A stretch of 64,000 nt of DNA. Source: Actinomyces sp. Marseille-P3109. GTDB taxonomy: Bacteria > Actinomycetota > Actinomycetes > Actinomycetales > Actinomycetaceae. The translations under genes and the position numbers were made by a program. Positions 1-64,000 of this stretch are shown piece by piece (position 1 is the first letter of the stretch; each line of letters begins with the position of its first letter). The stretch spans positions 515,941 through 579,940 of the forward strand of contig NZ_OOHN01000008.1 of NCBI RefSeq assembly GCF_900323545.1, written 5' to 3'. The notes beneath the pieces were generated by a model. It searched no databases, was not told where the DNA came from, and was given only the letters and a program-made list of their open reading frames with translations.

Positions 1-386
1 CCTCCTGGATCACCGGAGGGCTGGCAACCATCATGGCGGTGGCCGCGGTCCTGCTCATCTCAACGACCATCAGGCTGTCTGCCATGTCCCGATCTCGACA
101 GACGGGCATCATGCGCCTGGTGGGCGCCTCGAACCTCTTCATCCAGCTGCCCTTCATTCTTGAAGGAGTGATTGCGGCCCTCACCGGAGCTGTCCTGGCC
201 GTGGTCACCCTGTGGGTGGGGGTCCGCTATGTCGTGGAGGGGTGGCTGGCCTCCTCGATCTCCTTCACGAGTGCCTTCATCACCACCAAGGACGTTCTCT
301 TCCTGTCTCCTTGGCTCATTCTGGCGGCCATCGCCTTGGCCGCCGTCTCATCCGCCTTCTCCTTGTCCAAGTACACGAGGGTCTGA
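1..386 (+). CDS. ftsX: FtsX cell-division permease-like protein, C-terminal part
   Basis: The reading frame is open from the window edge, so only the last 128 or so residues are present. They show the typical FtsX end: a membrane segment, a short cytoplasmic loop with MRLVGAS, then two more membrane segments. FtsX pairs with the ATPase FtsE and transmits a signal across the membrane to peptidoglycan hydrolases at the septum. The next gene begins 6 bases after the stop and encodes a secreted coiled-coil M23 hydrolase, the kind of partner FtsX activates. Family and context agree; the N-terminus and ftsE lie outside the window. Confidence 0.9.
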   Translation, partial: SWITGGLATIMAVAAVLLISTTIRLSAMSRSRQTGIMRLVGASNLFIQLPFILEGVIAALTGAVLAVVTLWVGVRYVVEGWLASSISFTSAFITTKDVLFLSPWLILAAIALAAVSSAFSLSKYTRV

Positions 387-392
387 TCTCAC

Positions 393-1709
393 ATGCTGTC
401 TCGTCCGTTCCTCCGCCACTCACGTCGACGTGCCGCGGTCTGCGCGCTCGCCGCCGTCAGCCTCGCCTTCTTCTACTCGAGTGACATCTCCCTGGCCGAT
501 GAGCGTGATGACGCAGTCGCGAACCAGAATGAGGCCGAGCGCAAGCAGCAGGAGGTCATCTCCTCCCTCGAGGGAGTCAGCGCCGACCTGGGGCAGGCGT
601 ACATCTCACTGCAGAATGCCCAGAACTCCTTGACTGCAGCAGAGACGGAGCTGACCAGTGCCGAGACGACCCTGTCTGAGAAGGAGCGCGAGAAGCAGAT
701 CGCCAGCGACCGCCTGACCACGGCGCAGACCAGTCTCGACACGGTCAAGCAGGAGTCCGACGCCTCGAAGAAGACCGCCTCAGAGACCTCTGACTCCGTG
801 GCGGAGATCGTGGTATCCACCTACCAGGGAGACAACTCGGTCACCTCGTGGAGCTACGTCCTCGCCTCGCAGGACGTCGAGGACCTCAACCAGCGTGCCT
901 CCGCCGTTGAGATCGGATCCGGGGTTCAGGAGGCCGTGCTCTCCGCCGCTGAGGTCGAGCGCGCCCAGAACGCCAACCGCGAGGCTCGGCAGAACGCCGC
1001 CACGACACGGGTCAGCACCCTCAAGACGGAGGCCGACGCCGCTGAGGCGGATGCCAAGACTGCTCGGGATACCGCGCAGACCAAGCGGGACGAGGTCGCC
1101 AAGCTGGCCGCTGACAAGCAGACAGCCGCTTCAGCGCTGGAGAGCCGAAAGAGCGATCTGCAGGCGCAGCTCGACCAGGCCAATGCGGACGCAGCCGCCG
1201 CCGCTGCTCGCGTCTCGGAGATCGACGCCGCCAACCGTGCCGCGGCCAGCGCGGGAACGATGCCATCGGTTCCCTCCAGCTCCATCGCCGCGGACTCCTT
1301 GGGAGACGGGTACATCGGTCACCCGATCACCGGCCGTCTGGAGGTGACCTCTCCCTTCGGCTACCGCGTCCACCCGGTGACCGGCACTGGAACCGGGCAC
1401 CAGGGCGTCGACTTCGCCGCGAGCGAGGGCACACCGCAGTACGCCGCGGTCTCCGGAGTGGCCACCTACTGGAACTCCGAGTCCTGCGGTACCGGCATCG
1501 ACATCAACGGTGGCATCATCGACGGCCACTCCTACGTCGTCACCCTGTGCCACCTCTCGGGACGGACCATCGCCGACGGCCAGTACGTCAACCGTGGCGA
1601 CGTCGTGGGGTCCACCGGATCGACCGGCTACGCCACCGGGCCGCACGTCCACTTCCAGGTGGCTCAGGACGGGGCCTACATCGACCCGATGTCGCTGCCC
1701 GGCTTCTAG
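393..1709 (+). CDS. Secreted coiled-coil M23 family peptidoglycan hydrolase, probable FtsEX partner
   Basis: A 438-residue protein. Residues 1-36 form an export signal (basic start, then a hydrophobic stretch). Residues 37 to about 290 are an Ala/Glu/Lys-rich coiled coil. The end is an M23/LytM domain with its zinc and catalytic residues visible: HQGVD (His336, Asp340) and HVH (His418, His420). This layout is that of EnvC and mycobacterial RipC, whose coiled coils are held and activated by FtsX, so cutting septal peptide cross-links is the likely job. The domain also contains two Cys residues in an insertion (SCGTG and LCHLSG) that could form a disulfide. Position directly after ftsX supports the assignment; direct partnership is inferred. 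Confidence 0.9.
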   Translation: MLSRPFLRHSRRRAAVCALAAVSLAFFYSSDISLADERDDAVANQNEAERKQQEVISSLEGVSADLGQAYISLQNAQNSLTAAETELTSAETTLSEKEREKQIASDRLTTAQTSLDTVKQESDASKKTASETSDSVAEIVVSTYQGDNSVTSWSYVLASQDVEDLNQRASAVEIGSGVQEAVLSAAEVERAQNANREARQNAATTRVSTLKTEADAAEADAKTARDTAQTKRDEVAKLAADKQTAASALESRKSDLQAQLDQANADAAAAAARVSEIDAANRAAASAGTMPSVPSSSIAADSLGDGYIGHPITGRLEVTSPFGYRVHPVTGTGTGHQGVDFAASEGTPQYAAVSGVATYWNSESCGTGIDINGGIIDGHSYVVTLCHLSGRTIADGQYVNRGDVVGSTGSTGYATGPHVHFQVAQDGAYIDPMSLPGF

Positions 1710-1875
1710 CGAGTCGTCCTTGACGGGCACCGTAGACTCCTGATCCTGCGCGTCATCGTTCCGCAGCGCGGCGCCGCGATCCGGCTGTGAGGCTGACTCG
1801 GGGCATGCCGGGGCACGCTCCGGGGAATCCTTATGCGGGCGCGCTCACACTCCGTACTCGTGAAAGGACAGGCCG

Positions 1876-2412
1876 ATGACTCCCGCCGGAAGATCTGCTC
1901 GGGCCACCAAGCCCACCGCCGGGCAGAAGGCCAAGGCCGCCTCCGACGCCCGCAAGACGGTGGCTCGTAACCGTAAGGCGGCTCACGACTACTTCATCGA
2001 GGACCGATATGAGGCAGGGCTGGTCCTCACCGGCACCGAGGTCAAGGCGTTGCGCATGGGACGCGCCTCGCTCACCGAGGCCTGGATCGAGATCGACCGC
2101 TATGGCGAGGCCTGGCTTCACGGCGCTCACATCCCCGAGTACCTGCAGGGCACGTGGAACAACCACTCCCCACGTCGCAAGCGCAAGCTGCTCCTGCACC
2201 GCAGCGAGCTCGAGCGTCTTAAGACCAGGGTGCAGGCCAAGGGCTACACCGTGGTCCCGCTGGAGCTGTACTTCATCGGTGGCCGCGCCAAGCTGGAGAT
2301 CGCCCTTGCCCGAGGCAAGCAGGACTGGGACAAGCGCCAGGCCCTGCGCGAGGCGCAGGACAAGAGGGAGGCTGCCCGGGCCATGGCCGCCGCCAACCGA
2401 CGTCGGGGCTGA
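1876..2412 (+). CDS. smpB: SsrA-binding protein SmpB
   Basis: A 178-residue protein with the SmpB core: [20 protein letters not shown] near the start, then [14 protein letters not shown], the [11 protein letters not shown] segment and a basic C-terminal tail that enters the ribosome's mRNA channel. It binds tmRNA and brings it to stalled ribosomes. An AAAGGA-type ribosome site lies just before the start. The tmRNA gene itself lies 1.3 kb downstream, past a reductase gene on the other strand. The N-terminus (about 25 residues, Lys/Ala rich) is longer than in E. coli SmpB, as is common in actinobacteria. Confidence 0.97.
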
Positions 2413-2475
2413 GGCCGCCGTGATCATCCGCACGGCTTGTATAGCCTGCGCGGCCCTCACTCGTGTCGTCCGGTC

Positions 2476-3462
2476 CTACCAGTGCTGGTGTACGTAGGGC
2501 CTGATGAGACGGTCGTAGAGCTCTCTCACCGCAGTGTGCATCTCCTGACTCAGCGGTGGCAGCTCGGCTGCACGGGCGTTGGAGCGTACCTGATTGAGAC
2601 TATGAGCGTCAGGCAGGATGCAGGTGATGCCCTCCTGATCCAGGAGCCACCGCAGGGCGACCTGGACCGGTGGAACATGCTCGGGGCCGAGCCGGCGGCA
2701 CAGGCCGGAGAACTCGTGGGCGGCTTGCATTCCCACCTCGTCGGGGACCACGGAGTAGATCCAGCCGGCGTCGAGGGCCGCCACTGATCCGGGCGGTGCG
2801 GGTGTACTACCACGACGACGGTTATGGGACAGCAGCCCATCAGGTAGCGGAACCCTCGCGATCATTGCGGTCCCGGACTCGCGCGCAGCGGGGAGAACTT
2901 CCTCCAGGGGCTTGTGCCGGAAGACGTTCACGATGATCTCCACGCTCGCGCAACCCAGGTGCCGGATCGCCTCGAGAGCCTCGGCGCAGGTGAGGACGCT
3001 CACTCCGTAGCAGCGTATCCGCTCGGTCTCGACCAGCTCGTCGAGGAGCTCCCACAGGTGCTGGCGTTGAAGTAGCTCGATGGGAGGAGCATGCAGATGG
3101 ACAATGTCGATGGTCTCGGTGCCGAGATTTTTCCGGGAGCGGTCGTTCCAGTGAAGAACAAGGTCTCGACTGAAGCCGTCGGTGGGATACGTCCTCTCTC
3201 CACTGCTCCTCCCCATCTTCGTGGCCACCGTGAGTCCGGTGCGAGGACGAGCGGAGAAGAACTCGCCGAGGAACCTCTCTGAGGCGCCGTTGTCATAGGC
3301 GTCGGCCGTATCGATGAAGGTGACCCCCGAGGCGCATGCTGCATCGAGATTGCTGAAGGCACGAGAAGGATCGACTTCGCTCAGATCAATGCCCAGTTGC
3401 CACGTACCAGTGCCGATGACTGGGATCTCGCGGCCCAGGGCGGGAAACAGGCGTGTGTCCAT
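2476..3462 (-). CDS. Aldo/keto reductase family oxidoreductase
   Basis: A 328-residue TIM-barrel NAD(P)H-dependent reductase. The catalytic tetrad can be placed: Asp and Tyr in DTADAYDNGASE, Lys in ATKMGR and His in VHLHAP. The start at 3462 has AAGGAGA six bases upstream; a longer frame to 3543 lacks such a site. The substrate cannot be told from sequence. It lies between smpB and ssrA and points against both, converging on smpB. The arrangement does not suggest a role in trans-translation; the gene is likely a simple neighbour. Confidence 0.88.
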   Translation of the reverse strand: MDTRLFPALGREIPVIGTGTWQLGIDLSEVDPSRAFSNLDAACASGVTFIDTADAYDNGASERFLGEFFSARPRTGLTVATKMGRSSGERTYPTDGFSRDLVLHWNDRSRKNLGTETIDIVHLHAPPIELLQRQHLWELLDELVETERIRCYGVSVLTCAEALEAIRHLGCASVEIIVNVFRHKPLEEVLPAARESGTAMIARVPLPDGLLSHNRRRGSTPAPPGSVAALDAGWIYSVVPDEVGMQAAHEFSGLCRRLGPEHVPPVQVALRWLLDQEGITCILPDAHSLNQVRSNARAAELPPLSQEMHTAVRELYDRLIRPYVHQHW

Positions 3463-3695
3463 GACACTCTCCTTGACGCTGTGCAGAGGAGGACCGAGGC
3501 CACCACGAGGTAACCGGCCTGTTCTGTCATGATATTCGTTCAAGTCGCTGACCCGCCATCGCCGCAGTTGAGCAGCTCGCCGAGACGCCGTGTGGCGCAG
3601 TCCTCCGACACTGGTCGTCCTCTTCCTGCTAGACTTGTGTGGCCCGTTGAGGGCGTGTTCCGGGAGGCCTCAGGGCTGCCGGTGACAACTGCACA

Positions 3696-4063
3696 GGGGA
3701 TGATCGGTTTCGACGACGGTCGTAGGTTCAGGAGAAGCGGGTCGAGGATGCGCAGTCATCTCGTCAACGCTCTGCGCGAACCAATAGGTGCCGATAACAC
3801 TCGCACCGACTTCGCCCTCGCCGCCTGAGCGAGCCTCGAAGTCCGTCAGCCCGGGGAGCGCTTCCGCCCCGGTTCCTGGCGTCATCTAGGGAGCCACTGC
3901 TGAGATCCCGTGTCGGTAGGGTTCTTGGGACTTTTCATCGACTGAGCCCGTCGGCGTCCTTGCTCGCGTGAGATGCCGGGGCTGAGAAAAACGCTAGCGA
4001 GCTGCACCCGGAGAAGTCCTGTTGTGCGCCCGTCGGACGGGGGTTCGATTCCCCCCATCTCCA
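3696..4063 (+). ncRNA. ssrA: Transfer-messenger RNA (tmRNA)
   Basis: The 5' end GGGGATGATCGGTTTCGACG is the tmRNA signature, and its first seven bases pair with CATCTCC at 4056-4062 to form the acceptor stem, followed by discriminator A. The T arm GGGGGTTCGATTCCCCC is at the 3' end. The tag frame starts at GCC 3790 and reads ADNTRTDFALAA, stopping at TGA 3826-3828. CCA is not encoded; CTT follows instead. A possible TGnTAGACT promoter element lies near 3627-3635. The 3' end is the insertion site of the element at 4061-13860, so the RNA now runs directly into foreign DNA. Its probable terminator lies 9.8 kb away at 13872. Confidence 0.96.
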
Positions 4064-5634
4064 CTTGAGGGGGAAGTGTCGAACTCGTGCTTTCGGGCAT
4101 ACATTCGCACTTCCTCCGCTCTGTCACCGCTGAGAAGGGCCTCTTCCAGGTCCTCGAGCTCGATGTGCTTCTCGCTGTCGTAGTAGTAGGACACGATGAT
4201 GATCTGGTTCGGCCCGACGAAGACCTTGTCGACGAAGTAGTCGAACAGCTGATCGCGTGTGTCGACGGTGTCGATCGTAGCTTCGGCGAACCTCTTGTAG
4301 AACGATCCGATTGAGACCTCGTCCTCGAAGAGGGTTGCCTTGACACGCTCGGTCTGGATCGCGGCGTCGAGTTCTTGTTTCTGGGCCTCCAGGGCGTTCA
4401 TGGCCTCAGCGGTCGACGCGTTGAAGATCCCCTGGGCGATCGCCTTGACGAAGTTGGCGAGCTTGGCCTCGATGTCCCTCCTGCGGGCCTCCAGCGCATT
4501 GAGGACCTCATCGCCGCGTTCGTGGGTCTTGCGGTAGTGGTCGGCTAGGTCGACAGCCAGCGAGGCCAGCATTTCAGGCTGATGGAGGAAGGACTCGATG
4601 ATCTCTATGACGCGGGTCTCGATCTCGTCCTTGCGCAACGTCTTGGCTGAGCACTTCTTCTTGCGCTGATTGAGGCAGTAGTAGTAGCGGTAGGTTCGGC
4701 CTGTCTTGGATGTGCCGCTCACGCCCTCCATCGATTCGCCGCACGTCAGACAGTACATGCGCCCCGTGAGCCAGTAGACGGGCGCTTCCTCGCCCTGGGC
4801 GGCCAGTTCGGCCTTTGTCTTGGCCCCGCAACGCTTGTTGATTGCGAACCTGCGCTGGACCTGCTCGAAGACGTCGTCGGCGACGAGGCGGGGCATGCCG
4901 TCCTCGATGACGTGCTCCCCGAAGGAGTACTCGCCGATGTAGGCGCGGTTCTTCAGAAGCTTGTTCAGGTTCTTGGGTGTGAACTGGTATCCACGGATCG
5001 TGCGGATGCCCTGGGCGTTCAGACGATCCGCGATCTTCTGCATTGAGACGCCGTGGGCGTAGTCGTCGAAGATCTGGGTGACGATGGGCGCGGTCTCCGG
5101 GTCCGCTACGTACCGTTTGTCGGAGCCCACGGAGAAGCCGAAGATCTTGTGGCCGTTGCTCAGCGCCCGCTCGGCGTTATACCGCTGGCCTCGTCGGATG
5201 TTGGCTGAGAGCTGGAGCGAGTAGTACTCGGCGAAGGCGTCCGCTACTCCCTCCATGAGAACCGAGTCGGGTGAGTCGGTGGGGGAGATTCCCTCGATGT
5301 AGTGCACACGGGCACCGGCCTTGCGGATTGTCTGCTTGACCAGGATCAGCTCGGTGCGTTTGCGTGCCAGACGGTCGTTCTTCCACACCGCGACGTAGGC
5401 GGGCTTGATCTTCGGGAGCTCGCGCAGCATGAGCTGGTAGCCGGGCCGGTCGGCGTTGGTGCCGGTCTTGGCTGCGTCTTCGTACTCGTTCACGACGACG
5501 AGACTCTGTGACTTCGCCCACTGGTGGACCATCTCGCGCTGCTGCTCGATAGAGGCCTCGTTCTGGGAAGAGGAGGAGTACCGGTAGTACGCAACGACCA
5601 TCTGATTGTCGTTGTACGGGGGCATAGGCCTCAC
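3994..5634 (-). CDS. Large serine recombinase (element integrase)
   Basis: A 546-residue integrase of the resolvase/recombinase family. The catalytic domain begins YYRYSSSSQNEASIEQQ with the active serine, followed by the DRLARKRTE helix, the Recombinase domain, a zinc ribbon (CLTCG and YYCLNQRKKKC) and a coiled coil (about residues 365-430). It starts with GTG after GAGGAGG. The frame does not end inside the element: residues 526-546 are encoded by the antisense strand of host ssrA. In the circular element the same frame would continue for 22 other residues after Gly525 and end VALSA. The integrated version is therefore a host-element fusion. Confidence 0.93.
   Translation of the reverse strand: MRPMPPYNDNQMVVAYYRYSSSSQNEASIEQQREMVHQWAKSQSLVVVNEYEDAAKTGTNADRPGYQLMLRELPKIKPAYVAVWKNDRLARKRTELILVKQTIRKAGARVHYIEGISPTDSPDSVLMEGVADAFAEYYSLQLSANIRRGQRYNAERALSNGHKIFGFSVGSDKRYVADPETAPIVTQIFDDYAHGVSMQKIADRLNAQGIRTIRGYQFTPKNLNKLLKNRAYIGEYSFGEHVIEDGMPRLVADDVFEQVQRRFAINKRCGAKTKAELAAQGEEAPVYWLTGRMYCLTCGESMEGVSGTSKTGRTYRYYYCLNQRKKKCSAKTLRKDEIETRVIEIIESFLHQPEMLASLAVDLADHYRKTHERGDEVLNALEARRRDIEAKLANFVKAIAQGIFNASTAEAMNALEAQKQELDAAIQTERVKATLFEDEVSIGSFYKRFAEATIDTVDTRDQLFDYFVDKVFVGPNQIIIVSYYYDSEKHIELEDLEEALLSGDRAEEVRMYARKHEFDTSPSSGDGGNRTPVRRAHNRTSPGAAR
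4061..4086. other. attL: ssrA-proximal junction with one attP arm
   Basis: The core CCAC is where the tmRNA acceptor stem ends; the element arm GTGTCGAACTC follows at 4076-4086. The arm is the inverted partner of the one at the right end. In the rebuilt attP the two arms are separated by 29 bases, with the shared core close to the centre. Confidence 0.75.
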
Positions 5635-5833
5635 GATTTTCCTCCTCGTCCAGTCTCATCAACGATCCTACGGCGTGATCGTCACACTGAAGGTCAGGCC
5701 GGCCATGGGGTGGGAGCAGGGGGCTGTCGCGACGGCCCGAGGTTGGCAATAGAGGTGGTCGGGCTGTTCCCGTGAGTGTTCTTACCGAGACTGGAGTATC
5801 GCAGCCCGGCCTCCCCTTACTTGGGAGGTTCCA

Positions 5834-6381
5834 ATGTCAATGAAAACCGATGCTCAGCCCGCTGTGTGGCTCGGATGCTTGAGCTGCAACAACAGCGGCC
5901 ACCTGGTCGGCCGCTGGTTCCCCTGCGACATGATCGAAGAGGTTACCCTCGCCGAGGTCCACGGAGGCCAGGAGTATGTATACCCAGGCTGCGAAGAGGT
6001 GCTCGCGCTCGACTCTGAGTACCTCCCACGTGGCGTCAGTAAGATCTCGCAGCCGCGGGCGGCTGCCTGGGGTGAGATCTTCGTCGACGTCGGAAGTGAC
6101 CGCTGGGAGGAGCTTCTCGCCTGGTACGAGAACTGCTCACCTTCCCTGGACGTTAACGGCGTGCCGTCGGCCAGCGAGTTCGAGGAGAGGCCGATCAGGG
6201 CTGCTGGGACTCATTCCGTGAGTTCGTGGAGTCCCGGGCCGACGACTGCGGCGTGTTCTACCAGTGGCCGGAGGACGCTGTCCGGCACTTCGACTGGGAC
6301 AAGTACGAGCGCGACTGCCGGCACGACTTCACCGTTGTCGATGCCCCTTGCGGCGGGGTCTTCGTCTTCCACAACCTGTAG
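5834..6381 (+). pseudogene. Hypothetical protein split by a 2-base frameshift
   Basis: GGGAGG precedes ATG 5834. The first 118 codons read MSMKTDAQPAVWLGCLSC and so on, acidic and Trp-rich. At GAGGAGAGG (6182-6190) the frame moves: without two bases, codons continue EEADQGCWDSFREFVESRAD and end FVFHNL at 6379-6381, with amino-acid content like the first half. The original product would be about 182 residues. The unmodified frame runs on into low-complexity Ser/Thr-rich sequence, typical of a wrong frame. I do not recognise the family. The extra AG lies in an AG repeat, so slippage or a sequencing error is possible. It diverges from the integrase gene. Confidence 0.7.
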
Positions 6382-6396
6382 AGGAGGGGTGTCGTT

Positions 6397-6636
6397 GTGA
6401 GTGTGGAGTCGAATGCGTGCGACCATGTCGCACGGTTCAGATGGCACGTGGGTGACCCCAGCATGTCGCTGGGGGAGGCGGAGCTGCGCGACTTGGCGGC
6501 ACTGCGTGACGCTGTGGATGTGGCGATCGCTGTCCGCGTGCGTGAGCTTGTCCAGTTCGGGGCAATGAGCTGGAGCGCCGTGGCCTCATCACTGAGTCCG
6601 GGTCCGGCAGTCCTTCAGCGTCTCTACGGGCGCTGA
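6397..6636 (+). CDS. Small hypothetical protein
   Basis: A 79-residue soluble protein with GTG start and GAGGAGGGG seven bases upstream; it follows the frameshifted gene after 15 bases and probably shares its transcript. The middle (ELRDLAALRDAVDVAIAVRVREL) is a plausible helix, followed by FGAMSWSAVASSL, which could be a helix-turn-helix-like segment, but this is only an impression. Its 3' end overlaps that of the convergent XRE regulator gene by 13 bases. No family recognised. Confidence 0.6.
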   Translation: MSVESNACDHVARFRWHVGDPSMSLGEAELRDLAALRDAVDVAIAVRVRELVQFGAMSWSAVASSLSPGPAVLQRLYGR

Positions 6637-6893
6637 GCCAGCCCTTCGGAGGGCGTGCTGGCCAGCAGGTCCAGGGCGTCGATCCCAAGTTCCTGGGCCA
6701 AGGCGTCAACGGAGTCGAGCGTCATGTTGCGCTCCGCCCGCTCGATGCCGCCCAGGTATCGGGCTGTCACCCCAAGCTGCTCAGCCAGGTCCTCCTGCGT
6801 GAGCCGACGGCGACGACGCTCGGCGCGCAGATTTGCACCAAGCCGTTGCCTCAACGATGTCGCCACGTCCCCATCGTGAGAGGCGGAATCCAT
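6624..6893 (-). CDS. XRE-family helix-turn-helix regulator
   Basis: An 89-residue protein from ATG 6893. The HTH is clear: LGANLRAERRRRRLTQEDLA followed by EQLGVTARYLGGIERAERNM, as in Cro/C1-type repressors; a short Leu-rich tail may mediate dimer formation. A longer frame to a TTG at 6959 exists, but it would translate the large palindrome at 6902-6936, which more likely is this protein's operator. It diverges from the lipoprotein gene at 6978, so it probably controls that gene and itself. Function in element maintenance or cargo control is inferred. Confidence 0.85.
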   Translation of the reverse strand: MDSASHDGDVATSLRQRLGANLRAERRRRRLTQEDLAEQLGVTARYLGGIERAERNMTLDSVDALAQELGIDALDLLASTPSEGLAQRP

Positions 6894-6901
6894 CGATTCC
6901 A

Positions 6902-6936
6902 GGAACTCATCGCTTCCACTGGAAGCGATGAGTTCC
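6902..6936. promoter_or_regulatory. 16-bp inverted repeat, probable XRE operator
   Basis: Arms GGAACTCATCGCTTCC (6902-6917) and GGAAGCGATGAGTTCC (6921-6936) are perfect complements around a 3-base centre. The site lies between the divergent starts of the XRE gene (6893) and lipoprotein gene (6978). Length and position fit a dimer or tetramer operator controlling both. Confidence 0.7.
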
Positions 6937-6977
6937 GTATGATCGTGCTGAACCACCAACCGAATCGAGGTATCCCT

Positions 6978-7877
6978 GTGTCCTGCCCCTCCAGAACCGT
7001 CCTGGCGTTTGTCCTGCTTGCAGGCGCTGTGTCACTCGCCGGGTGCTCAGCCGCCACCGCCCCGTCCGGCAGTGCCTCAGGCGGTGCGAGTAGTCCGTCA
7101 GCCCAGGTTTACGAGTTCGCCTCGTTGAGCAACTTCGTCTCCAAGGGCGCAGCGACCGCCCAGGTGCCTCAGGGACTTATCGACGTCGTCACCAAGGACG
7201 GCAATCAGGTCCCAGTCACCGGCGTCACCTTCACCGCACACAAGCTCGACTCATCGAGTATGTGCGCTGTCGATGGCGCGGTTACCTACGCGAGCGGCGG
7301 CGAGGCCGTCGCATCAGTGCCCGAGCAGACCAAGGAGCAGCAGGCGACGAAGAGGGCCAAGAACGTCGACGAACAGCTGCGCGAGGAGTTCGGAGGCGCC
7401 ACCGAGGACGAGATCCGTAAGGATGTCAAGGAGGAACTCGGAGATGCTGCCAGTGAGGCAGATATCGATCGAGAGACCAAGGACCGCGCCTCTGATCTCA
7501 GCACCCGTCGGGCCGAGCTCGAGCAGGAAGGCACGGGAAGCAGCGAGGAGAAGACGCCCGCCCAGAACGTGGCCGCCTTCCTGTTCCCAGGGAAGACGGA
7601 CTCCTTTGACAACAAAGAGCTTAACGAATCCAACCCCGAGAAGGGCCTGTACATGACTTCCACGAGCAGCTTCACCATCGTGAAGTCCTGCGCTTCGAGT
7701 TTCGATGACGCATCGGCATCCACCGATATGACTTTCCAGATGTACGACGGCAAGCACCGCGACGGTATCGCCGAGGTCGGCATCACCGTGATGCAGGACG
7801 GCACCATCGGATTTGTCAACAACAAGACCAAGAAGTACGAGCGAGACACCTCAGGCAACTGGCTCAAGAAGAAGTAG
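6978..7877 (+). CDS. Putative lipoprotein of unknown function
   Basis: GTG start at 6978 with GAGG seven bases upstream gives 299 residues. The N-terminus SRTVLAFVLLAGAVSLAGC is a lipoprotein signal with lipobox LAGC, then a Ser/Ala/Gly linker. The middle (about 110-210) is highly charged and helical (EEFGGATEDEIRKDVKEEL and neighbours); the C-terminus looks beta-rich (TFQMYDGKHRDGIAEVGITV). The protein should be anchored outside the membrane. The next gene, 40 bases on, encodes a membrane protein, so the two may form one surface unit under the XRE regulator. I do not recognise either family; surface exclusion or adhesion would be guesses. Confidence 0.75.
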   Translation: MSCPSRTVLAFVLLAGAVSLAGCSAATAPSGSASGGASSPSAQVYEFASLSNFVSKGAATAQVPQGLIDVVTKDGNQVPVTGVTFTAHKLDSSSMCAVDGAVTYASGGEAVASVPEQTKEQQATKRAKNVDEQLREEFGGATEDEIRKDVKEELGDAASEADIDRETKDRASDLSTRRAELEQEGTGSSEEKTPAQNVAAFLFPGKTDSFDNKELNESNPEKGLYMTSTSSFTIVKSCASSFDDASASTDMTFQMYDGKHRDGIAEVGITVMQDGTIGFVNNKTKKYERDTSGNWLKKK

Positions 7878-7917
7878 GCTCAACTGGCCCTCGAGGCGCC
7901 CGCGAGGAGAGACGTAG

Positions 7918-8616
7918 ATGAGAAGTGCACAATCCTGCTCATGGACGCTCGGCCGCGTGCTACGTAAGCGGTGGTGGGCTCTGTTGCTCGTGTGGATCGC
8001 GCTGGTCATCGTGGAGTTCAGGGCAATAGACGTGATCTCCACGAATATCGTCTCCACTGGCAAGCCCGTGATGGGGGTCGCCCCCGATCGCGACGTCATC
8101 TTCCCAGTCGCGTTCGCGGTGATAGTCATGTTGGCGGTGGCTTTCGTTCCCGTGTCGCTGATCATTACCAAGGCTGCTTGCAACAGCCGGTTCTGGGGGT
8201 GGCTACGCTCTCAATGGGACAGCCCAGCGGGACGACAGGCTAGAGAACTCGCGCCCGGCCTAGTAGCTGTAGGTGCCTTCTGCCTGACCCTAGCCACAGT
8301 GGCCGACGTGCTTGGGCTCGACATGATGATCGAAGTTCTCAAGGGTGCCACTACCGAAGAAGTACTCGAGGACAACCCCCTGTTCCTCGCGGGCTTCCTC
8401 TTCTCCTTCATCAACCCCACCCTGGTATGGGCCATTCCCGCTGTACTGCTTGGCTTCATCGCCACGAAGCTCGACCTGCCGCTACGAACCCTGGCGAAGA
8501 GAAGCGCCGTCACAGCAGGCATCATGATCGTCATCTCGTTTACACCTCTAGGAGGATTCCTTCCCCTGATCTCCCTGGCCGCCGGCCAGACAATCCACCT
8601 GCTCACAACAATGTGA
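7918..8616 (+). CDS. Multi-pass membrane protein of unknown function
   Basis: A 232-residue protein with about five to six hydrophobic segments: WWALLLVWIALVIVEF, PVAFAVIVMLAVAFVPVSLI, LVAVGAFCLTLATVADVLGL, LFLAGFLFSFINPTLVWAI, AIPAVLLGFIATKL and AVTAGIMIVISFTPLGGFL. It follows the lipoprotein gene closely and ends at a strong hairpin. No signature motif seen. Its cytoplasmic loop contains RSQWDSPAGRQARELAPG. Pairing with the upstream lipoprotein is inferred from spacing only. Confidence 0.75.
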   Translation: MRSAQSCSWTLGRVLRKRWWALLLVWIALVIVEFRAIDVISTNIVSTGKPVMGVAPDRDVIFPVAFAVIVMLAVAFVPVSLIITKAACNSRFWGWLRSQWDSPAGRQARELAPGLVAVGAFCLTLATVADVLGLDMMIEVLKGATTEEVLEDNPLFLAGFLFSFINPTLVWAIPAVLLGFIATKLDLPLRTLAKRSAVTAGIMIVISFTPLGGFLPLISLAAGQTIHLLTTM

Positions 8617-8635
8617 CCTGGTTCCGCGGAGGTGC

Positions 8636-8679
8636 CAGTGGGGCCCTGAGGCCGTCGCAACGGTCTCAGGGCCCCACTG
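8636..8679. terminator. Hairpin terminator between convergent genes
   Basis: CAGTGGGGCCCTGAG (8636-8650) pairs perfectly with CTCAGGGCCCCACTG (8665-8679). It sits between the membrane-protein gene and the convergent mobilization operon, so it can end transcripts from both sides. Only a short T-run follows. Confidence 0.75.
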
Positions 8680-8698
8680 TTTCGGTACGTCGTGATTG

Positions 8699-9658
8699 CT
8701 ACCAGCGCGCGTACTCATCGGCGAGCCGGTGCGAGATCCACCAGACGAGCCAGGCGAAGGCCGCAACGCAGCTGAGCGTCCCCAGTGCGATCAGTGCCTT
8801 GGCCCACCATGCCTGAGCCGCTGCGAACGATGCCCACGCCCACCCCAGAAGGGGGCCCATGCCGAGCGCGTGGAAGGCCCCCATGGTCAGGCTTCCAACC
8901 ACCAGAAGCACTACAGCAAGTGGAAGTAGCGCAAGGCACATGCGTCCTGCGCTCACCCAAGTCACTCGGGCTGAGAGCCTGTCAATACGAAGCTCGGCGT
9001 CTCGCATCGCTTCCGTCAGTTCGTCGGTTTTGGTGGTTAACCGCTCAACCTCACCGACGGCACGAGAGATCTCCTTGGCTCCCAGAGATGACACACGTCC
9101 CTCAAGGCCGTCCAATCTGTGCTCGACACTCTGTAAAGGGCCCTCGACGGCCACAGCTAGTCGTCTATCGAGGACGTCAAGGCAATGCTGGGTGAGTTTG
9201 TCGGTATTGATGCGAACAGTGCCGCGTTGACGGACTTCCTTAGCGAGATGGTCACAGCTCGAAACCATCGTCTTGAGCTGGTTGTTGATCCTCTGTGTCA
9301 AGTTGTAGGCCTGAAAGTCTGCTGATCGTACGGTCGTACCGTCGGGGAGTGTCACGTGTCGTGATGCGGTGAGCGTTTCGGCGACGGCGGCGATCGTCTT
9401 CTCGATCTCGCTCAGCCTGTTCCGCATCTCGACGAACTCGGTCGAGTGCTGCTCGCCTGGATGCGAGATCAACAGGCTCTCCAACTGTGCTGCCGTGTTC
9501 TCGTCGATGCTCTTTATGTAGGCTGTCTGATCTGAGATGTGCTTTGTGAGCTTGGACAGATGCTGCTCTACGCTGTCGAGTCTCGAGATCAAGTCGGGCA
9601 AGATCTCCGTAGTTGTGTTCCGTTCGTCTTGCTCCTGTATCTGTTTGAGAATCCCCAT
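8699..9658 (-). CDS. Mobilization accessory protein: coiled coil with C-terminal membrane anchors (MobB-like)
   Basis: A 319-residue protein. Residues 1-240 are an almost unbroken coiled coil (SRLDSVEQHLSKLTKHISDQ and similar heptads). Two membrane segments follow (CLALLPLAVVLLVVGSLTMG and ALIALGTLSCVAAFAWLVWW). AAAGGAA lies eight bases before the ATG. The first 407 bases lie inside the relaxase gene in another frame, the arrangement known from mobA/mobB of ColE1-type plasmids, where MobB is a membrane-associated helper of the relaxase. The assignment as MobB-like rests on this arrangement and topology, not on sequence recognition. Confidence 0.75.
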   Translation of the reverse strand: MGILKQIQEQDERNTTTEILPDLISRLDSVEQHLSKLTKHISDQTAYIKSIDENTAAQLESLLISHPGEQHSTEFVEMRNRLSEIEKTIAAVAETLTASRHVTLPDGTTVRSADFQAYNLTQRINNQLKTMVSSCDHLAKEVRQRGTVRINTDKLTQHCLDVLDRRLAVAVEGPLQSVEHRLDGLEGRVSSLGAKEISRAVGEVERLTTKTDELTEAMRDAELRIDRLSARVTWVSAGRMCLALLPLAVVLLVVGSLTMGAFHALGMGPLLGWAWASFAAAQAWWAKALIALGTLSCVAAFAWLVWWISHRLADEYARW

Positions 9659-10502
9659 CGCTGTTTCCTTTCACGTGTGGGTTATGTTTCATCTTCTTGG
9701 CGTGGTACTCGAAGATCTCCTGAGCGCCTTCAGAGGTGAATTCTGGGGTAAGGGAGGAGGCCTTGCGTCTGCCTAACTTTCCGCTGTCTTTTCTGCGCAT
9801 CTTGTAGCTCCAGCCGTCTCGTTTGGTCACCGCAAGGCGGACGCCGTTATTTGCAAGAATGCTTTCGAAAGCTGCTTGGTCAACGCATCGAGGATCGGAG
9901 AGGGCGTCAGCGACGATGTCGCCTATCACCTGCTCGAACCCGCCTGCCTCAAAGTCCTCGCGACGCTGGTCCCAGTCGGGCTTAGGCCTACCTGGATCCG
10001 GTAACACCTGAAGGCCAAGCTCCTGCATGAGTTCATCGTTGAGTTGGCGTACCCCGTGTGCCCAGCTCGTGTTGCGATTTAGGCACCTTCCCGTCAGATT
10101 GTCGTGGTTAGCGACGACAATGTGAGCGTGAAGATGATGCCCCTTAGCGTCGCTATGCACAGCGATGAGATAGTCAGCACTGTGCATCCGGTTCGTGAGC
10201 ATCTCAGCGATGTCGCAGACCCGCTGGGCGTCTTCGGAACTGTGCACATCGAACTCGTCAGGGCTGAAGGCGAGGATGTAGGTATAGGCCTCCACCTTTC
10301 GACTGCAAGCGTCGTTGTGAGCCTGAGTCATTCGTACGAACTCACTCGGGTCAGTACTCCCGTTGGCCACGGATACGGAAAGCGCCGCCGCCCGGTGCTG
10401 CTTGGCAGCAGCACGCTGCCTGCCCTGCTTGCCTGACCCGTAGAGCACGTAGTGAACCGTGCTCGCGACACACCTCGAGCTCTTGACATTCACTATCGAC
10501 AT
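9252..10502 (-). CDS. Relaxase/mobilization protein (MobA/VirD2 type)
   Basis: A 416-residue relaxase from ATG 10502, one base after the mobC stop. The metal-binding motif is GHHLHAHIVVANHD (residues 121-134), typical of MOB-type relaxases that nick oriT and lead transfer of single-stranded DNA. A conserved Tyr near the start (VHYVLYG, residues 16-22) may be the nicking residue. The C-terminal third is basic and low complexity (DRVRRDAEQAERDREDDRRR) because it shares its DNA with the start of the next gene. The element has no coupling protein or secretion genes, so this would act with a conjugative helper. Confidence 0.88.
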   Translation of the reverse strand: MSIVNVKSSRCVASTVHYVLYGSGKQGRQRAAAKQHRAAALSVSVANGSTDPSEFVRMTQAHNDACSRKVEAYTYILAFSPDEFDVHSSEDAQRVCDIAEMLTNRMHSADYLIAVHSDAKGHHLHAHIVVANHDNLTGRCLNRNTSWAHGVRQLNDELMQELGLQVLPDPGRPKPDWDQRREDFEAGGFEQVIGDIVADALSDPRCVDQAAFESILANNGVRLAVTKRDGWSYKMRRKDSGKLGRRKASSLTPEFTSEGAQEIFEYHAKKMKHNPHVKGNSDGDSQTDTGARRTEHNYGDLARLDLETRQRRAASVQAHKAHLRSDSLHKEHRREHGSTVGEPVDLASRRAALDRVRRDAEQAERDREDDRRRRRNAHRITTRDTPRRYDRTISRLSGLQLDTEDQQPAQDDGFEL

Positions 10503-10503
10503 C

Positions 10504-11130
10504 TCACAGCACCGTCCTGTCACCAAGCGACCCACGCAGGGCGTTGACCGCATCCCGCAACTCACACAACAGATCTGCATCAACAACATCCCCTCGACGG
10601 AGCACCTGATTGAGGTTCACACCTACTCGCCGCAACTGCTCAACAGCTTCGGATACCTCGGGAGCGGGCCGAGGCGCCACAGCGTGAGCCGCAAGATCCC
10701 TGACCTCATGGCGTCGGGTATCCAGCGCATCGCGCAGGACCGCCCGTGCCCATGCGCTGGGCTTAACGCCCAGCCCACGAGCTCGGCGCCTGACGGCGTC
10801 GAGCTCAGAGAGGGAGACGCGCACAGCGATGCGAGCATCGAGCGTCTCCCTGTCCTCCACCACGCGCAGTGCTTCCCGATGACGCCGCGTGGTGGAGACA
10901 GAACCGGCACGGTGATCCTCCTTCTGAGCCGGTTCTGAAGAGAGGCCAGCAGGGGATTTGTCGAACAATCGGGCTCCGCCCTCGTTCCCCAAACCCCGCT
11001 GGCCCTCGTCCTCGCTCGCTTCGCTCCCTGTGGGCGAGGGGGACGCCACCTCTGCATGCCTGGCGCCCGGGGCGGGGACAGACATTGCAGTGTTTGCGAC
11101 GCCCAGCCGGTTCAGACATGTGTCACTCAT
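10504..11130 (-). CDS. mobC: MobC-like relaxosome protein
   Basis: A 208-residue protein from ATG 11130, whose start overlaps the upstream stop (ATGAGTGA), implying coupled translation. The N-terminal 100 residues are disordered (PSPTGSEASEDEGQRGLGNE). The C-terminal part has RVSLSELDAVRRRARGLGV, a ribbon-helix-helix-like segment, and SEAVEQLRRVGVNLNQVLR, the hallmark of the bacterial mobilization protein MobC family. MobC opens oriT DNA near the nick for the relaxase encoded immediately downstream. Confidence 0.85.
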   Translation of the reverse strand: MSDTCLNRLGVANTAMSVPAPGARHAEVASPSPTGSEASEDEGQRGLGNEGGARLFDKSPAGLSSEPAQKEDHRAGSVSTTRRHREALRVVEDRETLDARIAVRVSLSELDAVRRRARGLGVKPSAWARAVLRDALDTRRHEVRDLAAHAVAPRPAPEVSEAVEQLRRVGVNLNQVLRRGDVVDADLLCELRDAVNALRGSLGDRTVL

Positions 11131-11404
11131 ACCGGCCACCGCCCTCACTGGCAGACTCAGTCTGCTTCCGAGCACGCGAGGCAGCCGCACGCTCTGATCG
11201 CGCCTGGCGATCGGCCTCGCGCTGCCGATTGACGTGCTCGGCATACCGTTCGAAGCGCTCAGGGTCCTGAGAGCGCAGGAGGCGCGCGACCTCCTGGAGC
11301 AGGGTCTTCTCCTGCTTGTCGGCCTGCGCGCGTAGGCGCTTGAGACGCTCAGCGTGCTTGAGCTGCTCATTGGCGATGAGCAGCTCAAGATTGGTGGTGC
11401 TCAT
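11123..11404 (-). CDS. Small coiled-coil protein in the mobilization operon
   Basis: A 93-residue, highly charged protein (KHAERLKRLRAQADKQEKTL; Arg/Glu/Gln rich) that is a predicted helix throughout. GAAGGAAAA precedes the ATG. It lies between the replication initiator gene and mobC, and overlaps mobC by eight bases. No family recognised. It may be a replication or relaxosome accessory factor, inferred from position only. Confidence 0.7.
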   Translation of the reverse strand: MSTTNLELLIANEQLKHAERLKRLRAQADKQEKTLLQEVARLLRSQDPERFERYAEHVNRQREADRQARSERAAASRARKQTESASEGGGRYE

Positions 11405-11476
11405 GGTGATTTTCCTTCCGGTTGCTGGTTGGTCTGTTTCCTCGGTTTGCTCACTTGACGAGCGGGTACTGCGGGT

Positions 11477-12775
11477 TCATACGGCCACCTCCTTACCCGT
11501 CTCAGCGAGCAACTGCGCCAGGGGGCTCGGCAGGCTCTCTCCAGCGGGGGAGTCAGAAGGGGCGAGCGCCTCCATGACCCGATCCCTGGCCTCAAGGATC
11601 GGCGCGACCTGCCGCCGGGTGGCGTCGCGTTCAACGGCACGACGCTGCTTCTCAGGAAGACCACGGGCGTAGGCGAGAACCTGGTGGAGGTTCATCCGAA
11701 AACGTCCCAGGGTGAGGTACTGGTCCAACGTGCCTTTACCGAGGAGTCTCGCGTTCACCTGGACCTCCAGCTGGTCGGCGCTTACAGAGACGACAACCGG
11801 CAGGTGTGCTGGTGCTAAGTGGTCCATCCACGCTTCCAAGAACTCACGAAAACCGCCTAGGAGCGACTCCGGACTGCGGTACGGTCTTGTACCGCTAATG
11901 ACAGTGAACTCGTGGACGAGCTGGGTGTGTCCGAACCTCGTGTTGACCGACGTCCTGCTTGGGAACACGTCAAGTGCCGCCACCAGTGCAGCACCTTGCA
12001 GGCCGTCCCCTAGGACCAGTTGAGACATCGACGTGTTCCAGTAGAGGACGCGCTCCCCGTCGTACTCGTCAACGCCGTTCCTGGTGACGAACACCCCATC
12101 ATGACCCCCTGCCAGTGCTTCGGCGAGCCCCTGGCCGATCGCGTCCACGAGAAGGGCGTCGTTGCCATACATGTAGAACGCGAGTCGAAACAGTGGCGGC
12201 TCCTGCGCCAAGAGGTAGCGCGCCCGAGCGCGACGCAGACGGGCCTCCGTCGTCGTCGAGCGCGTGAGCGCAGACCTCACCGAAAGACCTCTGCTCATGG
12301 CCTGCTCGACGTTGCGGGAACGCTGCCGACCGCTACCCGACAGGGTGCGGCGTTCATCCATCTCCCGGTCGAAGGCCAACCAGTCCCAGCCAGGGATGGC
12401 GTGGATCGCTGAGTCGGGATAGCGGACCTTGCCGAGATCCTGCGAGCTGCGGTCCTGGTGCCGCATGTAGTCGAGCTCGTCCTTGATCGCGGCCTTGCCG
12501 CCGCGCACCTTCTGGACCTGCGGGCCGGGTAACGCAAACCACGAGGCGAGAATCTCCGGGCTGACCTCCTTGTGGGTCCATAGCAGGACGTGGACGTGAT
12601 CGGTGCCGACGTCCTGGTCCTGGAGAATCCAGGCCCAGCCCTTGATGGTGCGGTGGCTGAAGCCCTTTTCCAGAGCGTCGAGAGTCCAGTCCGTCCCATC
12701 GAGGTGCTGGACGAACTTGTAGACGCGTACTGGGTGCTTGTCCTCCAGGAGGTCGATCATGTTGCTGTCGCTCAT
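11477..12775 (-). CDS. HUH-type replication initiator protein
   Basis: A 432-residue protein. The HUH motif is TDHVHVLLW (His60, His62), and KDELDYMRHQD (Tyr103) is the probable nicking Tyr, the order seen in Rep_2-type rolling-circle initiators. The long C-terminal part (residues 130-432) has no motif I recognise. AAAGGA is eight bases before the ATG. The repeats just upstream at 12875-13258 would be its origin. Presence of an initiator suggests the excised circle can replicate, which stabilises many integrative elements. The gene heads an operon with the mobilization genes. Confidence 0.85.
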   Translation of the reverse strand: MSDSNMIDLLEDKHPVRVYKFVQHLDGTDWTLDALEKGFSHRTIKGWAWILQDQDVGTDHVHVLLWTHKEVSPEILASWFALPGPQVQKVRGGKAAIKDELDYMRHQDRSSQDLGKVRYPDSAIHAIPGWDWLAFDREMDERRTLSGSGRQRSRNVEQAMSRGLSVRSALTRSTTTEARLRRARARYLLAQEPPLFRLAFYMYGNDALLVDAIGQGLAEALAGGHDGVFVTRNGVDEYDGERVLYWNTSMSQLVLGDGLQGAALVAALDVFPSRTSVNTRFGHTQLVHEFTVISGTRPYRSPESLLGGFREFLEAWMDHLAPAHLPVVVSVSADQLEVQVNARLLGKGTLDQYLTLGRFRMNLHQVLAYARGLPEKQRRAVERDATRRQVAPILEARDRVMEALAPSDSPAGESLPSPLAQLLAETGKEVAV

Positions 12776-12874
12776 GGCATGTTCCTTTCTGTTGAGCAGG
12801 GGACACGTGGCAGCCCATCGACCGTGTTATATGAGGACCCAGCCGTCGGAAACGCATCGGTGCTTCTGTCTCCG

Positions 12875-13258
12875 GAAGAGGTACAGATGTACAGATTCGC
12901 GCAACGCGTTCTGTACCTGAACCCCACCGAATTGCGCCTGTGCGCGTAAGCCGTTTTCCCTGGTAGGACATGGTTCTAGGTTCAGGGGCAGGCGAAGAGG
13001 TACAGAAGGTACAAAGATGTACGCGTTCTACGTGAGAACATCTCTGTGCCATTGAGCTCCCGAAAACTGCTACATCTGCTACAAGGGACTGTTTCGGTTG
13101 GTACGTCAGGGGGAACGCTGTAGCAGCTCTTGCAGCGGCTCTGCTACGAACTGCTACCGTTTCTGCTGCTTCGCGACGGTTCGCCTGGTACACGAGGGGA
13201 AACGGTGTAGCGCGACGTGTAGCAGAACCAGTGCGCGAGTGGCTATCAAAACTGCTAC
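12875..13258. repeat. Iteron-rich region, probable replication origin or oriT
   Basis: No gene in about 510 bases. GAAGAGGTACAGA occurs twice (12875-12887, 12994-13006). CTGCTAC or its complement GTAGCAG occurs seven times in 192 bases (13067, 13076, 13120, 13141, 13151, 13219, 13252), in both orientations. Further GTAC words cluster near 12881-13013. Such clustering directly upstream of a rep gene is typical of initiator binding sites. Whether it is the double-strand origin, oriT or both cannot be decided by reading. Confidence 0.65.
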
Positions 13259-13288
13259 AGGGGCCAGCGGGGGAGAAATCGGTGGAGG

Positions 13289-13528
13289 TCATCGTGCCAC
13301 CGCCTTCGAGGCAGACGTCTCGACCCGGTTGGCGTCGAGCCAGGTTCGCAGGTCATCGAGACGGTAGAGCGTGCGCGAGTGGGGCGTACCGACGCGAACG
13401 AAGGCCGGGCCGATACCCTGTGTGCGCCAGTTAGAGAGTGTGCGCGGGCTGACACCGATGAGGGCTGCGGCCTCCGTGGCCGGGACCGAGAGTGTGGATA
13501 AATCGTTGATCGTCTGGGTAGTAGACAT
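13289..13528 (-). CDS. Excisionase-like MerR/AlpA-type DNA-binding protein
   Basis: A 79-residue helix-turn-helix protein: LSVPATEAAALIGVSPRTLSNW is the winged-helix start of the Xis/AlpA group, followed by RLDDLRTWLDANRV. Such proteins steer an integrase toward excision or control element genes. It sits near the right end of the element. An inverted repeat abuts the start codon at 13530-13548, and its inner arm GGGTGAAC may also serve as ribosome site, which would tie repression to translation. Direction factor function is inferred. Confidence 0.8.
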   Translation of the reverse strand: MSTTQTINDLSTLSVPATEAAALIGVSPRTLSNWRTQGIGPAFVRVGTPHSRTLYRLDDLRTWLDANRVETSASKAVAR

Positions 13529-13529
13529 A

Positions 13530-13548
13530 GTTCACCCCGTGGGTGAAC
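13530..13548. promoter_or_regulatory. Inverted repeat GTTCACCC-CGT-GGGTGAAC
   Basis: Perfect 8-bp arms with a 3-base centre, directly upstream of the excisionase-like gene (start 13528). On the minus strand it reads GGGTGAACT before ATG, so it may double as a Shine-Dalgarno sequence. Probable autoregulatory operator. Confidence 0.55.
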
Positions 13549-13831
13549 CTCGCCAGAACGGTCTTACGTCTCCTATGCAACGGCCATATCGGTTCGTCGT
13601 GCTTCTGTGCCTGCCGGTCCGATGAGTTCCGCCCTGCGAGATTCGGCGGCAGCTGGGATTTCGTCGTACATCGGGTGACCTGACACCTTGGCGCTTCGTG
13701 ATAAATCTTGTGCGCCAATCCTACCAAGCATGTCAACTGCGGGTCAACTGAGTGGTGCTCCAGTCTGTTTCTGCCGCATCGCCACCTTACGCAGACAGCG
13801 CCACCAGCAGTAGGTGGTCTTGCGCCGGGAT

Positions 13832-13860
13832 GAGTTCGACACGTGCACCCTGAGCCCCAC
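13832..13860. other. attR: right junction with the other attP arm
   Basis: Arm GAGTTCGACAC (13832-13842) is followed by 14 bases and the core CCAC (13857-13860); host sequence AAATTCCC resumes at 13861. The remaining 280 bases between the excisionase gene and this arm hold no gene. In the circle they encode the alternative integrase C-terminus, in frame to a TAA near 13788. Confidence 0.75.
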
Positions 13861-13871
13861 AAATTCCCATG

Positions 13872-13916
13872 AGAGGTGCCCGCTGAATCGCCGGTTCAGC
13901 GGGCACCTCTGTTTTT
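13872..13916 (+). terminator. Intrinsic terminator, probably the original ssrA terminator
   Basis: AGAGGTGCCCGCTGAA (13872-13887) pairs perfectly with TTCAGCGGGCACCTCT (13895-13910), followed by GTTTTT. When attB is rebuilt the hairpin begins about a dozen bases after the tmRNA 3' end, the normal place for its terminator. The element has moved it 9.8 kb away. Confidence 0.85.
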
Positions 13917-13971
13917 GCCGCCGGCTCCCGGACTGGTGGAACATCCCCGGACCACTACGTAGCCTGACTCC

Positions 13972-14550
13972 ATGGCGACGACGAACGACACGGCTCGCAG
14001 CTGCACTGTGAGCACTCCTGACGGTCCCTTCACCATCGTCACGGGCCACGGCAGTGCCGATGGCGCCGACGACGGCGTCGACCGGGCCGAGTACGTGCTC
14101 GCCTCAGGATGGACCGCCGACACCAAGGAGCTGGTCGGGCTCATCCACCCGAGTCTGAGGCCATCCCGCACCGAGGTGCTTTCAGAGGGGGAGTGCGACG
14201 GAGTCCTGGCACGCGCTGTTGCCGCCATGCGCTCCTACTACCGCGGCGAGGGCGATGCTCCCGGTGAGATTCCTGTTCTCCAGGTCGGCGGCCCGTTCAT
14301 CGAGCAGGCCTGGTCCAGGCTCCGAGAGGTCGCCGCAGGCACCACACTGACCTACACCGAACTCGCCCAGGCCAGTGGGAGCCCGGCGGCCTCACGGGCC
14401 GCCGCCTCAGCGTGTGCACGCAATGCCGCGGCGCTGTTCGTCCCCTGCCACCGCATACGGCGTTCCGACGGAAGCGTCGGGGGATTCCGCTACGGAACCG
14501 CCGTCAAGATCTCTTTGCTGCGCCGCGAAGGGGCTACGGGACTCGGATAA
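13972..14550 (+). CDS. ogt: Methylated-DNA--protein-cysteine S-methyltransferase
   Basis: A 192-residue suicide repair protein that takes methyl groups from O6-methylguanine. The acceptor cysteine is in PCHRIRRSDGSVGGFRYG, and the helix TYTELAQASGSPAASRAAAS with the Arg finger precedes it. The N-terminal 85 residues are a variable domain. It is the first host gene after the element and has its own start 62 bases past the terminator. It points at the convergent FadR-type regulator gene, whose stop lies 20 bases from its own. Ogt versus Ada-C naming is by size. Confidence 0.92.
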   Translation: MATTNDTARSCTVSTPDGPFTIVTGHGSADGADDGVDRAEYVLASGWTADTKELVGLIHPSLRPSRTEVLSEGECDGVLARAVAAMRSYYRGEGDAPGEIPVLQVGGPFIEQAWSRLREVAAGTTLTYTELAQASGSPAASRAAASACARNAAALFVPCHRIRRSDGSVGGFRYGTAVKISLLRREGATGLG

Positions 14551-14563
14551 GAGGACTGCTGCC

Positions 14564-15180
14564 GCTCGGTTCAGGTGAGGGCGGCCAGGAGTGGGGCGTA
14601 GTGGTCGGTGATGGCCTCGCGGTAGGCCTGGGTGTCTCCGGCGCGTGCGGCCTGGAGCATGGTCCGGTGAGCTCTGGCGGTTGTCAGCATGTCCTCGGGT
14701 CTGGGTGCGCCCAGGAGGGGGACGGTCAGGGTGTGGACGGCCCAGAAGGCCTCGGTGAGGTGCAAGAAGAGGTGGTTGTCCAAGGGCTCGAGCAGCCTGA
14801 TGTGGAAGCGGCGGTCCTGCTCGGTGAACAGCTCGCCTTTTTGGGCATGGACGTCCATCTGCGCCACGATCTGGTCGATTTCGGTGTCCTGGCGGTTCTT
14901 CCAGGTCTGGGTGACGGGTTCGGCCAGGGCCTTGTCGAGGGTGATGCGGACCTCGACGATGTCGCGTAGTCCGCGGTGGTCGTCTCCGGGGTTGAGTAGG
15001 CCTCTGAAGACGAGGGACTCGACCATGGGGCGCATGGAGACCTTGCCGACGAACATGCCGTGTCCGTGGCGGACCTCGACGATGTCGAGGGCGACCAGGG
15101 TGCGTACGGCCTCGCGCACGGAGGAGCGCGACACTCCCAGGTCCGAGCACAGCTGCGACTCCGTCGGCAACGCATCACCC
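14564..15180. repeat. 617-bp near-identical duplication, copy 1
   Basis: Matches 16571-17187 at an offset of 2007 bases; by eye I see only five differences, all in about 25 bases around 14685-14710. It covers the C-terminal 85% of the FadR-type gene. Similarity ends sharply inside the DNA-binding domain. Confidence 0.9.
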
Positions 15181-15290
15181 GGCTGAAGTCCCTTGGCAAG
15201 AATGTAGTTCTTGATCTCGGCGATCGCTGTGGAGGACTGAGTCATGGGGGTGGTGGTGAGGCCGGACATGACACCGCGGGACGTTTGCAT
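14571..15290 (-). CDS. GntR/FadR-family regulator, copy 1
   Basis: A 239-residue repressor: N-terminal winged helix (IAEIKNYILAKGLQPGDALP, then SQLCSDLGVSRSSVREAVRT) and C-terminal all-helical FCD ligand-binding domain with metal-type residues (HIRLLEPLDNHLF). FadR-group members such as NanR control sialic-acid genes. Residues from GDALP to the end match copy 2 at 16578 except two (TT versus SA). It is transcribed away from the hydrolase gene, with a RTCAGACRTC site between them. Starts at 15290, 15269 or 15245 are possible; I kept the longest. Ligand (Neu5Ac or ManNAc-6-P) is inferred from the neighbours. Confidence 0.88.
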   Translation of the reverse strand: MQTSRGVMSGLTTTPMTQSSTAIAEIKNYILAKGLQPGDALPTESQLCSDLGVSRSSVREAVRTLVALDIVEVRHGHGMFVGKVSMRPMVESLVFRGLLNPGDDHRGLRDIVEVRITLDKALAEPVTQTWKNRQDTEIDQIVAQMDVHAQKGELFTEQDRRFHIRLLEPLDNHLFLHLTEAFWAVHTLTVPLLGAPRPEDMLTTARAHRTMLQAARAGDTQAYREAITDHYAPLLAALT

Positions 15291-15398
15291 AGCCCCATTG
15301 TCCGACTACTGGCGCGTTTACGCTGGTGAATGCCGATCGGTACATATCCTCTTATTCCTAGGAACTGAGGAGACCATGACGCGTCTTGAGCCGATACG

Positions 15399-15408
15399 GT
15401 CAGACGTC
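15399..15408. promoter_or_regulatory. RTCAGACRTC site A
   Basis: GTCAGACGTC lies between the divergent FadR-type copy 1 and hydrolase genes. It is one of five intergenic occurrences in the cluster. Confidence 0.5.
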
Positions 15409-15493
15409 AGCCAGCTCCGGCAGCATGAATCCGTGTTTGTGAGTGATTATGAGCGATTTGCTCCCGTACCGCTCATGGTGTAACAGTTACAGC

Positions 15494-16585
15494 ATGCCCG
15501 ACGCGTATGAGGCGTTCCCCGCCCGTCCTCCCTACGACAGTGCCACGGCTGCTCTGCTCGAACGCATCGAACCGCTTGGCATCTTACGCGCCATGACGGT
15601 GCAGAACATTCCGAGCTGGCGCGCTCCCGCCGAGGAGGTCCGGGCGGAGTTCCTGAGACGGCATCCCGATGTCGTGGCGAGTGATGCCGATGTCATCCGT
15701 GGGGACGGAACAAGGCTTCCCGTGGCGATCGTTCGGACCTCACAGGATGCCGCCGGTGGTCGGCCCGGTCCGCTGTTCCTCTCGCTGCACGGGGGAGGAC
15801 TCATCATGGGGTGCCGTTTCAATGGACTGTTGACGGTCGTTCCGTGGCTGCGACGTTACGGGGGAGTCATTGTCAGTCCTGAGTACCGTCTGGCGCCGGA
15901 GAGTCCTGCTCCCGCCGGCGTTGAGGACTGCTACGCCACATTGTGCTGGGCGGTCGAGCACGCTGAGGACCTCGGCGCCGACCCGAACCGCGTCGTCGTC
16001 GTCGGACCGAGTGCCGGCGGGGGACTGAGCGCCGGCACACTGCTCATGGCTCGTGACAGGCGGGGGCCGACTGTCCTCGGCGGGCTGCTGGACTATCCCA
16101 TGCTGGATGACCGTACCGGCCTGCTGGGGTGGGAGGGCTCGGTCTCAGCGCGTCAGTATCCCGACGACGGGACCTGGCCGGCGGCGTACAACAACGTTGC
16201 CTGGGACGCGGCGCTGGGGGAGCGGCGCGGTACGGACCGGGTCACCCCTTACGAGGCCCCGGCCCGTGCCGGCTGGCTGGGTGGTCTGCCTCCGCTGTTC
16301 ATCTCGGTGGCATCTGCCGAGGTCTTCCGGGATGAGGACGTCGCCTTCGCCTCCAGAGTCTGGTGCGACGGCGGGGACGCCGAGTTGCACGTCTACCCCG
16401 GAGGCACCCACGCCATGGAGTTCGTCAATGCCCGCTGGTTGGCTCAAGGGCTCACTGCGGCACGCGACCTGTGGATGGAAAGGCTGCTGCGCCCTGAGGA
16501 CCCGCGGCTCAATGTGGTGGCCGTGGCGCAGGCCGGAACCTACTCGGCTCTCACGGAGGAGGTCGCTGCGGCTCGGTTCAGGTGA
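15494..16585 (+). CDS. Alpha/beta hydrolase of the hormone-sensitive lipase group
   Basis: A 363-residue esterase-like protein from ATG 15494 (an in-frame GTG lies at 15443). The oxyanion motif is LHGGGLIMG and the nucleophile is in VVVGPSAGGGLSAG. Asp and His of the triad fit DEDVAF and YPGGTHAMEF near the end. Location inside the sialic-acid cluster between two copies of the regulator suggests it may remove O-acetyl groups from sialic acids, as NanS-type esterases do, but the family is different and this is a guess. The last residues RFR and the stop codon lie in the 617-bp repeat, so the natural C-terminus may have been replaced. Confidence 0.85.
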   Translation: MPDAYEAFPARPPYDSATAALLERIEPLGILRAMTVQNIPSWRAPAEEVRAEFLRRHPDVVASDADVIRGDGTRLPVAIVRTSQDAAGGRPGPLFLSLHGGGLIMGCRFNGLLTVVPWLRRYGGVIVSPEYRLAPESPAPAGVEDCYATLCWAVEHAEDLGADPNRVVVVGPSAGGGLSAGTLLMARDRRGPTVLGGLLDYPMLDDRTGLLGWEGSVSARQYPDDGTWPAAYNNVAWDAALGERRGTDRVTPYEAPARAGWLGGLPPLFISVASAEVFRDEDVAFASRVWCDGGDAELHVYPGGTHAMEFVNARWLAQGLTAARDLWMERLLRPEDPRLNVVAVAQAGTYSALTEEVAAARFR

Positions 16586-17187
16586 GGGCGGCCAGGAGTG
16601 GGGCGTAGTGGTCGGTGATGGCCTCGCGGTAGGCCTGGGTGTCTCCGGCGCGTGCGGCCTGGAGCATGGTCCGGTGAGCTCTGGCGGCGCTGAGCATGTC
16701 CTCGGGTCTGGGGGCGCCCAGGAGGGGGACGGTCAGGGTGTGGACGGCCCAGAAGGCCTCGGTGAGGTGCAAGAAGAGGTGGTTGTCCAAGGGCTCGAGC
16801 AGCCTGATGTGGAAGCGGCGGTCCTGCTCGGTGAACAGCTCGCCTTTTTGGGCATGGACGTCCATCTGCGCCACGATCTGGTCGATTTCGGTGTCCTGGC
16901 GGTTCTTCCAGGTCTGGGTGACGGGTTCGGCCAGGGCCTTGTCGAGGGTGATGCGGACCTCGACGATGTCGCGTAGTCCGCGGTGGTCGTCTCCGGGGTT
17001 GAGTAGGCCTCTGAAGACGAGGGACTCGACCATGGGGCGCATGGAGACCTTGCCGACGAACATGCCGTGTCCGTGGCGGACCTCGACGATGTCGAGGGCG
17101 ACCAGGGTGCGTACGGCCTCGCGCACGGAGGAGCGCGACACTCCCAGGTCCGAGCACAGCTGCGACTCCGTCGGCAACGCATCACCC
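16571..17187. repeat. 617-bp near-identical duplication, copy 2
   Basis: Partner of 14564-15180. It begins 15 bases before the hydrolase stop codon, so hydrolase and regulator genes overlap tail to tail here. Confidence 0.9.
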
Positions 17188-17432
17188 ACCTGAAGGCCGG
17201 TTCTCAGGATGTAGTTCTTGATCGCGGTGATCGTGGTCTCAGCCTGGGTGGCCGGGGACGCCAGCAAGGTGGAGTAGGCGCCGTGGGGGATCACCGCCTC
17301 ACCCAGATCAAGTGTGATGCTCATCTCGTTTTTCGGTGAAGTGTCTGTGGCGGTGGGTGTGGATGATCTGCTCATGGTGCTGCTCTTCTCGGTGTCGGCC
17401 ATGCTTCTTGCCCTGTCAATCATTGTGATCAC
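16578..17432 (-). CDS. GntR/FadR-family regulator, copy 2
   Basis: A 284-residue protein when started at 17432; the start at 17403 (MADTEKSS) is also reasonable. Winged helix (ITAIKNYILRTGLQVGDALP, SRSSVREAVRT) and FCD domain as in copy 1. The N-terminal extension of about 75 residues is unique. It diverges from the transporter gene at 17594, with site B between them, so it is well placed to control uptake genes. Because its last 200 residues nearly equal copy 1, both should bind the same ligand and could form mixed dimers. NanR-like function is inferred. Confidence 0.88.
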   Translation of the reverse strand: MITMIDRARSMADTEKSSTMSRSSTPTATDTSPKNEMSITLDLGEAVIPHGAYSTLLASPATQAETTITAIKNYILRTGLQVGDALPTESQLCSDLGVSRSSVREAVRTLVALDIVEVRHGHGMFVGKVSMRPMVESLVFRGLLNPGDDHRGLRDIVEVRITLDKALAEPVTQTWKNRQDTEIDQIVAQMDVHAQKGELFTEQDRRFHIRLLEPLDNHLFLHLTEAFWAVHTLTVPLLGAPRPEDMLSAARAHRTMLQAARAGDTQAYREAITDHYAPLLAALT

Positions 17433-17556
17433 TGCGCTGTGAATCTGCTCGTCGAAAGGTCCCGCTTCTTGGCTGAACTGTGATGATCGAACGTGCCAGC
17501 CTGCGAGGTGGTGAGTGGTTTGGACGTCCCAACCTCTGCTACAGTCATCCTACCAA

Positions 17557-17578
17557 CGTCAGACATAAGACGTCAGAC
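17557..17578. promoter_or_regulatory. RTCAGACRTC site B (double)
   Basis: CGTCAGAC occurs twice, at 17557 and 17571, just upstream of the substrate-binding-protein gene and divergent from regulator copy 2. Confidence 0.55.
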
Positions 17579-17593
17579 TTCAGGAGAGAATCA

Positions 17594-19219
17594 ATGGCGA
17601 TCACAACTCCGGCTGGCTCCAGCCGCCGGGACTTCATCAGGCTGACCGGTACCCTCGGAATGGCTGCCGGTCTGGCTGTCAGCCTGGCGGCCTGCGGTGG
17701 TAAGGCCAAGACTGCGGGTGGCGCGAAGGGCAGTGCCATGGCCACCGATCAGGAGGTCACCCACAAGGACGGTGTCATCACCGCGGGCATTTCCTATGAG
17801 CTGGGTACCAATGGCTACGACCCGATGACGACGTCGTCGGCTCTGACCGTCGCTGCCAACTGGCACACCCTGGAAGGGTTGACCGAGCTCCACCCGGCGA
17901 CCCGGGAGGTCTATGCGGCCCTGGCCTCCGATATGCCCAAGAAGGTTGATGACACCACCTATGAGGTCGCGCTGCGCAAGGATGCGAAGTTCACCGACGG
18001 CTCGGCGGTGACCGCGGATGATGTCGTCTTCTCCTTCACGCGCGTGCTCGACCCGGCCAACAAGTCGCTCTACTCGCAGTTCCTGCCCTTCATCGACAAG
18101 GTTGAGGCCAAGGACGCGAGCACGGTGACGATCAAGCTCAAGTACGCCTTCTCGCTCGTGGCTGAGCGTCTCAGCGTCGTCAAGATCGTTCCCAAGGCGA
18201 TCGTCGAGGCCGACGCCAAGGCCTTCGACATGAACCCCACCGGCTCCGGCCCCTACAAGATGACCGACAACGGCGCCGCCAGCCAGAAGGTCGTCTTCGA
18301 GCGCAACGACACCTACAACGGCCCTCGCCCGGCACTGGCCAAGTCCATGACCTGGCAGGTCCTGCCCGACGACACCACCCGCACCAACGCCATGAGCTCC
18401 GGGTCGGTGCAGGCCATCGACGCTGTCCCGGCGGCCAACCTCTCGACCCTCAAGGAGCCGGTCAAGGTGGCGGCGCAGCAGGGCTTCGGTCTGCTCTTCG
18501 CGATGTTCAACAACACCACCTTCTCCGATGTCAAGGCGCGTCAGGCCGTGCTCTACGCTCTGGACTACGCCAAGATCTGCGACACCAGCATGGCGGGCCT
18601 GGCGACGCCGGCGACCTGCTTCGTCCAGGAGGGTCACCCGGCCTACAAGAAGGCCAAGACGGTCTACTCCATGGACGCCGCCAAGGCCAAGTCCCTCCTG
18701 ACGGAGGCCGGCATCACGACCATCAACGTGCTGTGCACGGACCACGGCTGGTTCTCGGCGGTGCGCCCCGTCATTCGCGAGAACCTCGAGGCCCTGGGCG
18801 TGACTGTCAACTACGACGAGAAGAAGTCCGCCGACGCCTACTCCTTCATCGACTCCTCCCAGGGTGCATGGGATGTCCTCATCGCCCCCGGAGACCCCTC
18901 GGTCTTCGGTAATGACGCCGATCTGCTCATGCGCTGGTGGTACGGCGGAGATGTATGGACCGAGACCCGCATGCACTGGAAGGGCTCGGAGAGCCAGGTG
19001 GCGGTTCAGGCTCTGCTCGACGAGGCGGTCAAGCTGGAGGGCGACAAGCAGATCGCCAAGTGGCAGGAGGCCTTCGATAAGATCTCCGAGGATGTTCCGC
19101 TGTACCCGATCTTCCACCGCAAGACTCCCACGGCCTACGACTCCGCGACGTTGGAGAACTTCAAGCCGATCTCGCTGACTGGTCTGTCCTTCGTGGGGAC
19201 AGGGTCGTCCAAGTCCTGA
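17594..19219 (+). CDS. ABC transporter substrate-binding lipoprotein, SBP5/Opp family, probable sialic-acid binder
   Basis: A 541-residue protein. SSRRDFIRLTGTLGMAAGLA is a twin-arginine signal, followed by lipobox LAACGG. The rest has the family-5 fold of peptide/nickel binders (LEGLTELHPATREVYAALAS; RKDAKFTDGSAVTADDVVFS). GGAGAGAA precedes ATG 17594. SBP5 transporters for sialic acid are known: SatA of Haemophilus ducreyi and SiaE of Corynebacterium glutamicum. Context here (regulators, sialidase, nanA, nanK, nanE) favours Neu5Ac over peptides. Permeases and ATPases follow after a hairpin. Confidence 0.85.
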   Translation: MAITTPAGSSRRDFIRLTGTLGMAAGLAVSLAACGGKAKTAGGAKGSAMATDQEVTHKDGVITAGISYELGTNGYDPMTTSSALTVAANWHTLEGLTELHPATREVYAALASDMPKKVDDTTYEVALRKDAKFTDGSAVTADDVVFSFTRVLDPANKSLYSQFLPFIDKVEAKDASTVTIKLKYAFSLVAERLSVVKIVPKAIVEADAKAFDMNPTGSGPYKMTDNGAASQKVVFERNDTYNGPRPALAKSMTWQVLPDDTTRTNAMSSGSVQAIDAVPAANLSTLKEPVKVAAQQGFGLLFAMFNNTTFSDVKARQAVLYALDYAKICDTSMAGLATPATCFVQEGHPAYKKAKTVYSMDAAKAKSLLTEAGITTINVLCTDHGWFSAVRPVIRENLEALGVTVNYDEKKSADAYSFIDSSQGAWDVLIAPGDPSVFGNDADLLMRWWYGGDVWTETRMHWKGSESQVAVQALLDEAVKLEGDKQIAKWQEAFDKISEDVPLYPIFHRKTPTAYDSATLENFKPISLTGLSFVGTGSSKS

Positions 19220-19226
19220 GGTCTGT

Positions 19227-19274
19227 GCGTGGGCGGTGCGGCAAGCCGGTGATGGCTGGCCGCACCGCCCACGC
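19227..19274 (+). terminator. Strong hairpin between binding protein and permease genes
   Basis: GCGTGGGCGGTGCGGC (19227-19242) pairs perfectly with GCCGCACCGCCCACGC (19259-19274). No T-run follows, so it may act as a partial terminator or as a 3' stabiliser that keeps binding-protein mRNA in excess over the permeases. Confidence 0.6.
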
Positions 19275-19323
19275 CGTTCCTGTGCAGCATGGGATGCTGT
19301 GAAACAGACAAACGGACTTGCTA

Positions 19324-19343
19324 TCTGACATCAGACATCAGAC
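19324..19343. promoter_or_regulatory. RTCAGACRTC site C (tandem)
   Basis: TCTGACATCAGACATCAGAC: two tandem ATCAGAC units plus an inverted CTGA half, about 90 bases before the permease gene. Suggests a second regulated promoter for the membrane subunits. Confidence 0.5.
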
Positions 19344-19430
19344 AATTGGAGTGGCGGTTGGCCTTCCCGACCGCCAAGCCACCCAGCCGCCCGCACCGGC
19401 GGCAGGACGCTAACGCAAAGGAGCATTTCA

Positions 19431-20396
19431 GTGTCCAACCTCATCCGCCTGATCGGACGGCGCCTGGTCGCGCTGCCGGTCATGGTGCTGGGCGTGACGC
19501 TGCTCGTCTTCATCGTCATGTCGTTCTCCTCGGCAGACCCGGCGCGCCTGGCGCTGGGCGAGTCGGCAACGCCAGACGCCCTCGAGCAGTACCGAGTCGT
19601 CCACCACCTCAATGATCCCCTCCTCAAGCGGTTCTGGGACTACCTCCTGGGCCTGACCCACGGTGACCTCGGCACGTCCTTCACCGGAGTCAAGATCTCC
19701 GACATGGTCGCCGCGGCCTTCCCGATCACGCTCCAGCTGACCTTCATCGGAATCTTCGTGGCCGTCATCTTCGCCACGATCCTGGGCATCGTTGCCGCAC
19801 TGTACCGCGACAAGTGGCAGGACCAGGTTATTCGCGTCATCTCCATCGCCTGCCTGGCCACGCCATCCTTCTGGCTCGCCCTGCTGCTCATCCAGTGGTT
19901 CTCCGACATCCCGGGTGGAACGGGAACCTTCCCGGCGCTGGTGTCCGAGTGGGTTCCCTTCAGCGAGGACCCGGGCGCGTACCTCAATCAGATCTTCCTG
20001 CCGGCACTGGCCATCGCGGTTCCCAACACCGGGTCCCTGACTCGCGTGGTTCGTACTGCCATGGTCGAGGAGCTTGACCGTGACTATGTGCGCACCGCCA
20101 TCGGTGGTGGTATCCCCAAGAACATCGTGGTGGCCCGTAACGTGCTGCGTAACGCGCTCATCACCCCGCTGACCGTGCTGGGACTGCGCATCGGCTACGC
20201 CATGGGAGGCGCTGTCGTCATCGAGATGATCTTCAACATCAAGGGGATGGGGCAGCTCATCTTCCAGGGCATCACCCGCAACGACGTCAATATCGTCCAG
20301 GGTGTGTCCATCACGGTGGCACTGGCATTCATCCTCATCAACATCGTCGTCGACATGCTCTACGTCCTCGTCAACCCACGAATCAGGAGCATCTGA
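19431..20396 (+). CDS. ABC transporter permease, Opp/DppB type
   Basis: A 321-residue inner-membrane subunit with six hydrophobic segments, starting LIRLIGRRLVALPVMVLGVT as DppB proteins do. The cytoplasmic ATPase-contact loop is MVEELDRDYVRTAIGGGIPK. AAAGGAGC precedes the GTG start. The stop overlaps the next start (TGATG). With the following fusion protein it forms the membrane channel; it corresponds to SatB/SiaF in known sialic-acid systems. Confidence 0.9.
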   Translation: MSNLIRLIGRRLVALPVMVLGVTLLVFIVMSFSSADPARLALGESATPDALEQYRVVHHLNDPLLKRFWDYLLGLTHGDLGTSFTGVKISDMVAAAFPITLQLTFIGIFVAVIFATILGIVAALYRDKWQDQVIRVISIACLATPSFWLALLLIQWFSDIPGGTGTFPALVSEWVPFSEDPGAYLNQIFLPALAIAVPNTGSLTRVVRTAMVEELDRDYVRTAIGGGIPKNIVVARNVLRNALITPLTVLGLRIGYAMGGAVVIEMIFNIKGMGQLIFQGITRNDVNIVQGVSITVALAFILINIVVDMLYVLVNPRIRSI

Positions 20397-22546
20397 TGCT
20401 GCACCGTTCCACACTGGATAAGGCCTCGCGGCCCGGGCTGCGCTTCCAGGGCTGGAAGGCACTGCCTCTCGGCTCCAAGATCGCCGTCATCGTGCTGGGC
20501 CTCATCGCCCTGATCGCCATCCTGGCCCCCGTCATCGCCCCCTACTCGCCCGGTGCCACCGGACTCGCGGAGGCCAAGACGACCTCCTACATCGAGGGCG
20601 TCGGCGAGGTCACCGCCAGCGACCCCGTGGTAGCCCCCTCGATGTCCCACCTGTTCGGTACCGATGGCACTGGACGTGACATCTTCTCCCGGGCCGTCTA
20701 CGGCGCCAGGGTCTCGCTGGTCGTGGGCCTGACGGCCACCGGCCTGGCCCTCCTCGTCGCCTCCGTTCTCGGGGCCATCGCCGCCACGTCCCGCAAGTGG
20801 ATCGCAGAGACCCTCATGCGCGTCCTCGACGTCATCATGTCCTTCCCGGGCATCGCGCTGGCCGCCGTGCTCGTCTCGGCGATGTCGACCCGCTTGCCGA
20901 TGCTGCCGGTCATCATCATCTCCATCGCCATCCTCTACATCCCCCAGCTCACCCGCGTGGTGCGCGCCAACATCATCTCCCAGTTCGGAGAGGACTACGT
21001 CGCCGCGTCCAAGGTGATGGGGGCGCCGGTGCCCTGGATCCTTCTCAAGCACGTTGCACGCAACTGCATCGCACCGATCATGGTCTTCGCGACCGTCCTG
21101 GTGGCGGACGCGATCGTCTTCGAGGCCTCACTGTCCTTCATCGGCGCGGGCATCAAGTCCGTCAACACCCCGACCTGGGGCAACATGCTCTCCGAGGGCA
21201 AGGAGCTGCTGCTGTCGGGCCACTGGTGGCCGACCTTCTTCCCCGGTCTGCTCATCCTCATCACCACCCTGTGCCTCAACGTGCTGTCCGAGGGACTGAC
21301 CGATGCGATGGCCTCGCCCCGCATCAAGGCCAAGCCCGATGTCCAGGCCGATGAGGAGGCCATGGAGACCCAGGAGACGCTGGACGCCTGGGACGACGCA
21401 GCCGACGCGGTGACCGCCAACGCCACCGTCGCCAAGGGGGACGAGGCCGCCAACGGACTGAGCTCCCTGACCGGCGTGGTCGCTCCGGCTGCTGAGGACG
21501 TCCCCCTGGCCGAGCGGCTCACCTCCCTTCGGGTGGCGGAGCTCGCCCGAGGCGACCGGCTCGTCTACAAGGACACGGGGGAGGACCCCGTCCTGGAGGT
21601 CAAGAACCTCTCGATCGCCTTCCCCGAGCAGCATGGCGACGTCAACATCGTCGACGGCGTCTCCTTCTCCGTGCGTCCCGGCGAGACCATGGGGCTGGTG
21701 GGGGAGTCCGGTTGCGGTAAGTCCATCAGCTCGATGGCCGTCATGGGGCTGCTGCCGCCGTCGGCTCGGCTCTCCGGCGAGATCCTGTTCAAGGGGCGCA
21801 ATATCCTCGAGATGACGCCGACCGAGCACAACGCGCTGCGTGGTCACGAGATGAGCATGGTCTATCAGGACGCTCTGTCGTCGCTGAACCCCTCCATGCT
21901 CATCCGCACCCAGATGGCTCAGCTGACCTCGCGTGGAGGCACCCGTAGTGCGGAGGAGCTCCTCGAGCTGGTGGGACTCGACCCCAAGCGCACGCTGCGC
22001 AGCTACCCGCACGAGCTCTCCGGGGGGCAGCGCCAGCGCGTTCTCATCGCTATGGCGCTGACTCGCGATCCCTCGCTGGTCCTGGCCGACGAGCCGACGA
22101 CGGCGCTGGACGTGACCGTCCAGAAGCAGGTGATCGACCTGCTCAATGAGCTGCGCGAGAAGCTCGGCTTCGCGATGGTCTTCGTCTCGCACGACCTGGC
22201 GCTGGTGGCCAAGCTGGCTCACCGCATCACCGTCATGTACGCGGGCCAGGTGGTTGAGCAGGCTCCCACCAGCGAGCTGCTGTCCAACCCCGTTCACGAG
22301 TACACCCGTGGCCTTCTGGGAGCCGTGCTCTCCATCGAGGCCGGTTCCAAGCGGCTCCACCAGGTGCGCGGCGTGGTCCCCTCGCCCAGCGAGTTCGTCA
22401 AGGGCGACCGTTTCGCCCCGCGATCGGCCCACCCGACGGTCGGTCTGGACACTCGGCCCGTGCTCAAGCCTGTGCCCGGCACGACCGAGCACAGCTACGC
22501 CATCACCCCCGAGCTCGAGGCTCTGCTCGCGAAGGAGAAGCACTGA
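20396..22546 (+). CDS. Fused ABC permease-ATPase (DppC-DppD fusion), SatC/SiaG-like
   Basis: A 716-residue protein with two joined subunits. Residues 1 to about 310 are a DppC-type permease (FGTDGTGRDIFSRAVYGARV; contact loop DYVAASKVMGAPVPWILLKH). An acidic Ala-rich linker follows (about 315-390). Residues 395-716 are an ATP-binding domain with Walker A GESGCGKS, signature LSGGQRQR and Walker B LVLADEPTTALD, then the oligopeptide-transporter C-terminal extension. Permease-ATPase fusions of this order are a feature of SBP5-type sialic-acid importers such as SiaEFGI, which supports the substrate assignment. The gene overlaps both neighbours by one base. Confidence 0.92.
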   Translation: MLHRSTLDKASRPGLRFQGWKALPLGSKIAVIVLGLIALIAILAPVIAPYSPGATGLAEAKTTSYIEGVGEVTASDPVVAPSMSHLFGTDGTGRDIFSRAVYGARVSLVVGLTATGLALLVASVLGAIAATSRKWIAETLMRVLDVIMSFPGIALAAVLVSAMSTRLPMLPVIIISIAILYIPQLTRVVRANIISQFGEDYVAASKVMGAPVPWILLKHVARNCIAPIMVFATVLVADAIVFEASLSFIGAGIKSVNTPTWGNMLSEGKELLLSGHWWPTFFPGLLILITTLCLNVLSEGLTDAMASPRIKAKPDVQADEEAMETQETLDAWDDAADAVTANATVAKGDEAANGLSSLTGVVAPAAEDVPLAERLTSLRVAELARGDRLVYKDTGEDPVLEVKNLSIAFPEQHGDVNIVDGVSFSVRPGETMGLVGESGCGKSISSMAVMGLLPPSARLSGEILFKGRNILEMTPTEHNALRGHEMSMVYQDALSSLNPSMLIRTQMAQLTSRGGTRSAEELLELVGLDPKRTLRSYPHELSGGQRQRVLIAMALTRDPSLVLADEPTTALDVTVQKQVIDLLNELREKLGFAMVFVSHDLALVAKLAHRITVMYAGQVVEQAPTSELLSNPVHEYTRGLLGAVLSIEAGSKRLHQVRGVVPSPSEFVKGDRFAPRSAHPTVGLDTRPVLKPVPGTTEHSYAITPELEALLAKEKH

Positions 22547-23373
22547 TGCCGTCCAACACCTCTGCATCGACCTCATGGAGCGAGGACCAGCCGGTCGTCG
22601 AGCTCAAGGGCGTCAACGTCATCCACAAGTCCCGTACCGGCGGCCTGTTCAACCCGGACACGGTCCATGCGGTCAACGACGTCTCGCTGTCCGTCAAGCG
22701 CGGGGAGACGCTGGGACTCGTGGGGGAGTCGGGCTGCGGCAAGTCCACGACCGCCAGGGTCATGGTGGGGCTGCAGTCGGTCACCTCCGGCCAGGTCATC
22801 TTCAAAGGTCGCCCGCTGGGACACTCGGCCTCGGACCGTCGTGAGCTGGGACGCAGCATCTCGGTGGTCTTCCAGGACCCGGCAACGGCTCTCAACCCAC
22901 GCATGATCGTGCACGACACGCTCATCGACCCGCTCAACGTCCACGGAGTCGGCTCTCCCAAGGAGCGCGAGGCGCGCGTGCGCGACCTGCTCCACCTGGT
23001 CGGTCTGCCTCCCAGTGCCCTCAACGTGCTGCCTCGGCAGATCTCGGGTGGTCAACGGCAGCGTGTCGCCATCGCCCGCGCGCTCGCGCTGGACCCGGAC
23101 ATCATCGTGGCCGACGAGCCCACCTCCGCTCTGGACGTCTCCGTGCGTGCCCAGGTGCTCAACCTCCTCCAGGATCTCAAGGCCTCTTTGGGCCTGGGGC
23201 TGGTGTTCATCAGTCACGACATCAACACGGTGCGTTACGTCTCGGACCGGATCGCCGTCATGTACTTCGGCAAGATCCTCGAGCTCAACACCACTGAGGA
23301 GATCTTCAACAATCCGCAGGAGGAGTACACCCGCACGCTCCTGGCGGCGGTGCCCTCGCTGCTCGAGGTCTGA
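22546..23373 (+). CDS. ABC transporter ATP-binding protein, DppF type
   Basis: A 275-residue ATPase with Walker A GESGCGKST, signature ISGGQRQRVAIARAL, Walker B IIVADEPTSALD and switch His in FISHDINTVRYVSD. It is the second nucleotide-binding subunit and pairs with the fused one. It overlaps the upstream stop (TGATG). A strong hairpin follows, ending the transporter operon. Equivalent to SatD/SiaI by position. Confidence 0.92.
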   Translation: MPSNTSASTSWSEDQPVVELKGVNVIHKSRTGGLFNPDTVHAVNDVSLSVKRGETLGLVGESGCGKSTTARVMVGLQSVTSGQVIFKGRPLGHSASDRRELGRSISVVFQDPATALNPRMIVHDTLIDPLNVHGVGSPKEREARVRDLLHLVGLPPSALNVLPRQISGGQRQRVAIARALALDPDIIVADEPTSALDVSVRAQVLNLLQDLKASLGLGLVFISHDINTVRYVSDRIAVMYFGKILELNTTEEIFNNPQEEYTRTLLAAVPSLLEV

Positions 23374-23415
23374 GCAGACGGCCCCGGCTGCGGCCGGTGG
23401 CGCAGGCACCTCCTT

Positions 23416-23449
23416 GTGAGGGGCGGACCCACATGGGTCCGCCCCTCAC
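23416..23449 (+). terminator. Terminator of the transporter operon
   Basis: GTGAGGGGCGGACCC pairs perfectly with GGGTCCGCCCCTCAC around ACAT. No long T-run follows. Confidence 0.7.
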
Positions 23450-24037
23450 CCGTCTATCGGTCCCGCTCGAGTGACCATGTCGTTCCCGATATCGCCGATG
23501 TCGGAGCGTTGATGCCGGTTTGATGATTGCGAGAAAACGAATCATTAATCTCGTGTGAACTCGGTGTTCGTGAGCATTGACTCCCAGGTCACATGTCGAG
23601 TAGATTACTCATATCGGTTCAGTGAGGAGCCGACCGCGGTATCTACGGCCGCCAACAAAGATGTTGATTGTGGAGGAGGGTCCTATGTATGTCACAGCGC
23701 CATGGCGCGTGACCACGACTGCTCGTCGCCAGTCCGTCGTGCGTGAGGGGCGGGGCCCTTCTGTCGTTTGCCTCTGACAGCTGGTGGAGAGCCGTATCCC
23801 GCTTGAGAGGCGGACAAGGTCGCGGTGTGCGGCCTTCCATGGCTCCTGTGTCGCTCTCGATCCTGGAATGGTGAGAGCTTGACGGCGTGCTTGATCCGCT
23901 GAGGTGAAGTATGCCTGTTACCGGGCGCATTCTTGATGATCCTGTCTCACTGTGATGAGTGTGAGCGGGTTGAATGGCGGTCGAATTATCCATTGACAGG
24001 GACCTCTGTGTCTTTTTTAGGAATAGGTGAAGAGCTA
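23450..24037. other. Long non-coding leader upstream of the sialidase
   Basis: Nearly 590 bases without a convincing gene; visibly richer in A and T than its surroundings around 23520-23690. A 63-codon frame at 23555-23746 has no good ribosome site and odd composition. No RTCAGACRTC word is present, so the sialidase/CUT1 genes may be controlled differently from the rest of the cluster. Nothing else seen. Confidence 0.5.
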
Positions 24038-26350
24038 ATGGGATCAGTGTGCGCAACGATGCGCCTTGATGAAGAAGTTCTCAGGAGTGAAACGGGCAGC
24101 ATCTCCTTCGAGTTCAGGTCAAGATCGGACGGCAACCTGTTCGCGCTACGAGGGGCCGATGGAGCCTGCCTCGACATGCGCATCGTGGGATCGTCGCTCG
24201 TGTACGAGGCGACGGTTCCAGACGGGTGGAACAAGCTGGAGGCCGAGGACGTCCGTTCGCTCGATGACGGGCGCTGGCACAGCGCCGCAGTCACCGTCAG
24301 TCCCGCCGGTACCCGTCTCTACCTCGACGGCTACCAGGTCTTCTGCGGAACGACGACGGCGTTTCTCAAGGACCTTCCCGGGCTGACGGAGGTAGTGCTC
24401 GGGCAGGGGGACAGTCCTGAGGTTGCCTCGTTCACGGTGCACCCCGAGGTACTGACCTCACGGCAGGTCATGGCACTGTCACGGCGTGCCGAGCCGCTGG
24501 TCGAGTTCGCCGCGAACCGACTGAGCCCCTACGACGTCGCCAGCTTCGCTGATGCGCGGCACGGTTCCCTCTGGCTGCGCTTCCGGGTGCGAGGCCGTAT
24601 GCAGCAAGGAGCCCTCCTGGCAGCCGGCGGGCTCGGACGCGAGCAGCTCGTCGTGACGGTCGGGCCGGAGGGGATCACCTACGCCGGCGTGAGCAGGACG
24701 GGTGTGCGCCGGGAGGTCAAGGCCGCCGGCGCATGGAGTGACGGCGGCTGGCACGAGGTCGTGGTCACCGTGGGGCACGGTGCCGTCGATCTTTACGTTG
24801 ACGGCTTCCGGGAGCAGCACGCTCCCGGCGAGTTCTTCCTCGGTGAGGTCGAAGGACTCGACGAGATCGTCGTCGGGCAGGACTGCGACGGCGTGCGCCT
24901 GTCCGGCGAGGTGCAACGAGCGGGGATCTACGACTACGTCCTCAGCGACGCGCAGATCAAGCGTCTGCGCGAGGTCGAGCCGATCGAGACTGATGCCCTG
25001 TTCGACCGGGGATACCGAGGTTCGGCGTCCTACCGTATCCCGTCCCTCCTCGCGCTGGCCTCCGGCACCATCCTGGCCGGGGCCGACCAGCGCGTCTCCA
25101 ACGCCAACGACTCTCCCAACGACATCAACTTCGTCGTACGTCGCTCCCTCGACGGCGGGCAGAGCTGGGAACCGGCGCGCACCGTCATCGACTGCCCGGG
25201 TAGCGGAGAGGACGCCTCATCGGTGATCGACTCCTGCATGGTCCAGGACCCGCACACGGGGAGGATTCACGTCCTCATCGATCACTTCCCCGGTGGAATC
25301 GGGCAGCCCAACTGCTGGGCGGCCACCGGATTCGACGAGCAGGGACGAAGGCTCTTGCGGGACCTCGACGACGGACGCTACGTCGTCGAGGAGGATGGTG
25401 CAGTCACGACGATCGACGGGCAGGCAACCGAGTTCCGGGTCGAGGACGACGGCACCGTGCTCCGTGACGGCCAGCCGGCCGGGAACTTCGAGCTCGCCCC
25501 TGGGGCGGACCCGGCTGAGAGTCTCCTGGCCATCCCGACCAGCTACCTGCAGATCGCCCATTCCGACGACGACGGCGTCACCTGGAGCAGGCCGCGAGAC
25601 CTCAACCCCCAGCTGAAGCAGCCGTGGATGAGGTTCCTGGGCACCTGCCCAGGCAACGGCATCACCCTGCGGCACGGCCCCCATGCTGGACGCCTCGTGG
25701 TACCCCTCTACTTCAACAACGACCGCAACTGGCTGGCGATGTGCGCCACCGTCGCCTACTCCGACGATCACGGGCAGACCTGGCGGCTCAGTCACGGTCC
25801 CAACGAGGGCAGAGAGACCTCCGACGGCCGGCTCGACCCGCAGACATTCGTCGATGAGACCTGGTCCCTGCACGAGGCGGCCGTCGTTGAGCGGCAGGAC
25901 GGGGTGCTCCTGCTGTTCATGCGCAACCAGCACCCTCATGGCCGTGTCGCGGTCAGCGAGTCCCACGACGCGGGACAGACCTGGGGGGCTATCCGCTTCG
26001 ACGACAACCTTCCCGAGATCTGGTGCCAACCCAACGCGATCTGCCTGCCCTCGGCCGAGGGCGAGGACCGCATCGTCTTCGCCAACGCCTCGCTCATGCT
26101 CCCGTTCCGGGGCTGCGGAGTCATTCGGCTCAGCCTTGACGGGGGACGCACATGGAAACGCTCACGGACCTTCAACCCCGGTCACTACGTCTACCAGTGC
26201 ATGTGCGTCCTACCCGACGGAAGGATCGGGCTGCTCTGGGAGAACGAGTGCCAGGGGCTCTACTTCTCTCGCCTTCCCCTGAGCTGGTTCGACGCAGGCA
26301 TCGAAGCCATCGAGCCGCACACCACCGCGGATCAGGACGGGTGCTCATGA
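24038..26350 (+). CDS. Exo-alpha-sialidase (GH33) with two N-terminal lectin-like domains and no visible signal peptide
   Basis: 770 residues from ATG 24038, chosen for GGTGAAG upstream; an in-frame start at 23933 adds no signal sequence either. Residues 1-150 and 160-310 are two concanavalin/LamG-like domains (ALRGADGACLDMRIVGSS; WSDGGWHEVVVTVGHGAVDL). The sialidase propeller follows with YRIP (Arg333) and five Asp boxes: SLDGGQSWE, SDDDGVTW, SDDHGQTW, SHDAGQTWG and SLDGGRTWK. It removes terminal sialic acid. Lack of a secretion signal or LPXTG anchor, and a CUT1 importer 71 bases downstream, suggest it works in the cytoplasm on imported sialosides. Trans-sialidase activity cannot be excluded. 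Confidence 0.9.
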   Translation: MGSVCATMRLDEEVLRSETGSISFEFRSRSDGNLFALRGADGACLDMRIVGSSLVYEATVPDGWNKLEAEDVRSLDDGRWHSAAVTVSPAGTRLYLDGYQVFCGTTTAFLKDLPGLTEVVLGQGDSPEVASFTVHPEVLTSRQVMALSRRAEPLVEFAANRLSPYDVASFADARHGSLWLRFRVRGRMQQGALLAAGGLGREQLVVTVGPEGITYAGVSRTGVRREVKAAGAWSDGGWHEVVVTVGHGAVDLYVDGFREQHAPGEFFLGEVEGLDEIVVGQDCDGVRLSGEVQRAGIYDYVLSDAQIKRLREVEPIETDALFDRGYRGSASYRIPSLLALASGTILAGADQRVSNANDSPNDINFVVRRSLDGGQSWEPARTVIDCPGSGEDASSVIDSCMVQDPHTGRIHVLIDHFPGGIGQPNCWAATGFDEQGRRLLRDLDDGRYVVEEDGAVTTIDGQATEFRVEDDGTVLRDGQPAGNFELAPGADPAESLLAIPTSYLQIAHSDDDGVTWSRPRDLNPQLKQPWMRFLGTCPGNGITLRHGPHAGRLVVPLYFNNDRNWLAMCATVAYSDDHGQTWRLSHGPNEGRETSDGRLDPQTFVDETWSLHEAAVVERQDGVLLLFMRNQHPHGRVAVSESHDAGQTWGAIRFDDNLPEIWCQPNAICLPSAEGEDRIVFANASLMLPFRGCGVIRLSLDGGRTWKRSRTFNPGHYVYQCMCVLPDGRIGLLWENECQGLYFSRLPLSWFDAGIEAIEPHTTADQDGCS

Positions 26351-26421
26351 AGCCAACGCCTCGATCCGTCTCACACCGCTCAACCATTCCCGTTTCATCG
26401 CCCGTTCAAAGGAGAACCGAT

Positions 26422-27807
26422 ATGACCCCGTCCACCCCCGTCCCGTCTCACCCATCGCCCGCCTTCAACCGTCGCAGCTTCATGATCCTCGGAGGCGTCG
26501 GCATCTGCGGGGCGCTCGCCGCATGCGGCGCTCAGAGCTCCTCCGAGGATGAGGAGACCGGGCCTCTGCGCGGCACCGTCACCATGTGGTCGTCCTTCAC
26601 CCAGGGGCCGCGTGCCGACTGGATGAAGAAGATGGCCGAGGAGTTCCACACCAAGAATCCCGATGTCACCGTCAAGATCGAGCAGTTCTCCTGGTCCGAG
26701 TTCAACACCAAGTGGACCACCGGACTGACCGCCGGACAGGTGCCGGACATCTCCACCGCGCTGCCCAATAACGTCGTGGAGATGATCAACTCCGAGGCCC
26801 TGGTCCCTCTTGACAAGGTGATCGACTCCATTGGCCGCGACCGGTTCCCCAAGCCGGCACTGGCCGAGGGGCAGTCGGGCGGAAAGTCCTACTCCGTGCC
26901 CATCTACTCCCACGCTCAGGTGATGTGGTACCGCACGGACGTGCTGCAGTCCAAGGGGCTGTCGGTACCGACAACCTGGGATGAACTGGCCGCAGCGGCC
27001 AAGGCGGTTGGACGGTCTGATGATCTCTACGGGTTGTCCGTACCCCTGGGGACCGGGGACATGCTGGGGGCTCGCTACCTCAATTTCTACGTTCGTTCCG
27101 CAGGCCAAAGACTGCTCAAGGACGACGGAACGGCCAACCTCACCTCGGAGACCGCCCTGAGCGGCATCAAGTACTGGACCGACCTCTACAAGTCCGTCTC
27201 CCCGGAGGGGGCCTTGGATTACGCCGTTCTCGACCAGGCGACGCTCTTCTACCAGGGCAAGACCGCGTTCGACTTCAACTCCGGATTCCACATCTCCGGA
27301 GTGTCCACCAACCGCCCCGATCTGGTCGACTCCATCGCCGCGGCGCCGCTTCCCAGGATGAAGGCGTCCGACCCGGTCAACTACCCGGCCGAGGTGTCGA
27401 ACGTGCCCCTGGTGGTGTGGGAGGCCTCCAAGGTGAAGCGAGAGGCCAAGGCCTTCCTGGAGTTCCTGTTCACCAAGGACAAGTACATCGAGTTCCTCCA
27501 CTCGGTCCCCGGCGGGATGCTGCCCGTCCTCAGTGACATCTCGCAGGACTCGAGCTACCTGGGCAATGAGACCATCCAGAAGTACGCGGACTCGATCAAG
27601 GTGATCCAGGACCAGGTTGGCGTCGGCAGCGCCATCGGCATGGAGAAGGGGCCACTCGTCCAGGCCGGTGTGCTCACCAGCCAGGGGCTGATCGAGAAGA
27701 TGTACCACTCGATCATCATCGACGGCACCGATGTCGAGACTGCCGCCAAGGACTGCGAGAAGAAGCTCAACGAGGCGTTCAAGGCCGCAGGAGCCAGCCT
27801 CAAGTGA
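26422..27807 (+). CDS. ABC sugar transporter substrate-binding lipoprotein (CUT1)
   Basis: A 461-residue family-1 sugar-binding protein. FNRRSFMILGG is a twin-arginine signal and LAACGA the lipobox; the mature part opens GTVTMWSSFTQGPRADWMKK as these proteins do. AAAGGAG precedes ATG 26422; an in-frame ATG at 26347 overlapping the sialidase stop is less likely. Tight linkage to the sialidase suggests sialylated oligosaccharides or modified sialic acid as ligand, inferred only. Confidence 0.88.
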   Translation: MTPSTPVPSHPSPAFNRRSFMILGGVGICGALAACGAQSSSEDEETGPLRGTVTMWSSFTQGPRADWMKKMAEEFHTKNPDVTVKIEQFSWSEFNTKWTTGLTAGQVPDISTALPNNVVEMINSEALVPLDKVIDSIGRDRFPKPALAEGQSGGKSYSVPIYSHAQVMWYRTDVLQSKGLSVPTTWDELAAAAKAVGRSDDLYGLSVPLGTGDMLGARYLNFYVRSAGQRLLKDDGTANLTSETALSGIKYWTDLYKSVSPEGALDYAVLDQATLFYQGKTAFDFNSGFHISGVSTNRPDLVDSIAAAPLPRMKASDPVNYPAEVSNVPLVVWEASKVKREAKAFLEFLFTKDKYIEFLHSVPGGMLPVLSDISQDSSYLGNETIQKYADSIKVIQDQVGVGSAIGMEKGPLVQAGVLTSQGLIEKMYHSIIIDGTDVETAAKDCEKKLNEAFKAAGASLK

Positions 27808-27866
27808 GTCGGCGCGGTGGCGGGGCCGGCGTCTCGTCCCCGCCACCCAGTCCGAAAGGTGAACTC

Positions 27867-28754
27867 ATGACACGCATCAAACGAATGAACTGGACGGGCG
27901 TGTGCTTCGTCGCGCCCTCAATGATTGTCGTTCTCGCCCTCCTGATCTACCCCGTATTCTCCAGTATCTGGTACTCCTTCACGGACAAGAACCTGTTACG
28001 CACCAGCTACCACGTGGTCGGGATCTCCAACTACACGGACCTGCTCGGCTCCTCGAGCTTCTGGAACGCATTCGGGGTATCGATCAAGTGGACCGCAGCC
28101 TCTCTTGCCGGTCAGCTCGCGATAGGCATGGTGCTGGCTCTCGCACTGGACCGGGTTCCGCGCGGATCAGGGGTGTTCCGTACGCTCCTGATCGTCCCCT
28201 GGGCCTTCCCCGCCATCATTACCGCCTTTGCCTGGAAGTGGATCCTCAATGATGTCTATGGATTCCTCCCCAATCTCCTGACCTCTCTTGGGGTGACTGA
28301 TAAGAACATGGCATTGCTGGGTAACCCCGACACGACCTTCTGGGTTGCGCTGCTGATCAACATCTGGTTCGGTGCCCCGATGTTCATGGTGAACATCCTC
28401 TCCGCTCTCAAGACGATCCCTCAGGAGCAGTACGAGGCCGCGATGATGGATGGTGCCTCCGGATGGCAGAGGTTCAGGTTCATCACACTGACACATATTC
28501 GTGAGGTCATTGGTCTGCTGGTCATCCTGCGCACCATCTGGGTCTTCAACAACTTCGACATGCTCTTCCTCCTGACCGGCGGTGGCCCGGGGGAGAGGAC
28601 CACGACGCTGCCGATCTTCGCCTACCAGGAGGGCTGGAACCTGCGGCAGCTCGGTGTCGCATCCACCGTCACGATCCTGTTACTGATCTTCCTGCTGCTT
28701 CTGGCCTTCGGGGCATTCAGGATGCTCAACCGCTGGGAAAAGGAAAGGGGCTGA
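27867..28754 (+). CDS. CUT1 sugar ABC transporter permease, MalF type
   Basis: A 295-residue permease with six hydrophobic segments, starting WTGVCFVAPSMIVVLALLIY. The EAA loop is EQYEAAMMDGASGWQRFRFI, which docks a shared ATPase such as MsiK; no ATPase gene accompanies this transporter, as is usual for actinobacterial CUT1 systems. GAAAGGTGA precedes the ATG. Confidence 0.9.
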   Translation: MTRIKRMNWTGVCFVAPSMIVVLALLIYPVFSSIWYSFTDKNLLRTSYHVVGISNYTDLLGSSSFWNAFGVSIKWTAASLAGQLAIGMVLALALDRVPRGSGVFRTLLIVPWAFPAIITAFAWKWILNDVYGFLPNLLTSLGVTDKNMALLGNPDTTFWVALLINIWFGAPMFMVNILSALKTIPQEQYEAAMMDGASGWQRFRFITLTHIREVIGLLVILRTIWVFNNFDMLFLLTGGGPGERTTTLPIFAYQEGWNLRQLGVASTVTILLLIFLLLLAFGAFRMLNRWEKERG

Positions 28755-28757
28755 ACC

Positions 28758-29594
28758 ATGCGACGTGCTGGTCGTAGTCCGTGGGGTACGGTGTGCGTGT
28801 ACCTTATTCTCATCGTTGCCGCCTTTATTGCGGTGTTTCCGCTCGTGTGGGTCGTCTCCTCGTCCTTCAAGACCTCGCATGAGCTCTCGCAGAATCCGTT
28901 GCAGCTGTTCTCCAGCTCGCCGACACTTGATCACTACCGCAAGGTGGTCGAGGAGATCGGGTTCCTGACGAACCTGAAGAACTCGCTGCTGATCGCCGGA
29001 TGCTCCACAGTCATCGCCGTCCTGGTCTCGCTGCTCGGGGCCTACGGGATCGTGCGCTTCTTTCCGCGCGTCGGGCGACAGCTCACCAAGATTCTTATCG
29101 GGACCTATATGTTCCCGCCGATCCTGCTCGCCATCCCGTACACCATCACCATGGTCAAGCTCGGGCTCATGAATAGTTATATTGGGTTGATCATCGCATA
29201 CCTGTCGTTCTCGATACCCTATGCGATTTGGATGCTCATCGGGTTCTTCCAGACCGTCCCCGTCGGGATTGAGGAGGCTGCAGCAGTCGATGGGGCCAGC
29301 CGGTTCCGGGTGTTCTGGCAGATCTCGGTACCCATTATTCTCCCGGGAATCGTGGCGACTGCCGTTTACACCTTTATCAATACCTTCAACGAGTTCCTCT
29401 ACGCGCTCCTGTTCATTACCGAGTCGGACAGGATGCCCGTCGCAGTCGGCCTCTACTCTCTCCAGGGGTCGGAGGTTCTCGACTGGGGAGCCATGATGGC
29501 TGCTTCCGTGATCGTGATCGTCCCGTCGGTCGTTTTCTTCATGGTCATCCAGAAGCACATCTCAGGCGGGCTCTCAGAGGGCTCCGTCAAGTAG
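28758..29594 (+). CDS. CUT1 sugar ABC transporter permease, MalG type
   Basis: A 278-residue permease starting three bases after its partner's stop, with AAAGGGG before the ATG. EAA loop GIEEAAAVDGASRFRVFWQI. It completes the membrane channel for the sialidase-linked importer. The ATPase must come from elsewhere in the genome. Confidence 0.9.
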   Translation: MRRAGRSPWGTVCVYLILIVAAFIAVFPLVWVVSSSFKTSHELSQNPLQLFSSSPTLDHYRKVVEEIGFLTNLKNSLLIAGCSTVIAVLVSLLGAYGIVRFFPRVGRQLTKILIGTYMFPPILLAIPYTITMVKLGLMNSYIGLIIAYLSFSIPYAIWMLIGFFQTVPVGIEEAAAVDGASRFRVFWQISVPIILPGIVATAVYTFINTFNEFLYALLFITESDRMPVAVGLYSLQGSEVLDWGAMMAASVIVIVPSVVFFMVIQKHISGGLSEGSVK

Positions 29595-29714
29595 CCCTTC
29601 TGGGGGAGCGTCCCCAGTCCTGCCCTCCTGCCGCTCCGGCGTGCGCGACGAGAGTGATCGTTCGATCGCGCGCGCCGGGGTGGCGCCGAGCGGGAACATC
29701 TGCAACAATGACTC

Positions 29715-29736
29715 CTGACGTCAGATGTCAGACGTC
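29715..29736. promoter_or_regulatory. RTCAGACRTC site D (double)
   Basis: CTGACGTCAG, a perfect 10-bp palindrome, runs directly into ATGTCAGACGTC, about 30 bases before the nanA start. Probable operator over the nanA promoter. Confidence 0.6.
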
Positions 29737-29766
29737 CGATAAACTTTCAATGAAGAGAGACACCAC

Positions 29767-30687
29767 ATGGACAACCGTTTCACCGGCGTCATCCCGCCGG
29801 TTGTCACCCCTTTTACCGCTGAGGGCGAGGTTGACCTCGACAGCCTGGACAAGGTCGTCGAGCACCTTATCGCCGGAGGCGTCGATGGCCTGTTCGCCCT
29901 GGGGTCCTCCGGAGAGGTCGCCTACCTCACCGACGCCCAGCGCGAGGCTGTTATCGAGCGCGTCGTCAAGACGGCCGCGGGTCGTGTACCGGTGCTCGCC
30001 GGCGCCATCGACACCACGGCCCACCGCGTCATCGACCAGGCCCGCCGGGCCGTCGCCCTTGGGGCCGAGGCGATCGTGGCGACCTGCCCCTTCTACGCCC
30101 TCAACGACACCGAGGAGATCAAGGCCCACTTCCGCGCCATCGCCGAGGCCATCGACGTTCCGGTGTTCGCCTACGACGTCCCCGTGCGCCTGGGAGGCGC
30201 CAAGCTCGGCCGAGACCTTCTCGTCGAGCTGGGAAAGGAGGGCGTCATCGCCGGTGTCAAGGACTCCTCCGGCAACGACGTCGCTTTCCGCAGGCTGGTT
30301 GCCGCCAACGAGGCCGCAGGTCACCCGCTGGCTCTTCTGACGGGGCATGAGTGCGTCGTCGACGGCATGCTCCTGCTGGGTGCGGACGGGCTCGTCCCCG
30401 GCTACGGCAACGTGGACCCGGTCCGCTACGCCCAGATGTGGAAGGCCTCTCGCGAGGGCCAGTGGGACGAGGTGCGTCGTATCCAGGACGAGATCTGCGC
30501 CGGCTTCGAGATCGTCTTCGTGCCCCAGGGGCGTTCGGCCGATGCCACGGGTATCGGCGCGTTCAAGACCGCGATGGAGGCGATCGGAATCATCGCCACC
30601 AACGAGATGGCGTTCCCGGTCAAGGCGCTTCAGGGCGAGACCAAGGATGCTGTTCTGGAGATCGTCAAGGCACAGGGCCTCATCTGA
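29767..30687 (+). CDS. nanA: N-acetylneuraminate lyase
   Basis: A 306-residue class I aldolase of the DapA/NanA family that splits Neu5Ac into ManNAc and pyruvate. Schiff-base Lys165 is in GVKDSSGN and the catalytic Tyr136 in FAYDVP; the substrate-loop signature is GLFALGSSGEVAYLTDAQR. Dihydrodipicolinate synthase or another family aldolase would look similar, but nanK and nanE follow directly, which makes NanA the best reading. GAAGAGAG is a modest ribosome site. Site D lies just upstream. Confidence 0.88.
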   Translation: MDNRFTGVIPPVVTPFTAEGEVDLDSLDKVVEHLIAGGVDGLFALGSSGEVAYLTDAQREAVIERVVKTAAGRVPVLAGAIDTTAHRVIDQARRAVALGAEAIVATCPFYALNDTEEIKAHFRAIAEAIDVPVFAYDVPVRLGGAKLGRDLLVELGKEGVIAGVKDSSGNDVAFRRLVAANEAAGHPLALLTGHECVVDGMLLLGADGLVPGYGNVDPVRYAQMWKASREGQWDEVRRIQDEICAGFEIVFVPQGRSADATGIGAFKTAMEAIGIIATNEMAFPVKALQGETKDAVLEIVKAQGLI

Positions 30688-30745
30688 CGCCATCCGACAA
30701 CCTGCTGGTTACGCGCCCGACCGTTCCCGACGTTCTGATATCTCG

Positions 30746-30760
30746 GTCAGACATCTGAAC
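30746..30760. promoter_or_regulatory. RTCAGACRTC site E
   Basis: GTCAGACATCTGAAC, with the palindrome TCAGA-CA-TCTGA, lies between nanA and nanK in a 254-base gap, implying a separate regulated promoter for nanK and nanE. Confidence 0.55.
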
Positions 30761-30941
30761 GAGTCGGGCGCGCAGCAGCCGCCGGCGGCATCCCGGCCCC
30801 GTCGCGTCCCCACTTCCGTGTGCGAGCGGACCCAGGTGCATCGCCGCGTTCGTTGTCTTGTCGGCCATCCGCCTCCGTCCCTCAGATCACTGCACCCGCA
30901 CGCACCCGTACTGCACACCGAGTACCACTTTGGAGAGTGCC

Positions 30942-31973
30942 ATGAGCCAGGATGTCCTCCCATCCGCCCCCACGACCCCATCACCGTCCGGCGAGGCGCC
31001 GCTCGTCGTCGGACTCGACCTCGGCGGCACCAAGATGGCCGCGGCCCTGGTGGACGTCCACGGGACCCTGCGAGGTCCGGTGGCCTCCTGCCCGACTCCG
31101 GCTCACGACGGCCCTGCCGCCATGCTCGACTCCATCAGTGCGCTGGTGCAGCAGGTCGTGACTGCCGGAACCCATGAGGCTCCAGGGCTGCCAGCCTCCG
31201 TCGCAGCGGTCGGCATCGGCACCGCCGGCGTCGTCGACGTCGAGACCGGGACGATCCTGTCCGCCACCGACGCCATCACCGGCTGGGCCGGCACGCAGGT
31301 CGCCGCCGGCGTGCGGGAACGGCTCGTCTCCGCGGGACTGGGGGCGCTTCCAGTCCACGTCGAGAATGACGTCGACGCCTACGCCGCGGGGGAGGCGTGG
31401 CTCGGTGCCGGCGCCGGTTCAGAGGTCGTCCTCATGGTGGCCGTGGGTACCGGTGTCGGCGGCGCCCTCGTCATCGAGGGGCGAACCCGCCGGGGCGCCC
31501 ACCACGTCGCGGGGGAGATCGGCCACATGCCCGTGCCCGGCGCGCAGGGCGAGCCCTGTACCTGCGGCAGGCCGGGACACCTCGAGGGCATCTCCGCCGG
31601 TCCCCAGATCTACCGTCGCTACCTGGCCAAGGGGGGAGATCCCGACGTACCCGACGCCCGCGAGGTGGAGAGGCGCGCCGACTCAGGGGACGGCATCGCC
31701 CAGGAGGTCTACCGCGACTCGGCGGTCTGCCTGGGCAGGGCGCTGGCCGGCCTGGTCGCCGTCATCGACCCCGACGTCGTCGTCGTCTCCGGGGGCCTGG
31801 CCCGAGCCGGCGAGCTGTGGTGGGGGCCCCTGCGGCAGGCCTTCGCCTCGGAGATCATCGACCCGCTGGCGCCCATCAAGATCGTTCCGGCCACATTGGG
31901 GACCACCGCTCCGATCGTCGGCGCGGCCCGCGGCGCCCTTGTCCTGGCCGAAACCCGGAACGGGCCCGCGTAA
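30942..31973 (+). CDS. nanK: ROK-family kinase, probable N-acetylmannosamine kinase
   Basis: A 343-residue sugar kinase. GLDLGGTKMAAALVD is the ATP loop, VENDVDAYAAGE carries the catalytic Asp, and CTCGRPGHLEGISAG is the ROK zinc motif, with His where most members have the third Cys. It would phosphorylate ManNAc from NanA to ManNAc-6-P. The start at 30942 follows TGGAGAG. Substrate is assigned from the nanA-nanE neighbours; a glucokinase would share the same motifs. Confidence 0.85.
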   Translation: MSQDVLPSAPTTPSPSGEAPLVVGLDLGGTKMAAALVDVHGTLRGPVASCPTPAHDGPAAMLDSISALVQQVVTAGTHEAPGLPASVAAVGIGTAGVVDVETGTILSATDAITGWAGTQVAAGVRERLVSAGLGALPVHVENDVDAYAAGEAWLGAGAGSEVVLMVAVGTGVGGALVIEGRTRRGAHHVAGEIGHMPVPGAQGEPCTCGRPGHLEGISAGPQIYRRYLAKGGDPDVPDAREVERRADSGDGIAQEVYRDSAVCLGRALAGLVAVIDPDVVVVSGGLARAGELWWGPLRQAFASEIIDPLAPIKIVPATLGTTAPIVGAARGALVLAETRNGPA

Positions 31974-32040
31974 GCAGTCGCGAGTCCTCCCGGCCACCGA
32001 CAATCACAGCCATCAGGCACCATCAGACAGGACCGTACCC

Positions 32041-32790
32041 ATGACCGAGCAGACAGCATCACACCCGTCCGCGGAGCAGCAGTCGGCGGACGCGCACCTC
32101 CATCCCGTCCTGGAGCGCCTGAGAGGAGGGCTCATCGCCTCCGCCCAGGCGTATCCGGGTGAACCCATGCGCGACCCTCGCACCATGGACGAGGTGGCCC
32201 AGGCCTGTGTCGCCGGCGGTGCCGTCGGCATCCGTGCTCAGGGCCTGGCGGATCTGGCCCTCATCTGCCAGCACGTCGACGTGCCTGTCATCGGCCTGTG
32301 GAAAGAGGGGCACGACGGCGTCTTCATCACCCCCACCCTCACTCACGCCATCGCCGTGGCCGCCACCGGCAGCCAGATCGTGGCCCTGGACGGCACGCGC
32401 CGTCCCCGTCCCGACGGACTAAGTCTCGCCCAGACCGTCGAGGGCCTCCGACAGGCTCGCCCCGAGGTCCTCATCATGGCCGACTGCGGGTCCCTGGATG
32501 ACGCCAGGGCCGCGCAGGACGCCGGGGTCGACATCCTGGGGACCACCTTGGCCGGCTACACCGGGGAGCGTCCCAAGACCGACGGCCCCGACCTCGAGCT
32601 CGTCGACCAGATCGCCGGTGTGGCGGAGGTCCCGCTCGTCGTCGAGGGACGGGTTCACACCCCCGCGCAGGCCGCCGCCGCCATGGAGCACGGGGCCTTC
32701 GCCGTCGTCGTCGGTACCGCGATCACCCATCCGACCACCATCACGTCGTGGTTCGCGAACGCCCTACCGGGTGCCCTCTGGAAGGGCTGA
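32041..32790 (+). CDS. nanE: N-acetylmannosamine-6-phosphate 2-epimerase
   Basis: A 249-residue TIM-barrel enzyme that turns ManNAc-6-P into GlcNAc-6-P. Typical segments: LRGGLIASAQAYPGEPMRDP, GLWKEGHDGVFITPT, LIMADCGSLDDARAAQ and VVEGRVHTPAQA. The first 25 residues are an extra polar tail. It follows nanK by 67 bases. The deacetylase nagA that would come next is not in the window; nagB is, 3.4 kb on. Confidence 0.93.
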   Translation: MTEQTASHPSAEQQSADAHLHPVLERLRGGLIASAQAYPGEPMRDPRTMDEVAQACVAGGAVGIRAQGLADLALICQHVDVPVIGLWKEGHDGVFITPTLTHAIAVAATGSQIVALDGTRRPRPDGLSLAQTVEGLRQARPEVLIMADCGSLDDARAAQDAGVDILGTTLAGYTGERPKTDGPDLELVDQIAGVAEVPLVVEGRVHTPAQAAAAMEHGAFAVVVGTAITHPTTITSWFANALPGALWKG

Positions 32791-32980
32791 GCAGAAACGG
32801 CGTCGTTCCGCGACTTGCTCCGCATGTGACGGGTGTGACTGCTGGGGTGCAAATGTGCGAATTGTTACTCGCTATCCAGCGCGACACTCCGGTCTGACCT
32901 GACAAACCCAAGGTTTTATGCGTAGCGTTGCCAGAAGTGGCACCACATAAGGGTGTCCGTCCACGATCGAGAGGGAAGAC

Positions 32981-33262
32981 ATGTCCGTCAACCGCACCGA
33001 GCTCATCGCCGCCATCGCCGAGAAGGCCGGCCTGACCAAGACCGACGCCGACGCCTTCCTGGGAGCCTTCCAGGATGTCCTCGTTGAGAACGTCGCCAAG
33101 GGTGAGGCTGTCAAGATCACCGGTCTCATGGGCATCGAGCGCGTCGAGCGTGCCGCACGTACTGGCCGTAACCCCCGCACCGGTGAGGAGATTCAGATCC
33201 CCGCCGGCTACGGCGTCAAGGTCACCGTCGGCTCCTCGCTGAAGAAGGCTGTCGCCGAGTGA
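32981..33262 (+). CDS. HU family DNA-binding protein
   Basis: A 93-residue HU protein: MSVNRTELIAAIAEKAGLTK, the KGEAVKITGLMGIERVERAA hinge and the arm RNPRTGEEIQIPAGYGVKV. It lacks the long Lys-rich tail of mycobacterial HupB. GAGAGGGAAG precedes the ATG. It bends and compacts DNA. A perfect hairpin ends the gene, so it forms its own transcript and is probably unrelated to the sialic-acid genes before it. Confidence 0.95.
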   Translation: MSVNRTELIAAIAEKAGLTKTDADAFLGAFQDVLVENVAKGEAVKITGLMGIERVERAARTGRNPRTGEEIQIPAGYGVKVTVGSSLKKAVAE

Positions 33263-33289
33263 TACGTGGGGCCGTGCCCCTGATGTCCT

Positions 33290-33333
33290 GATTCCGGTCC
33301 GTCGCTGCAAGGTGCAGCTGACGGACCGGAATC
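33290..33333 (+). terminator. Terminator of the HU gene
   Basis: GATTCCGGTCCGTC (33290-33303) pairs perfectly with GACGGACCGGAATC (33320-33333); the loop holds a second small stem GCTGC/GCAGC. GTTCTC follows. Confidence 0.8.
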
Positions 33334-33494
33334 GTTCTCATGCGACGACGTGCACGGGCCTGGGTATCGCAGTGTGCCGCTGACGATACTCAGGGGGCGG
33401 TTCTGAGGGAAGAAGGCGACGACCTTCGATCTCCTCCTACGATCTCCTCCTATCGACGGAGGACCGAGTGGGCAGTCGCTCCTACAGTGGAAGC

Positions 33495-34355
33495 ATGCCT
33501 GCCTCCACCTCTCCAGCGAGTCAACTCGACAGTTCTCACGCGTCTCACACGGTTGCGGCACTGGCGGGGACTCCGCCCAGATCCGCGTCCGCATCGGTGC
33601 CCGCACTCCGCCTAGTCGGCCTGGTCAAGGCCTTCGACCGCAAGGTCGCGGTAGACCGGCTGAACCTCGATATCCCGGTCTCCAGCTTCTACGGCATCGT
33701 CGGCCCCAACGGCGCCGGCAAGACGACCAGCCTGTCGATGGCCACCGGACTGCTGCGCCCCGACGCAGGCCAGGCGCTGGTCCACGGTGTTGACGTGTGG
33801 GCCGAGCCTCTGCGGGCCAAGGCGCTCCTGGGAGTCCTGCCCGACGGGCTGCGGACCTTCGACCGCCTCAACGGTCTTGAGCTCGTCACCTACTCCGGCC
33901 TTCTGCGCGGGCTCGAGCGCGACGTCGTCGTGCCCCGTGCCACCGAGCTGGTCAAGGTCCTGGGACTGTGGGACGCCGGCACCACTTTGGTGGCCGACTA
34001 CTCGGCAGGCATGCGCAAGAAGATCCATCTGGCCTGCGCCATGGTGCACTCGCCCTCCATCCTGGTCCTGGACGAGCCCTTCGAGGCCGTCGACCCGATC
34101 TCGGCGCAGACGATCCAGGCGATTCTGAAGGACTATGCCGCTGCCGGCGGCACCGTGGTCATCTCCAGTCATGTCATGTCCACCGTGCAGCGCCTGTGCG
34201 ATCACGTGGCCATCATCAACACCGGTCGAGTCGTGGCCGCAGGGACGACGGAGCAGGTCGCCGCAGGAGCCGATCTCGAGCAGCGCTTCACCGAGCTGGT
34301 GGGGGCCCAGGTACGGACGGAGGGGCTGTCGTGGTTGCGACCCTCATCAAGCTGA
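33495..34355 (+). CDS. ABC exporter ATP-binding protein
   Basis: A 286-residue ATPase. After a Ser/Ala-rich N-terminus of about 40 residues come Walker A GPNGAGKTTS, signature YSAGMRKKI (the usual SGG replaced by SAG) and Walker B ILVLDEPFEAVD, with His in VISSHVMSTV. It resembles the ATPase of ABC-2 exporters. GTG at 33468 is an alternative start. The partner membrane gene overlaps its end by 25 bases. Substrate unknown. Confidence 0.88.
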   Translation: MPASTSPASQLDSSHASHTVAALAGTPPRSASASVPALRLVGLVKAFDRKVAVDRLNLDIPVSSFYGIVGPNGAGKTTSLSMATGLLRPDAGQALVHGVDVWAEPLRAKALLGVLPDGLRTFDRLNGLELVTYSGLLRGLERDVVVPRATELVKVLGLWDAGTTLVADYSAGMRKKIHLACAMVHSPSILVLDEPFEAVDPISAQTIQAILKDYAAAGGTVVISSHVMSTVQRLCDHVAIINTGRVVAAGTTEQVAAGADLEQRFTELVGAQVRTEGLSWLRPSSS

Positions 34356-36055
34356 AGTGGCGCCTGACCCTCAACGCCCTGAGCAGGAACGTCTGGGCCA
34401 TCGTCGGTACCGTGATCGGAGCCCTGTACGGGCTGGGGGTACTGGGCATGGTGCTGGCAGGGGCCGTTGGTCTGGGACTGAGCTCAGATCCCCAGGTCAC
34501 AGCACTGGTACTAGGCTCCCTCGGGGCGCTGCTGGTAGCTGGCTGGGCCGTGGTGCCCCTGCTCGTCACCGGGGTCGACTCCACCCTGGACCCCCGAGCC
34601 ATGGCCGCCTGGACTGCTCCGTCGCGAGGACTGGCCGTTGGACTGCTAGCCGCCGGCGCCCTCGGCATTCCCGGCTGCCTGACAGCCGTCATCTGCCTCA
34701 TCCCGGCTCTCACCTGGTTGGTAGCCGGGCAGACCCTGGCGGCGTTCCTGGCGTTGCTGTGCGCTCCGGCGGCCCTGGCCACCTGCGTCATCCTCTCCCG
34801 GATCGTGGTGACGGCCGCGGGAATCTCCTCGTCGCGCCGAGGACGCGAGACGACGGCGATCATCGCCTTCCTGGCCGTTCTGGCGGTCACGCAGCTGCCC
34901 AATCTGATCTCCAGGCTCATCGGGGACGACGTCTCCGGCTTCGTCGAGCACATCAGGGCGGCGGCCAGGATCCTGGGACTGACTCCCTTCGGCTGGGCCT
35001 TCGCCGCCCCCGGGCTGGTGGCCAATGGCTCGGTGCTTGCAGCGCTGGCACTGACGATCGGCGCCTGGATCATCCCCCTGGCCCTGCTTCCCCTGTGGCA
35101 ACGAGTCGTGGGCGGGGTGATGGCCTCCCCGGGGACCGCACAGGTCCGCGCCCGCGCCTACGCCGCGCGAGGCGCGAGCGCTGACCCGCATCATGAGAGC
35201 CAACCCGATGTACTGCCGTGGGCACGCAGGCTCGGTGCTCTTCTGCCGGAACCGGCGGCCGCTGTGGCTGCTCGGTGCCTGCGCTACTGGCGCACGGATC
35301 CCAGGTACCTGGTCCAGTTTCTGAGCATTTTGCTCATGCCGGTCGTCCTTGTCCTGGTCCCCACTCTCAACTCCAGCACGCACACCTTCTATGTCAACGG
35401 GCAGCGGCTGGAGACCAGCCTCGCCATCGGGCACGCTCCAGTACTCCTGCTGTTCATGGCGCCGGCGCTGGCAATGTTCATGGGCTGGGCGATCCATGAC
35501 GACCTCGGCCTGGACTCCACCGCCCTGTGGAGCCACATCAGTGCCGGTGTCAGAGGAGCGCACGACCGTCTGGGACGTGTCGTCGGCGCAGCGCTGTGGC
35601 AGGTCCCCCTGCTGCTGGCCGTCGATCTGCTCATGAGCCTGTGGACCGGTCAGTGGGCGGCCCTCCCAGCTGTGACCGGTGCCTGCCTGGCGCTCCACGG
35701 CTGTGCGCTGGCGTGGTCCTGCCTCACCAGCGTCCTGCTGCCCTATGAGACACTCGCCCCCGGAGACAGCCCCATGCGCTCGCGGACCTCGGGAACGGCT
35801 TTCCTCGCCGCGGTCATCCAGATGGTGGCGATGCTTCTCCTCCTCGGCATCTGCTCGCCCGTGCTGGGGGTGGCGATCTACGGCGTCGCCCAGGGCTCGC
35901 TGCTGTGGGAGTGGGGGGCCCTCGCTCTTGGGGGCGTGTGGTGCTCTCTGGCGCTCTGGGTCGGGGTCGTCATCGGGGGGCGGCTGCTGGACCGGCGCGG
36001 CCCCCAGGTACTCGCCACGATCCGCACCTGGCCGGGACACGCTCAGCCTGTCTGA
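34331..36055 (+). CDS. ABC exporter membrane subunit
   Basis: A 574-residue membrane protein from GTG 34331, about a dozen hydrophobic segments (VWAIVGTVIGALYGLGVLGM; IIAFLAVLAVTQLPNLISRL; VIQMVAMLLLLGICSPVLGV). It overlaps the ATPase gene and so is translated with it. It matches the size and topology of large ABC-2-type permeases common in actinobacteria. What it exports cannot be told. Confidence 0.82.
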   Translation: MVATLIKLKWRLTLNALSRNVWAIVGTVIGALYGLGVLGMVLAGAVGLGLSSDPQVTALVLGSLGALLVAGWAVVPLLVTGVDSTLDPRAMAAWTAPSRGLAVGLLAAGALGIPGCLTAVICLIPALTWLVAGQTLAAFLALLCAPAALATCVILSRIVVTAAGISSSRRGRETTAIIAFLAVLAVTQLPNLISRLIGDDVSGFVEHIRAAARILGLTPFGWAFAAPGLVANGSVLAALALTIGAWIIPLALLPLWQRVVGGVMASPGTAQVRARAYAARGASADPHHESQPDVLPWARRLGALLPEPAAAVAARCLRYWRTDPRYLVQFLSILLMPVVLVLVPTLNSSTHTFYVNGQRLETSLAIGHAPVLLLFMAPALAMFMGWAIHDDLGLDSTALWSHISAGVRGAHDRLGRVVGAALWQVPLLLAVDLLMSLWTGQWAALPAVTGACLALHGCALAWSCLTSVLLPYETLAPGDSPMRSRTSGTAFLAAVIQMVAMLLLLGICSPVLGVAIYGVAQGSLLWEWGALALGGVWCSLALWVGVVIGGRLLDRRGPQVLATIRTWPGHAQPV

Positions 36056-36177
36056 GAACACATCCACAGACTGATCGATTCTGACGAATTGGGGTAGGAT
36101 TGCTGTAAAGCCGCTCAAGATCGTGGCGGCTCACAGACGTCGCCAAACCTAGTAGTCATGTCAGAGAGGACATCATC

Positions 36178-36918
36178 GTGCAGCTTGTCATTCTGGACTC
36201 CGCGCAGGCGCTCGCCCAGCGGGCGGCAGATGAGATCGAGTCGCTGCTCACTGCCAAGCCGGCAGCCGTGCTGGGCACTGCCACCGGCTCCTCGCCCCTG
36301 CCCCTGTACGACGAGCTCGCCGCGCGCTGCGCCGCCGGCCGCATCAGCTTCGCCGAGGTCACCGGCTTCATGCTCGACGAGTACGTAGGCCTGCCCGCAG
36401 GGCACCCGGAGCGCTATGCCACCTTCATGGAGACCAATCTGCGTTCCCGCGTCGACATGCGCCCCGGTGCCCTCCACGGTCCGGACGCGCTGAGCAAGGA
36501 CCTTGAGGCCGCCTGCCGCGACTACGAGGCGCAGATGGCGGCGGCCGGCTACTGCGACCTGCAGATCCTCGGCATCGGATCCGACGGGCACATCGGATTC
36601 AACGAGCCCGGCGGCGACCTCGACTCGCGAACGCATGTCGGCGAGCTCCACGAGCAGACCCGCCGCGACAACGCCCGGTTCTTCGATGGTGACGTCGATG
36701 CGGTGCCCACCCACTGCATCACCCAGGGGCTGGCCACCATCATGGAGGCCCGCAAGCTCGTCCTCATCGCAACCGGGGAGGGCAAGGCCGAAGCCATCGC
36801 CCAGCTCGTCGAGGGCGAGGTGAGCCCCGAGTGGCCGGCAACCGTCATGCAGCGCCACGATGACGCCCTGGTGCTCGTCGACCCCGCGGCCGCCAGCCGG
36901 CTCACCTCGAAACCCTGA
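36178..36918 (+). CDS. nagB: Glucosamine-6-phosphate deaminase
   Basis: A 246-residue enzyme that turns glucosamine-6-P into fructose-6-P and ammonia. Motifs: LGTATGSSPLPLYDEL (phosphate loop), MLDEYVGLPAGHPERYATFM, GIGSDGHIGFNEPGG with the catalytic Asp and His, and ALATGEGKAE-like IATGEGKAEAI. It starts at GTG 36178 after AGAGAGGA. It provides the last step of the sialic-acid route begun by NanA, NanK and NanE, although HU and an exporter lie between. Confidence 0.94.
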   Translation: MQLVILDSAQALAQRAADEIESLLTAKPAAVLGTATGSSPLPLYDELAARCAAGRISFAEVTGFMLDEYVGLPAGHPERYATFMETNLRSRVDMRPGALHGPDALSKDLEAACRDYEAQMAAAGYCDLQILGIGSDGHIGFNEPGGDLDSRTHVGELHEQTRRDNARFFDGDVDAVPTHCITQGLATIMEARKLVLIATGEGKAEAIAQLVEGEVSPEWPATVMQRHDDALVLVDPAAASRLTSKP

Positions 36919-37012
36919 CAGAGGCGTCGCCCATCTCAGGGAGAGCCTCGCCACAGGGGCAGGGTGGGGTGGGCGACTGCCGGTGCGCACTGTGCGACCT
37001 AGACTGGGCGGC

Positions 37013-37378
37013 ATGACAGATGTCCTCGCCAGCGCTGATCCAGGATCGCCCGGAGCCCCCACCGACCCGGCCGCCGAGCCCACGCAAGGTGTTGGTACGG
37101 CCGTCCTGGAGCGCGAGGAGCTCCAGTCGACCGACGACGGCGACGCGGACCGCTTCGCCCACTACGTCCGCAAGGACAAGATCGCCGCGGCCGCCGTGAC
37201 CGGACGTCCCGTTGTGGCACTGTGCGGCAAGGTCTGGACGCCCGGGCGCGACCCGTCGAAGTACCCGGTGTGCCCCACCTGCAAGTCCATCTATGAGGAG
37301 ATGCGCAGCGGCGACGACTCCGGCAGCGGCAAGGGGCCTCGTTTCCCCCGCCTCCCCTTCGGGCGAGGCGGTCGGTGA
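37013..37378 (+). CDS. DUF3039 family protein
   Basis: A 121-residue actinobacterial protein of unknown function: FAHYVRKDKIAAAAVTGRPV, then VALCGKVWTPGRDPSKYPVC with PTCKSIY, which puts three Cys in a possible zinc site. The tail is Gly/Arg/Pro rich. It overlaps the helicase gene by four bases (GTGA), so the two are probably made together. Confidence 0.85.
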   Translation: MTDVLASADPGSPGAPTDPAAEPTQGVGTAVLEREELQSTDDGDADRFAHYVRKDKIAAAAVTGRPVVALCGKVWTPGRDPSKYPVCPTCKSIYEEMRSGDDSGSGKGPRFPRLPFGRGGR

Positions 37379-39198
37379 ACGCCGCTCGCGGCGGCCAGGC
37401 GACCCACGCAGTCCCGACTCGGGCCTCGACGTCGGCGGCCCAGAACCTCTCCCCGGCCTACCCGCGCCGCGCGGCCTGGGGAACGGCCGGGTCGCTGCGC
37501 GCCTGGCAGGCCGCGGCCCTGCGACAGTACCTGGAGGCGATGCCCCAGGACTTCCTGGCCGTGGCCACGCCCGGAGCCGGTAAGACGACCTTTGCGCTGC
37601 GGGTGGCCACCGAGCTGCTCAGCGCCGGTGACGTCCACAAGGTGACCATCGTCTGCCCCACCGAGCACCTCAAGTACCAGTGGGCCGAGGCCGCCGCCCG
37701 CGTCGGTATCCACATCGACCCCTCCTACTCCAACTCCCAGGGCGCGCTCGGCTCGCGCTTCGACGGCGTCGCCCTGACCTACGCGCAGGTGGCCGCCAAC
37801 GCCAACCTGCACCGCGCCCGCACGGACCAGGCCCGTACCCTCGTGATCCTCGATGAGATCCACCACGGCGGAGACGCCCTGAGCTGGGGGGACGCGATCC
37901 GCGAAGCCTTCACCCCGGCGCGCCGGAGGCTGGCCCTGACCGGAACACCCTTCCGCTCCGACACCTCCCCGATCCCGTTCGTGCGGTACCAGGAGGACGC
38001 CTCCGGCTCGAAGCGATCCCAGGCGGACTACTCCTACGGCTACTCCGACGCGCTGCGCGACGGCGTTGTGCGCCCGGTGATGTTCATGTCCTACTCGGGG
38101 CAGATGCGGTGGCGCACCAAAGCCGGCGATGAGGTCGCGGCCCGCTTGGGCGAGCCCCTCACCAAGGACCTGGAGGCCCAGGCCTGGCGCACCGCACTCG
38201 ACCCGGCGGGGGAGTGGATCCCCGCGGTCCTGGCCGCCGCCGACCAGCGCCTGACCGAGGTGCGCCGCCAGGTGCCCGACGCCGGGGCCCTCGTCATCGC
38301 CTCCGATCAGGCCAAGGCCCGTGCCTATGCCAAGCAGCTGCGCGCCATCACTGGCGAGGCTCCCACTGTAGTCCTCTCCGACGACAACGGCGCCTCCAGC
38401 CGCATCGAGGCCTTCTCCGCCTCCACAGACCGCTGGCTCGTGGCCGTGCGCATGGTCTCTGAGGGCGTGGACGTCCCCCGGCTCGCCGTGGGCGTCTACG
38501 CCACCTCCACCTCCACCCCGCTCTTCTTCGCCCAGGCGGTGGGGCGGTTCGTGCGCTCGCGGGCCCGCGGCGAGACCGCCTCGGTCTTCCTCCCCTCGGT
38601 GACGCCCCTGCTGGCCCTGGCCGGCGAGATGGAAGTGGCCCGTGACCATGTCCTGAACCGTCCCGACTCGGCGGCGCAGGAGGATGCCCTGTTCAGCCCC
38701 GAGGACCGGCTGCTCGCTGAGGCCAACAAGACCGAGAACGCCTCGGCCGATCTCCTGCCCGGCTTCGAGGCCATGGACAGCCAGGCCGAGTTCGACCGGG
38801 TGCTCTTCGACGGCGGCGAGTTCGGAACCGGCGCCATGGTGGGCAGCATCGAGGAGCAGGAGTACCTGGGTCTGCCGGGGCTGCTGGAGCCCGCGCAGGT
38901 GACCGCCCTGCTGCGTCAGCGCCAGGACAAGCAGATCGCCTCCCAGAAGCAGCAGGCCGCGGCCGAGGCGCAGAGGCGGAAGAACTCAGGCGTCGACGAC
39001 GCTAGGCGCCGGGCGGCGGCCCGCAAGGAGCTCTCCCAGCTGGTCGCCGCCTGGGCGCGCCGCTCCAGCCAGCCGCACGGCGTCGTCCACACCGAGCTCC
39101 GACGCGTGTGCGGGGGCCCGGAGGTGGCGGCCGCCTCCACCGAGGAGATCGAGAAGCGCATCCAGACCCTGCGGCGCTGGTTCGTCGGCAGGCGCTGA
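37375..39198 (+). CDS. Superfamily II DEAD/DEAH-type helicase
   Basis: A 607-residue helicase starting at GTG 37375. Motif I ATPGAGKTTFA (about residue 63), motif II LDEIHHGGD, motif III LTGTPFRSD, motif VI QAVGRFVRSR. The C-terminus (after 500) is a coiled, basic segment. Such DUF3039-linked helicases are common next to pncB in actinobacteria; nucleic-acid substrate and role are not known to me. Confidence 0.9.
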   Translation: MNAARGGQATHAVPTRASTSAAQNLSPAYPRRAAWGTAGSLRAWQAAALRQYLEAMPQDFLAVATPGAGKTTFALRVATELLSAGDVHKVTIVCPTEHLKYQWAEAAARVGIHIDPSYSNSQGALGSRFDGVALTYAQVAANANLHRARTDQARTLVILDEIHHGGDALSWGDAIREAFTPARRRLALTGTPFRSDTSPIPFVRYQEDASGSKRSQADYSYGYSDALRDGVVRPVMFMSYSGQMRWRTKAGDEVAARLGEPLTKDLEAQAWRTALDPAGEWIPAVLAAADQRLTEVRRQVPDAGALVIASDQAKARAYAKQLRAITGEAPTVVLSDDNGASSRIEAFSASTDRWLVAVRMVSEGVDVPRLAVGVYATSTSTPLFFAQAVGRFVRSRARGETASVFLPSVTPLLALAGEMEVARDHVLNRPDSAAQEDALFSPEDRLLAEANKTENASADLLPGFEAMDSQAEFDRVLFDGGEFGTGAMVGSIEEQEYLGLPGLLEPAQVTALLRQRQDKQIASQKQQAAAEAQRRKNSGVDDARRRAAARKELSQLVAAWARRSSQPHGVVHTELRRVCGGPEVAAASTEEIEKRIQTLRRWFVGRR

Positions 39199-39243
39199 CC
39201 CGTCGGGCTCGGATCTGGACGCGATGGGGCTGCCACGGCCGGC

Positions 39244-40668
39244 TCAGCGCCGGGTGGCGCTTCGACTGTCGAGGTCGACGTGGCGGGTCGGCAGCGCCGA
39301 TTCCCCGTAGCTCAGGCGCCAGGCGTCGTAGGGCAGCTCGGCGCGGGACGCCCGGTGCCGCTTCGCCGCCGCGCTCAAGGCCTCCTTGCCGCGGTGCTCC
39401 TCGATGATCCGGCCCTCATCGACCAGGAGCACCTGGAGCGGCCTGGCGCCGGCCTCGTCCAGTGCGGCCAGCCCCTGATCCTGCGAGCCGGAGGAGACCA
39501 CCAGCTCCTCGGCCGCCGTGCCCTCAGCAGTGAGGATGCGGCCGGCCCACTTGCGGCCGCCCACGGTGGATTTGCCTCCCGAGGAGAACTTGGCGACCTC
39601 CTCCATGGTGCCGTCGGCTCCCTCGCGCTCCACCAGTTTGTAGACGAGTGCTGCGGTCGGGCGCCCCGATCCGGTGACGAGCTTGGTTCCCACGCCGTAG
39701 GAGTCCACTGGGGCGGCTCCCAGCGCGGCGATGGCGTGTTCGTCAAGGTCGTTGGTCACGGTGATCTTCGTCGACGTCGCTCCCAGGGCATCGAGCTGAG
39801 CCCGTACCTTGAAGGCCTCGGCCACCAGGTCACCGGAGTCCAGCCGTACTGCCCCGAGCTCGCCCCCGGCTGCCCTGGCCGCCTTGACGGCCCGCTCCAC
39901 TCCGGTGGCGATGTCGTAGGTGTCCACCAGGATGGTGGTGCCCGGGCCGAGGCTGGCCACCTGCGCGGCGAAGGCCTCCTCCTCGGTGTCGTGCAGAAGA
40001 GTGAATGAATGAGCCGAGGTCCCCACCGTTGGGATCCCGTAGAGCAGTCCCGCCTCCAGGTTGCTCGTCCCCACGAAACCGCCGACAACCGAGGCGCGTG
40101 CTGCTGCGACGGCCGCCAGCTCGTGGGCACGGCGGGCGCCGAAGTCCACGCACGGACGCCTGTGGGCGGCGATCGTCATGCGGGAGGCGGCTGCGGCGAC
40201 AGCGCAGTCGTAGTTGTAGATCGACAGGGCCAGGGTCTCCAGGATGCAGGCCTCGGCGAAGGTGCCTTCGACAGTCAGGAGAGGGGAGCCGGCGAAGTAG
40301 CACTCGCCCTCGGCGTAGCCCCGGATCGTGCCGGTGAAGCGGTAGTCGCGCAGGAAGTCCAGGGTCTCGTCGTTGACGACCCCGGTGCGGTGCAGGAAGT
40401 CGATCTGGTCGGGGGTGAAGGTGAAGGCCTCGATGGCGTCCAGCAGCCGGCCGGTGCCCGCAACGACGCCGAAGCGGCGCGATCCTGGAAGCCTGCGGCC
40501 GAAGAGCTCGAAGACACTGCGTCTCGTGGCGGTCCCCGACTCCAGCGCACCCTGAAGCATGGTGAGCTCATACATGTCAGTCAGAAGTGAGGTGGAGGCA
40601 GTGGGCACGTCGATCGAAGTAGCGGCGGATTCGGCAGTCAATGCGGTGGTGGGCACATAGTCGTTCAC
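39244..40668 (-). CDS. pncB: Nicotinate phosphoribosyltransferase
   Basis: A 474-residue NAD-salvage enzyme that joins nicotinate and PRPP. Start TSLLTDMYELTMLQGALESG; catalytic His in SAHSFTLLHDTEEEAF; phosphate site GAVRLDSGDL; VTGSGRPTAALVYKLVE near the end. It is convergent with the helicase gene and divergent from clpS, as in Mycobacterium (Rv1330c/Rv1331). Confidence 0.95.
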   Translation of the reverse strand: MNDYVPTTALTAESAATSIDVPTASTSLLTDMYELTMLQGALESGTATRRSVFELFGRRLPGSRRFGVVAGTGRLLDAIEAFTFTPDQIDFLHRTGVVNDETLDFLRDYRFTGTIRGYAEGECYFAGSPLLTVEGTFAEACILETLALSIYNYDCAVAAAASRMTIAAHRRPCVDFGARRAHELAAVAAARASVVGGFVGTSNLEAGLLYGIPTVGTSAHSFTLLHDTEEEAFAAQVASLGPGTTILVDTYDIATGVERAVKAARAAGGELGAVRLDSGDLVAEAFKVRAQLDALGATSTKITVTNDLDEHAIAALGAAPVDSYGVGTKLVTGSGRPTAALVYKLVEREGADGTMEEVAKFSSGGKSTVGGRKWAGRILTAEGTAAEELVVSSGSQDQGLAALDEAGARPLQVLLVDEGRIIEEHRGKEALSAAAKRHRASRAELPYDAWRLSYGESALPTRHVDLDSRSATRR

Positions 40669-40772
40669 GGGAACAACCTATCGCGGGTTGCCGCAGGGCT
40701 GAGCCATCAACCGCCCCACCCCTGGCTTTCAACACTGGCTTACGATCACCAGGTCGCCGTTACCCTGGTGGT

Positions 40773-41108
40773 ATGAGCGCCTCATTGCCCGTCGCGGAAC
40801 CGGAGATCCTGGAGGAGTCGCGTGCCCGCGCTCAGCGCCTGTGGTGCACCGTGGTGCACGACGACCCGGTCAACACGATGAGCTACGTGACCTGGGTCTT
40901 CCACTCCTACTTCGGCTTCTCCCTACCCGTGGCCGAGGCACGCATGATGCAGGTGCACACCACCGGCCGCGCCGTGGTCTCCCGGGGAGCCCGTGAGCGC
41001 ATGGAGGTCGATGTGACCGCGATGCACGGCTACGGTCTGCGCGCCACGATCGAGCCCCTGGGCGAGGACGGCGACACTCCCGCGAGCGATTCTGCAGGAG
41101 GCGACTGA
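40773..41108 (+). CDS. clpS: ATP-dependent Clp protease adaptor ClpS
   Basis: A 111-residue adaptor that hands N-end-rule substrates to ClpC/ClpA. The core WCTVVHDDPVNTMSYVTWVF and the His in MQVHTTGRAVVSRG are present. The stop overlaps the next start (TGATG), so it is coupled with the DUF2017 gene, the standard actinobacterial pairing. Confidence 0.95.
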   Translation: MSASLPVAEPEILEESRARAQRLWCTVVHDDPVNTMSYVTWVFHSYFGFSLPVAEARMMQVHTTGRAVVSRGARERMEVDVTAMHGYGLRATIEPLGEDGDTPASDSAGGD

Positions 41109-41827
41109 TGCAAGCCTTCCGCCGTGTCTCCGAGGGACTGGCCTGCGGTCTCGACGACTGGGAGCGAGAGCTCCTCGCCCGCCTGGCCCTCGAGGTCAGA
41201 GCCCTCCTCCAGGCCGACGACCCCGCTCATGATGGCGCTCGTGACGTTGGTGGGGGCGCGAGTGAACCGGAGGCCTCAGAAGCTGCTTCGCCGTCGTCCT
41301 GGCGCGACCCGGGGCGCCCAGGGGAGAGCGAGCGCGACCGCGAGGTCCTGGCGGCTCTGGACTTCGATGTCGACCCGCCGGCCAACCGCATCCACACCGG
41401 CCGGGCGACCACGAATCCCGTCGTCGGGATCCTGCTCCCGGAGGCGTCGGAGGATCCCATCACCGCGATGGAGGTGAGCAGCCTGACGCGCGGGCGACTG
41501 CGCGATGAGAAGTCCGACCGCCTGGTGCGGCTGGTCGCCGAGCTGCGTGCGCCGTCGGGTCCTGAGGGAACGGTGCTGGTGGCGCTCGGCCAGGAGACCG
41601 ACTGGCTGGGTGCGATCAACGACATCCGGCTCGTTCTGGCCCAGCGCCTGGGCATCGAGTCGGCTCAGGACGCCAGGCACGTTCACAACGTCGCCTTTCA
41701 GGAGGCTCCTGACAGCGAGACTCCTCACGAGCAGTGGTACCGGGGTACTGCGCTCGTCTACGACATGGTCACCTGGTGGCAGGAATCACTGGTATCCGTG
41801 CTGTTCGGGGGCACAGGGCCCGCATAG
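41108..41827 (+). CDS. DUF2017 family protein
   Basis: A 239-residue protein of unknown role, always found beside clpS in actinobacteria. Residues 1-40 are helical (DDWERELLARLALEVRALLQ); the middle is an acidic Ser/Glu linker; the C-terminal domain ends WYRGTALVYDMVTWWQESLV. Coupled to clpS by overlap. Confidence 0.88.
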   Translation: MQAFRRVSEGLACGLDDWERELLARLALEVRALLQADDPAHDGARDVGGGASEPEASEAASPSSWRDPGRPGESERDREVLAALDFDVDPPANRIHTGRATTNPVVGILLPEASEDPITAMEVSSLTRGRLRDEKSDRLVRLVAELRAPSGPEGTVLVALGQETDWLGAINDIRLVLAQRLGIESAQDARHVHNVAFQEAPDSETPHEQWYRGTALVYDMVTWWQESLVSVLFGGTGPA

Positions 41828-41836
41828 TCTCGCCGT

Positions 41837-42718
41837 GTGAACGATGCACCGATCGGGATGTTCGACTCTGGGGTCGGTGGCCTCACCGTCGCCCGTTCTG
41901 TCCTCGACCAGCTGCCTCATGAGCAGGTGCTCTACATCGGGGACACCGCCAACGGTCCCTACGGTCCCCGCGACATCGCCGAGGTCCGCTCCCTGGCCCT
42001 GAGCATCATGGACGAGCTCGTGGACCGCGGGGTCAAGCTGCTCGTCATCGCCTGCAACACCGCCTCCGCAGCCGTTCTGCATGATGCTCGAGAGCGCTAC
42101 ACCCTGGGACAGGGGGTCCCGGTCATCGAGGTGATCCACCCGGCTGCGCGCACTGCGGCCCGGGTGACCCGCAATGGCCGGGTGGGGCTGATCGCCACCC
42201 AGGGGACAGTCGACTCGCGCGCCTACGACGACGCGCTCCAGGCCGTCCCCGGCGTCGAGCTCTTCTCGCAGGCCTGCCCGCGATTCGTCGAGCTCGCCGA
42301 GCGGGGTGTGACCACCGGACCCGAGGTGCTCGACGTCGCCGAGGAGTACCTGGCTCCCATCAAGGCCGCCGACGTCGACACCCTCATCCTGGGGTGCACC
42401 CACTACCCCCTGCTGGTGGGGCCGATCTCCTACGTGATGGGGGAGGACGTGGCCCTGGTGACCTCCTCGGACGAGACCGCCAAGGACGTCTACCGGGCAC
42501 TGGCCCGCAAGAACCTCCTGCGCGGACCGGAGGCCTCCCAGCCGCGCCACGAGTTCCGCTCCACCGGTGATCCAGAGGCCTTCTCCGTCCTGGCCAGACG
42601 GTTCCTCGGGCCCGAGGTCGCCGTTGTCGAGCGCATCACGCCGGCCGCCGGCGCCGCGGGCGGCCTCCTGTCTCTCGACGCCCCCTCTCTTCCCGTCGTC
42701 CCCCAAGGATTTGCATGA
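41837..42718 (+). CDS. murI: Glutamate racemase
   Basis: A 293-residue enzyme that makes D-glutamate for peptidoglycan. The two catalytic Cys are in VIACNTASA and [29 protein letters not shown] is the start signature. GTG start at 41837, nine bases after the DUF2017 stop. It overlaps the next gene by four bases (ATGA). Confidence 0.96.
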
Positions 42719-43512
42719 GACTCACGATTATCGGCTGCACCGGATCCATGTCCGGTCCCCAGTCCTCGGCCTCCTCCTACCTGGTTCAGGCCGACGGAGT
42801 TGATGCCGACGGCGCGCTGCGCACCTACTCGATCGTGCTGGACCTCGGGCCGGGCTCGATGGGCCAGCTGCTGCGCCACTTGGATCCCGCCGAGCTCGAC
42901 GCCATCGCGATCTCCCACTGCCACGCCGACCACATGGTCGACCTGGTGGGGATGCACGTCTATCGCCGCTGGCTGCCCACCGGGGCGCTCGGGCCGGTCG
43001 CCTGCCTCGGCCCCTCGGAGCTGCTGGAGCGCCTCCAGGGCGTCGACGGCGTCCCGCCCACCGAGCGCTACGCCACGGAGTTCGGCTTCGTCACCGCCGT
43101 TCCCGGCAGGTCCTACAGCGTGGGCCCCATGGTGATCTCGCCCTTCGAGGCGCTCCACCCGGTGGAGGCCTACGGCTACCGGATCGAGGGGCCGAGCGAG
43201 GAGGATCCCTCACGGCGGGTAGGCCTGGCCTTCACCGGTGACACCGACTTGTGCCAGGGCATGAAGGACATGGCTCAGGGCGTGGATCTTCTCCTGGCCG
43301 AGGCCGCCTTCGTCGAGGGCCGAGACACCGTGAGCGGGATGCACATGACGGGTCGCCGCGCCGGCGAGCTCGCCGCTCAGGCGGGTGCGGGCCACCTGGT
43401 TCTCACCCACATCCAGCCCTGGACGGATCCGGCCGTGCCCCTCAAGGAGGCTGCAGGCGTCTACTCGGGCCCCTTGGAGGCTGCGACGGCGGACGCCGTC
43501 TGGGAGCTGTGA
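42715..43512 (+). CDS. MBL-fold metallohydrolase (Rv1339-like)
   Basis: A 265-residue beta-lactamase-fold enzyme. Metal motif [11 protein letters not shown], Asp in AFTGDTDLC and His in LVLTHIQPW. The gene follows murI, as does Rv1339 in Mycobacterium tuberculosis, an unusual cyclic-AMP phosphodiesterase. A like role is plausible here but inferred from order and fold. Confidence 0.88.
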
Positions 43513-44051
43513 GCGCCGACGGGCGAGAACGCCCCCGTCAGCAGCGGAGGATCGCCTTCACCCCGGCGCTTCCCGACGGGGCGGACTGCCCCTGGACCCG
43601 GGACCGGCGGACGCGCTGGTGGCTGGTGGTGCCCGCGGACCTGGCGGCGGTGGCACTCGTGGCCCTGTTCGGCGCCACCTCCACCCACAGCCTTGAGCAG
43701 GTCCTCGACCCCCTGTGGCAGGCGAGCGCAGCCGTCGTCGTCGCCTGGGGCGCTACCTGGTTCCTACGACGTCGCCACCCCGATCATCTGGAGATGGCAT
43801 TGCCTGAGGGGCTCGTCGTCGTGGGACTCACCTGGGTGACCTGGACCGCGCTGCGCTACCTGACAGCAGCGTTCGACGACGTCGCATCCGTGGTTTCCTG
43901 GGCAGTGATGACAGGGACTTTCCTCCTGGTGTTCCTGGGAGGATGGCGATGGCTCTACGGCTACGTTCGCGCCCATGACTCCCTGACCCCTAAGGCGTTA
44001 GAACGTCGCCTCGCTGAGCAGGAGCAGGACATGGGGCGCACCCCTGAGTGA
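43509..44051 (+). CDS. DUF3054 family membrane protein
   Basis: GTG start at 43509 overlaps the stop before it (GTGA). 180 residues with four hydrophobic segments: VVPADLAAVALVALFGA, LWQASAAVVVAWGATWFL, EGLVVVGLTWVTWTALRYL and VVSWAVMTGTFLLVFLGGW. This fits the DUF3054 family, which lies in the same neighbourhood in other actinobacteria. Function unknown. Confidence 0.78.
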   Translation: MSADGRERPRQQRRIAFTPALPDGADCPWTRDRRTRWWLVVPADLAAVALVALFGATSTHSLEQVLDPLWQASAAVVVAWGATWFLRRRHPDHLEMALPEGLVVVGLTWVTWTALRYLTAAFDDVASVVSWAVMTGTFLLVFLGGWRWLYGYVRAHDSLTPKALERRLAEQEQDMGRTPE

Positions 44052-44113
44052 CCCACTGCGAACGAGGCGCCCTGGATGAGCTACTGCCACAAGGGCTGCG
44101 CCCTCCACGGGGC

Positions 44114-44821
44114 TCACCGGATCAGGGCCTCCGCCAGGACCGGCGCGAGGTCGCGGAAGGTCTGGCCCCGGTGGGAGAGGGCGTGCTTCTCCTCAGGTGC
44201 CATCTGGGCTGTGGTGCGGCCCCGCCCCTCCGGCTCGTCCTCCTGGACGGGCACGAAGATCGGGTCGTAGCCGAATCCGCCCTCGCCCAGAGGGGAGTGG
44301 GCCAGGCGCCCCTCCATGGACCGCTCAATCGTGGTGACCTGCTCCGGTTGCCCTCCGGTTGCGGGCCGGACCAGGACCGCAGCGCAGGTGAAGCGCGCCG
44401 TCCGGTGAGGATCGGCGACGTCGACCAGCTGGTTCAGAAGCAGCCGAAGGTTCGCATCATCGTCACCGTGCCGACCGCTCCAGCGCGCCGAGAAGATCCC
44501 CGGTGCCCCGCCCAGAACATCGACGCACAGCCCCGAGTCGTCCGCGACTGCGGGCAGGCCCGTGGCCCGGGCCAGCGCTCGGGCCTTGAGGAGGGCGTTG
44601 TCGGTGAAGGACAGTCCGTCCTCCACCGGTTCGATGGCCTTGAGCGAGGCGGCTGAGATGACGGCCCCGGGATCCAGGCCCGGAACGAGCGGCTCAAGGA
44701 TCTGCCGCAGCTCGGCCAGTTTGCCGGCGTTGTGGGTGGCCAGGACGAGTCGAGCCCCGGCAGGAGCCACAACCCGGCACTCGATCTGATTGACGTCGGC
44801 GCTGGCGGAAGAGGTGCTCAC
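44114..44821 (-). CDS. rdgB: Non-canonical purine NTP pyrophosphatase (RdgB/HAM1)
   Basis: A 235-residue enzyme that removes dITP and XTP. LVLATHNAGKLAELRQIL at the start; ADDSGLCVDVLGGAPGIFSA with the catalytic Asp; GFGYDPIF near the end. Three bases separate it from rph upstream, so the two form one operon, here reversed relative to the murI block. Confidence 0.95.
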   Translation of the reverse strand: MSTSSASADVNQIECRVVAPAGARLVLATHNAGKLAELRQILEPLVPGLDPGAVISAASLKAIEPVEDGLSFTDNALLKARALARATGLPAVADDSGLCVDVLGGAPGIFSARWSGRHGDDDANLRLLLNQLVDVADPHRTARFTCAAVLVRPATGGQPEQVTTIERSMEGRLAHSPLGEGGFGYDPIFVPVQEDEPEGRGRTTAQMAPEEKHALSHRGQTFRDLAPVLAEALIR

Positions 44822-44824
44822 GGT

Positions 44825-45655
44825 TCAGGCCTCCGTGAGTCCCGAGGCCCAGGAGTCGTCAGGGGCTGTGGAGGACGAGCTGGAGGACACGGTGAAGGGC
44901 TCGCCACCGGGGCCGGCCAGGGCACGGCGCTGGAGCGCGGCGAGCTGGGCGTTGCCGGAGGCGGCCAGGTCGAGCAGCGCTCCCAGCTCGGAGCGGTCGA
45001 AGGGGGCGTGCTCGGCGGTGCCCTGGACCTCGATGAACCGGCCGTCCCCGGTCTGGACGACGTTCATGTCGGTCTGGGCGCGTACGTCCTCCTCGTAGGG
45101 CAGGTCGAGGCAGGGCGCGCCGTCGATGATCCCCACCGAGATGGCGGACAAGGAGTCCGATAGCACCGGTTTGCCGGGGCGGGCCTTGATGAGCCCCTGC
45201 TCCGTGCCCCAGGCGACGGCGTCGGCCAGGGCCACGTAGGCGCCGGTGATGGCTGCGGTGCGGGTGCCGCCGTCGGCCTGCAGGACGTCACAGTCGAGCG
45301 CGATCGTGTTCTCGCCCAGTGCGGCCACATCGATGATGCCGCGCAGGCTGCGGCCGATGAGCCGGGAGATCTCGTGGGTGCGGCCACCGACCTTGCCACG
45401 CACTGACTCGCGGCCCGAGCGCTCCGATCCGGCCCGGGGGAGCATCGCGTACTCGGCGGTCACCCAGCCCTCGCCACTGCCCTTGCGCCAGCGCGGAACG
45501 CCCTCGGTGAAGGAGGCGGCGCACAGGACACGGGTGCGTCCGAATGTCACGAGGACCGAGCCCTCGGCGTGGTCGAGCCAGTGACGGGTCAGGGTCACGG
45601 GGCGAAGCTCGTCGACGGCGCGGCCGTCCTTGCGGGTGAACGGGGCAGTTGTCAT
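44825..45655 (-). CDS. rph: Ribonuclease PH
   Basis: A 276-residue phosphorolytic exonuclease that trims tRNA 3' ends. [49 protein letters not shown] and [20 protein letters not shown] are the family segments. The last 30 residues are a Ser-rich tail. Heads the rph-rdgB operon. Confidence 0.96.
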
Positions 45656-45806
45656 GGGCTCAGGCTACCCGGCGGCCAGCCGGCCTCGGGGCGGCCTGGG
45701 CATCTTGGGACACCGGTGGCTGTGGTCCGAGGCCGTGGTCAGGCGGTACCGTTCATCGCGATGTCTGTTCCGGCATGGAGCTAACGCAGAGACCAAGGAG
45801 AACGTT

Positions 45807-46100
45807 ATGACCTATGTCAACATCACCGCGCTGACCTTCCCCGAGGGCGCCGAGGCCGAGATCGAGAAGCGCTTCGCCGCACGCAAGCGGGGTGTTGACA
45901 CCTCGCGAGGCTTCCAGAGCTTCGAGCTGCTGCGCCCGGTCGTCGGCGAGGACCGCTACTTCGTGGTGACCAGGTGGGAGACGCGTGAGGACTATGAGCG
46001 CTGGCAGGCGGCGCGGCCCGCCGGCGGGCATGAGGACGACAAGCGCCGCGGCATGAGCGTGGAGGTTCTTGGCTTCGAGGTCGTCCAGCACGAGCAGTAG
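45807..46100 (+). CDS. Antibiotic biosynthesis monooxygenase domain protein (HmoA-like)
   Basis: A 97-residue ferredoxin-like domain: VNITALTFPEGAEAEIEKRF, GFQSFELLRPV, RYFVVTRWETREDYERWQAA. This fold includes heme-degrading monooxygenases of the HmoA/IsdG type; Phe/Trp placement (SFELLRP, TRWETREDYERW) is typical. AAGGAGAACGTT precedes the ATG. Heme degradation is possible, not shown. Confidence 0.82.
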   Translation: MTYVNITALTFPEGAEAEIEKRFAARKRGVDTSRGFQSFELLRPVVGEDRYFVVTRWETREDYERWQAARPAGGHEDDKRRGMSVEVLGFEVVQHEQ

Positions 46101-46332
46101 GCCCATCGGCAAGAACAGGCGTCGTGGGGTTTATGCCCTGCTCGCAGTTGCCGTGTTGGTGCGGGCGGTGCTGAAGTGTCGCTCATGGGGAGTCGTCTCA
46201 TCGTGCCCTGTTGCAGCTCGTCGTAGGGTGAGGTTGGACGTAGACGGTCTGGAGTAACACAGGAGTGGACAGGCCAAGGGTGTCGACTTCGGACGAGTGC
46301 GTCAGCAGAGCAAGCAGCTGTGTGGTGCCGGG

Positions 46333-46578
46333 ATGATGGTGTTCCCAGAGTCGTCCGCCCGTCGGTGGGGAATACTCCTGGGATGCGTCGCCTTCACCGT
46401 GCTGAGTGTCGGTCTGCTGGTACTCGCCAACCAGTCGGACTCCCTATTCCAAGTCATGCTCGGCGTGATCGCAGGTGTCGTCTTCTTCGGCTTCATCGGT
46501 ACCCCCGCCATGGTGAGGAGGATCGTTCATCGTAGCCGGCTGGTTGTCGCTCCTCAGGGCGTGCGCCGGGAACGGTGA
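46333..46578 (+). CDS. Small membrane protein, possibly truncated STM3941-like
   Basis: An 81-residue protein from ATG 46333 (GTG 46297 also in frame). FPESSARRWGILLGCVAFTV and VMLGVIAGVVFFGFIGTPAM are two membrane segments, followed by RIVHRSRLVVAPQGV. This looks like the first half of longer two-pass proteins (about 170 residues) whose soluble half would follow here. The frame stops early and the next 880 bases hold no gene, so it may be a remnant. Confidence 0.5.
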   Translation: MMVFPESSARRWGILLGCVAFTVLSVGLLVLANQSDSLFQVMLGVIAGVVFFGFIGTPAMVRRIVHRSRLVVAPQGVRRER

Positions 46579-47459
46579 TCCGGTCAGTCCTACGTTGGCA
46601 ACGAGTCCCGTGTTGCCTCATGATTTCTGAGGGTTTCGGTTGTCATGGCATCTGGGATACCGGTGGGGTGGGGCGATCGGGTACTGGGATCGTTTGATCG
46701 CGTCGCCGAAGGGGTGCGCTTGGTTGCTGTGGTGGTGCTGGGCATGTACTGCATGAGGTCTGGGTGCTACTGACCGATAGATGGGTGTACTCCACGGGCG
46801 TCGGGGTCTCGTGTAGTACGGATAGCCCCTGGCCAGTGTCACCCGACCCTTGTGCAATGGCTGGCCTGAACAGGCCCCGACCGGAAGCGGTCTTGAGTGA
46901 GCGCCAGCAGGAGCCAGGCGGGCACCGCCGGGAGCCAGAAGAGAGGCCAAGGATGTCCGGATCGGTGACAAAGGCTCGGATCGTTCTCATCCACACGGAG
47001 CGCAACCGCATCATTCCAAGGTTCTCGTTCATGCGGTTCGGGGGCTGGGGAGTCCTTTGTCACCGATCTGGACACCAATGGGCCGACTCCCCTCGAAGAG
47101 TCCGGCGCAGCGGACCGACCAGGCCGCCCCGATCAGCACGCCGAGGTCTCGGTGACGACAAGGCCTACCTGGACCCCCTCCGGAGCGGGAGGCAGAGGTG
47201 GATCGTACTCATCGTTCCAATCCCGAGGGCTCACAGGACTCCGATCTGCCAGCACCCCGGCAGTGGAACCGAGCCTCAGTCAAGTCTCGTGCCCCCGGAC
47301 AGGCTGAAAGGTGGCAAAAAATACTTGCTCGCAGTTCTCCAGCAGTCTTGCCAGTATCACGGCGGCCCTCAGGCAGATAGCGGCTGGATGAGCAAACGGC
47401 GTTAGCCCCTCCACGCATCAGCCCTGCGGAGGCCCAACGACGTCGGGATCCGAGATCTG
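46579..47459. other. Gene-poor region
   Basis: About 880 bases with only short, overlapping, unconvincing frames (such as 46764-47405) that lack ribosome sites and have random-looking composition. It contains the 117-bp inverted-repeat element at 46956-47072. Possibly eroded genes; no family recognisable. Confidence 0.5.
46956..47072. repeat. MITE-like element with 19-bp terminal inverted repeats
   Basis: Left end TCCGGATCGGTGACAAAGG (46956-46974); right end, read as complement, TCCAGATCGGTGACAAAGG (47054-47072): 18 of 19 match. The 79-base interior has its own inverted pair AACCGCAT/ATGCGGTT. Too short for a protein. No clear target duplication. Could also be a structured RNA. Confidence 0.6.
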
Positions 47460-47541
47460 TACGCGAGAAGGGACTCGAACCCTCACGCCCGAAGGCACCA
47501 GGACCTAAACCTGGGGCGTCTACCAATTCCGCCACTCGCGC
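47460..47541 (-). tRNA. tRNA-Leu (anticodon UAG)
   Basis: Read on the minus strand: acceptor GCGCGAG pairs with CTCGCGT (one G-U), anticodon stem CCAGG/CCTGG with loop TTTAGGT, long variable arm GTGCCTTCGGGCGT and T arm GGTTCGAGTCC. The long variable arm and TAG anticodon make it Leu. CCA is not encoded. Confidence 0.95.
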
Positions 47542-47609
47542 TATGCCGTGCCCACTCTACCGACTTGAGCGCTGATAGCCGAATGCGGCGTCCTTGTCCG
47601 TCAGAGCTG

Positions 47610-48086
47610 TCAGTCCACGCCCAGCGCAGCTCGCAGCCGCTTGACGTGTCCCGTCGCCCGGACGTTGTACTGGGCCAGCGTCACGGTTCCGTCGGGAGCC
47701 ACCACCACGGTCGAGCGGATGACACCAGTGTAGACCTTGCCGTAGTTCTTCTTCTCTCCCCACACGCCCCAGGCATCCATGACGGAGTGGTCGGCGTCCG
47801 ACAGCAACGGGAAGGGCAGGTCGTGACGGTTGGAGAACTTGGCCTGCGCGGTCACGGAGTCGGGAGAGATGCCGACGACGGCGTAGCCGGCGGCCTTGAG
47901 CTCCTCCACGGAGTCGCGGAAGTCGCAGGCCTCCTTAGTGCAACCAGGTGTACAGGCCTTGGGATAGAAGTAGACGATGACGCCCTTGTCCGTGCTGGTG
48001 CACAGGTCGTGAAGAGTCACGGTGCGTCCGTCCTGGTCGGGCAGGGCGAACTCCGGGGCGCGGTCACCGGTGGTGAGCTGGGGCAT
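47610..48086 (-). CDS. bcp: Thiol peroxidase, Bcp/PrxQ family
   Basis: A 158-residue peroxiredoxin that reduces peroxides. YPKACTPGCTKEACDFRDS carries the peroxidatic Cys in PGCT; the second Cys in KEAC five residues on is the usual resolving one in PrxQ. The N-terminus GDRAPEFALPDQDGRTVTL is typical. GAGGAC precedes the ATG. Confidence 0.94.
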   Translation of the reverse strand: MPQLTTGDRAPEFALPDQDGRTVTLHDLCTSTDKGVIVYFYPKACTPGCTKEACDFRDSVEELKAAGYAVVGISPDSVTAQAKFSNRHDLPFPLLSDADHSVMDAWGVWGEKKNYGKVYTGVIRSTVVVAPDGTVTLAQYNVRATGHVKRLRAALGVD

Positions 48087-48233
48087 GGGTCCTCCTCGGG
48101 ATCCTGGGCGTATGCGCTCATCCTCGCATCGCCTCCGGTACCTGCGGCAGTGGATTCGGCGACTTACTTTCGTGATCTGGCGAACGTTGACCGCGACGGC
48201 AGCACGGTCCTCCTCTGTCGGGGCTGCCGCCGA

Positions 48234-48449
48234 TCAGGCAGCCCGGGGGATCGGCCGTCGTGATGCCCTCTGTGCCGCTTCCAGACGCTCCAGCGCGCGC
48301 TCGAGACGAGAGGGGGAGACTGCTGCTCCCAGAGAGGCGAGCTCGGCACGTGCGGCGGAGAGCTCGCGATCAGCCTTTTCGCGGGCCTCGGCACCGATGG
48401 CTGCGGGCTCGGTGCTCGGCGCGGTCGTGATGTGGATGATGTGTGTCAT
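48234..48449 (-). CDS. Small DUF3618-like protein
   Basis: 71 residues from ATG 48449. EAREKADRELSAARAELASL is close to the DUF3618 pattern of helical proteins; there is no membrane segment, which longer members have. AGGGAAT is a modest ribosome site. Function unknown. Confidence 0.6.
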   Translation of the reverse strand: MTHIIHITTAPSTEPAAIGAEAREKADRELSAARAELASLGAAVSPSRLERALERLEAAQRASRRPIPRAA

Positions 48450-48741
48450 ACGTATTCCCTCAACTTCCTTCGACGTCGTCGGCCCGTGTGGGCCGGGCAG
48501 CGGTGGACGACGCGGCAGGCGATTGCCTGTGAGTCGACGCACCGCATGAGAAGACTTCTGCCGCCGTGGCGGCCTCGTCGGGCCGCGGGCGGTACTCACG
48601 AAGAGGAGCGAAAACCTGTGAAAAACAGGATCCCGATCATCTCTCAGGCTCATGCCGGAGGTGGAGGCTGTCTGTGCCGCCAACGTGCTCCCGCCGCAGT
48701 GCCTCCGGGATCTTTCCGGAGTGTGCACCTGCTCCTCGTGG

Positions 48742-48814
<73 letters not shown>

Positions 48815-48861
48815 TCGGCCTCGCTGGCCGGTGGTTCCCGGCCCGTTGGGCTGGGATTCCG

Positions 48862-48934
<73 letters not shown>

Positions 48935-49106
48935 TTCACCACAACGATGTCATTTGACGTGCTTCGCCGGGCGACGGAGGAATACTTTACGGATGGAGGA
49001 TGGGTCCGTCCAGCCAGAATCCACGAAACCGCCTCATTGTGTGGCAAGTCTCAGGGACGTCTGGTGGTCTGGCCTGATGGGTGGCATCACTCCACGTCGG
49101 TCATGG

Positions 49107-49451
49107 TCAGTGCGACGACCGGTTCTCGGGGTCCTCGATGCTGCCGGTGCGCGACCACTGTCGGTACTGCTTCAAAGTGGCTGCCTGCTTCTCATCGAGC
49201 CGCCGCCATAGGGGGAGGTCCAGCTTCTTGCGATCCCGCACACGAGCTGCGAGGGTCCAGCCCGCCAGCATGACCAGGGCCATCACCACCCCTCCCCACA
49301 GGCTGCTGCGACCCGCACGAGCATCGGTGAGCAGCGTGACCGTTCCTCCCAGCAGGCCCGCGACGAGAATCGTCGCGACGGCGATGGCGATCATTGATGC
49401 CCAGTAGCGCTGATTGGCGGTTCCGAGAGGCTTGCGGGGCTTGGCGGTCAT
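49107..49451 (-). CDS. Small two-pass membrane protein
   Basis: 114 residues from ATG 49451. Two hydrophobic segments (SMIAIAVATILVAGLLGGTV; LWGGVVMALVMLAGWTLAA) between basic ends; the C-terminus WRRLDEKQAATLKQYRQW is polar and helical. No family recognised. It diverges from the ATP-grasp gene. Confidence 0.65.
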   Translation of the reverse strand: MTAKPRKPLGTANQRYWASMIAIAVATILVAGLLGGTVTLLTDARAGRSSLWGGVVMALVMLAGWTLAARVRDRKKLDLPLWRRLDEKQAATLKQYRQWSRTGSIEDPENRSSH

Positions 49452-49652
49452 CTCAGCATTGTGCCACCCGCGCGTGCGCAATGATGCGGGCGCGTCCGGC
49501 TCGGAGGACCGGTGCAGTGCGGCTGTGACGGGCCGAGCGTCAGCGCCCCTCGTGTCCCTCCCGGGTGAGAGGTACTTCTTTGTTGCCGGTACGGTTCAGC
49601 GTCACACGTCTGTGGCTCTCTTCGTGACGCTGGGCGCGGTAGCGTGGGCCGC

Positions 49653-50573
49653 ATGAGCGACCCGATCGTGACGCTGGCGACCTGCGCAGACTTCCCGGAC
49701 CTTGACGACGATGACCACGGCTTGCCCGACGCTCTGCGTGCGCGTGGCATCGAGCCGAGGGTCGCCGTGTGGAACGATCCCGACGTCGACTGGGACCAGT
49801 CCGGCACCGTCGTCCTGCGCAGCGTCCGCGACTACGCCACCAAGGGCAACCACTCCGGCTTCCTTCAGTGGGCTCGTTCGGTTCCCAGGCTGGCCAACCA
49901 CCCCGACGTCGTCGCCTGGAACTCTGACAAGCACTACCTCACTCGACTGAGCGAGTGGGGAGTCCCCATGATCCCGACGACCTGGCTGGAGCCGGAGGCC
50001 GGCTACTCCAAGCACCAGGTCCACACGCGCTTCCCGGCCCACGGCGACTTCGTGGTCAAGCCGGCCGTCTCCTCGGGCGGGCGCGGCACGGGGCGCTACA
50101 CGGCCACGGACGCCTCCTCCCGGTCGGCGGCGATCAACGACGCCATGCACCACCTGCGCCGCGGACGCACCGTCATGGTCCAGCGCTACCTCGAGGAGGT
50201 GGATCGCAAGGGCGAGGTCTCACTGGTCTATTTCAACGGTGTGCTCTCCCACGCGGTGGAGAAGGCCCCGATGCTTCACCCCTCCTTCAAGTCGACCGAC
50301 CAGGTCCACGAGGAGATCGTCACCGCGCGGGAGCCCAGCGAGCAGGAGTGGCTGTGGGGCGAGCGAGTGCGTAAGGCCATCCACACACTTATCAAGGAGG
50401 TCTCCGGTCGTGACATCCAGCTCCTGTTCAACCGTGTCGACGTCGTCGGAGACGGACAGGGTGGCTTCTACCTCATGGAGGTCTCGCTGATCGATGCGGG
50501 CCTCTACCTGGGGGCGGCCCCGGAGGCGTTGAACAACTTCGCTGACGCCATCGCTCAGCGCGTCTTCTGGTGA
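49653..50573 (+). CDS. ATP-grasp domain protein (RimK-like)
   Basis: 306 residues. N-terminal Rossmann part (LPDALRARGIEPRVAVWNDP), then FVVKPAVSSGGRGTGRYTA (ATP loop), VMVQRYLEEVDRKGEVSLVY and a metal-site Glu in GGFYLMEVSLIDAGLYLG. ATP-grasp enzymes join a carboxylate to an amine; these orphan actinobacterial forms have no known substrate. ATG at 49653 chosen; weak ribosome site. Confidence 0.85.
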   Translation: MSDPIVTLATCADFPDLDDDDHGLPDALRARGIEPRVAVWNDPDVDWDQSGTVVLRSVRDYATKGNHSGFLQWARSVPRLANHPDVVAWNSDKHYLTRLSEWGVPMIPTTWLEPEAGYSKHQVHTRFPAHGDFVVKPAVSSGGRGTGRYTATDASSRSAAINDAMHHLRRGRTVMVQRYLEEVDRKGEVSLVYFNGVLSHAVEKAPMLHPSFKSTDQVHEEIVTAREPSEQEWLWGERVRKAIHTLIKEVSGRDIQLLFNRVDVVGDGQGGFYLMEVSLIDAGLYLGAAPEALNNFADAIAQRVFW

Positions 50574-50629
50574 CCGGAGATAAACGCAGAGACGCAGAGA
50601 CCTTGCCCCGTGTGTGGTAGATAGGTGTC

Positions 50630-51004
50630 ATGCGCACGCTACTCAACATCATCTGGGTCGTCTTCGGCGGGTTCTGGCTCTTCCTCGGCTACATCTTCTT
50701 CGGTCTGATCGCCTGCCTGCTCATCGTCACGATCCCCGCCGGCGTCGCATCCTTCCGCATCGCCGCCTACGTGCTGTGGCCCTTCGGGCGTGAGGCGGTT
50801 CCCGCGCCCGGAGCCGGTGCCATGAGTGGGATCAGCAACATCATCTGGTTCCTCGTCGCCGGGCTCTGGCTTGCGATCGGCCACGTCGCCACCGCCGCCG
50901 CACAGGCCATCACCATCGTTGGGATCCCGCTGGCGGTGGCCAACATCAAGCTCATCCCCGTCACCTGCTTCCCCTTCGGCAAGCAGATCGTCGAGACCCG
51001 TTAA
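50630..51004 (+). CDS. YccF domain membrane protein
   Basis: A 124-residue protein made of two alike halves, each with NIIW followed by hydrophobic segments: LLNIIWVVFGGFWLFLGYIF and ISNIIWFLVAGLWLAIGHVA, each ending in a PFG motif (LWPFGREA, CFPFGKQI). This repeat is the YccF signature. Function unknown. Confidence 0.88.
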   Translation: MRTLLNIIWVVFGGFWLFLGYIFFGLIACLLIVTIPAGVASFRIAAYVLWPFGREAVPAPGAGAMSGISNIIWFLVAGLWLAIGHVATAAAQAITIVGIPLAVANIKLIPVTCFPFGKQIVETR

Positions 51005-51052
51005 GGCCATCTATGCGGTCCATGCGGTGGTCCTCGTTTCTGCTCCTCGCTC

Positions 51053-52519
51053 CTAAAGACTGATCCGGCGGTTGACTCCCCAGTAACCGACGTAGCAGAT
51101 CACCAGAAAGACGATGGTGATCCCCAGGGCCGCACGCTGCTCGGGGTCGAAGACGATGAGGAGACAGGAGGCGGCTGACAGCGTGAGCGCCGCAATCGAC
51201 ACCCACGGGTACCCGGGAGCCCTATAGTCCAGCTCCGTCAGACTGCGGTCATCGGCGAGCCAACGACGTCGGAAGGACAAGTGACAGGCGGCGATGACCA
51301 CCCACACCAGGACCACGGCGAGTCCGGAGATGGACACGAGGACCAGGTACACCGTGGAGGCGGCATAGGTCGATGTCAGCAGGGCCGCCAGCCCACCGAC
51401 CATGGACAGGCCCATGGCCAGCGCCGGTACCCCGAACCGGTTGGAACGGGCCAGGACCTTGGGCAACGTGCCCTCGTTGGCCAGCGACCACAGCATACGG
51501 GTCGAGGCATAGAGCCCTGAGTTGGCCGCCGACAGGATGGCGGCAAGAATGACGATGTTCATGAGATCCCCGGCGTAGGGCACGCCGATCCTCGACAGGA
51601 CCGTCACAAAAGGACTCTCCTCGACTCCGGCGTCCTTCCAGGGGATCAGTGCCGCGATGATGACGATCGAGCCGATGAAGAAGATGACCAGGCGGGCCAG
51701 CGTGGCACGGATCGCGCGAGGGATGGTGGTACCCGGATCCTCCACCTCTCCCGCCGTGATACCGATGAGTTCGGTACCGGAGAAGGCGAAGTTGACTGCA
51801 AGGATCGTGGTGAACACGGCGCCGAGGCCGTTGGGGAAGAGGCCGTCCTTGTACAGATTCGTCAGCCCCGGGGCCGAGCTGTAGCCCTCATAGGACAGCA
51901 GCCCGATTGCCGCTGTCGCGCCCAGGATGATGAACAGGATGATCGCGGCCACCTTGATCCCCGACAGCAGGGTCTCAGCCTCGGCGAAGACCCTGACTGA
52001 GACCATGTTGAGCACCAGGATCAGGACGATGAAGATGGCCGCCCACACCCATACGGGAACGCCCGGGAACCAGCCGTACATGATCATGGCGGCGCCGGTG
52101 AACTCGCTTCCCAGGGCCACCGTCCACGTGAGCCAGTACAGGACGGCCGTCACGAAGCCGGTGGCGGGTCCCAGGTACTGGCGGGCGTAGACGTGGAAGG
52201 CCCCGGTGAAGGGCATCGCGACGCTCAGCTCGCCCAGGCACATCATGACCAGGTAGACGATGAGGGCGCCGATCGAGTAGGCCAGCACGGTTCCCAAGGG
52301 GCCTGCCTGGTTGATCGTGTAGCCAGTGGACAGAAACAGCCCCGTCCCGATGACCCCGCCGAAGCTGATCATCATGAGGTGACGTCGGTTCATGCGGCGT
52401 TCCAGTGCGGTGACATGGCCAGGGCTGTCAGGAGCGTCGCGCTCAGACAACAGAGGGGGAGGAGTGGACGAGACCGCCGACGCGTCGGCGGCCCCATGAG
52501 GATCCGCAACGGGTGCCAT
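51053..52519 (-). CDS. Amino-acid permease, APC superfamily (possibly S-methylmethionine)
   Basis: 488 residues from ATG 52519 with 12 membrane segments. RRHLMMISFGGVIGTGLFLS is the first-helix signature of the AAT family (LysP, GabP, MmuP). It starts 49 bases from the divergent homocysteine methyltransferase gene, an arrangement that recalls mmuP-mmuM, in which the permease brings in S-methylmethionine for MmuM. Substrate is inferred from that pairing only. The intergenic region is too short for a riboswitch. Confidence 0.88.
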   Translation of the reverse strand: MAPVADPHGAADASAVSSTPPPLLSERDAPDSPGHVTALERRMNRRHLMMISFGGVIGTGLFLSTGYTINQAGPLGTVLAYSIGALIVYLVMMCLGELSVAMPFTGAFHVYARQYLGPATGFVTAVLYWLTWTVALGSEFTGAAMIMYGWFPGVPVWVWAAIFIVLILVLNMVSVRVFAEAETLLSGIKVAAIILFIILGATAAIGLLSYEGYSSAPGLTNLYKDGLFPNGLGAVFTTILAVNFAFSGTELIGITAGEVEDPGTTIPRAIRATLARLVIFFIGSIVIIAALIPWKDAGVEESPFVTVLSRIGVPYAGDLMNIVILAAILSAANSGLYASTRMLWSLANEGTLPKVLARSNRFGVPALAMGLSMVGGLAALLTSTYAASTVYLVLVSISGLAVVLVWVVIAACHLSFRRRWLADDRSLTELDYRAPGYPWVSIAALTLSAASCLLIVFDPEQRAALGITIVFLVICYVGYWGVNRRISL

Positions 52520-52568
52520 GAGCGAGACGCTACCGGCACTTCTCGGAGCCATCCGATACCGTGTCGCA

Positions 52569-53546
52569 ATGCGAACGTCCCCGGTGCCTGCCTCGCCCTG
52601 CTTGCAGCAGACGGCGAGGTTATCCGATCTTCTGTCGTTGGGGCCGGTCGTTCTGGACGGGGCGATGGGCACCGAGCTGGACTCTCGTGGTGTCGACACC
52701 CGTCACGCGCTGTGGTCGGCGCTCGCACTTACCGCGGCACCCGAGACCGTGCGTGCGGTCCATTCCGACTACCTGGATGCTGGAGCCCGTGTCGTCACGA
52801 CCAACACCTATCAGGCGACGCTCCCGGCACTGCTGCGGGCCGGGCATGACGCGGCTGCCGCTCGGGAGATCATCGCGGCCGGGGTCCGCCTTGCCGATGA
52901 GGCCGCCCGTCGCTTCGAGGCGAAGCATCCTGAGACGCAGGTTCTCATTGCCGGAGGGCTGGGACCCTATGGCGCCTACCTGGCCGACGGCAGTGAGTAC
53001 ACCGGTGCTTACGACGTCGGTATCCCTGAGGACTCCGGCTTCCGGGAGGTCCACCGGCCTCGCATCGAGGTGCTGGCTGAGGAGGGAGTCGATCTGTTCG
53101 CCCTGGAGACCATCCCGCGTCTGGACGAGGCGCAGGCACTCGTCGCCATGGTGAAGGACCTCACTCCCCAGGCCGAGTGCTGGGTCTCCTTCCAGGTGCG
53201 GTCCGACGGCGCTCATCTGGCCGGCGGACACCCACTCGCCGAGGCGGCCGGCTGGGCCGAGGGGGAGGAGACGGTCGTCGCCGTCGGCGTTAACTGTGTG
53301 GCCCCCGACGTCGTCGGCCGGGCGCTTCCCGTGCTGCGTGCGGCCACCGCCAAGCCACTGGTGGCCTATCCCAATGCCGGTGATCTCTACGACCCGGTGA
53401 CCAAGACCTGGCAGTCCGCAGGCGAAGGGATCGGAATCCCGGAGCTGGCGCCCTCCTGGATCGCCGCCGGGGCCCGGCTCGTCGGCGGCTGCTGCCGCAC
53501 CCGTCCGGCCCAGATCCGCGAGCTCGCCCACGCGGTCTGTCCGTAG
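52569..53546 (+). CDS. mmuM: Homocysteine S-methyltransferase
   Basis: 325 residues from ATG 52569. VVLDGAMGTELDSRGVD at the start; zinc cysteines in VGVNCVAPDVVG and VGGCCRTRPAQI, the family's pattern. It moves a methyl group from S-methylmethionine or AdoMet to homocysteine, giving methionine. Confidence 0.92.
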   Translation: MRTSPVPASPCLQQTARLSDLLSLGPVVLDGAMGTELDSRGVDTRHALWSALALTAAPETVRAVHSDYLDAGARVVTTNTYQATLPALLRAGHDAAAAREIIAAGVRLADEAARRFEAKHPETQVLIAGGLGPYGAYLADGSEYTGAYDVGIPEDSGFREVHRPRIEVLAEEGVDLFALETIPRLDEAQALVAMVKDLTPQAECWVSFQVRSDGAHLAGGHPLAEAAGWAEGEETVVAVGVNCVAPDVVGRALPVLRAATAKPLVAYPNAGDLYDPVTKTWQSAGEGIGIPELAPSWIAAGARLVGGCCRTRPAQIRELAHAVCP

Positions 53547-53601
53547 TCACGCAGCCCTTCGACGTCGAGCAGCCCGGTGAATCAGTCCGGTGGATGTCTT
53601 A

Positions 53602-53635
53602 CATGCCGTTACTCTAGCGCTAGAGTAACGGCATG
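53602..53635. promoter_or_regulatory. Perfect 34-bp palindrome overlapping the PadR start codon
   Basis: CATGCCGTTACTCTAGC and its exact complement meet without a spacer; the second half ends in the ATG of the PadR gene (53633-53635). No Shine-Dalgarno sequence lies before the ATG, so the mRNA may be leaderless. Strong candidate for autorepression. Confidence 0.8.
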
Positions 53636-54142
53636 CTTTCCGACGCCGACATCGTTGTCCTCTCGCTCCTTGCCGAGCAGTCTCGTCACGGCTACGACCT
53701 CGACCGGGTCATCGAGCAGCGCGGCTACCGGCAGTGGACCTCTTTGGCCTTCTCCTCCGTCTACTACGTCCTCAAACGCCTGGCGGAACGGGGGCTCGCC
53801 GAGCCCGACAATGGCCCCACGGGGCGCCGCACCGTCTTCCGTATCACCGACGCTGGGCGCCGTGAGCTGAGCGAGGCCGCCGGTGAGCGCGTCCTCACCC
53901 CGGCGCCGCCCACCGCGGGCGTGCTTCCGGCGCTCAACGCCTATGCCCGGCTCGACGACCCCGGGCTCATGGCCGCGCTGGTACGGCGCGCCGAGGCGCT
54001 CCAGGAGAGGCTCGATGAGCTGTGCCGGCTGCGCGCTCAGGTCGATGAGGAGCACGCCCTGGCCATCTTCGACTACGAGATCCTGCGCCAGGAAGCGGAT
54101 CTCACTTGGACCCGCACCCTTCTCGAGGAAAACAGACAATGA
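53633..54142 (+). CDS. PadR-family transcriptional regulator
   Basis: 169 residues. The winged helix is SLLAEQSRHGYDLDRVIEQR with FSSVYYVLKRLAERGLAEPD and the wing GRRTVFRITDAGRREL; the C-terminal half is a helical dimer arm (LVRRAEALQERLDELCRL). Usually a repressor that responds to toxic or phenolic compounds. It overlaps the next gene by four bases (ATGA). Confidence 0.92.
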   Translation: MLSDADIVVLSLLAEQSRHGYDLDRVIEQRGYRQWTSLAFSSVYYVLKRLAERGLAEPDNGPTGRRTVFRITDAGRRELSEAAGERVLTPAPPTAGVLPALNAYARLDDPGLMAALVRRAEALQERLDELCRLRAQVDEEHALAIFDYEILRQEADLTWTRTLLEENRQ

Positions 54143-54762
54143 TGAGGACTGATATCAAGAAGGAACACAAGGACCTGTACCAGCCGACAGCGGCCGACTT
54201 CACGGAGGTGGACGTGCCGGCCATGACCTACCTGGCCATTGACGGTCACGGCGACCCCAACACCTCACCCGCCTACGCCACCGCGATCCAGGCGCTGTAC
54301 GCAGGCGCCTACGCGATCCGCTCCGCCTTCAAGAAGCGCACCGGTGACGACTTCGTCGTCGGTCCCCTCGAGGGACTGTGGACGAGCGCCGACAACTCCG
54401 CCTTCGTCACCCGCGACAAGGGAGAGTGGGACTGGACCATGATGATCCCTCTGCCTGACGCGGTCTCGTCGCAGGACATCGTCGACGGTCTTGGGCGAGC
54501 CGCGCGCAAGAAGCCCGAGCTTCCCATCGATGCTCTCAAGGAGCTCCCTCTGAGCGAGGGCAGGTCGCTGCAGATTCTCCACGTGGGCACCTACAACGAC
54601 GAGGCCCCCACCCTGGCCCGCCTCCACGACGAGGTCATGCCACGCCTCGGACTCACCTGGAACGGTCCCCATCACGAGATCTACCTCAGTGACCCCCGGC
54701 GAGTGGCGCCGGAGAAGATGAAGACCGTCCTGCGCCAGCCGGTGAGGCCCGAATCGGAATGA
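54139..54762 (+). CDS. GyrI-like small-molecule-binding protein
   Basis: 207 residues, GyrI/SbmC-like fold: DVPAMTYLAIDGHGDPNTSP, YAGAYAIRSAFKKRTGDDFV and LQILHVGTYNDEAPTLARLH. Related stand-alone proteins bind or hydrolyse toxic compounds. Coupled with the PadR gene, so both probably answer the same compound. Gene start uses ATG 54139. Confidence 0.85.
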   Translation: MMRTDIKKEHKDLYQPTAADFTEVDVPAMTYLAIDGHGDPNTSPAYATAIQALYAGAYAIRSAFKKRTGDDFVVGPLEGLWTSADNSAFVTRDKGEWDWTMMIPLPDAVSSQDIVDGLGRAARKKPELPIDALKELPLSEGRSLQILHVGTYNDEAPTLARLHDEVMPRLGLTWNGPHHEIYLSDPRRVAPEKMKTVLRQPVRPESE

Positions 54763-54798
54763 GCCGAGGTGAGCCACACTGGTTTGTGCCGTCGTGGC

Positions 54799-55101
54799 TC
54801 AAAAGGCCAGGAGCCTGAAGAGCAGCGCGAGCACGACGACGATGAGCACGGCGCGGACGAAACGAGGACCGAGCCATGTTGCCGTCCTGGCCCCAAGGTG
54901 GCCACCCAGCATATTCATGCCTCCCATGAAGAGGCCCAGTCGCCACTGGACGGTACCGGCCAGGGAGAACAGGAGCAGTGCTCCGGTGCTCGTCGCCAGG
55001 TTGACGGCATCGATCCAGCCCGCGAGCAGAGCCATCATGAGGAGAAGCGTCAGCATTCCCCCGGTCAGGTCTCCCAGCCCGGCAGGAGCAGTGAGGTCCA
55101 C
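54799..55101 (-). pseudogene. TauE/SafE-type permease remnant with internal deletion
   Basis: 100 residues from GTG 55101. The start LTLLLMMALLAGWIDAV is the first helix of TauE/SafE anion exporters, but where they continue with a Gly-rich loop the frame jumps to NLATSTGALLLFSLAGTVQW, which belongs to the later half (TNKLATSTGA-like). It then ends normally. Roughly 150 residues seem lost in frame. Probably non-functional, or a very small membrane protein. Follows the helicase stop by seven bases on the same strand. Confidence 0.6.
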
Positions 55102-55108
55102 GACCGTC

Positions 55109-57805
55109 TCAGCCCTGCGGCCCCACGGACAGCAGGTGGATGACCGCGCGCTTGTCCCTGTCGCACTCGGCCAGGTCCACCAGGGCCGTCAGGCGCCAGT
55201 CGTGGTCGCCGTCGGGGTCCTCCAGGACCTGGGTGGCCAGCCACACCTGCCTCCCGGAGGTCTCCAGGGCCTCGCGCAGGCGCTCACTGACCCCGGCGGC
55301 TGCCAGGGCCGTCTCATCGGGGGCCTCATCAAGCGGTGCCAGCGAGATCGCCCGGGCCGAGGTGTCCGTGCCGATCCAGTCGTACTCGTCCCAGTAGCGC
55401 CCCAGCGCCTCGTCCCAACGATCCTCACCCCAGCCGGAGGAGGCGTCCAGACGGCCCAGGGCCTCGACGTCGTCACGCGCCATGAGCTCAACGCGGCGGA
55501 ACATCTCCCGACGCACCGCCACCCGGAAGGCGTGACGGTTGCGGGTGAAGGCCACCGAGCCGTCCTCGCCCGCGCCGAAGGCCCGCTCCACCCCGGCCGA
55601 GTCGTCCGCACCGGGACGGTCCCCCTCCAGCAGGCCGGCGACCTCGCCCGCCCTGCCCGCCTGGGCCTGACCGAGCGCCTCCCACTCATCGAGCAGGGAG
55701 GAGTCGACGGCGCGCACGAGCGCCCCCAGCCAGTCGATGAGCTCGGTGACCTCGGGCGTGCGGTGCTCATCGGGCACGACCTGGCGCAGCGCCCGGTAGG
55801 CATCGGTGAGGTAGCGCAGCACCACGCCCTCGCTGCGCCCCAGCTCGTAGCGGGAGATGAGGTCGGAGAAGGTCATCGCGTTCTCCACCATCTCGCGCAC
55901 CACCGACTTCGGCGCCAGCTCGTGCTCGGCGATCCACGGGTTGGCCTGCTTGTACATCTCCAAGGCGGGGGTGAGCAGCTCGGCCAGAGGCTGGGGCCAG
56001 GTGATCTCCTCCAGGGCGGCCATACGCTCCTCGTAGTCCATCCCCTCGGCCTTCATCGCGGCGATCGCCTCGCCGCGGGCGGCGCGCTGCTGGGCGTAGA
56101 GCAGCGGGCGCGGGTCGTCCAGGGTGGCCTCGACGACGCTGACGACGTCGACCGTGTGCTCCGGGGCCTCCACGTTCAGCAGGTCCATGGCCGCCAGGGC
56201 GAAGGGTGCCAGGGGCTGGTTGAGGGCGAAGTCGGCCGGCAGGTCCACGGCCAGGCGGAGCCGAGGGCGCCCGTCGGCGGCGGCCTGGGCGCTGGAGACG
56301 TGCGTGAGGACGCCCGCCGTGCGCAGGGACAGGTAGATCTCCAGGGCGCGGCGCACGTGCCGGCGCCGCTGGGCCTCGGGCTCGTGGGCGCGCTCCAGCA
56401 GATCGGCCATCGCCGCCACCGGGTCGCCGGTACGTTCCATGAGGTTCAGCACCATGGTGGTGGTGACCTGGAACTGGCTGGTCAGCGTCTCCGGGGCCGC
56501 ATCGCGCAGCCGCTCGAAGGTCTTGTCCGTCCAGTTGACGCGCCCCTCGGGGGCCTTCTTGCGCACGATCTTGCGGCGCTTGCGCTCGTCGTCGCCGGCC
56601 TTGGCCAGCGCCTTGGCGTTCTCGATGACGTGCTCGGGGGCCTGGACGACGACGTAGCCGCGGGTGTCGAAGCCGGCGCGCCCGGCCCGTCCGGCGATCT
56701 GGTGGAACTCGCGCGCGGTGAGGTGGCGCTCCTTGGAACCGTCGAACTTCACCAGCGAGGTCATGACCACCGAGCGGATCGGCACGTTGATCCCCACCCC
56801 GAGCGTGTCCGTGCCGCAGATGACGGACAGCAGCCCTTCGCGGGCCAGGCGCTCCACCAGTCGCCGGTATCGTGGCAGCATGCCCGCGTGGTGCACGCCG
56901 ATCCCGGCGCGCAGCAGTCGTGAGAGCGTGGCCCCGAAACCGCCGCCGAAGCGGAAGTCGCCCAGCGCCCGCACCACCTCCGCCTTGCGGGACTTGGGCA
57001 CCAGGTCGACGCTCAGCAGGGAGGTCGCCCGCTCCACCGCCTCCTTCTGGGAGAAGTGGACGACGTAGACCGGAGCCTTGTCCTGCCCCACCAGGCGCTG
57101 AAGCAGCTCACCGATCGGCTCGACGACGTACTCCATCTCCAGGGGAACTGGCCGAACGGCGTCGTCGACGACGGCGACCTCGCGGCCCGTGCGCTCGCGC
57201 AGGTCCCGAACGAAGAATGAGACATCGCCCAGCGTCGCCGACAGCAGCACCATCTGCGCCTGGGGCAGCTCCAGGAGGGGGACCTGCCAGGCCCAGCCGC
57301 GCTGAGGGTCCGCGTAGTAGTGGAACTCGTCCATGACGACGCAGTCCACGTCCATGTCCTCGCCCTCGCGCAGGGACTGGTTGGCCAGGATCTCCGCGGT
57401 GCAGCAGATGATCGGGGCGGCGGCGTTGATGGAGGTGTCCCCGGTGACCATGCCGACGTTGTCGGCCCCGAACAGGCGCACCAGCTCGAAGAACTTCTCA
57501 CTGACCAGGGCCTTGAGGGGGGCCGTGTAGTAGGAGCGACCCCCACGGGCCAGCGAGACGGTGTGGGCGGCCAACGCGATCATCGACTTGCCCGAACCTG
57601 TCGGTGTGGCGGCGATGACGTGGCGGCCCTCAAGAATCTCCGACAGCGCCTCGTCCTGGTGCGGGTAGAGCGGGCGGCCCGTCGTCTCCGCCCAGTCCGA
57701 GAATGCCAGGTAGACCTCCTCGGGCTCGGGGACGCGCTCAGGATCGTCAGCCGGGATGAGGGCGTCGAGCATCGCGTTGAGGGCCGGAGCAGTCTGGGTG
57801 GTCAC
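55109..57805 (-). CDS. Large SF2 helicase with DUF3516 (Ski2-like RNA helicase)
   Basis: 898 residues. Motif I ATPTGSGKSMIA (about residue 60), motif II VMDEFHYY, motif III LLSATLGD, motif V GVGINVPIRSVV and motif VI QIAGRAGRAGFDTRG place it with Ski2/Lhr helicases; the C-terminal 400 residues match the actinobacterial DUF3516 extension (YLSLRTAGVLTHVSSAQAAA onward). Likely RNA unwinding; target unknown. Confidence 0.9.
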   Translation of the reverse strand: MTTQTAPALNAMLDALIPADDPERVPEPEEVYLAFSDWAETTGRPLYPHQDEALSEILEGRHVIAATPTGSGKSMIALAAHTVSLARGGRSYYTAPLKALVSEKFFELVRLFGADNVGMVTGDTSINAAAPIICCTAEILANQSLREGEDMDVDCVVMDEFHYYADPQRGWAWQVPLLELPQAQMVLLSATLGDVSFFVRDLRERTGREVAVVDDAVRPVPLEMEYVVEPIGELLQRLVGQDKAPVYVVHFSQKEAVERATSLLSVDLVPKSRKAEVVRALGDFRFGGGFGATLSRLLRAGIGVHHAGMLPRYRRLVERLAREGLLSVICGTDTLGVGINVPIRSVVMTSLVKFDGSKERHLTAREFHQIAGRAGRAGFDTRGYVVVQAPEHVIENAKALAKAGDDERKRRKIVRKKAPEGRVNWTDKTFERLRDAAPETLTSQFQVTTTMVLNLMERTGDPVAAMADLLERAHEPEAQRRRHVRRALEIYLSLRTAGVLTHVSSAQAAADGRPRLRLAVDLPADFALNQPLAPFALAAMDLLNVEAPEHTVDVVSVVEATLDDPRPLLYAQQRAARGEAIAAMKAEGMDYEERMAALEEITWPQPLAELLTPALEMYKQANPWIAEHELAPKSVVREMVENAMTFSDLISRYELGRSEGVVLRYLTDAYRALRQVVPDEHRTPEVTELIDWLGALVRAVDSSLLDEWEALGQAQAGRAGEVAGLLEGDRPGADDSAGVERAFGAGEDGSVAFTRNRHAFRVAVRREMFRRVELMARDDVEALGRLDASSGWGEDRWDEALGRYWDEYDWIGTDTSARAISLAPLDEAPDETALAAAGVSERLREALETSGRQVWLATQVLEDPDGDHDWRLTALVDLAECDRDKRAVIHLLSVGPQG

Positions 57806-57976
57806 GGCGTCATCGTCTCACGGGGGCCGTATCGAACGGTCTGGGCTGGCTCGTGGGAGAGCCACAGAGACCGTGGCGCGTCCTGAGGAGCGACCGCACT
57901 ATGTTCCGGGTGCCGATTCATGAGAGCATGCGGGCCGTCCCCACCTGCTGCGACACCGTGAAAGGCCGAATCTCCC

Positions 57977-59524
57977 ATGGAAGCCCTCGCCGCTCAGCTT
58001 GAGGCAGTCTCGGACTGGATCACGCTCCACATCACCATGTGGGTGCTCGTCGGTACCGGGATTCTGCTGACCGTCCTCACTCGAGGTGTCCAGCTGCGTC
58101 GTCTGCCGGACATGCTCCACCAGGTGGCCGGATCACGTTCCGGCGCACAGGGAGGCATCTCCTCCTTCCAGGCCTTCACGATCTCCCTGGCCGCCCGTGT
58201 GGGCATCGGTAACGTCTTCGGGGTGGCTGCGGCCCTCATCCTGGGCGGTCCCGGCGCGATCTTCTGGATGTGGATCGTGGCCCTGGTCGGTATGGCCACC
58301 GCCTTCTTCGAGGCGACCCTGGCCCAGATGTTCAAGGTCCGCCACACCGACGGCTCCTTCCGCGGCGGCCCCGCCTACTACATGGCGCGAGGACTGCGCA
58401 GCCGGGCCCTGGGCGTCGTCTTCGCAGGGCTGACGATCTTCACCTGCGGCTTCTCCATCATCATGGTCCAGTCCAATGCCGTCGCCGGCGTCATCGGCCC
58501 AGGCTCTCCACTGAACCTGAGCCCCGTCGTTGCCGCCACGGTGCTGGTGGCGCTGTCCGCCCTCGTCATCCTCGGCGGGGTGCGGCGGGTCGCCCGCGTC
58601 ACCGAGTGGATGGCGCCGATCATGGCCCTGGTCTACGTGGTCATGGCCATCATCATCGTCGGCCTCCACATCAGCCAGCTCCCGGGCATCCTGGCCACCA
58701 TCGTGGGCTCGGCCTTCGGCCCCTATCCCTTCGCCGGAGGGGTGACCGGAGGCATCATCGCCGCCCTGACCAACGGAACCCGCCGCGGCCTGTTCTCCAA
58801 CGAGGCCGGACAGGGAACCGCGCCCTTCGCAGCCGCCACCGCGACCGTCGCTCACCCGGTCCAGCAGGGACTCATCCAGTCCCTCGGCGTGTTCGTCGAC
58901 ACCATCATCGTGTGCACCGCAACCGCCTTCATCATCCTGGTCTCCGGCGTCTACAGCCCCGCCCTCGTCGAGGCCGGCACCCTGACCCCCGACGCCGCGG
59001 GAACCTTGACCTCCGACGCCGTCGCCGCCACCCTCGGCGGCTGGACCGCCGTGCCCATGACCATCGTCATCTTCGTCCTGGCCTTCTCCTCCATCATCGC
59101 CGCGGCCACCTACTCCGAGGTCTCCATGACCTTCATCTCCGAGCGGCCCGCATGGCGATGGCTGCCCCGACTGGTCTCGGTGGCCTCCACCGGCCTGGGC
59201 GCGCTCGCCACCCTGACCGTTGTGTGGAACACCGTCGACATCACCATGGCCGTCATGACCCTGACCAACCTGGTCGCCCTCGTCTGGCTCGCCCGCTGGG
59301 GCGTGGGCGCCCTGAGGGACTGGGACGTCCAGCGCGCGGCGGGACGAACCGCCCCCCTGTTCGTCGGCGTGGGCAACCCGTACCTGCCCGGCGACCTCCC
59401 CGGAGACGTTTGGACCGCTGAGAGAGCCAGCCTGGCCGAGGCGGACGAGACCGCCGACAACGTTGTTCCTGCAGCCACCCCCGCCAGCAGCCAGCCGGCC
59501 GCCTCGACAGGAGCCGACGCATGA
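57977..59524 (+). CDS. Alanine/glycine:cation symporter, AGCS family, paralog 1
   Basis: 515 residues, about 11 membrane segments. Family signature GGISSFQAFTISLAARVGIG, Na+/substrate-site segment GGPGAIFWMWIVALVGMATA and RRGLFSNEAGQGTAPFAAAT. Imports alanine or glycine with sodium. An Ala/Pro/Ser-rich cytoplasmic tail of about 40 residues ends it. Its stop overlaps the next start (ATGA). First of four paralogs in a row. Confidence 0.93.
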   Translation: MEALAAQLEAVSDWITLHITMWVLVGTGILLTVLTRGVQLRRLPDMLHQVAGSRSGAQGGISSFQAFTISLAARVGIGNVFGVAAALILGGPGAIFWMWIVALVGMATAFFEATLAQMFKVRHTDGSFRGGPAYYMARGLRSRALGVVFAGLTIFTCGFSIIMVQSNAVAGVIGPGSPLNLSPVVAATVLVALSALVILGGVRRVARVTEWMAPIMALVYVVMAIIIVGLHISQLPGILATIVGSAFGPYPFAGGVTGGIIAALTNGTRRGLFSNEAGQGTAPFAAATATVAHPVQQGLIQSLGVFVDTIIVCTATAFIILVSGVYSPALVEAGTLTPDAAGTLTSDAVAATLGGWTAVPMTIVIFVLAFSSIIAAATYSEVSMTFISERPAWRWLPRLVSVASTGLGALATLTVVWNTVDITMAVMTLTNLVALVWLARWGVGALRDWDVQRAAGRTAPLFVGVGNPYLPGDLPGDVWTAERASLAEADETADNVVPAATPASSQPAASTGADA

Positions 59525-60975
59525 ACCTCACCAGCATCGAGAGCCTGCTCAACTCCGTTGACGACTTCTTCTACACCTACCTCCTCGCCGCCCTCCTCAT
59601 CCTTGCCGGCGTCTACCTGGCTGCGCGCACCTCCCTGGTGCAGCTGCGCCACTTCGGTACCATGGTCAACTCGTTGTCCGGGTCGCGCTCAGGTGCACAA
59701 GGAGGCATCTCCTCCTTCCAGGCCTTCGCTGTGGGGTTGGCCGCACGCGTCGGCATCGGCAACATCGCCGGGGTTGCCCTGGCCGTCGTCGCCGGTGGTC
59801 CCGGTGCCCTGTTCTGGATGTGGGTCGTCGCCCTCATCGGCATGGCCACCAGCTTCGTGGAGTCCACGCTTGCGCAGATCTTCAAGGAGCGCGGCCGGGA
59901 CTTCACCTTCCGCGGGGGCCCGGCCTACTACATCAAGAACGGCTTGGGATCGGCCTTGTGGGGCAAGGTCTTCGCGGTCCTGTGCATCGTCTCGGTGGGA
60001 GTCACCGTGGTCATGGTGCAGACGAACTCACTGGCCGAGGTGATGACGGCCACTGTCCCCAGCCTGTCGGGCTGGATGGTCGGGGTGTTCCTCGTCCTGC
60101 TGACCGCTCCCGTGGTCCTGGGCGGAGTGCACCTCGTGGCCCGGGTCGCGGAGTGGCTGGCACCCATCATGGCGCTGGCCTACGTGCTGGTTGCCGTAGT
60201 CGTCATCGTCCTCCACATCAACAGGCTGCCGGAGGTCCTCGTCAGCATCCTCCAGGGGGCCTTCGGCCTCAATGAGGCTCTGTTCGGTACCGCAGGAGGA
60301 GTCGTCGCGGCGCTGCTCAACGGGGTGCGCCGTGGCCTGTTCTCCAACGAGGCCGGTCTGGGAACCGTCCCCAACGCCGCCGGTACCGCCACGGTCGCAC
60401 ACCCCGTGAGACAGGGACTCATCCAGTCCTTCGGCGTGTTCGTCGACACGATCCTCGTGTGCACGGCCACCGGCCTGCTCATCCTGCTGGCCACCGACAC
60501 CTACCGCCCCGGCGACAGCTCCTTGGTCGGGGCGATCCTCACCCAGCAGGCCGTCGCCGAGCACCTGGGCTCCTGGACCACCTGGCCCATGGTGATCCTC
60601 ATCTTCGTCCTGGTCTTCTCCACGGTGCTGGGCTGCTACTCCTACGCGCAGGTCAACGTCAACTTCCTGGGAGGGGAGCGCCGGGCCGAGCAGGTCTTCG
60701 GGATCATCCTGACCGCCGCAGCCTTCGGCGGCACCGTCCTGACCCTGCCCGTCGTGTGGGCCCTGTCCGACATCGCCCTGGGACTGCTGGGCGTCCTCAA
60801 CCTCGTCGTCGTGATCCGGCTCGCCCCGTGGGTCATCGGGGCCCTGCGTGACTTCGAGGCCCAGCGCGCTCAGGGCCTCACCGAGCCGTCCTTCGTGGGT
60901 CACGGTAACGCCCTCCTTCCCGGAGACGTGGTCCCCGGGGTCTGGGAGCCCGACGACGCAGCGAGGCGGGGGTGA
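59521..60975 (+). CDS. Alanine/glycine:cation symporter, AGCS family, paralog 2
   Basis: 484 residues with GGISSFQAFAVGLAARVGIG, GGPGALFWMWVVALIGMATS and RRGLFSNEAGLGTVPNAAGT. The overlapping start and stop with both neighbours mean one transcript and coupled translation. Differs from paralog 1 along the loops and in the tail, so the genes are not a recent copy. Confidence 0.93.
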   Translation: MNLTSIESLLNSVDDFFYTYLLAALLILAGVYLAARTSLVQLRHFGTMVNSLSGSRSGAQGGISSFQAFAVGLAARVGIGNIAGVALAVVAGGPGALFWMWVVALIGMATSFVESTLAQIFKERGRDFTFRGGPAYYIKNGLGSALWGKVFAVLCIVSVGVTVVMVQTNSLAEVMTATVPSLSGWMVGVFLVLLTAPVVLGGVHLVARVAEWLAPIMALAYVLVAVVVIVLHINRLPEVLVSILQGAFGLNEALFGTAGGVVAALLNGVRRGLFSNEAGLGTVPNAAGTATVAHPVRQGLIQSFGVFVDTILVCTATGLLILLATDTYRPGDSSLVGAILTQQAVAEHLGSWTTWPMVILIFVLVFSTVLGCYSYAQVNVNFLGGERRAEQVFGIILTAAAFGGTVLTLPVVWALSDIALGLLGVLNLVVVIRLAPWVIGALRDFEAQRAQGLTEPSFVGHGNALLPGDVVPGVWEPDDAARRG

Positions 60976-60980
60976 TCGTG

Positions 60981-62456
60981 ATGTCGCCGATGGCGCACGC
61001 CTCATGGATGGACCAGATCGACGCCGCCTTGTCCTCCGTCTCCGACCTGCTCTTCTCCTGGGTCCTCATGTGGCTGCTGGTTGGAGCCGGCATCTTCTTC
61101 ACGATCAGGACCCGGGGGGTTCAGCTGAGGCACACCGGTGCGATCGCCTCCTCGGTGGCAGGATCCCGTGACGGGCGCCATGGCGGGATCACCTCCTTCC
61201 AGGCCTTCGCCGTCGGACTGGCCTGCAGGGTGGGAACCGGCAACATCGTCGGGGTGGCGCTAGCACTCATCATGGGCGGGCCGGGCGCCGTGCTGTGGAT
61301 GTGGCTCGTCGCGATCCTGGGAACCGCCACCGCCTTCAGCGAGGCGACCCTCGCCCAGCTGTTCAAGGTCCGTCGTCAGGACGGCACCTTCCGCGGAGGT
61401 CCCGCCTACTACATCTCCCGTGGACTGAGACTGCCGATCCTGGGCGGGCTGTTCGCCGTCGTCTTCCTCATCGCCAACGGCCTGGTCATGCCCATGGTCC
61501 AGGCCAATGCCATCACCGCCTCCCTTGAGGGCGCCAGCGGACTGCCTCCGGGCCTGGGGGCCATCCTCGTCGTGGCCCTGACCGCACCGGTTCTCCTCGG
61601 GGGCCTGCGAGCCATGGCCCGGGTGGCCGAGTACCTGGCCCCGCTCATGGCTCTGGCCTATCTGGTACTGGTCCTGGCCATCCTCCTCACCCACCCGGTC
61701 CAGGCCTGGGAGGCTCTTCGCTCCATCGTCGAGGGCGCCCTCGGTCTGCGCCAGGGGCTGGGCGGCCTTGCTGGGGGAGTGACCGCCGCATTGCTCAACG
61801 GCGTGCGCCGCGGGCTGTTCTCCAACGAGGCGGGGCTGGGCGGAGCGGCCTGCGCAGCGGGCTCAGCCACCGTGGAGCACCCGGTCCAGCAGGGCTTCAT
61901 CCAGGCCTTCGGCGTCGTGGTCGACACCCTGTTCGTGTGCACCGCAACGGCGCTGGCGATCCTGGTCGCCGGAGCAGACGTCTTCCGGCCCGGAGCCACC
62001 GCCAAGGAGACCGCGGGAACCCTGACCCAGGATGCCATCGCCCACCTCGTGGGGGAGTGGAGCCGCTGGCCCATGGCCCTGCTCGTCGTGGTCCTGGCCT
62101 ACACCACCATCATCGGGGCCTTCTCCTACGCCCAGGTCTGCCTGGACTACCTCACCGACCGCCCCTGGGTCTCACGGGCACTCCAGATCGGAGCCGTCGT
62201 CTGCGCCGGTGTCGGCAGCGTGCAGCAGCTGACCACCGTCTGGACCCTGGCTGACGTGCTCCTTGGCGTCGGCGCCATCATCAACCTCATCGCGCTCGTG
62301 GCTCTGAGCCGATGGGTTGCCTGCGCCCTCCGTGACTGGGAGGCGCTCCAACGCGATCCGAGGCCGGACGGGAGTCGGCCGGCCTTCCGAGCTGATTCCG
62401 ACCACCTGCCCGCAGCTCTGCCCTCGGGCGCCTGGGAGAAGTCGATCCCCTCGTAG
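60981..62456 (+). CDS. Alanine/glycine:cation symporter, AGCS family, paralog 3
   Basis: 491 residues from ATG 60981 (a GTG at 60972 overlaps the previous stop; the G-rich tract just before fits ATG better). GGITSFQAFAVGLACRVGTG, GGPGAVLWMWLVAILGTATA and RRGLFSNEAGLGGAACAAGS: here a Cys-Ala pair replaces the usual PxxA, which may alter substrate choice. Confidence 0.92.
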   Translation: MSPMAHASWMDQIDAALSSVSDLLFSWVLMWLLVGAGIFFTIRTRGVQLRHTGAIASSVAGSRDGRHGGITSFQAFAVGLACRVGTGNIVGVALALIMGGPGAVLWMWLVAILGTATAFSEATLAQLFKVRRQDGTFRGGPAYYISRGLRLPILGGLFAVVFLIANGLVMPMVQANAITASLEGASGLPPGLGAILVVALTAPVLLGGLRAMARVAEYLAPLMALAYLVLVLAILLTHPVQAWEALRSIVEGALGLRQGLGGLAGGVTAALLNGVRRGLFSNEAGLGGAACAAGSATVEHPVQQGFIQAFGVVVDTLFVCTATALAILVAGADVFRPGATAKETAGTLTQDAIAHLVGEWSRWPMALLVVVLAYTTIIGAFSYAQVCLDYLTDRPWVSRALQIGAVVCAGVGSVQQLTTVWTLADVLLGVGAIINLIALVALSRWVACALRDWEALQRDPRPDGSRPAFRADSDHLPAALPSGAWEKSIPS

Positions 62457-62622
62457 GCCGACGGCGTCACCGGATCGAAACACTGTGTCCGTAGCCTTCG
62501 AAAACAGGGTGCACCACCTCTCCCCCAAGAGGGGTGGATGAGGCAATGACGCGTGTCCCTAGACATACACGCACATCGCCCGCCTTGCCTGCGTCGTCGT
62601 CCCACTCCATGGAGGTTCTCAC

Positions 62623-64000
<1,378 letters not shown>

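Follow-up and report, generated by a model that had tools for sequence, protein, structure and literature searches.

An integrase gene that reads across its own attP and exchanges its C-terminus upon integration into the 3' end of ssrA in Actinomyces

The element and its target gene

The window (the whole stretch of 64,000 nucleotides analysed here) carries the host tmRNA gene ssrA on the plus strand at 3696-4064 (ARAGORN tag ADNTRTDFALAA; Rfam RF00023, 152 bits over 3696-4066), and the 3' end of this gene is the insertion point of an element of approximately 9.8 kb that extends from a CCAC at 4061-4064 to a second CCAC at 13857-13860. At its left end, on the minus strand, is a large serine integrase gene (3994-5634), the integrated form of which encodes 546 residues from a GTG at 5634. 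The Resolvase N-terminal, Recombinase and zinc-ribbon domains of the protein (PF00239, PF07508 and PF13408) all scored above cut-off; NCBIfam gave no integrase match above its curated cut-off, and a phmmer search of solved structures matched only the catalytic domain.

Three additional genes of the element, all on the minus strand, encode a MobA/VirD2-like relaxase (9252-10589; PF03432, E 5e-14), a NikA-like mobilisation protein (10504-11388; PF21983, E 8e-7) and a small helix-turn-helix protein that adjoins the right end (13289-13528; PF12728, E 4e-9), a position that fits a candidate excisionase or directionality factor. The relaxase and the NikA-like protein were found in a Pfam scan of 11 element frames, a subset of the total, among which there were no secretion genes; nor were there phage genes among the element frames scanned. 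Because it encodes a serine integrase together with relaxase, NikA-like and helix-turn-helix proteins, the element looks like an integrative mobilisable element and not a phage.

Insertion has moved the original ssrA terminator (13872-13916, plus strand; -35.7 kcal/mol, z -6.8, with a T-run after it) 9.8 kb away from ssrA; in the genus mate G023 the same terminator stands directly after the gene. A strong hairpin lies directly inside the left end of the element (4069-4117, plus strand; -26.8 kcal/mol, z -3.7), overlapping the P' arm described below and the C-terminal codons of the integrase, and a hairpin of this kind was present at all 11 sites folded (the window and ten relatives, of which G817 is represented by a P' arm without the core). 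A T-run follows it in G905, in G817 and in the Faecalibacterium phage Lelie, and is absent in the window. The hairpin is a probable replacement terminator, embedded in integrase codons, for an RNA gene whose own terminator has been displaced.

Elsewhere in the window, two minus-strand frames (14571-15290 and 16578-17432) that flank an alpha/beta-hydrolase gene (15443-16585) have long identical stretches in common by eye, which suggests a recent duplication, and a minus-strand cluster at 47459-48934 holds a tRNA-Leu and two tRNA-Lys genes, the latter two with equal Rfam scores.

Crossover point and geometry of the att sites

The crossover was located from an empty site in G023 (locus L003), which reads ssrA-CCAC followed by AAATTCCC. 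There, ssrA ends in ...ATCTCCAC (also ...GATTCCCCCCATCTCCAC) and continues directly into AAATTCCCATGAGAGG and the ssrA terminator, both of which stand in the window just right of 13860, beyond the right end of the element. The shared core is therefore CCAC, at 4061-4064 in attL and at 13857-13860 in attR. On the minus strand the attL core provides the GG of the Gly525 codon of the integrase, and symmetry makes these the likely crossover bases. An alternative core, the TGAG common to 4066-4069 and 13851-13854, would lead to a different frame and was ruled out by the same empty site. An exact-repeat search for the far end of the element found no long direct repeat, in keeping with a serine integrase whose two sites have 4 bp in common.

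The arms of attP are perfect 11-bp inverted copies of one another, the P arm GAGTTCGACAC at 13832-13842 lying 14 nt to the left of the core and the P' arm GTGTCGAACTC at 4076-4086 lying 11 nt to its right. This spacing is nearly invariant: 14 nt in 10/10 attR sites and 11 nt in 12/13 attL sites compared. Within the attP arm lies a zinc-domain motif (GTTCGACAC, 13834-13842 in the window), matched in the target by the T-loop of ssrA, GTTCGATTC (4043-4051, plus strand). The distance from motif to core is 14 nt in 10/10 attP-type half-sites and 9 nt in 12/13 attB-type half-sites, a shift of 5 bp; the exception is G886, which has no such motif.

These features recall the A118/LI family of large serine integrases. 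In the available part of the published account (PMC3783163), attP half-sites of that family measure approximately 25 bp and carry a distal zinc-domain motif, and the motif of the Listeria LI integrase lies 5 bp nearer the core in attB than in attP, as the 14 and 9 nt do here; the element differs in its target, the T-loop end of ssrA or of tRNA-Ala, and that account makes no mention of an attP within the reading frame of the LI or A118 integrase. By analogy with that model, the T-loop GTTCGATTC seems to serve the integrase as its attB zinc-domain motif, and such a role would account for ssrA and tRNA-Ala as targets.

Joining the two ends of the element gives an expected attP junction on the integrase strand of ...GACACTTCCCCCTCAAGTGGGGCTCAGGGTGCACGTGTCGAACTC..., and the 51-bp attP in the circle is wholly coding, lying inside the integrase frame (residues EFDT...VEL).

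Two C-termini for one integrase

In the chromosome, the minus-strand integrase frame (3994-5634) enters the plus-strand tmRNA gene, and the protein reads ...SSG/DGGNRTPVRRAHNRTSPGAAR (the slash marks the crossover), the 21 residues after Gly525 being encoded by antisense ssrA. Read from the CCAC of the right end, the same frame gives the circle form, ...SSG/AQGARVELIPAQDHLLLVALSA and a stop, with 22 residues after the glycine; the two proteins comprise 546 and 547 residues, respectively, with the GTG at 5634 as the start of each. The coding sequence for the second tail remains in the chromosome as an orphan 3' end of the integrase gene at 13787-13858 (minus strand; tail GAQGARVELIPAQDHLLLVALSA and stop codon TAA), recognised from its translation and from codon constraint among relatives.

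The initial annotation of this DNA had proposed, from the letters alone, a frame that crosses attP, these same tail lengths and an antisense ssrA origin for the integrated tail. Translation of both ends confirms the crossing and the exchange of tails in this element, and the empty site in G023 places the crossover where the proposed tails implied it to be, with the frame staying open. None of the three Pfam domains extends past residue 344, and the exchange affects only the residues after Gly525. A structure prediction made from only two sequences was uninformative (mean pLDDT 43).

Related integrases also cross attP

The genus set comprises 49 genomes, all with a matching ssrA. Counting the window's own genome where it belongs to the set searched, matches to the integrase were present in four of these 49 (E <= 1e-30); in 12/213 genomes of the family and 5/396 sampled from the order (E <= 1e-40 for both); and in 2/60 and 1/47 genomes of two other families (E <= 1e-60). 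In the class sample only the window's own genome matched (1/394). Searches of the viral_contigs set by protein and by attR pattern found no relative. The phage and plasmid collections returned 26 and 4 records (E <= 1e-30), all of them distant relatives below 60% identity, and the plasmid collection gave no match to the circle-form tail.

Related integrases were surveyed for frames that cross attP, as had been suggested with the initial annotation. Six full-length integrases stand at 65% identity or above, namely that of the window and those of G036, G886, G905, G344 and G308 (66-93% identical to it, the 93% match being in a genus mate), and all six cross attP. A more distant full-length relative (50%) in G002 does not; it is situated in the interior of its element, at neither end. 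Among the 16 loci that we read, the frame passes through ...EF(D/N)xSP..G into host sequence in ten, entering antisense ssrA in eight, tRNA-Ala in one and, in the tenth, a site that lacks an intact RNA gene; at locus L053 it enters a circle-type tail, and the other five either are broken or partial or belong to another subfamily. Integrated tails that could be read to a stop have no common end.

A joined attP was found in G886 (locus L054, C1:1654500-1674400), where two integrase C-termini lie approximately 10 kb apart, one of them across the junction. At about C1:1660690-1660745, the frame of a 117-codon fragment reads EFDTSPWSG/DQGACVELLIMKDHLLFVA and a stop, passing through into DHLLFVA. 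The predicted kind of join thus exists in nature and in frame, in a fragment and not in an intact gene. The locus reads as a tandem or remnant of the element, at a site with no intact RNA gene nearby.

Conservation of the stranded right ends

We scanned genomes for the attR core and arm. This pattern occurred at 27 places in 22/213 genomes of the family (<=3 mismatches) and at 4 places in 4/396 genomes of the order sample (<=2 mismatches), one of which is the window again; the same pattern read backwards, as a control, matched nowhere in the genome rows of either scan (213 and 396 genomes). Tails were read at all 30 loci, and two of these (G008 and G013, with 3 mismatches each) were set aside as chance matches on account of an immediate stop in the tail frame. 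Of the 28 that remained, 21 stop after 20-29 residues, counting the shared glycine. The tail of the window ends in DHLLLVALSA, that of G036 in DHLLLVTIAA, and those of G851, G874, G880, G882 and G884 in DHLLLVAMAA; others end in DHLLLATLPAAA (G893), AHLVMMLLSA (G344), NHLVLTDRLLAA (G308), DHLLFVA (G886) and SHLLISFPLSPEV (G905). The tail of G019, DHLLLVWQEPQAA, follows an in-frame insertion of three codons.

For quantitative comparisons we used a main set of 15 distinct tails, selected objectively as those with no more than one mismatch to the attR pattern, and a wide set of all 26 distinct tails. The first 19 codons were free of stops in the integrase frame in 15/15 tails of the main set, as compared with 8/15 and 12/15 in the other two frames; the corresponding figures for the wide set were 25/26, 14/26 and 20/26.

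The DHLLLV block is also constrained at the level of codons. An initial test on 17 rows gave a ratio of 0.29; in these rows three Leu-type codons vary at positions 1 and 3, and their second position is invariant. That selection left out duplicates (G880 and G884), similar rows (G817c and G873), the frameshifted G888a and those in which the DHLLLV block was not clear (G083, G277, G819a-c and G844b). Because such a choice favours conservation, the test was repeated on the two sets defined above, and the result held with weaker ratios: pN/pS was 0.40 for the 15 tails (0/2000 column shuffles as low) and 0.56 for the 26 (1/2000), the shuffles being of a kind that keeps relatedness and is distinct from a phylogenetic test. 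For the six elements with intact integrases alone the test was non-significant (880/5000 shuffles as low).

Nine of the 15 distinct tails, and 9/26 in the wide set, end in Ala-Ala or Ser-Ala ([AS]A), although common descent of the sites means that these counts are not independent. Among the loci examined, such an end occurs in 6/440 open frames of at least 250 codons and in 192/10028 frames of 15-40 codons. The ends observed are LSA, IAA, MAA, AAA, LAA and QAA. They occur whether the tail has 23, 25 or 29 residues and whether the stop is TAA, TAG or TGA. For five of the nine (G893, G851, G874, G882 and G019), the stretch read contains no full-length cognate integrase. The initial annotation had noted only a faint likeness of the circle form to the -ALAA end of the tmRNA tag. 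Across relatives this likeness becomes stronger on the whole, but it is not uniform: of the six elements with intact integrases, four end in [AS]A, one in FVA and one in PEV. The accompanying statement that the integrated form lacks a tag-like end stands: none of the attL tails read to a stop ends in [AS]A. The attL forms end in host-encoded residues, and the putative tag is thus absent from the encoded integrated protein.

Apparent tail exchange in Faecalibacterium phages

Two pairs of Faecalibacterium phage integrases, approximately 31% identical to that of the window, point to a wider distribution of the exchange. Lelie and Toutatis (96.8% protein identity; L114/L115) and Pioen and Taranis (97.5% DNA identity; L117/L118) each diverge completely at one point: ...SSSGMRLV/HLAHQ...ARLWRTA in Lelie as against ...SSSGMRLV/RVARIELTAS in Toutatis, and ...DSST/NQEQ...NVTLT in Pioen as against ...DSST/KKALY... 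in Taranis (here the slash marks the divergence). Toutatis and Taranis are taken here to be prophage-form records, since in both the integrase stands at the very end of the record, in Toutatis beside a putative tRNA 3' end. On this basis the Faecalibacterium integrases appear to read across attP and to swap tails. Their phage-form tails end in RTA and TLT, which are not tag-like, and tail swapping is therefore probably the more widespread of the two features.

Comparison with known systems

The initial annotation had compared this arrangement with mycobacteriophages in which integration removes a degradation tag. Integration-dependent immunity is described, in the parts of these sources available, for mycobacteriophage clusters G, N and P, for Gordonia cluster CW and for Bifidobacterium Bb423phi2 (PMC9262239, PMC9934374, PMC6109161). 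There, as here, attP falls close to the 3' end of a protein-coding gene, whose last codons stay behind at attR upon integration. The free form there ends in an -AA tag resembling that of ssrA, to which the circle-form tail here may correspond, and the form encoded at attL is without it. The comparison is apt in this respect but not as to the gene, which is a repressor gene there and a serine integrase gene here. The integrases of those phages are tyrosine integrases, and although both repressor and integrase bear LAA-like tags, it is the repressor that is said to lose its tag on integration, the accessible text making no such statement of the integrase's own tag (PMC9262239). Since attP lies inside the integrase gene and not inside a repressor gene, we do not class the element as a member of these systems.

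Two other systems share single features with it, as far as the portions of the sources at hand describe them. In the archaeal suicidal (SSV-type) integrases (PMC8371274) the att site also lies in the integrase gene and integration alters that gene, but it splits it into inactive parts, whereas here the exchange is limited to the last ~22 codons and every recognised domain is left intact. In ICEKp1 (PMC13023037), int is likewise expressed differently according to the state of the element, by state-dependent promoter switching; what changes there is transcription, and here it is the protein C-terminus. Among open-access papers we found no account of integration exchanging the C-terminus of a serine integrase, a scope outside which subscription journals mostly fall and which leaves novelty unproven.

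A possible degron shed by integration

Because the peptide is under codon-level constraint, a degron that is removed by integration is a reasonable leading explanation for the circle-form tail. In our preferred reading, to which we give about an even chance, this C-terminus belongs to the element itself and acts as an ssrA-like degron recognised by proteases of the ClpXP type. The crossover, the two tails and the conservation of both frame and tail are shown by the sequences; the proteolysis itself, the difference in stability and the use made of it are matters that we infer. A precedent for integration stabilising a protein by removing an -AA tag is found in the immunity systems, to judge from the excerpts available (PMC9262239, PMC9934374).

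The putative mobilisable element of approximately 9.8 kb holds its whole attP in the last codons of its serine integrase gene and, in the circle, that gene encodes the element's own C-terminus, which is hydrophobic here and has LSA as its last residues. When the element recombines with ssrA (or tRNA-Ala) at the T-loop end, the gene is cut at the Gly525 codon, the end that encodes the proposed degron stays behind at attR, and the gene at attL acquires a tail encoded by the opposite strand of the host RNA gene. If the tail is such a degron, a short-lived integrase in the circle would make re-insertion slow and allow time for replication and transfer, and the integrase in the chromosome would be long-lived, with little activity in the absence of a directionality factor. 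A stable integrase would do little there because, in the part of the account available, serine integrases recombine attP with attB and the reverse reaction is said not to occur without a phage factor (PMC3783163). Such restraint would not be absolute, since phiC31 integrase is described as excising to some extent even without its directionality factor (PMC11784100, available in part).

DHLLLV lies upstream of the last residues, and the tail may have a role other than that of a degradation signal. It could be a working part of the enzyme, with DHLLLV aiding dimerisation, attP binding or contact with a partner in the attP x attB reaction and being dispensable or unwanted after integration, and with the [AS]A end secondary. 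Such a role would suit a constraint that, beyond the P arm, falls on the DHLLLV block and not on the last residues alone, and it would accommodate the tails without an AA end in G886, G905 and G817, as well as the Faecalibacterium integrases, which seem to swap tails and also have no AA end. We nevertheless consider it rather unlikely, as it leaves unexplained the [AS]A ends of 9/15 distinct tails of differing length; moreover, integrated forms with arbitrary tails must presumably still excise, and for this reason the tail would hardly be required for catalysis in general.

Alternatively, the gene may simply abut attP, with a stop that happens to fall past the crossover; constraints on the DNA (the arms and the hairpin) would then hold the region, and neither tail would matter. 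A run-on of ~20 codons is not improbable alone, tail codons 1-9 lie within attP and would be conserved anyway, and the left-end hairpin is found at every site folded; frame crossing also seems to recur in distant serine integrases, and G844a retains the frame despite a broken integrase. Against these points, codon-level constraint and frame retention reach past the P arm, and we know of no DNA site in the tail-coding region beyond it. G888a, with its broken integrase, shows a shifted frame, and [AS]A ends are enriched, and so we hold this second account to be distinctly unlikely. Finally, that the circle never forms or crosses over elsewhere, and that the predicted circle form does not exist, is very improbable given the empty site, the near-invariant att geometry, the joined attP of G886 and the recognisable catalytic and DNA-binding domains of the integrase, even though that joined attP belongs to an integrase fragment and the circle form of the window's element is known by prediction.

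Returning to the degron, we would put at slightly under an even chance the broader proposal that a family of serine integrases with a coding attP sheds its own degron by integrating. This would be a DNA-encoded, heritable stability switch: the integrase would be unstable in the circle, which would leave the element at liberty for replication and transfer, and stable in the chromosome, where it would await a directionality factor. The end segment would in addition serve as an attP half-site and as a replacement terminator. If so, the stability of the recombinase would directly reflect whether the DNA is a circle or part of the chromosome, a form of control for which no serine-integrase example emerged among the open-access papers searched. 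C-terminal sequences of the GGNRTPVRR type in integrases would be host-derived run-ons, and the circle form would be the native enzyme to clone, a point of relevance to recombinase mining.
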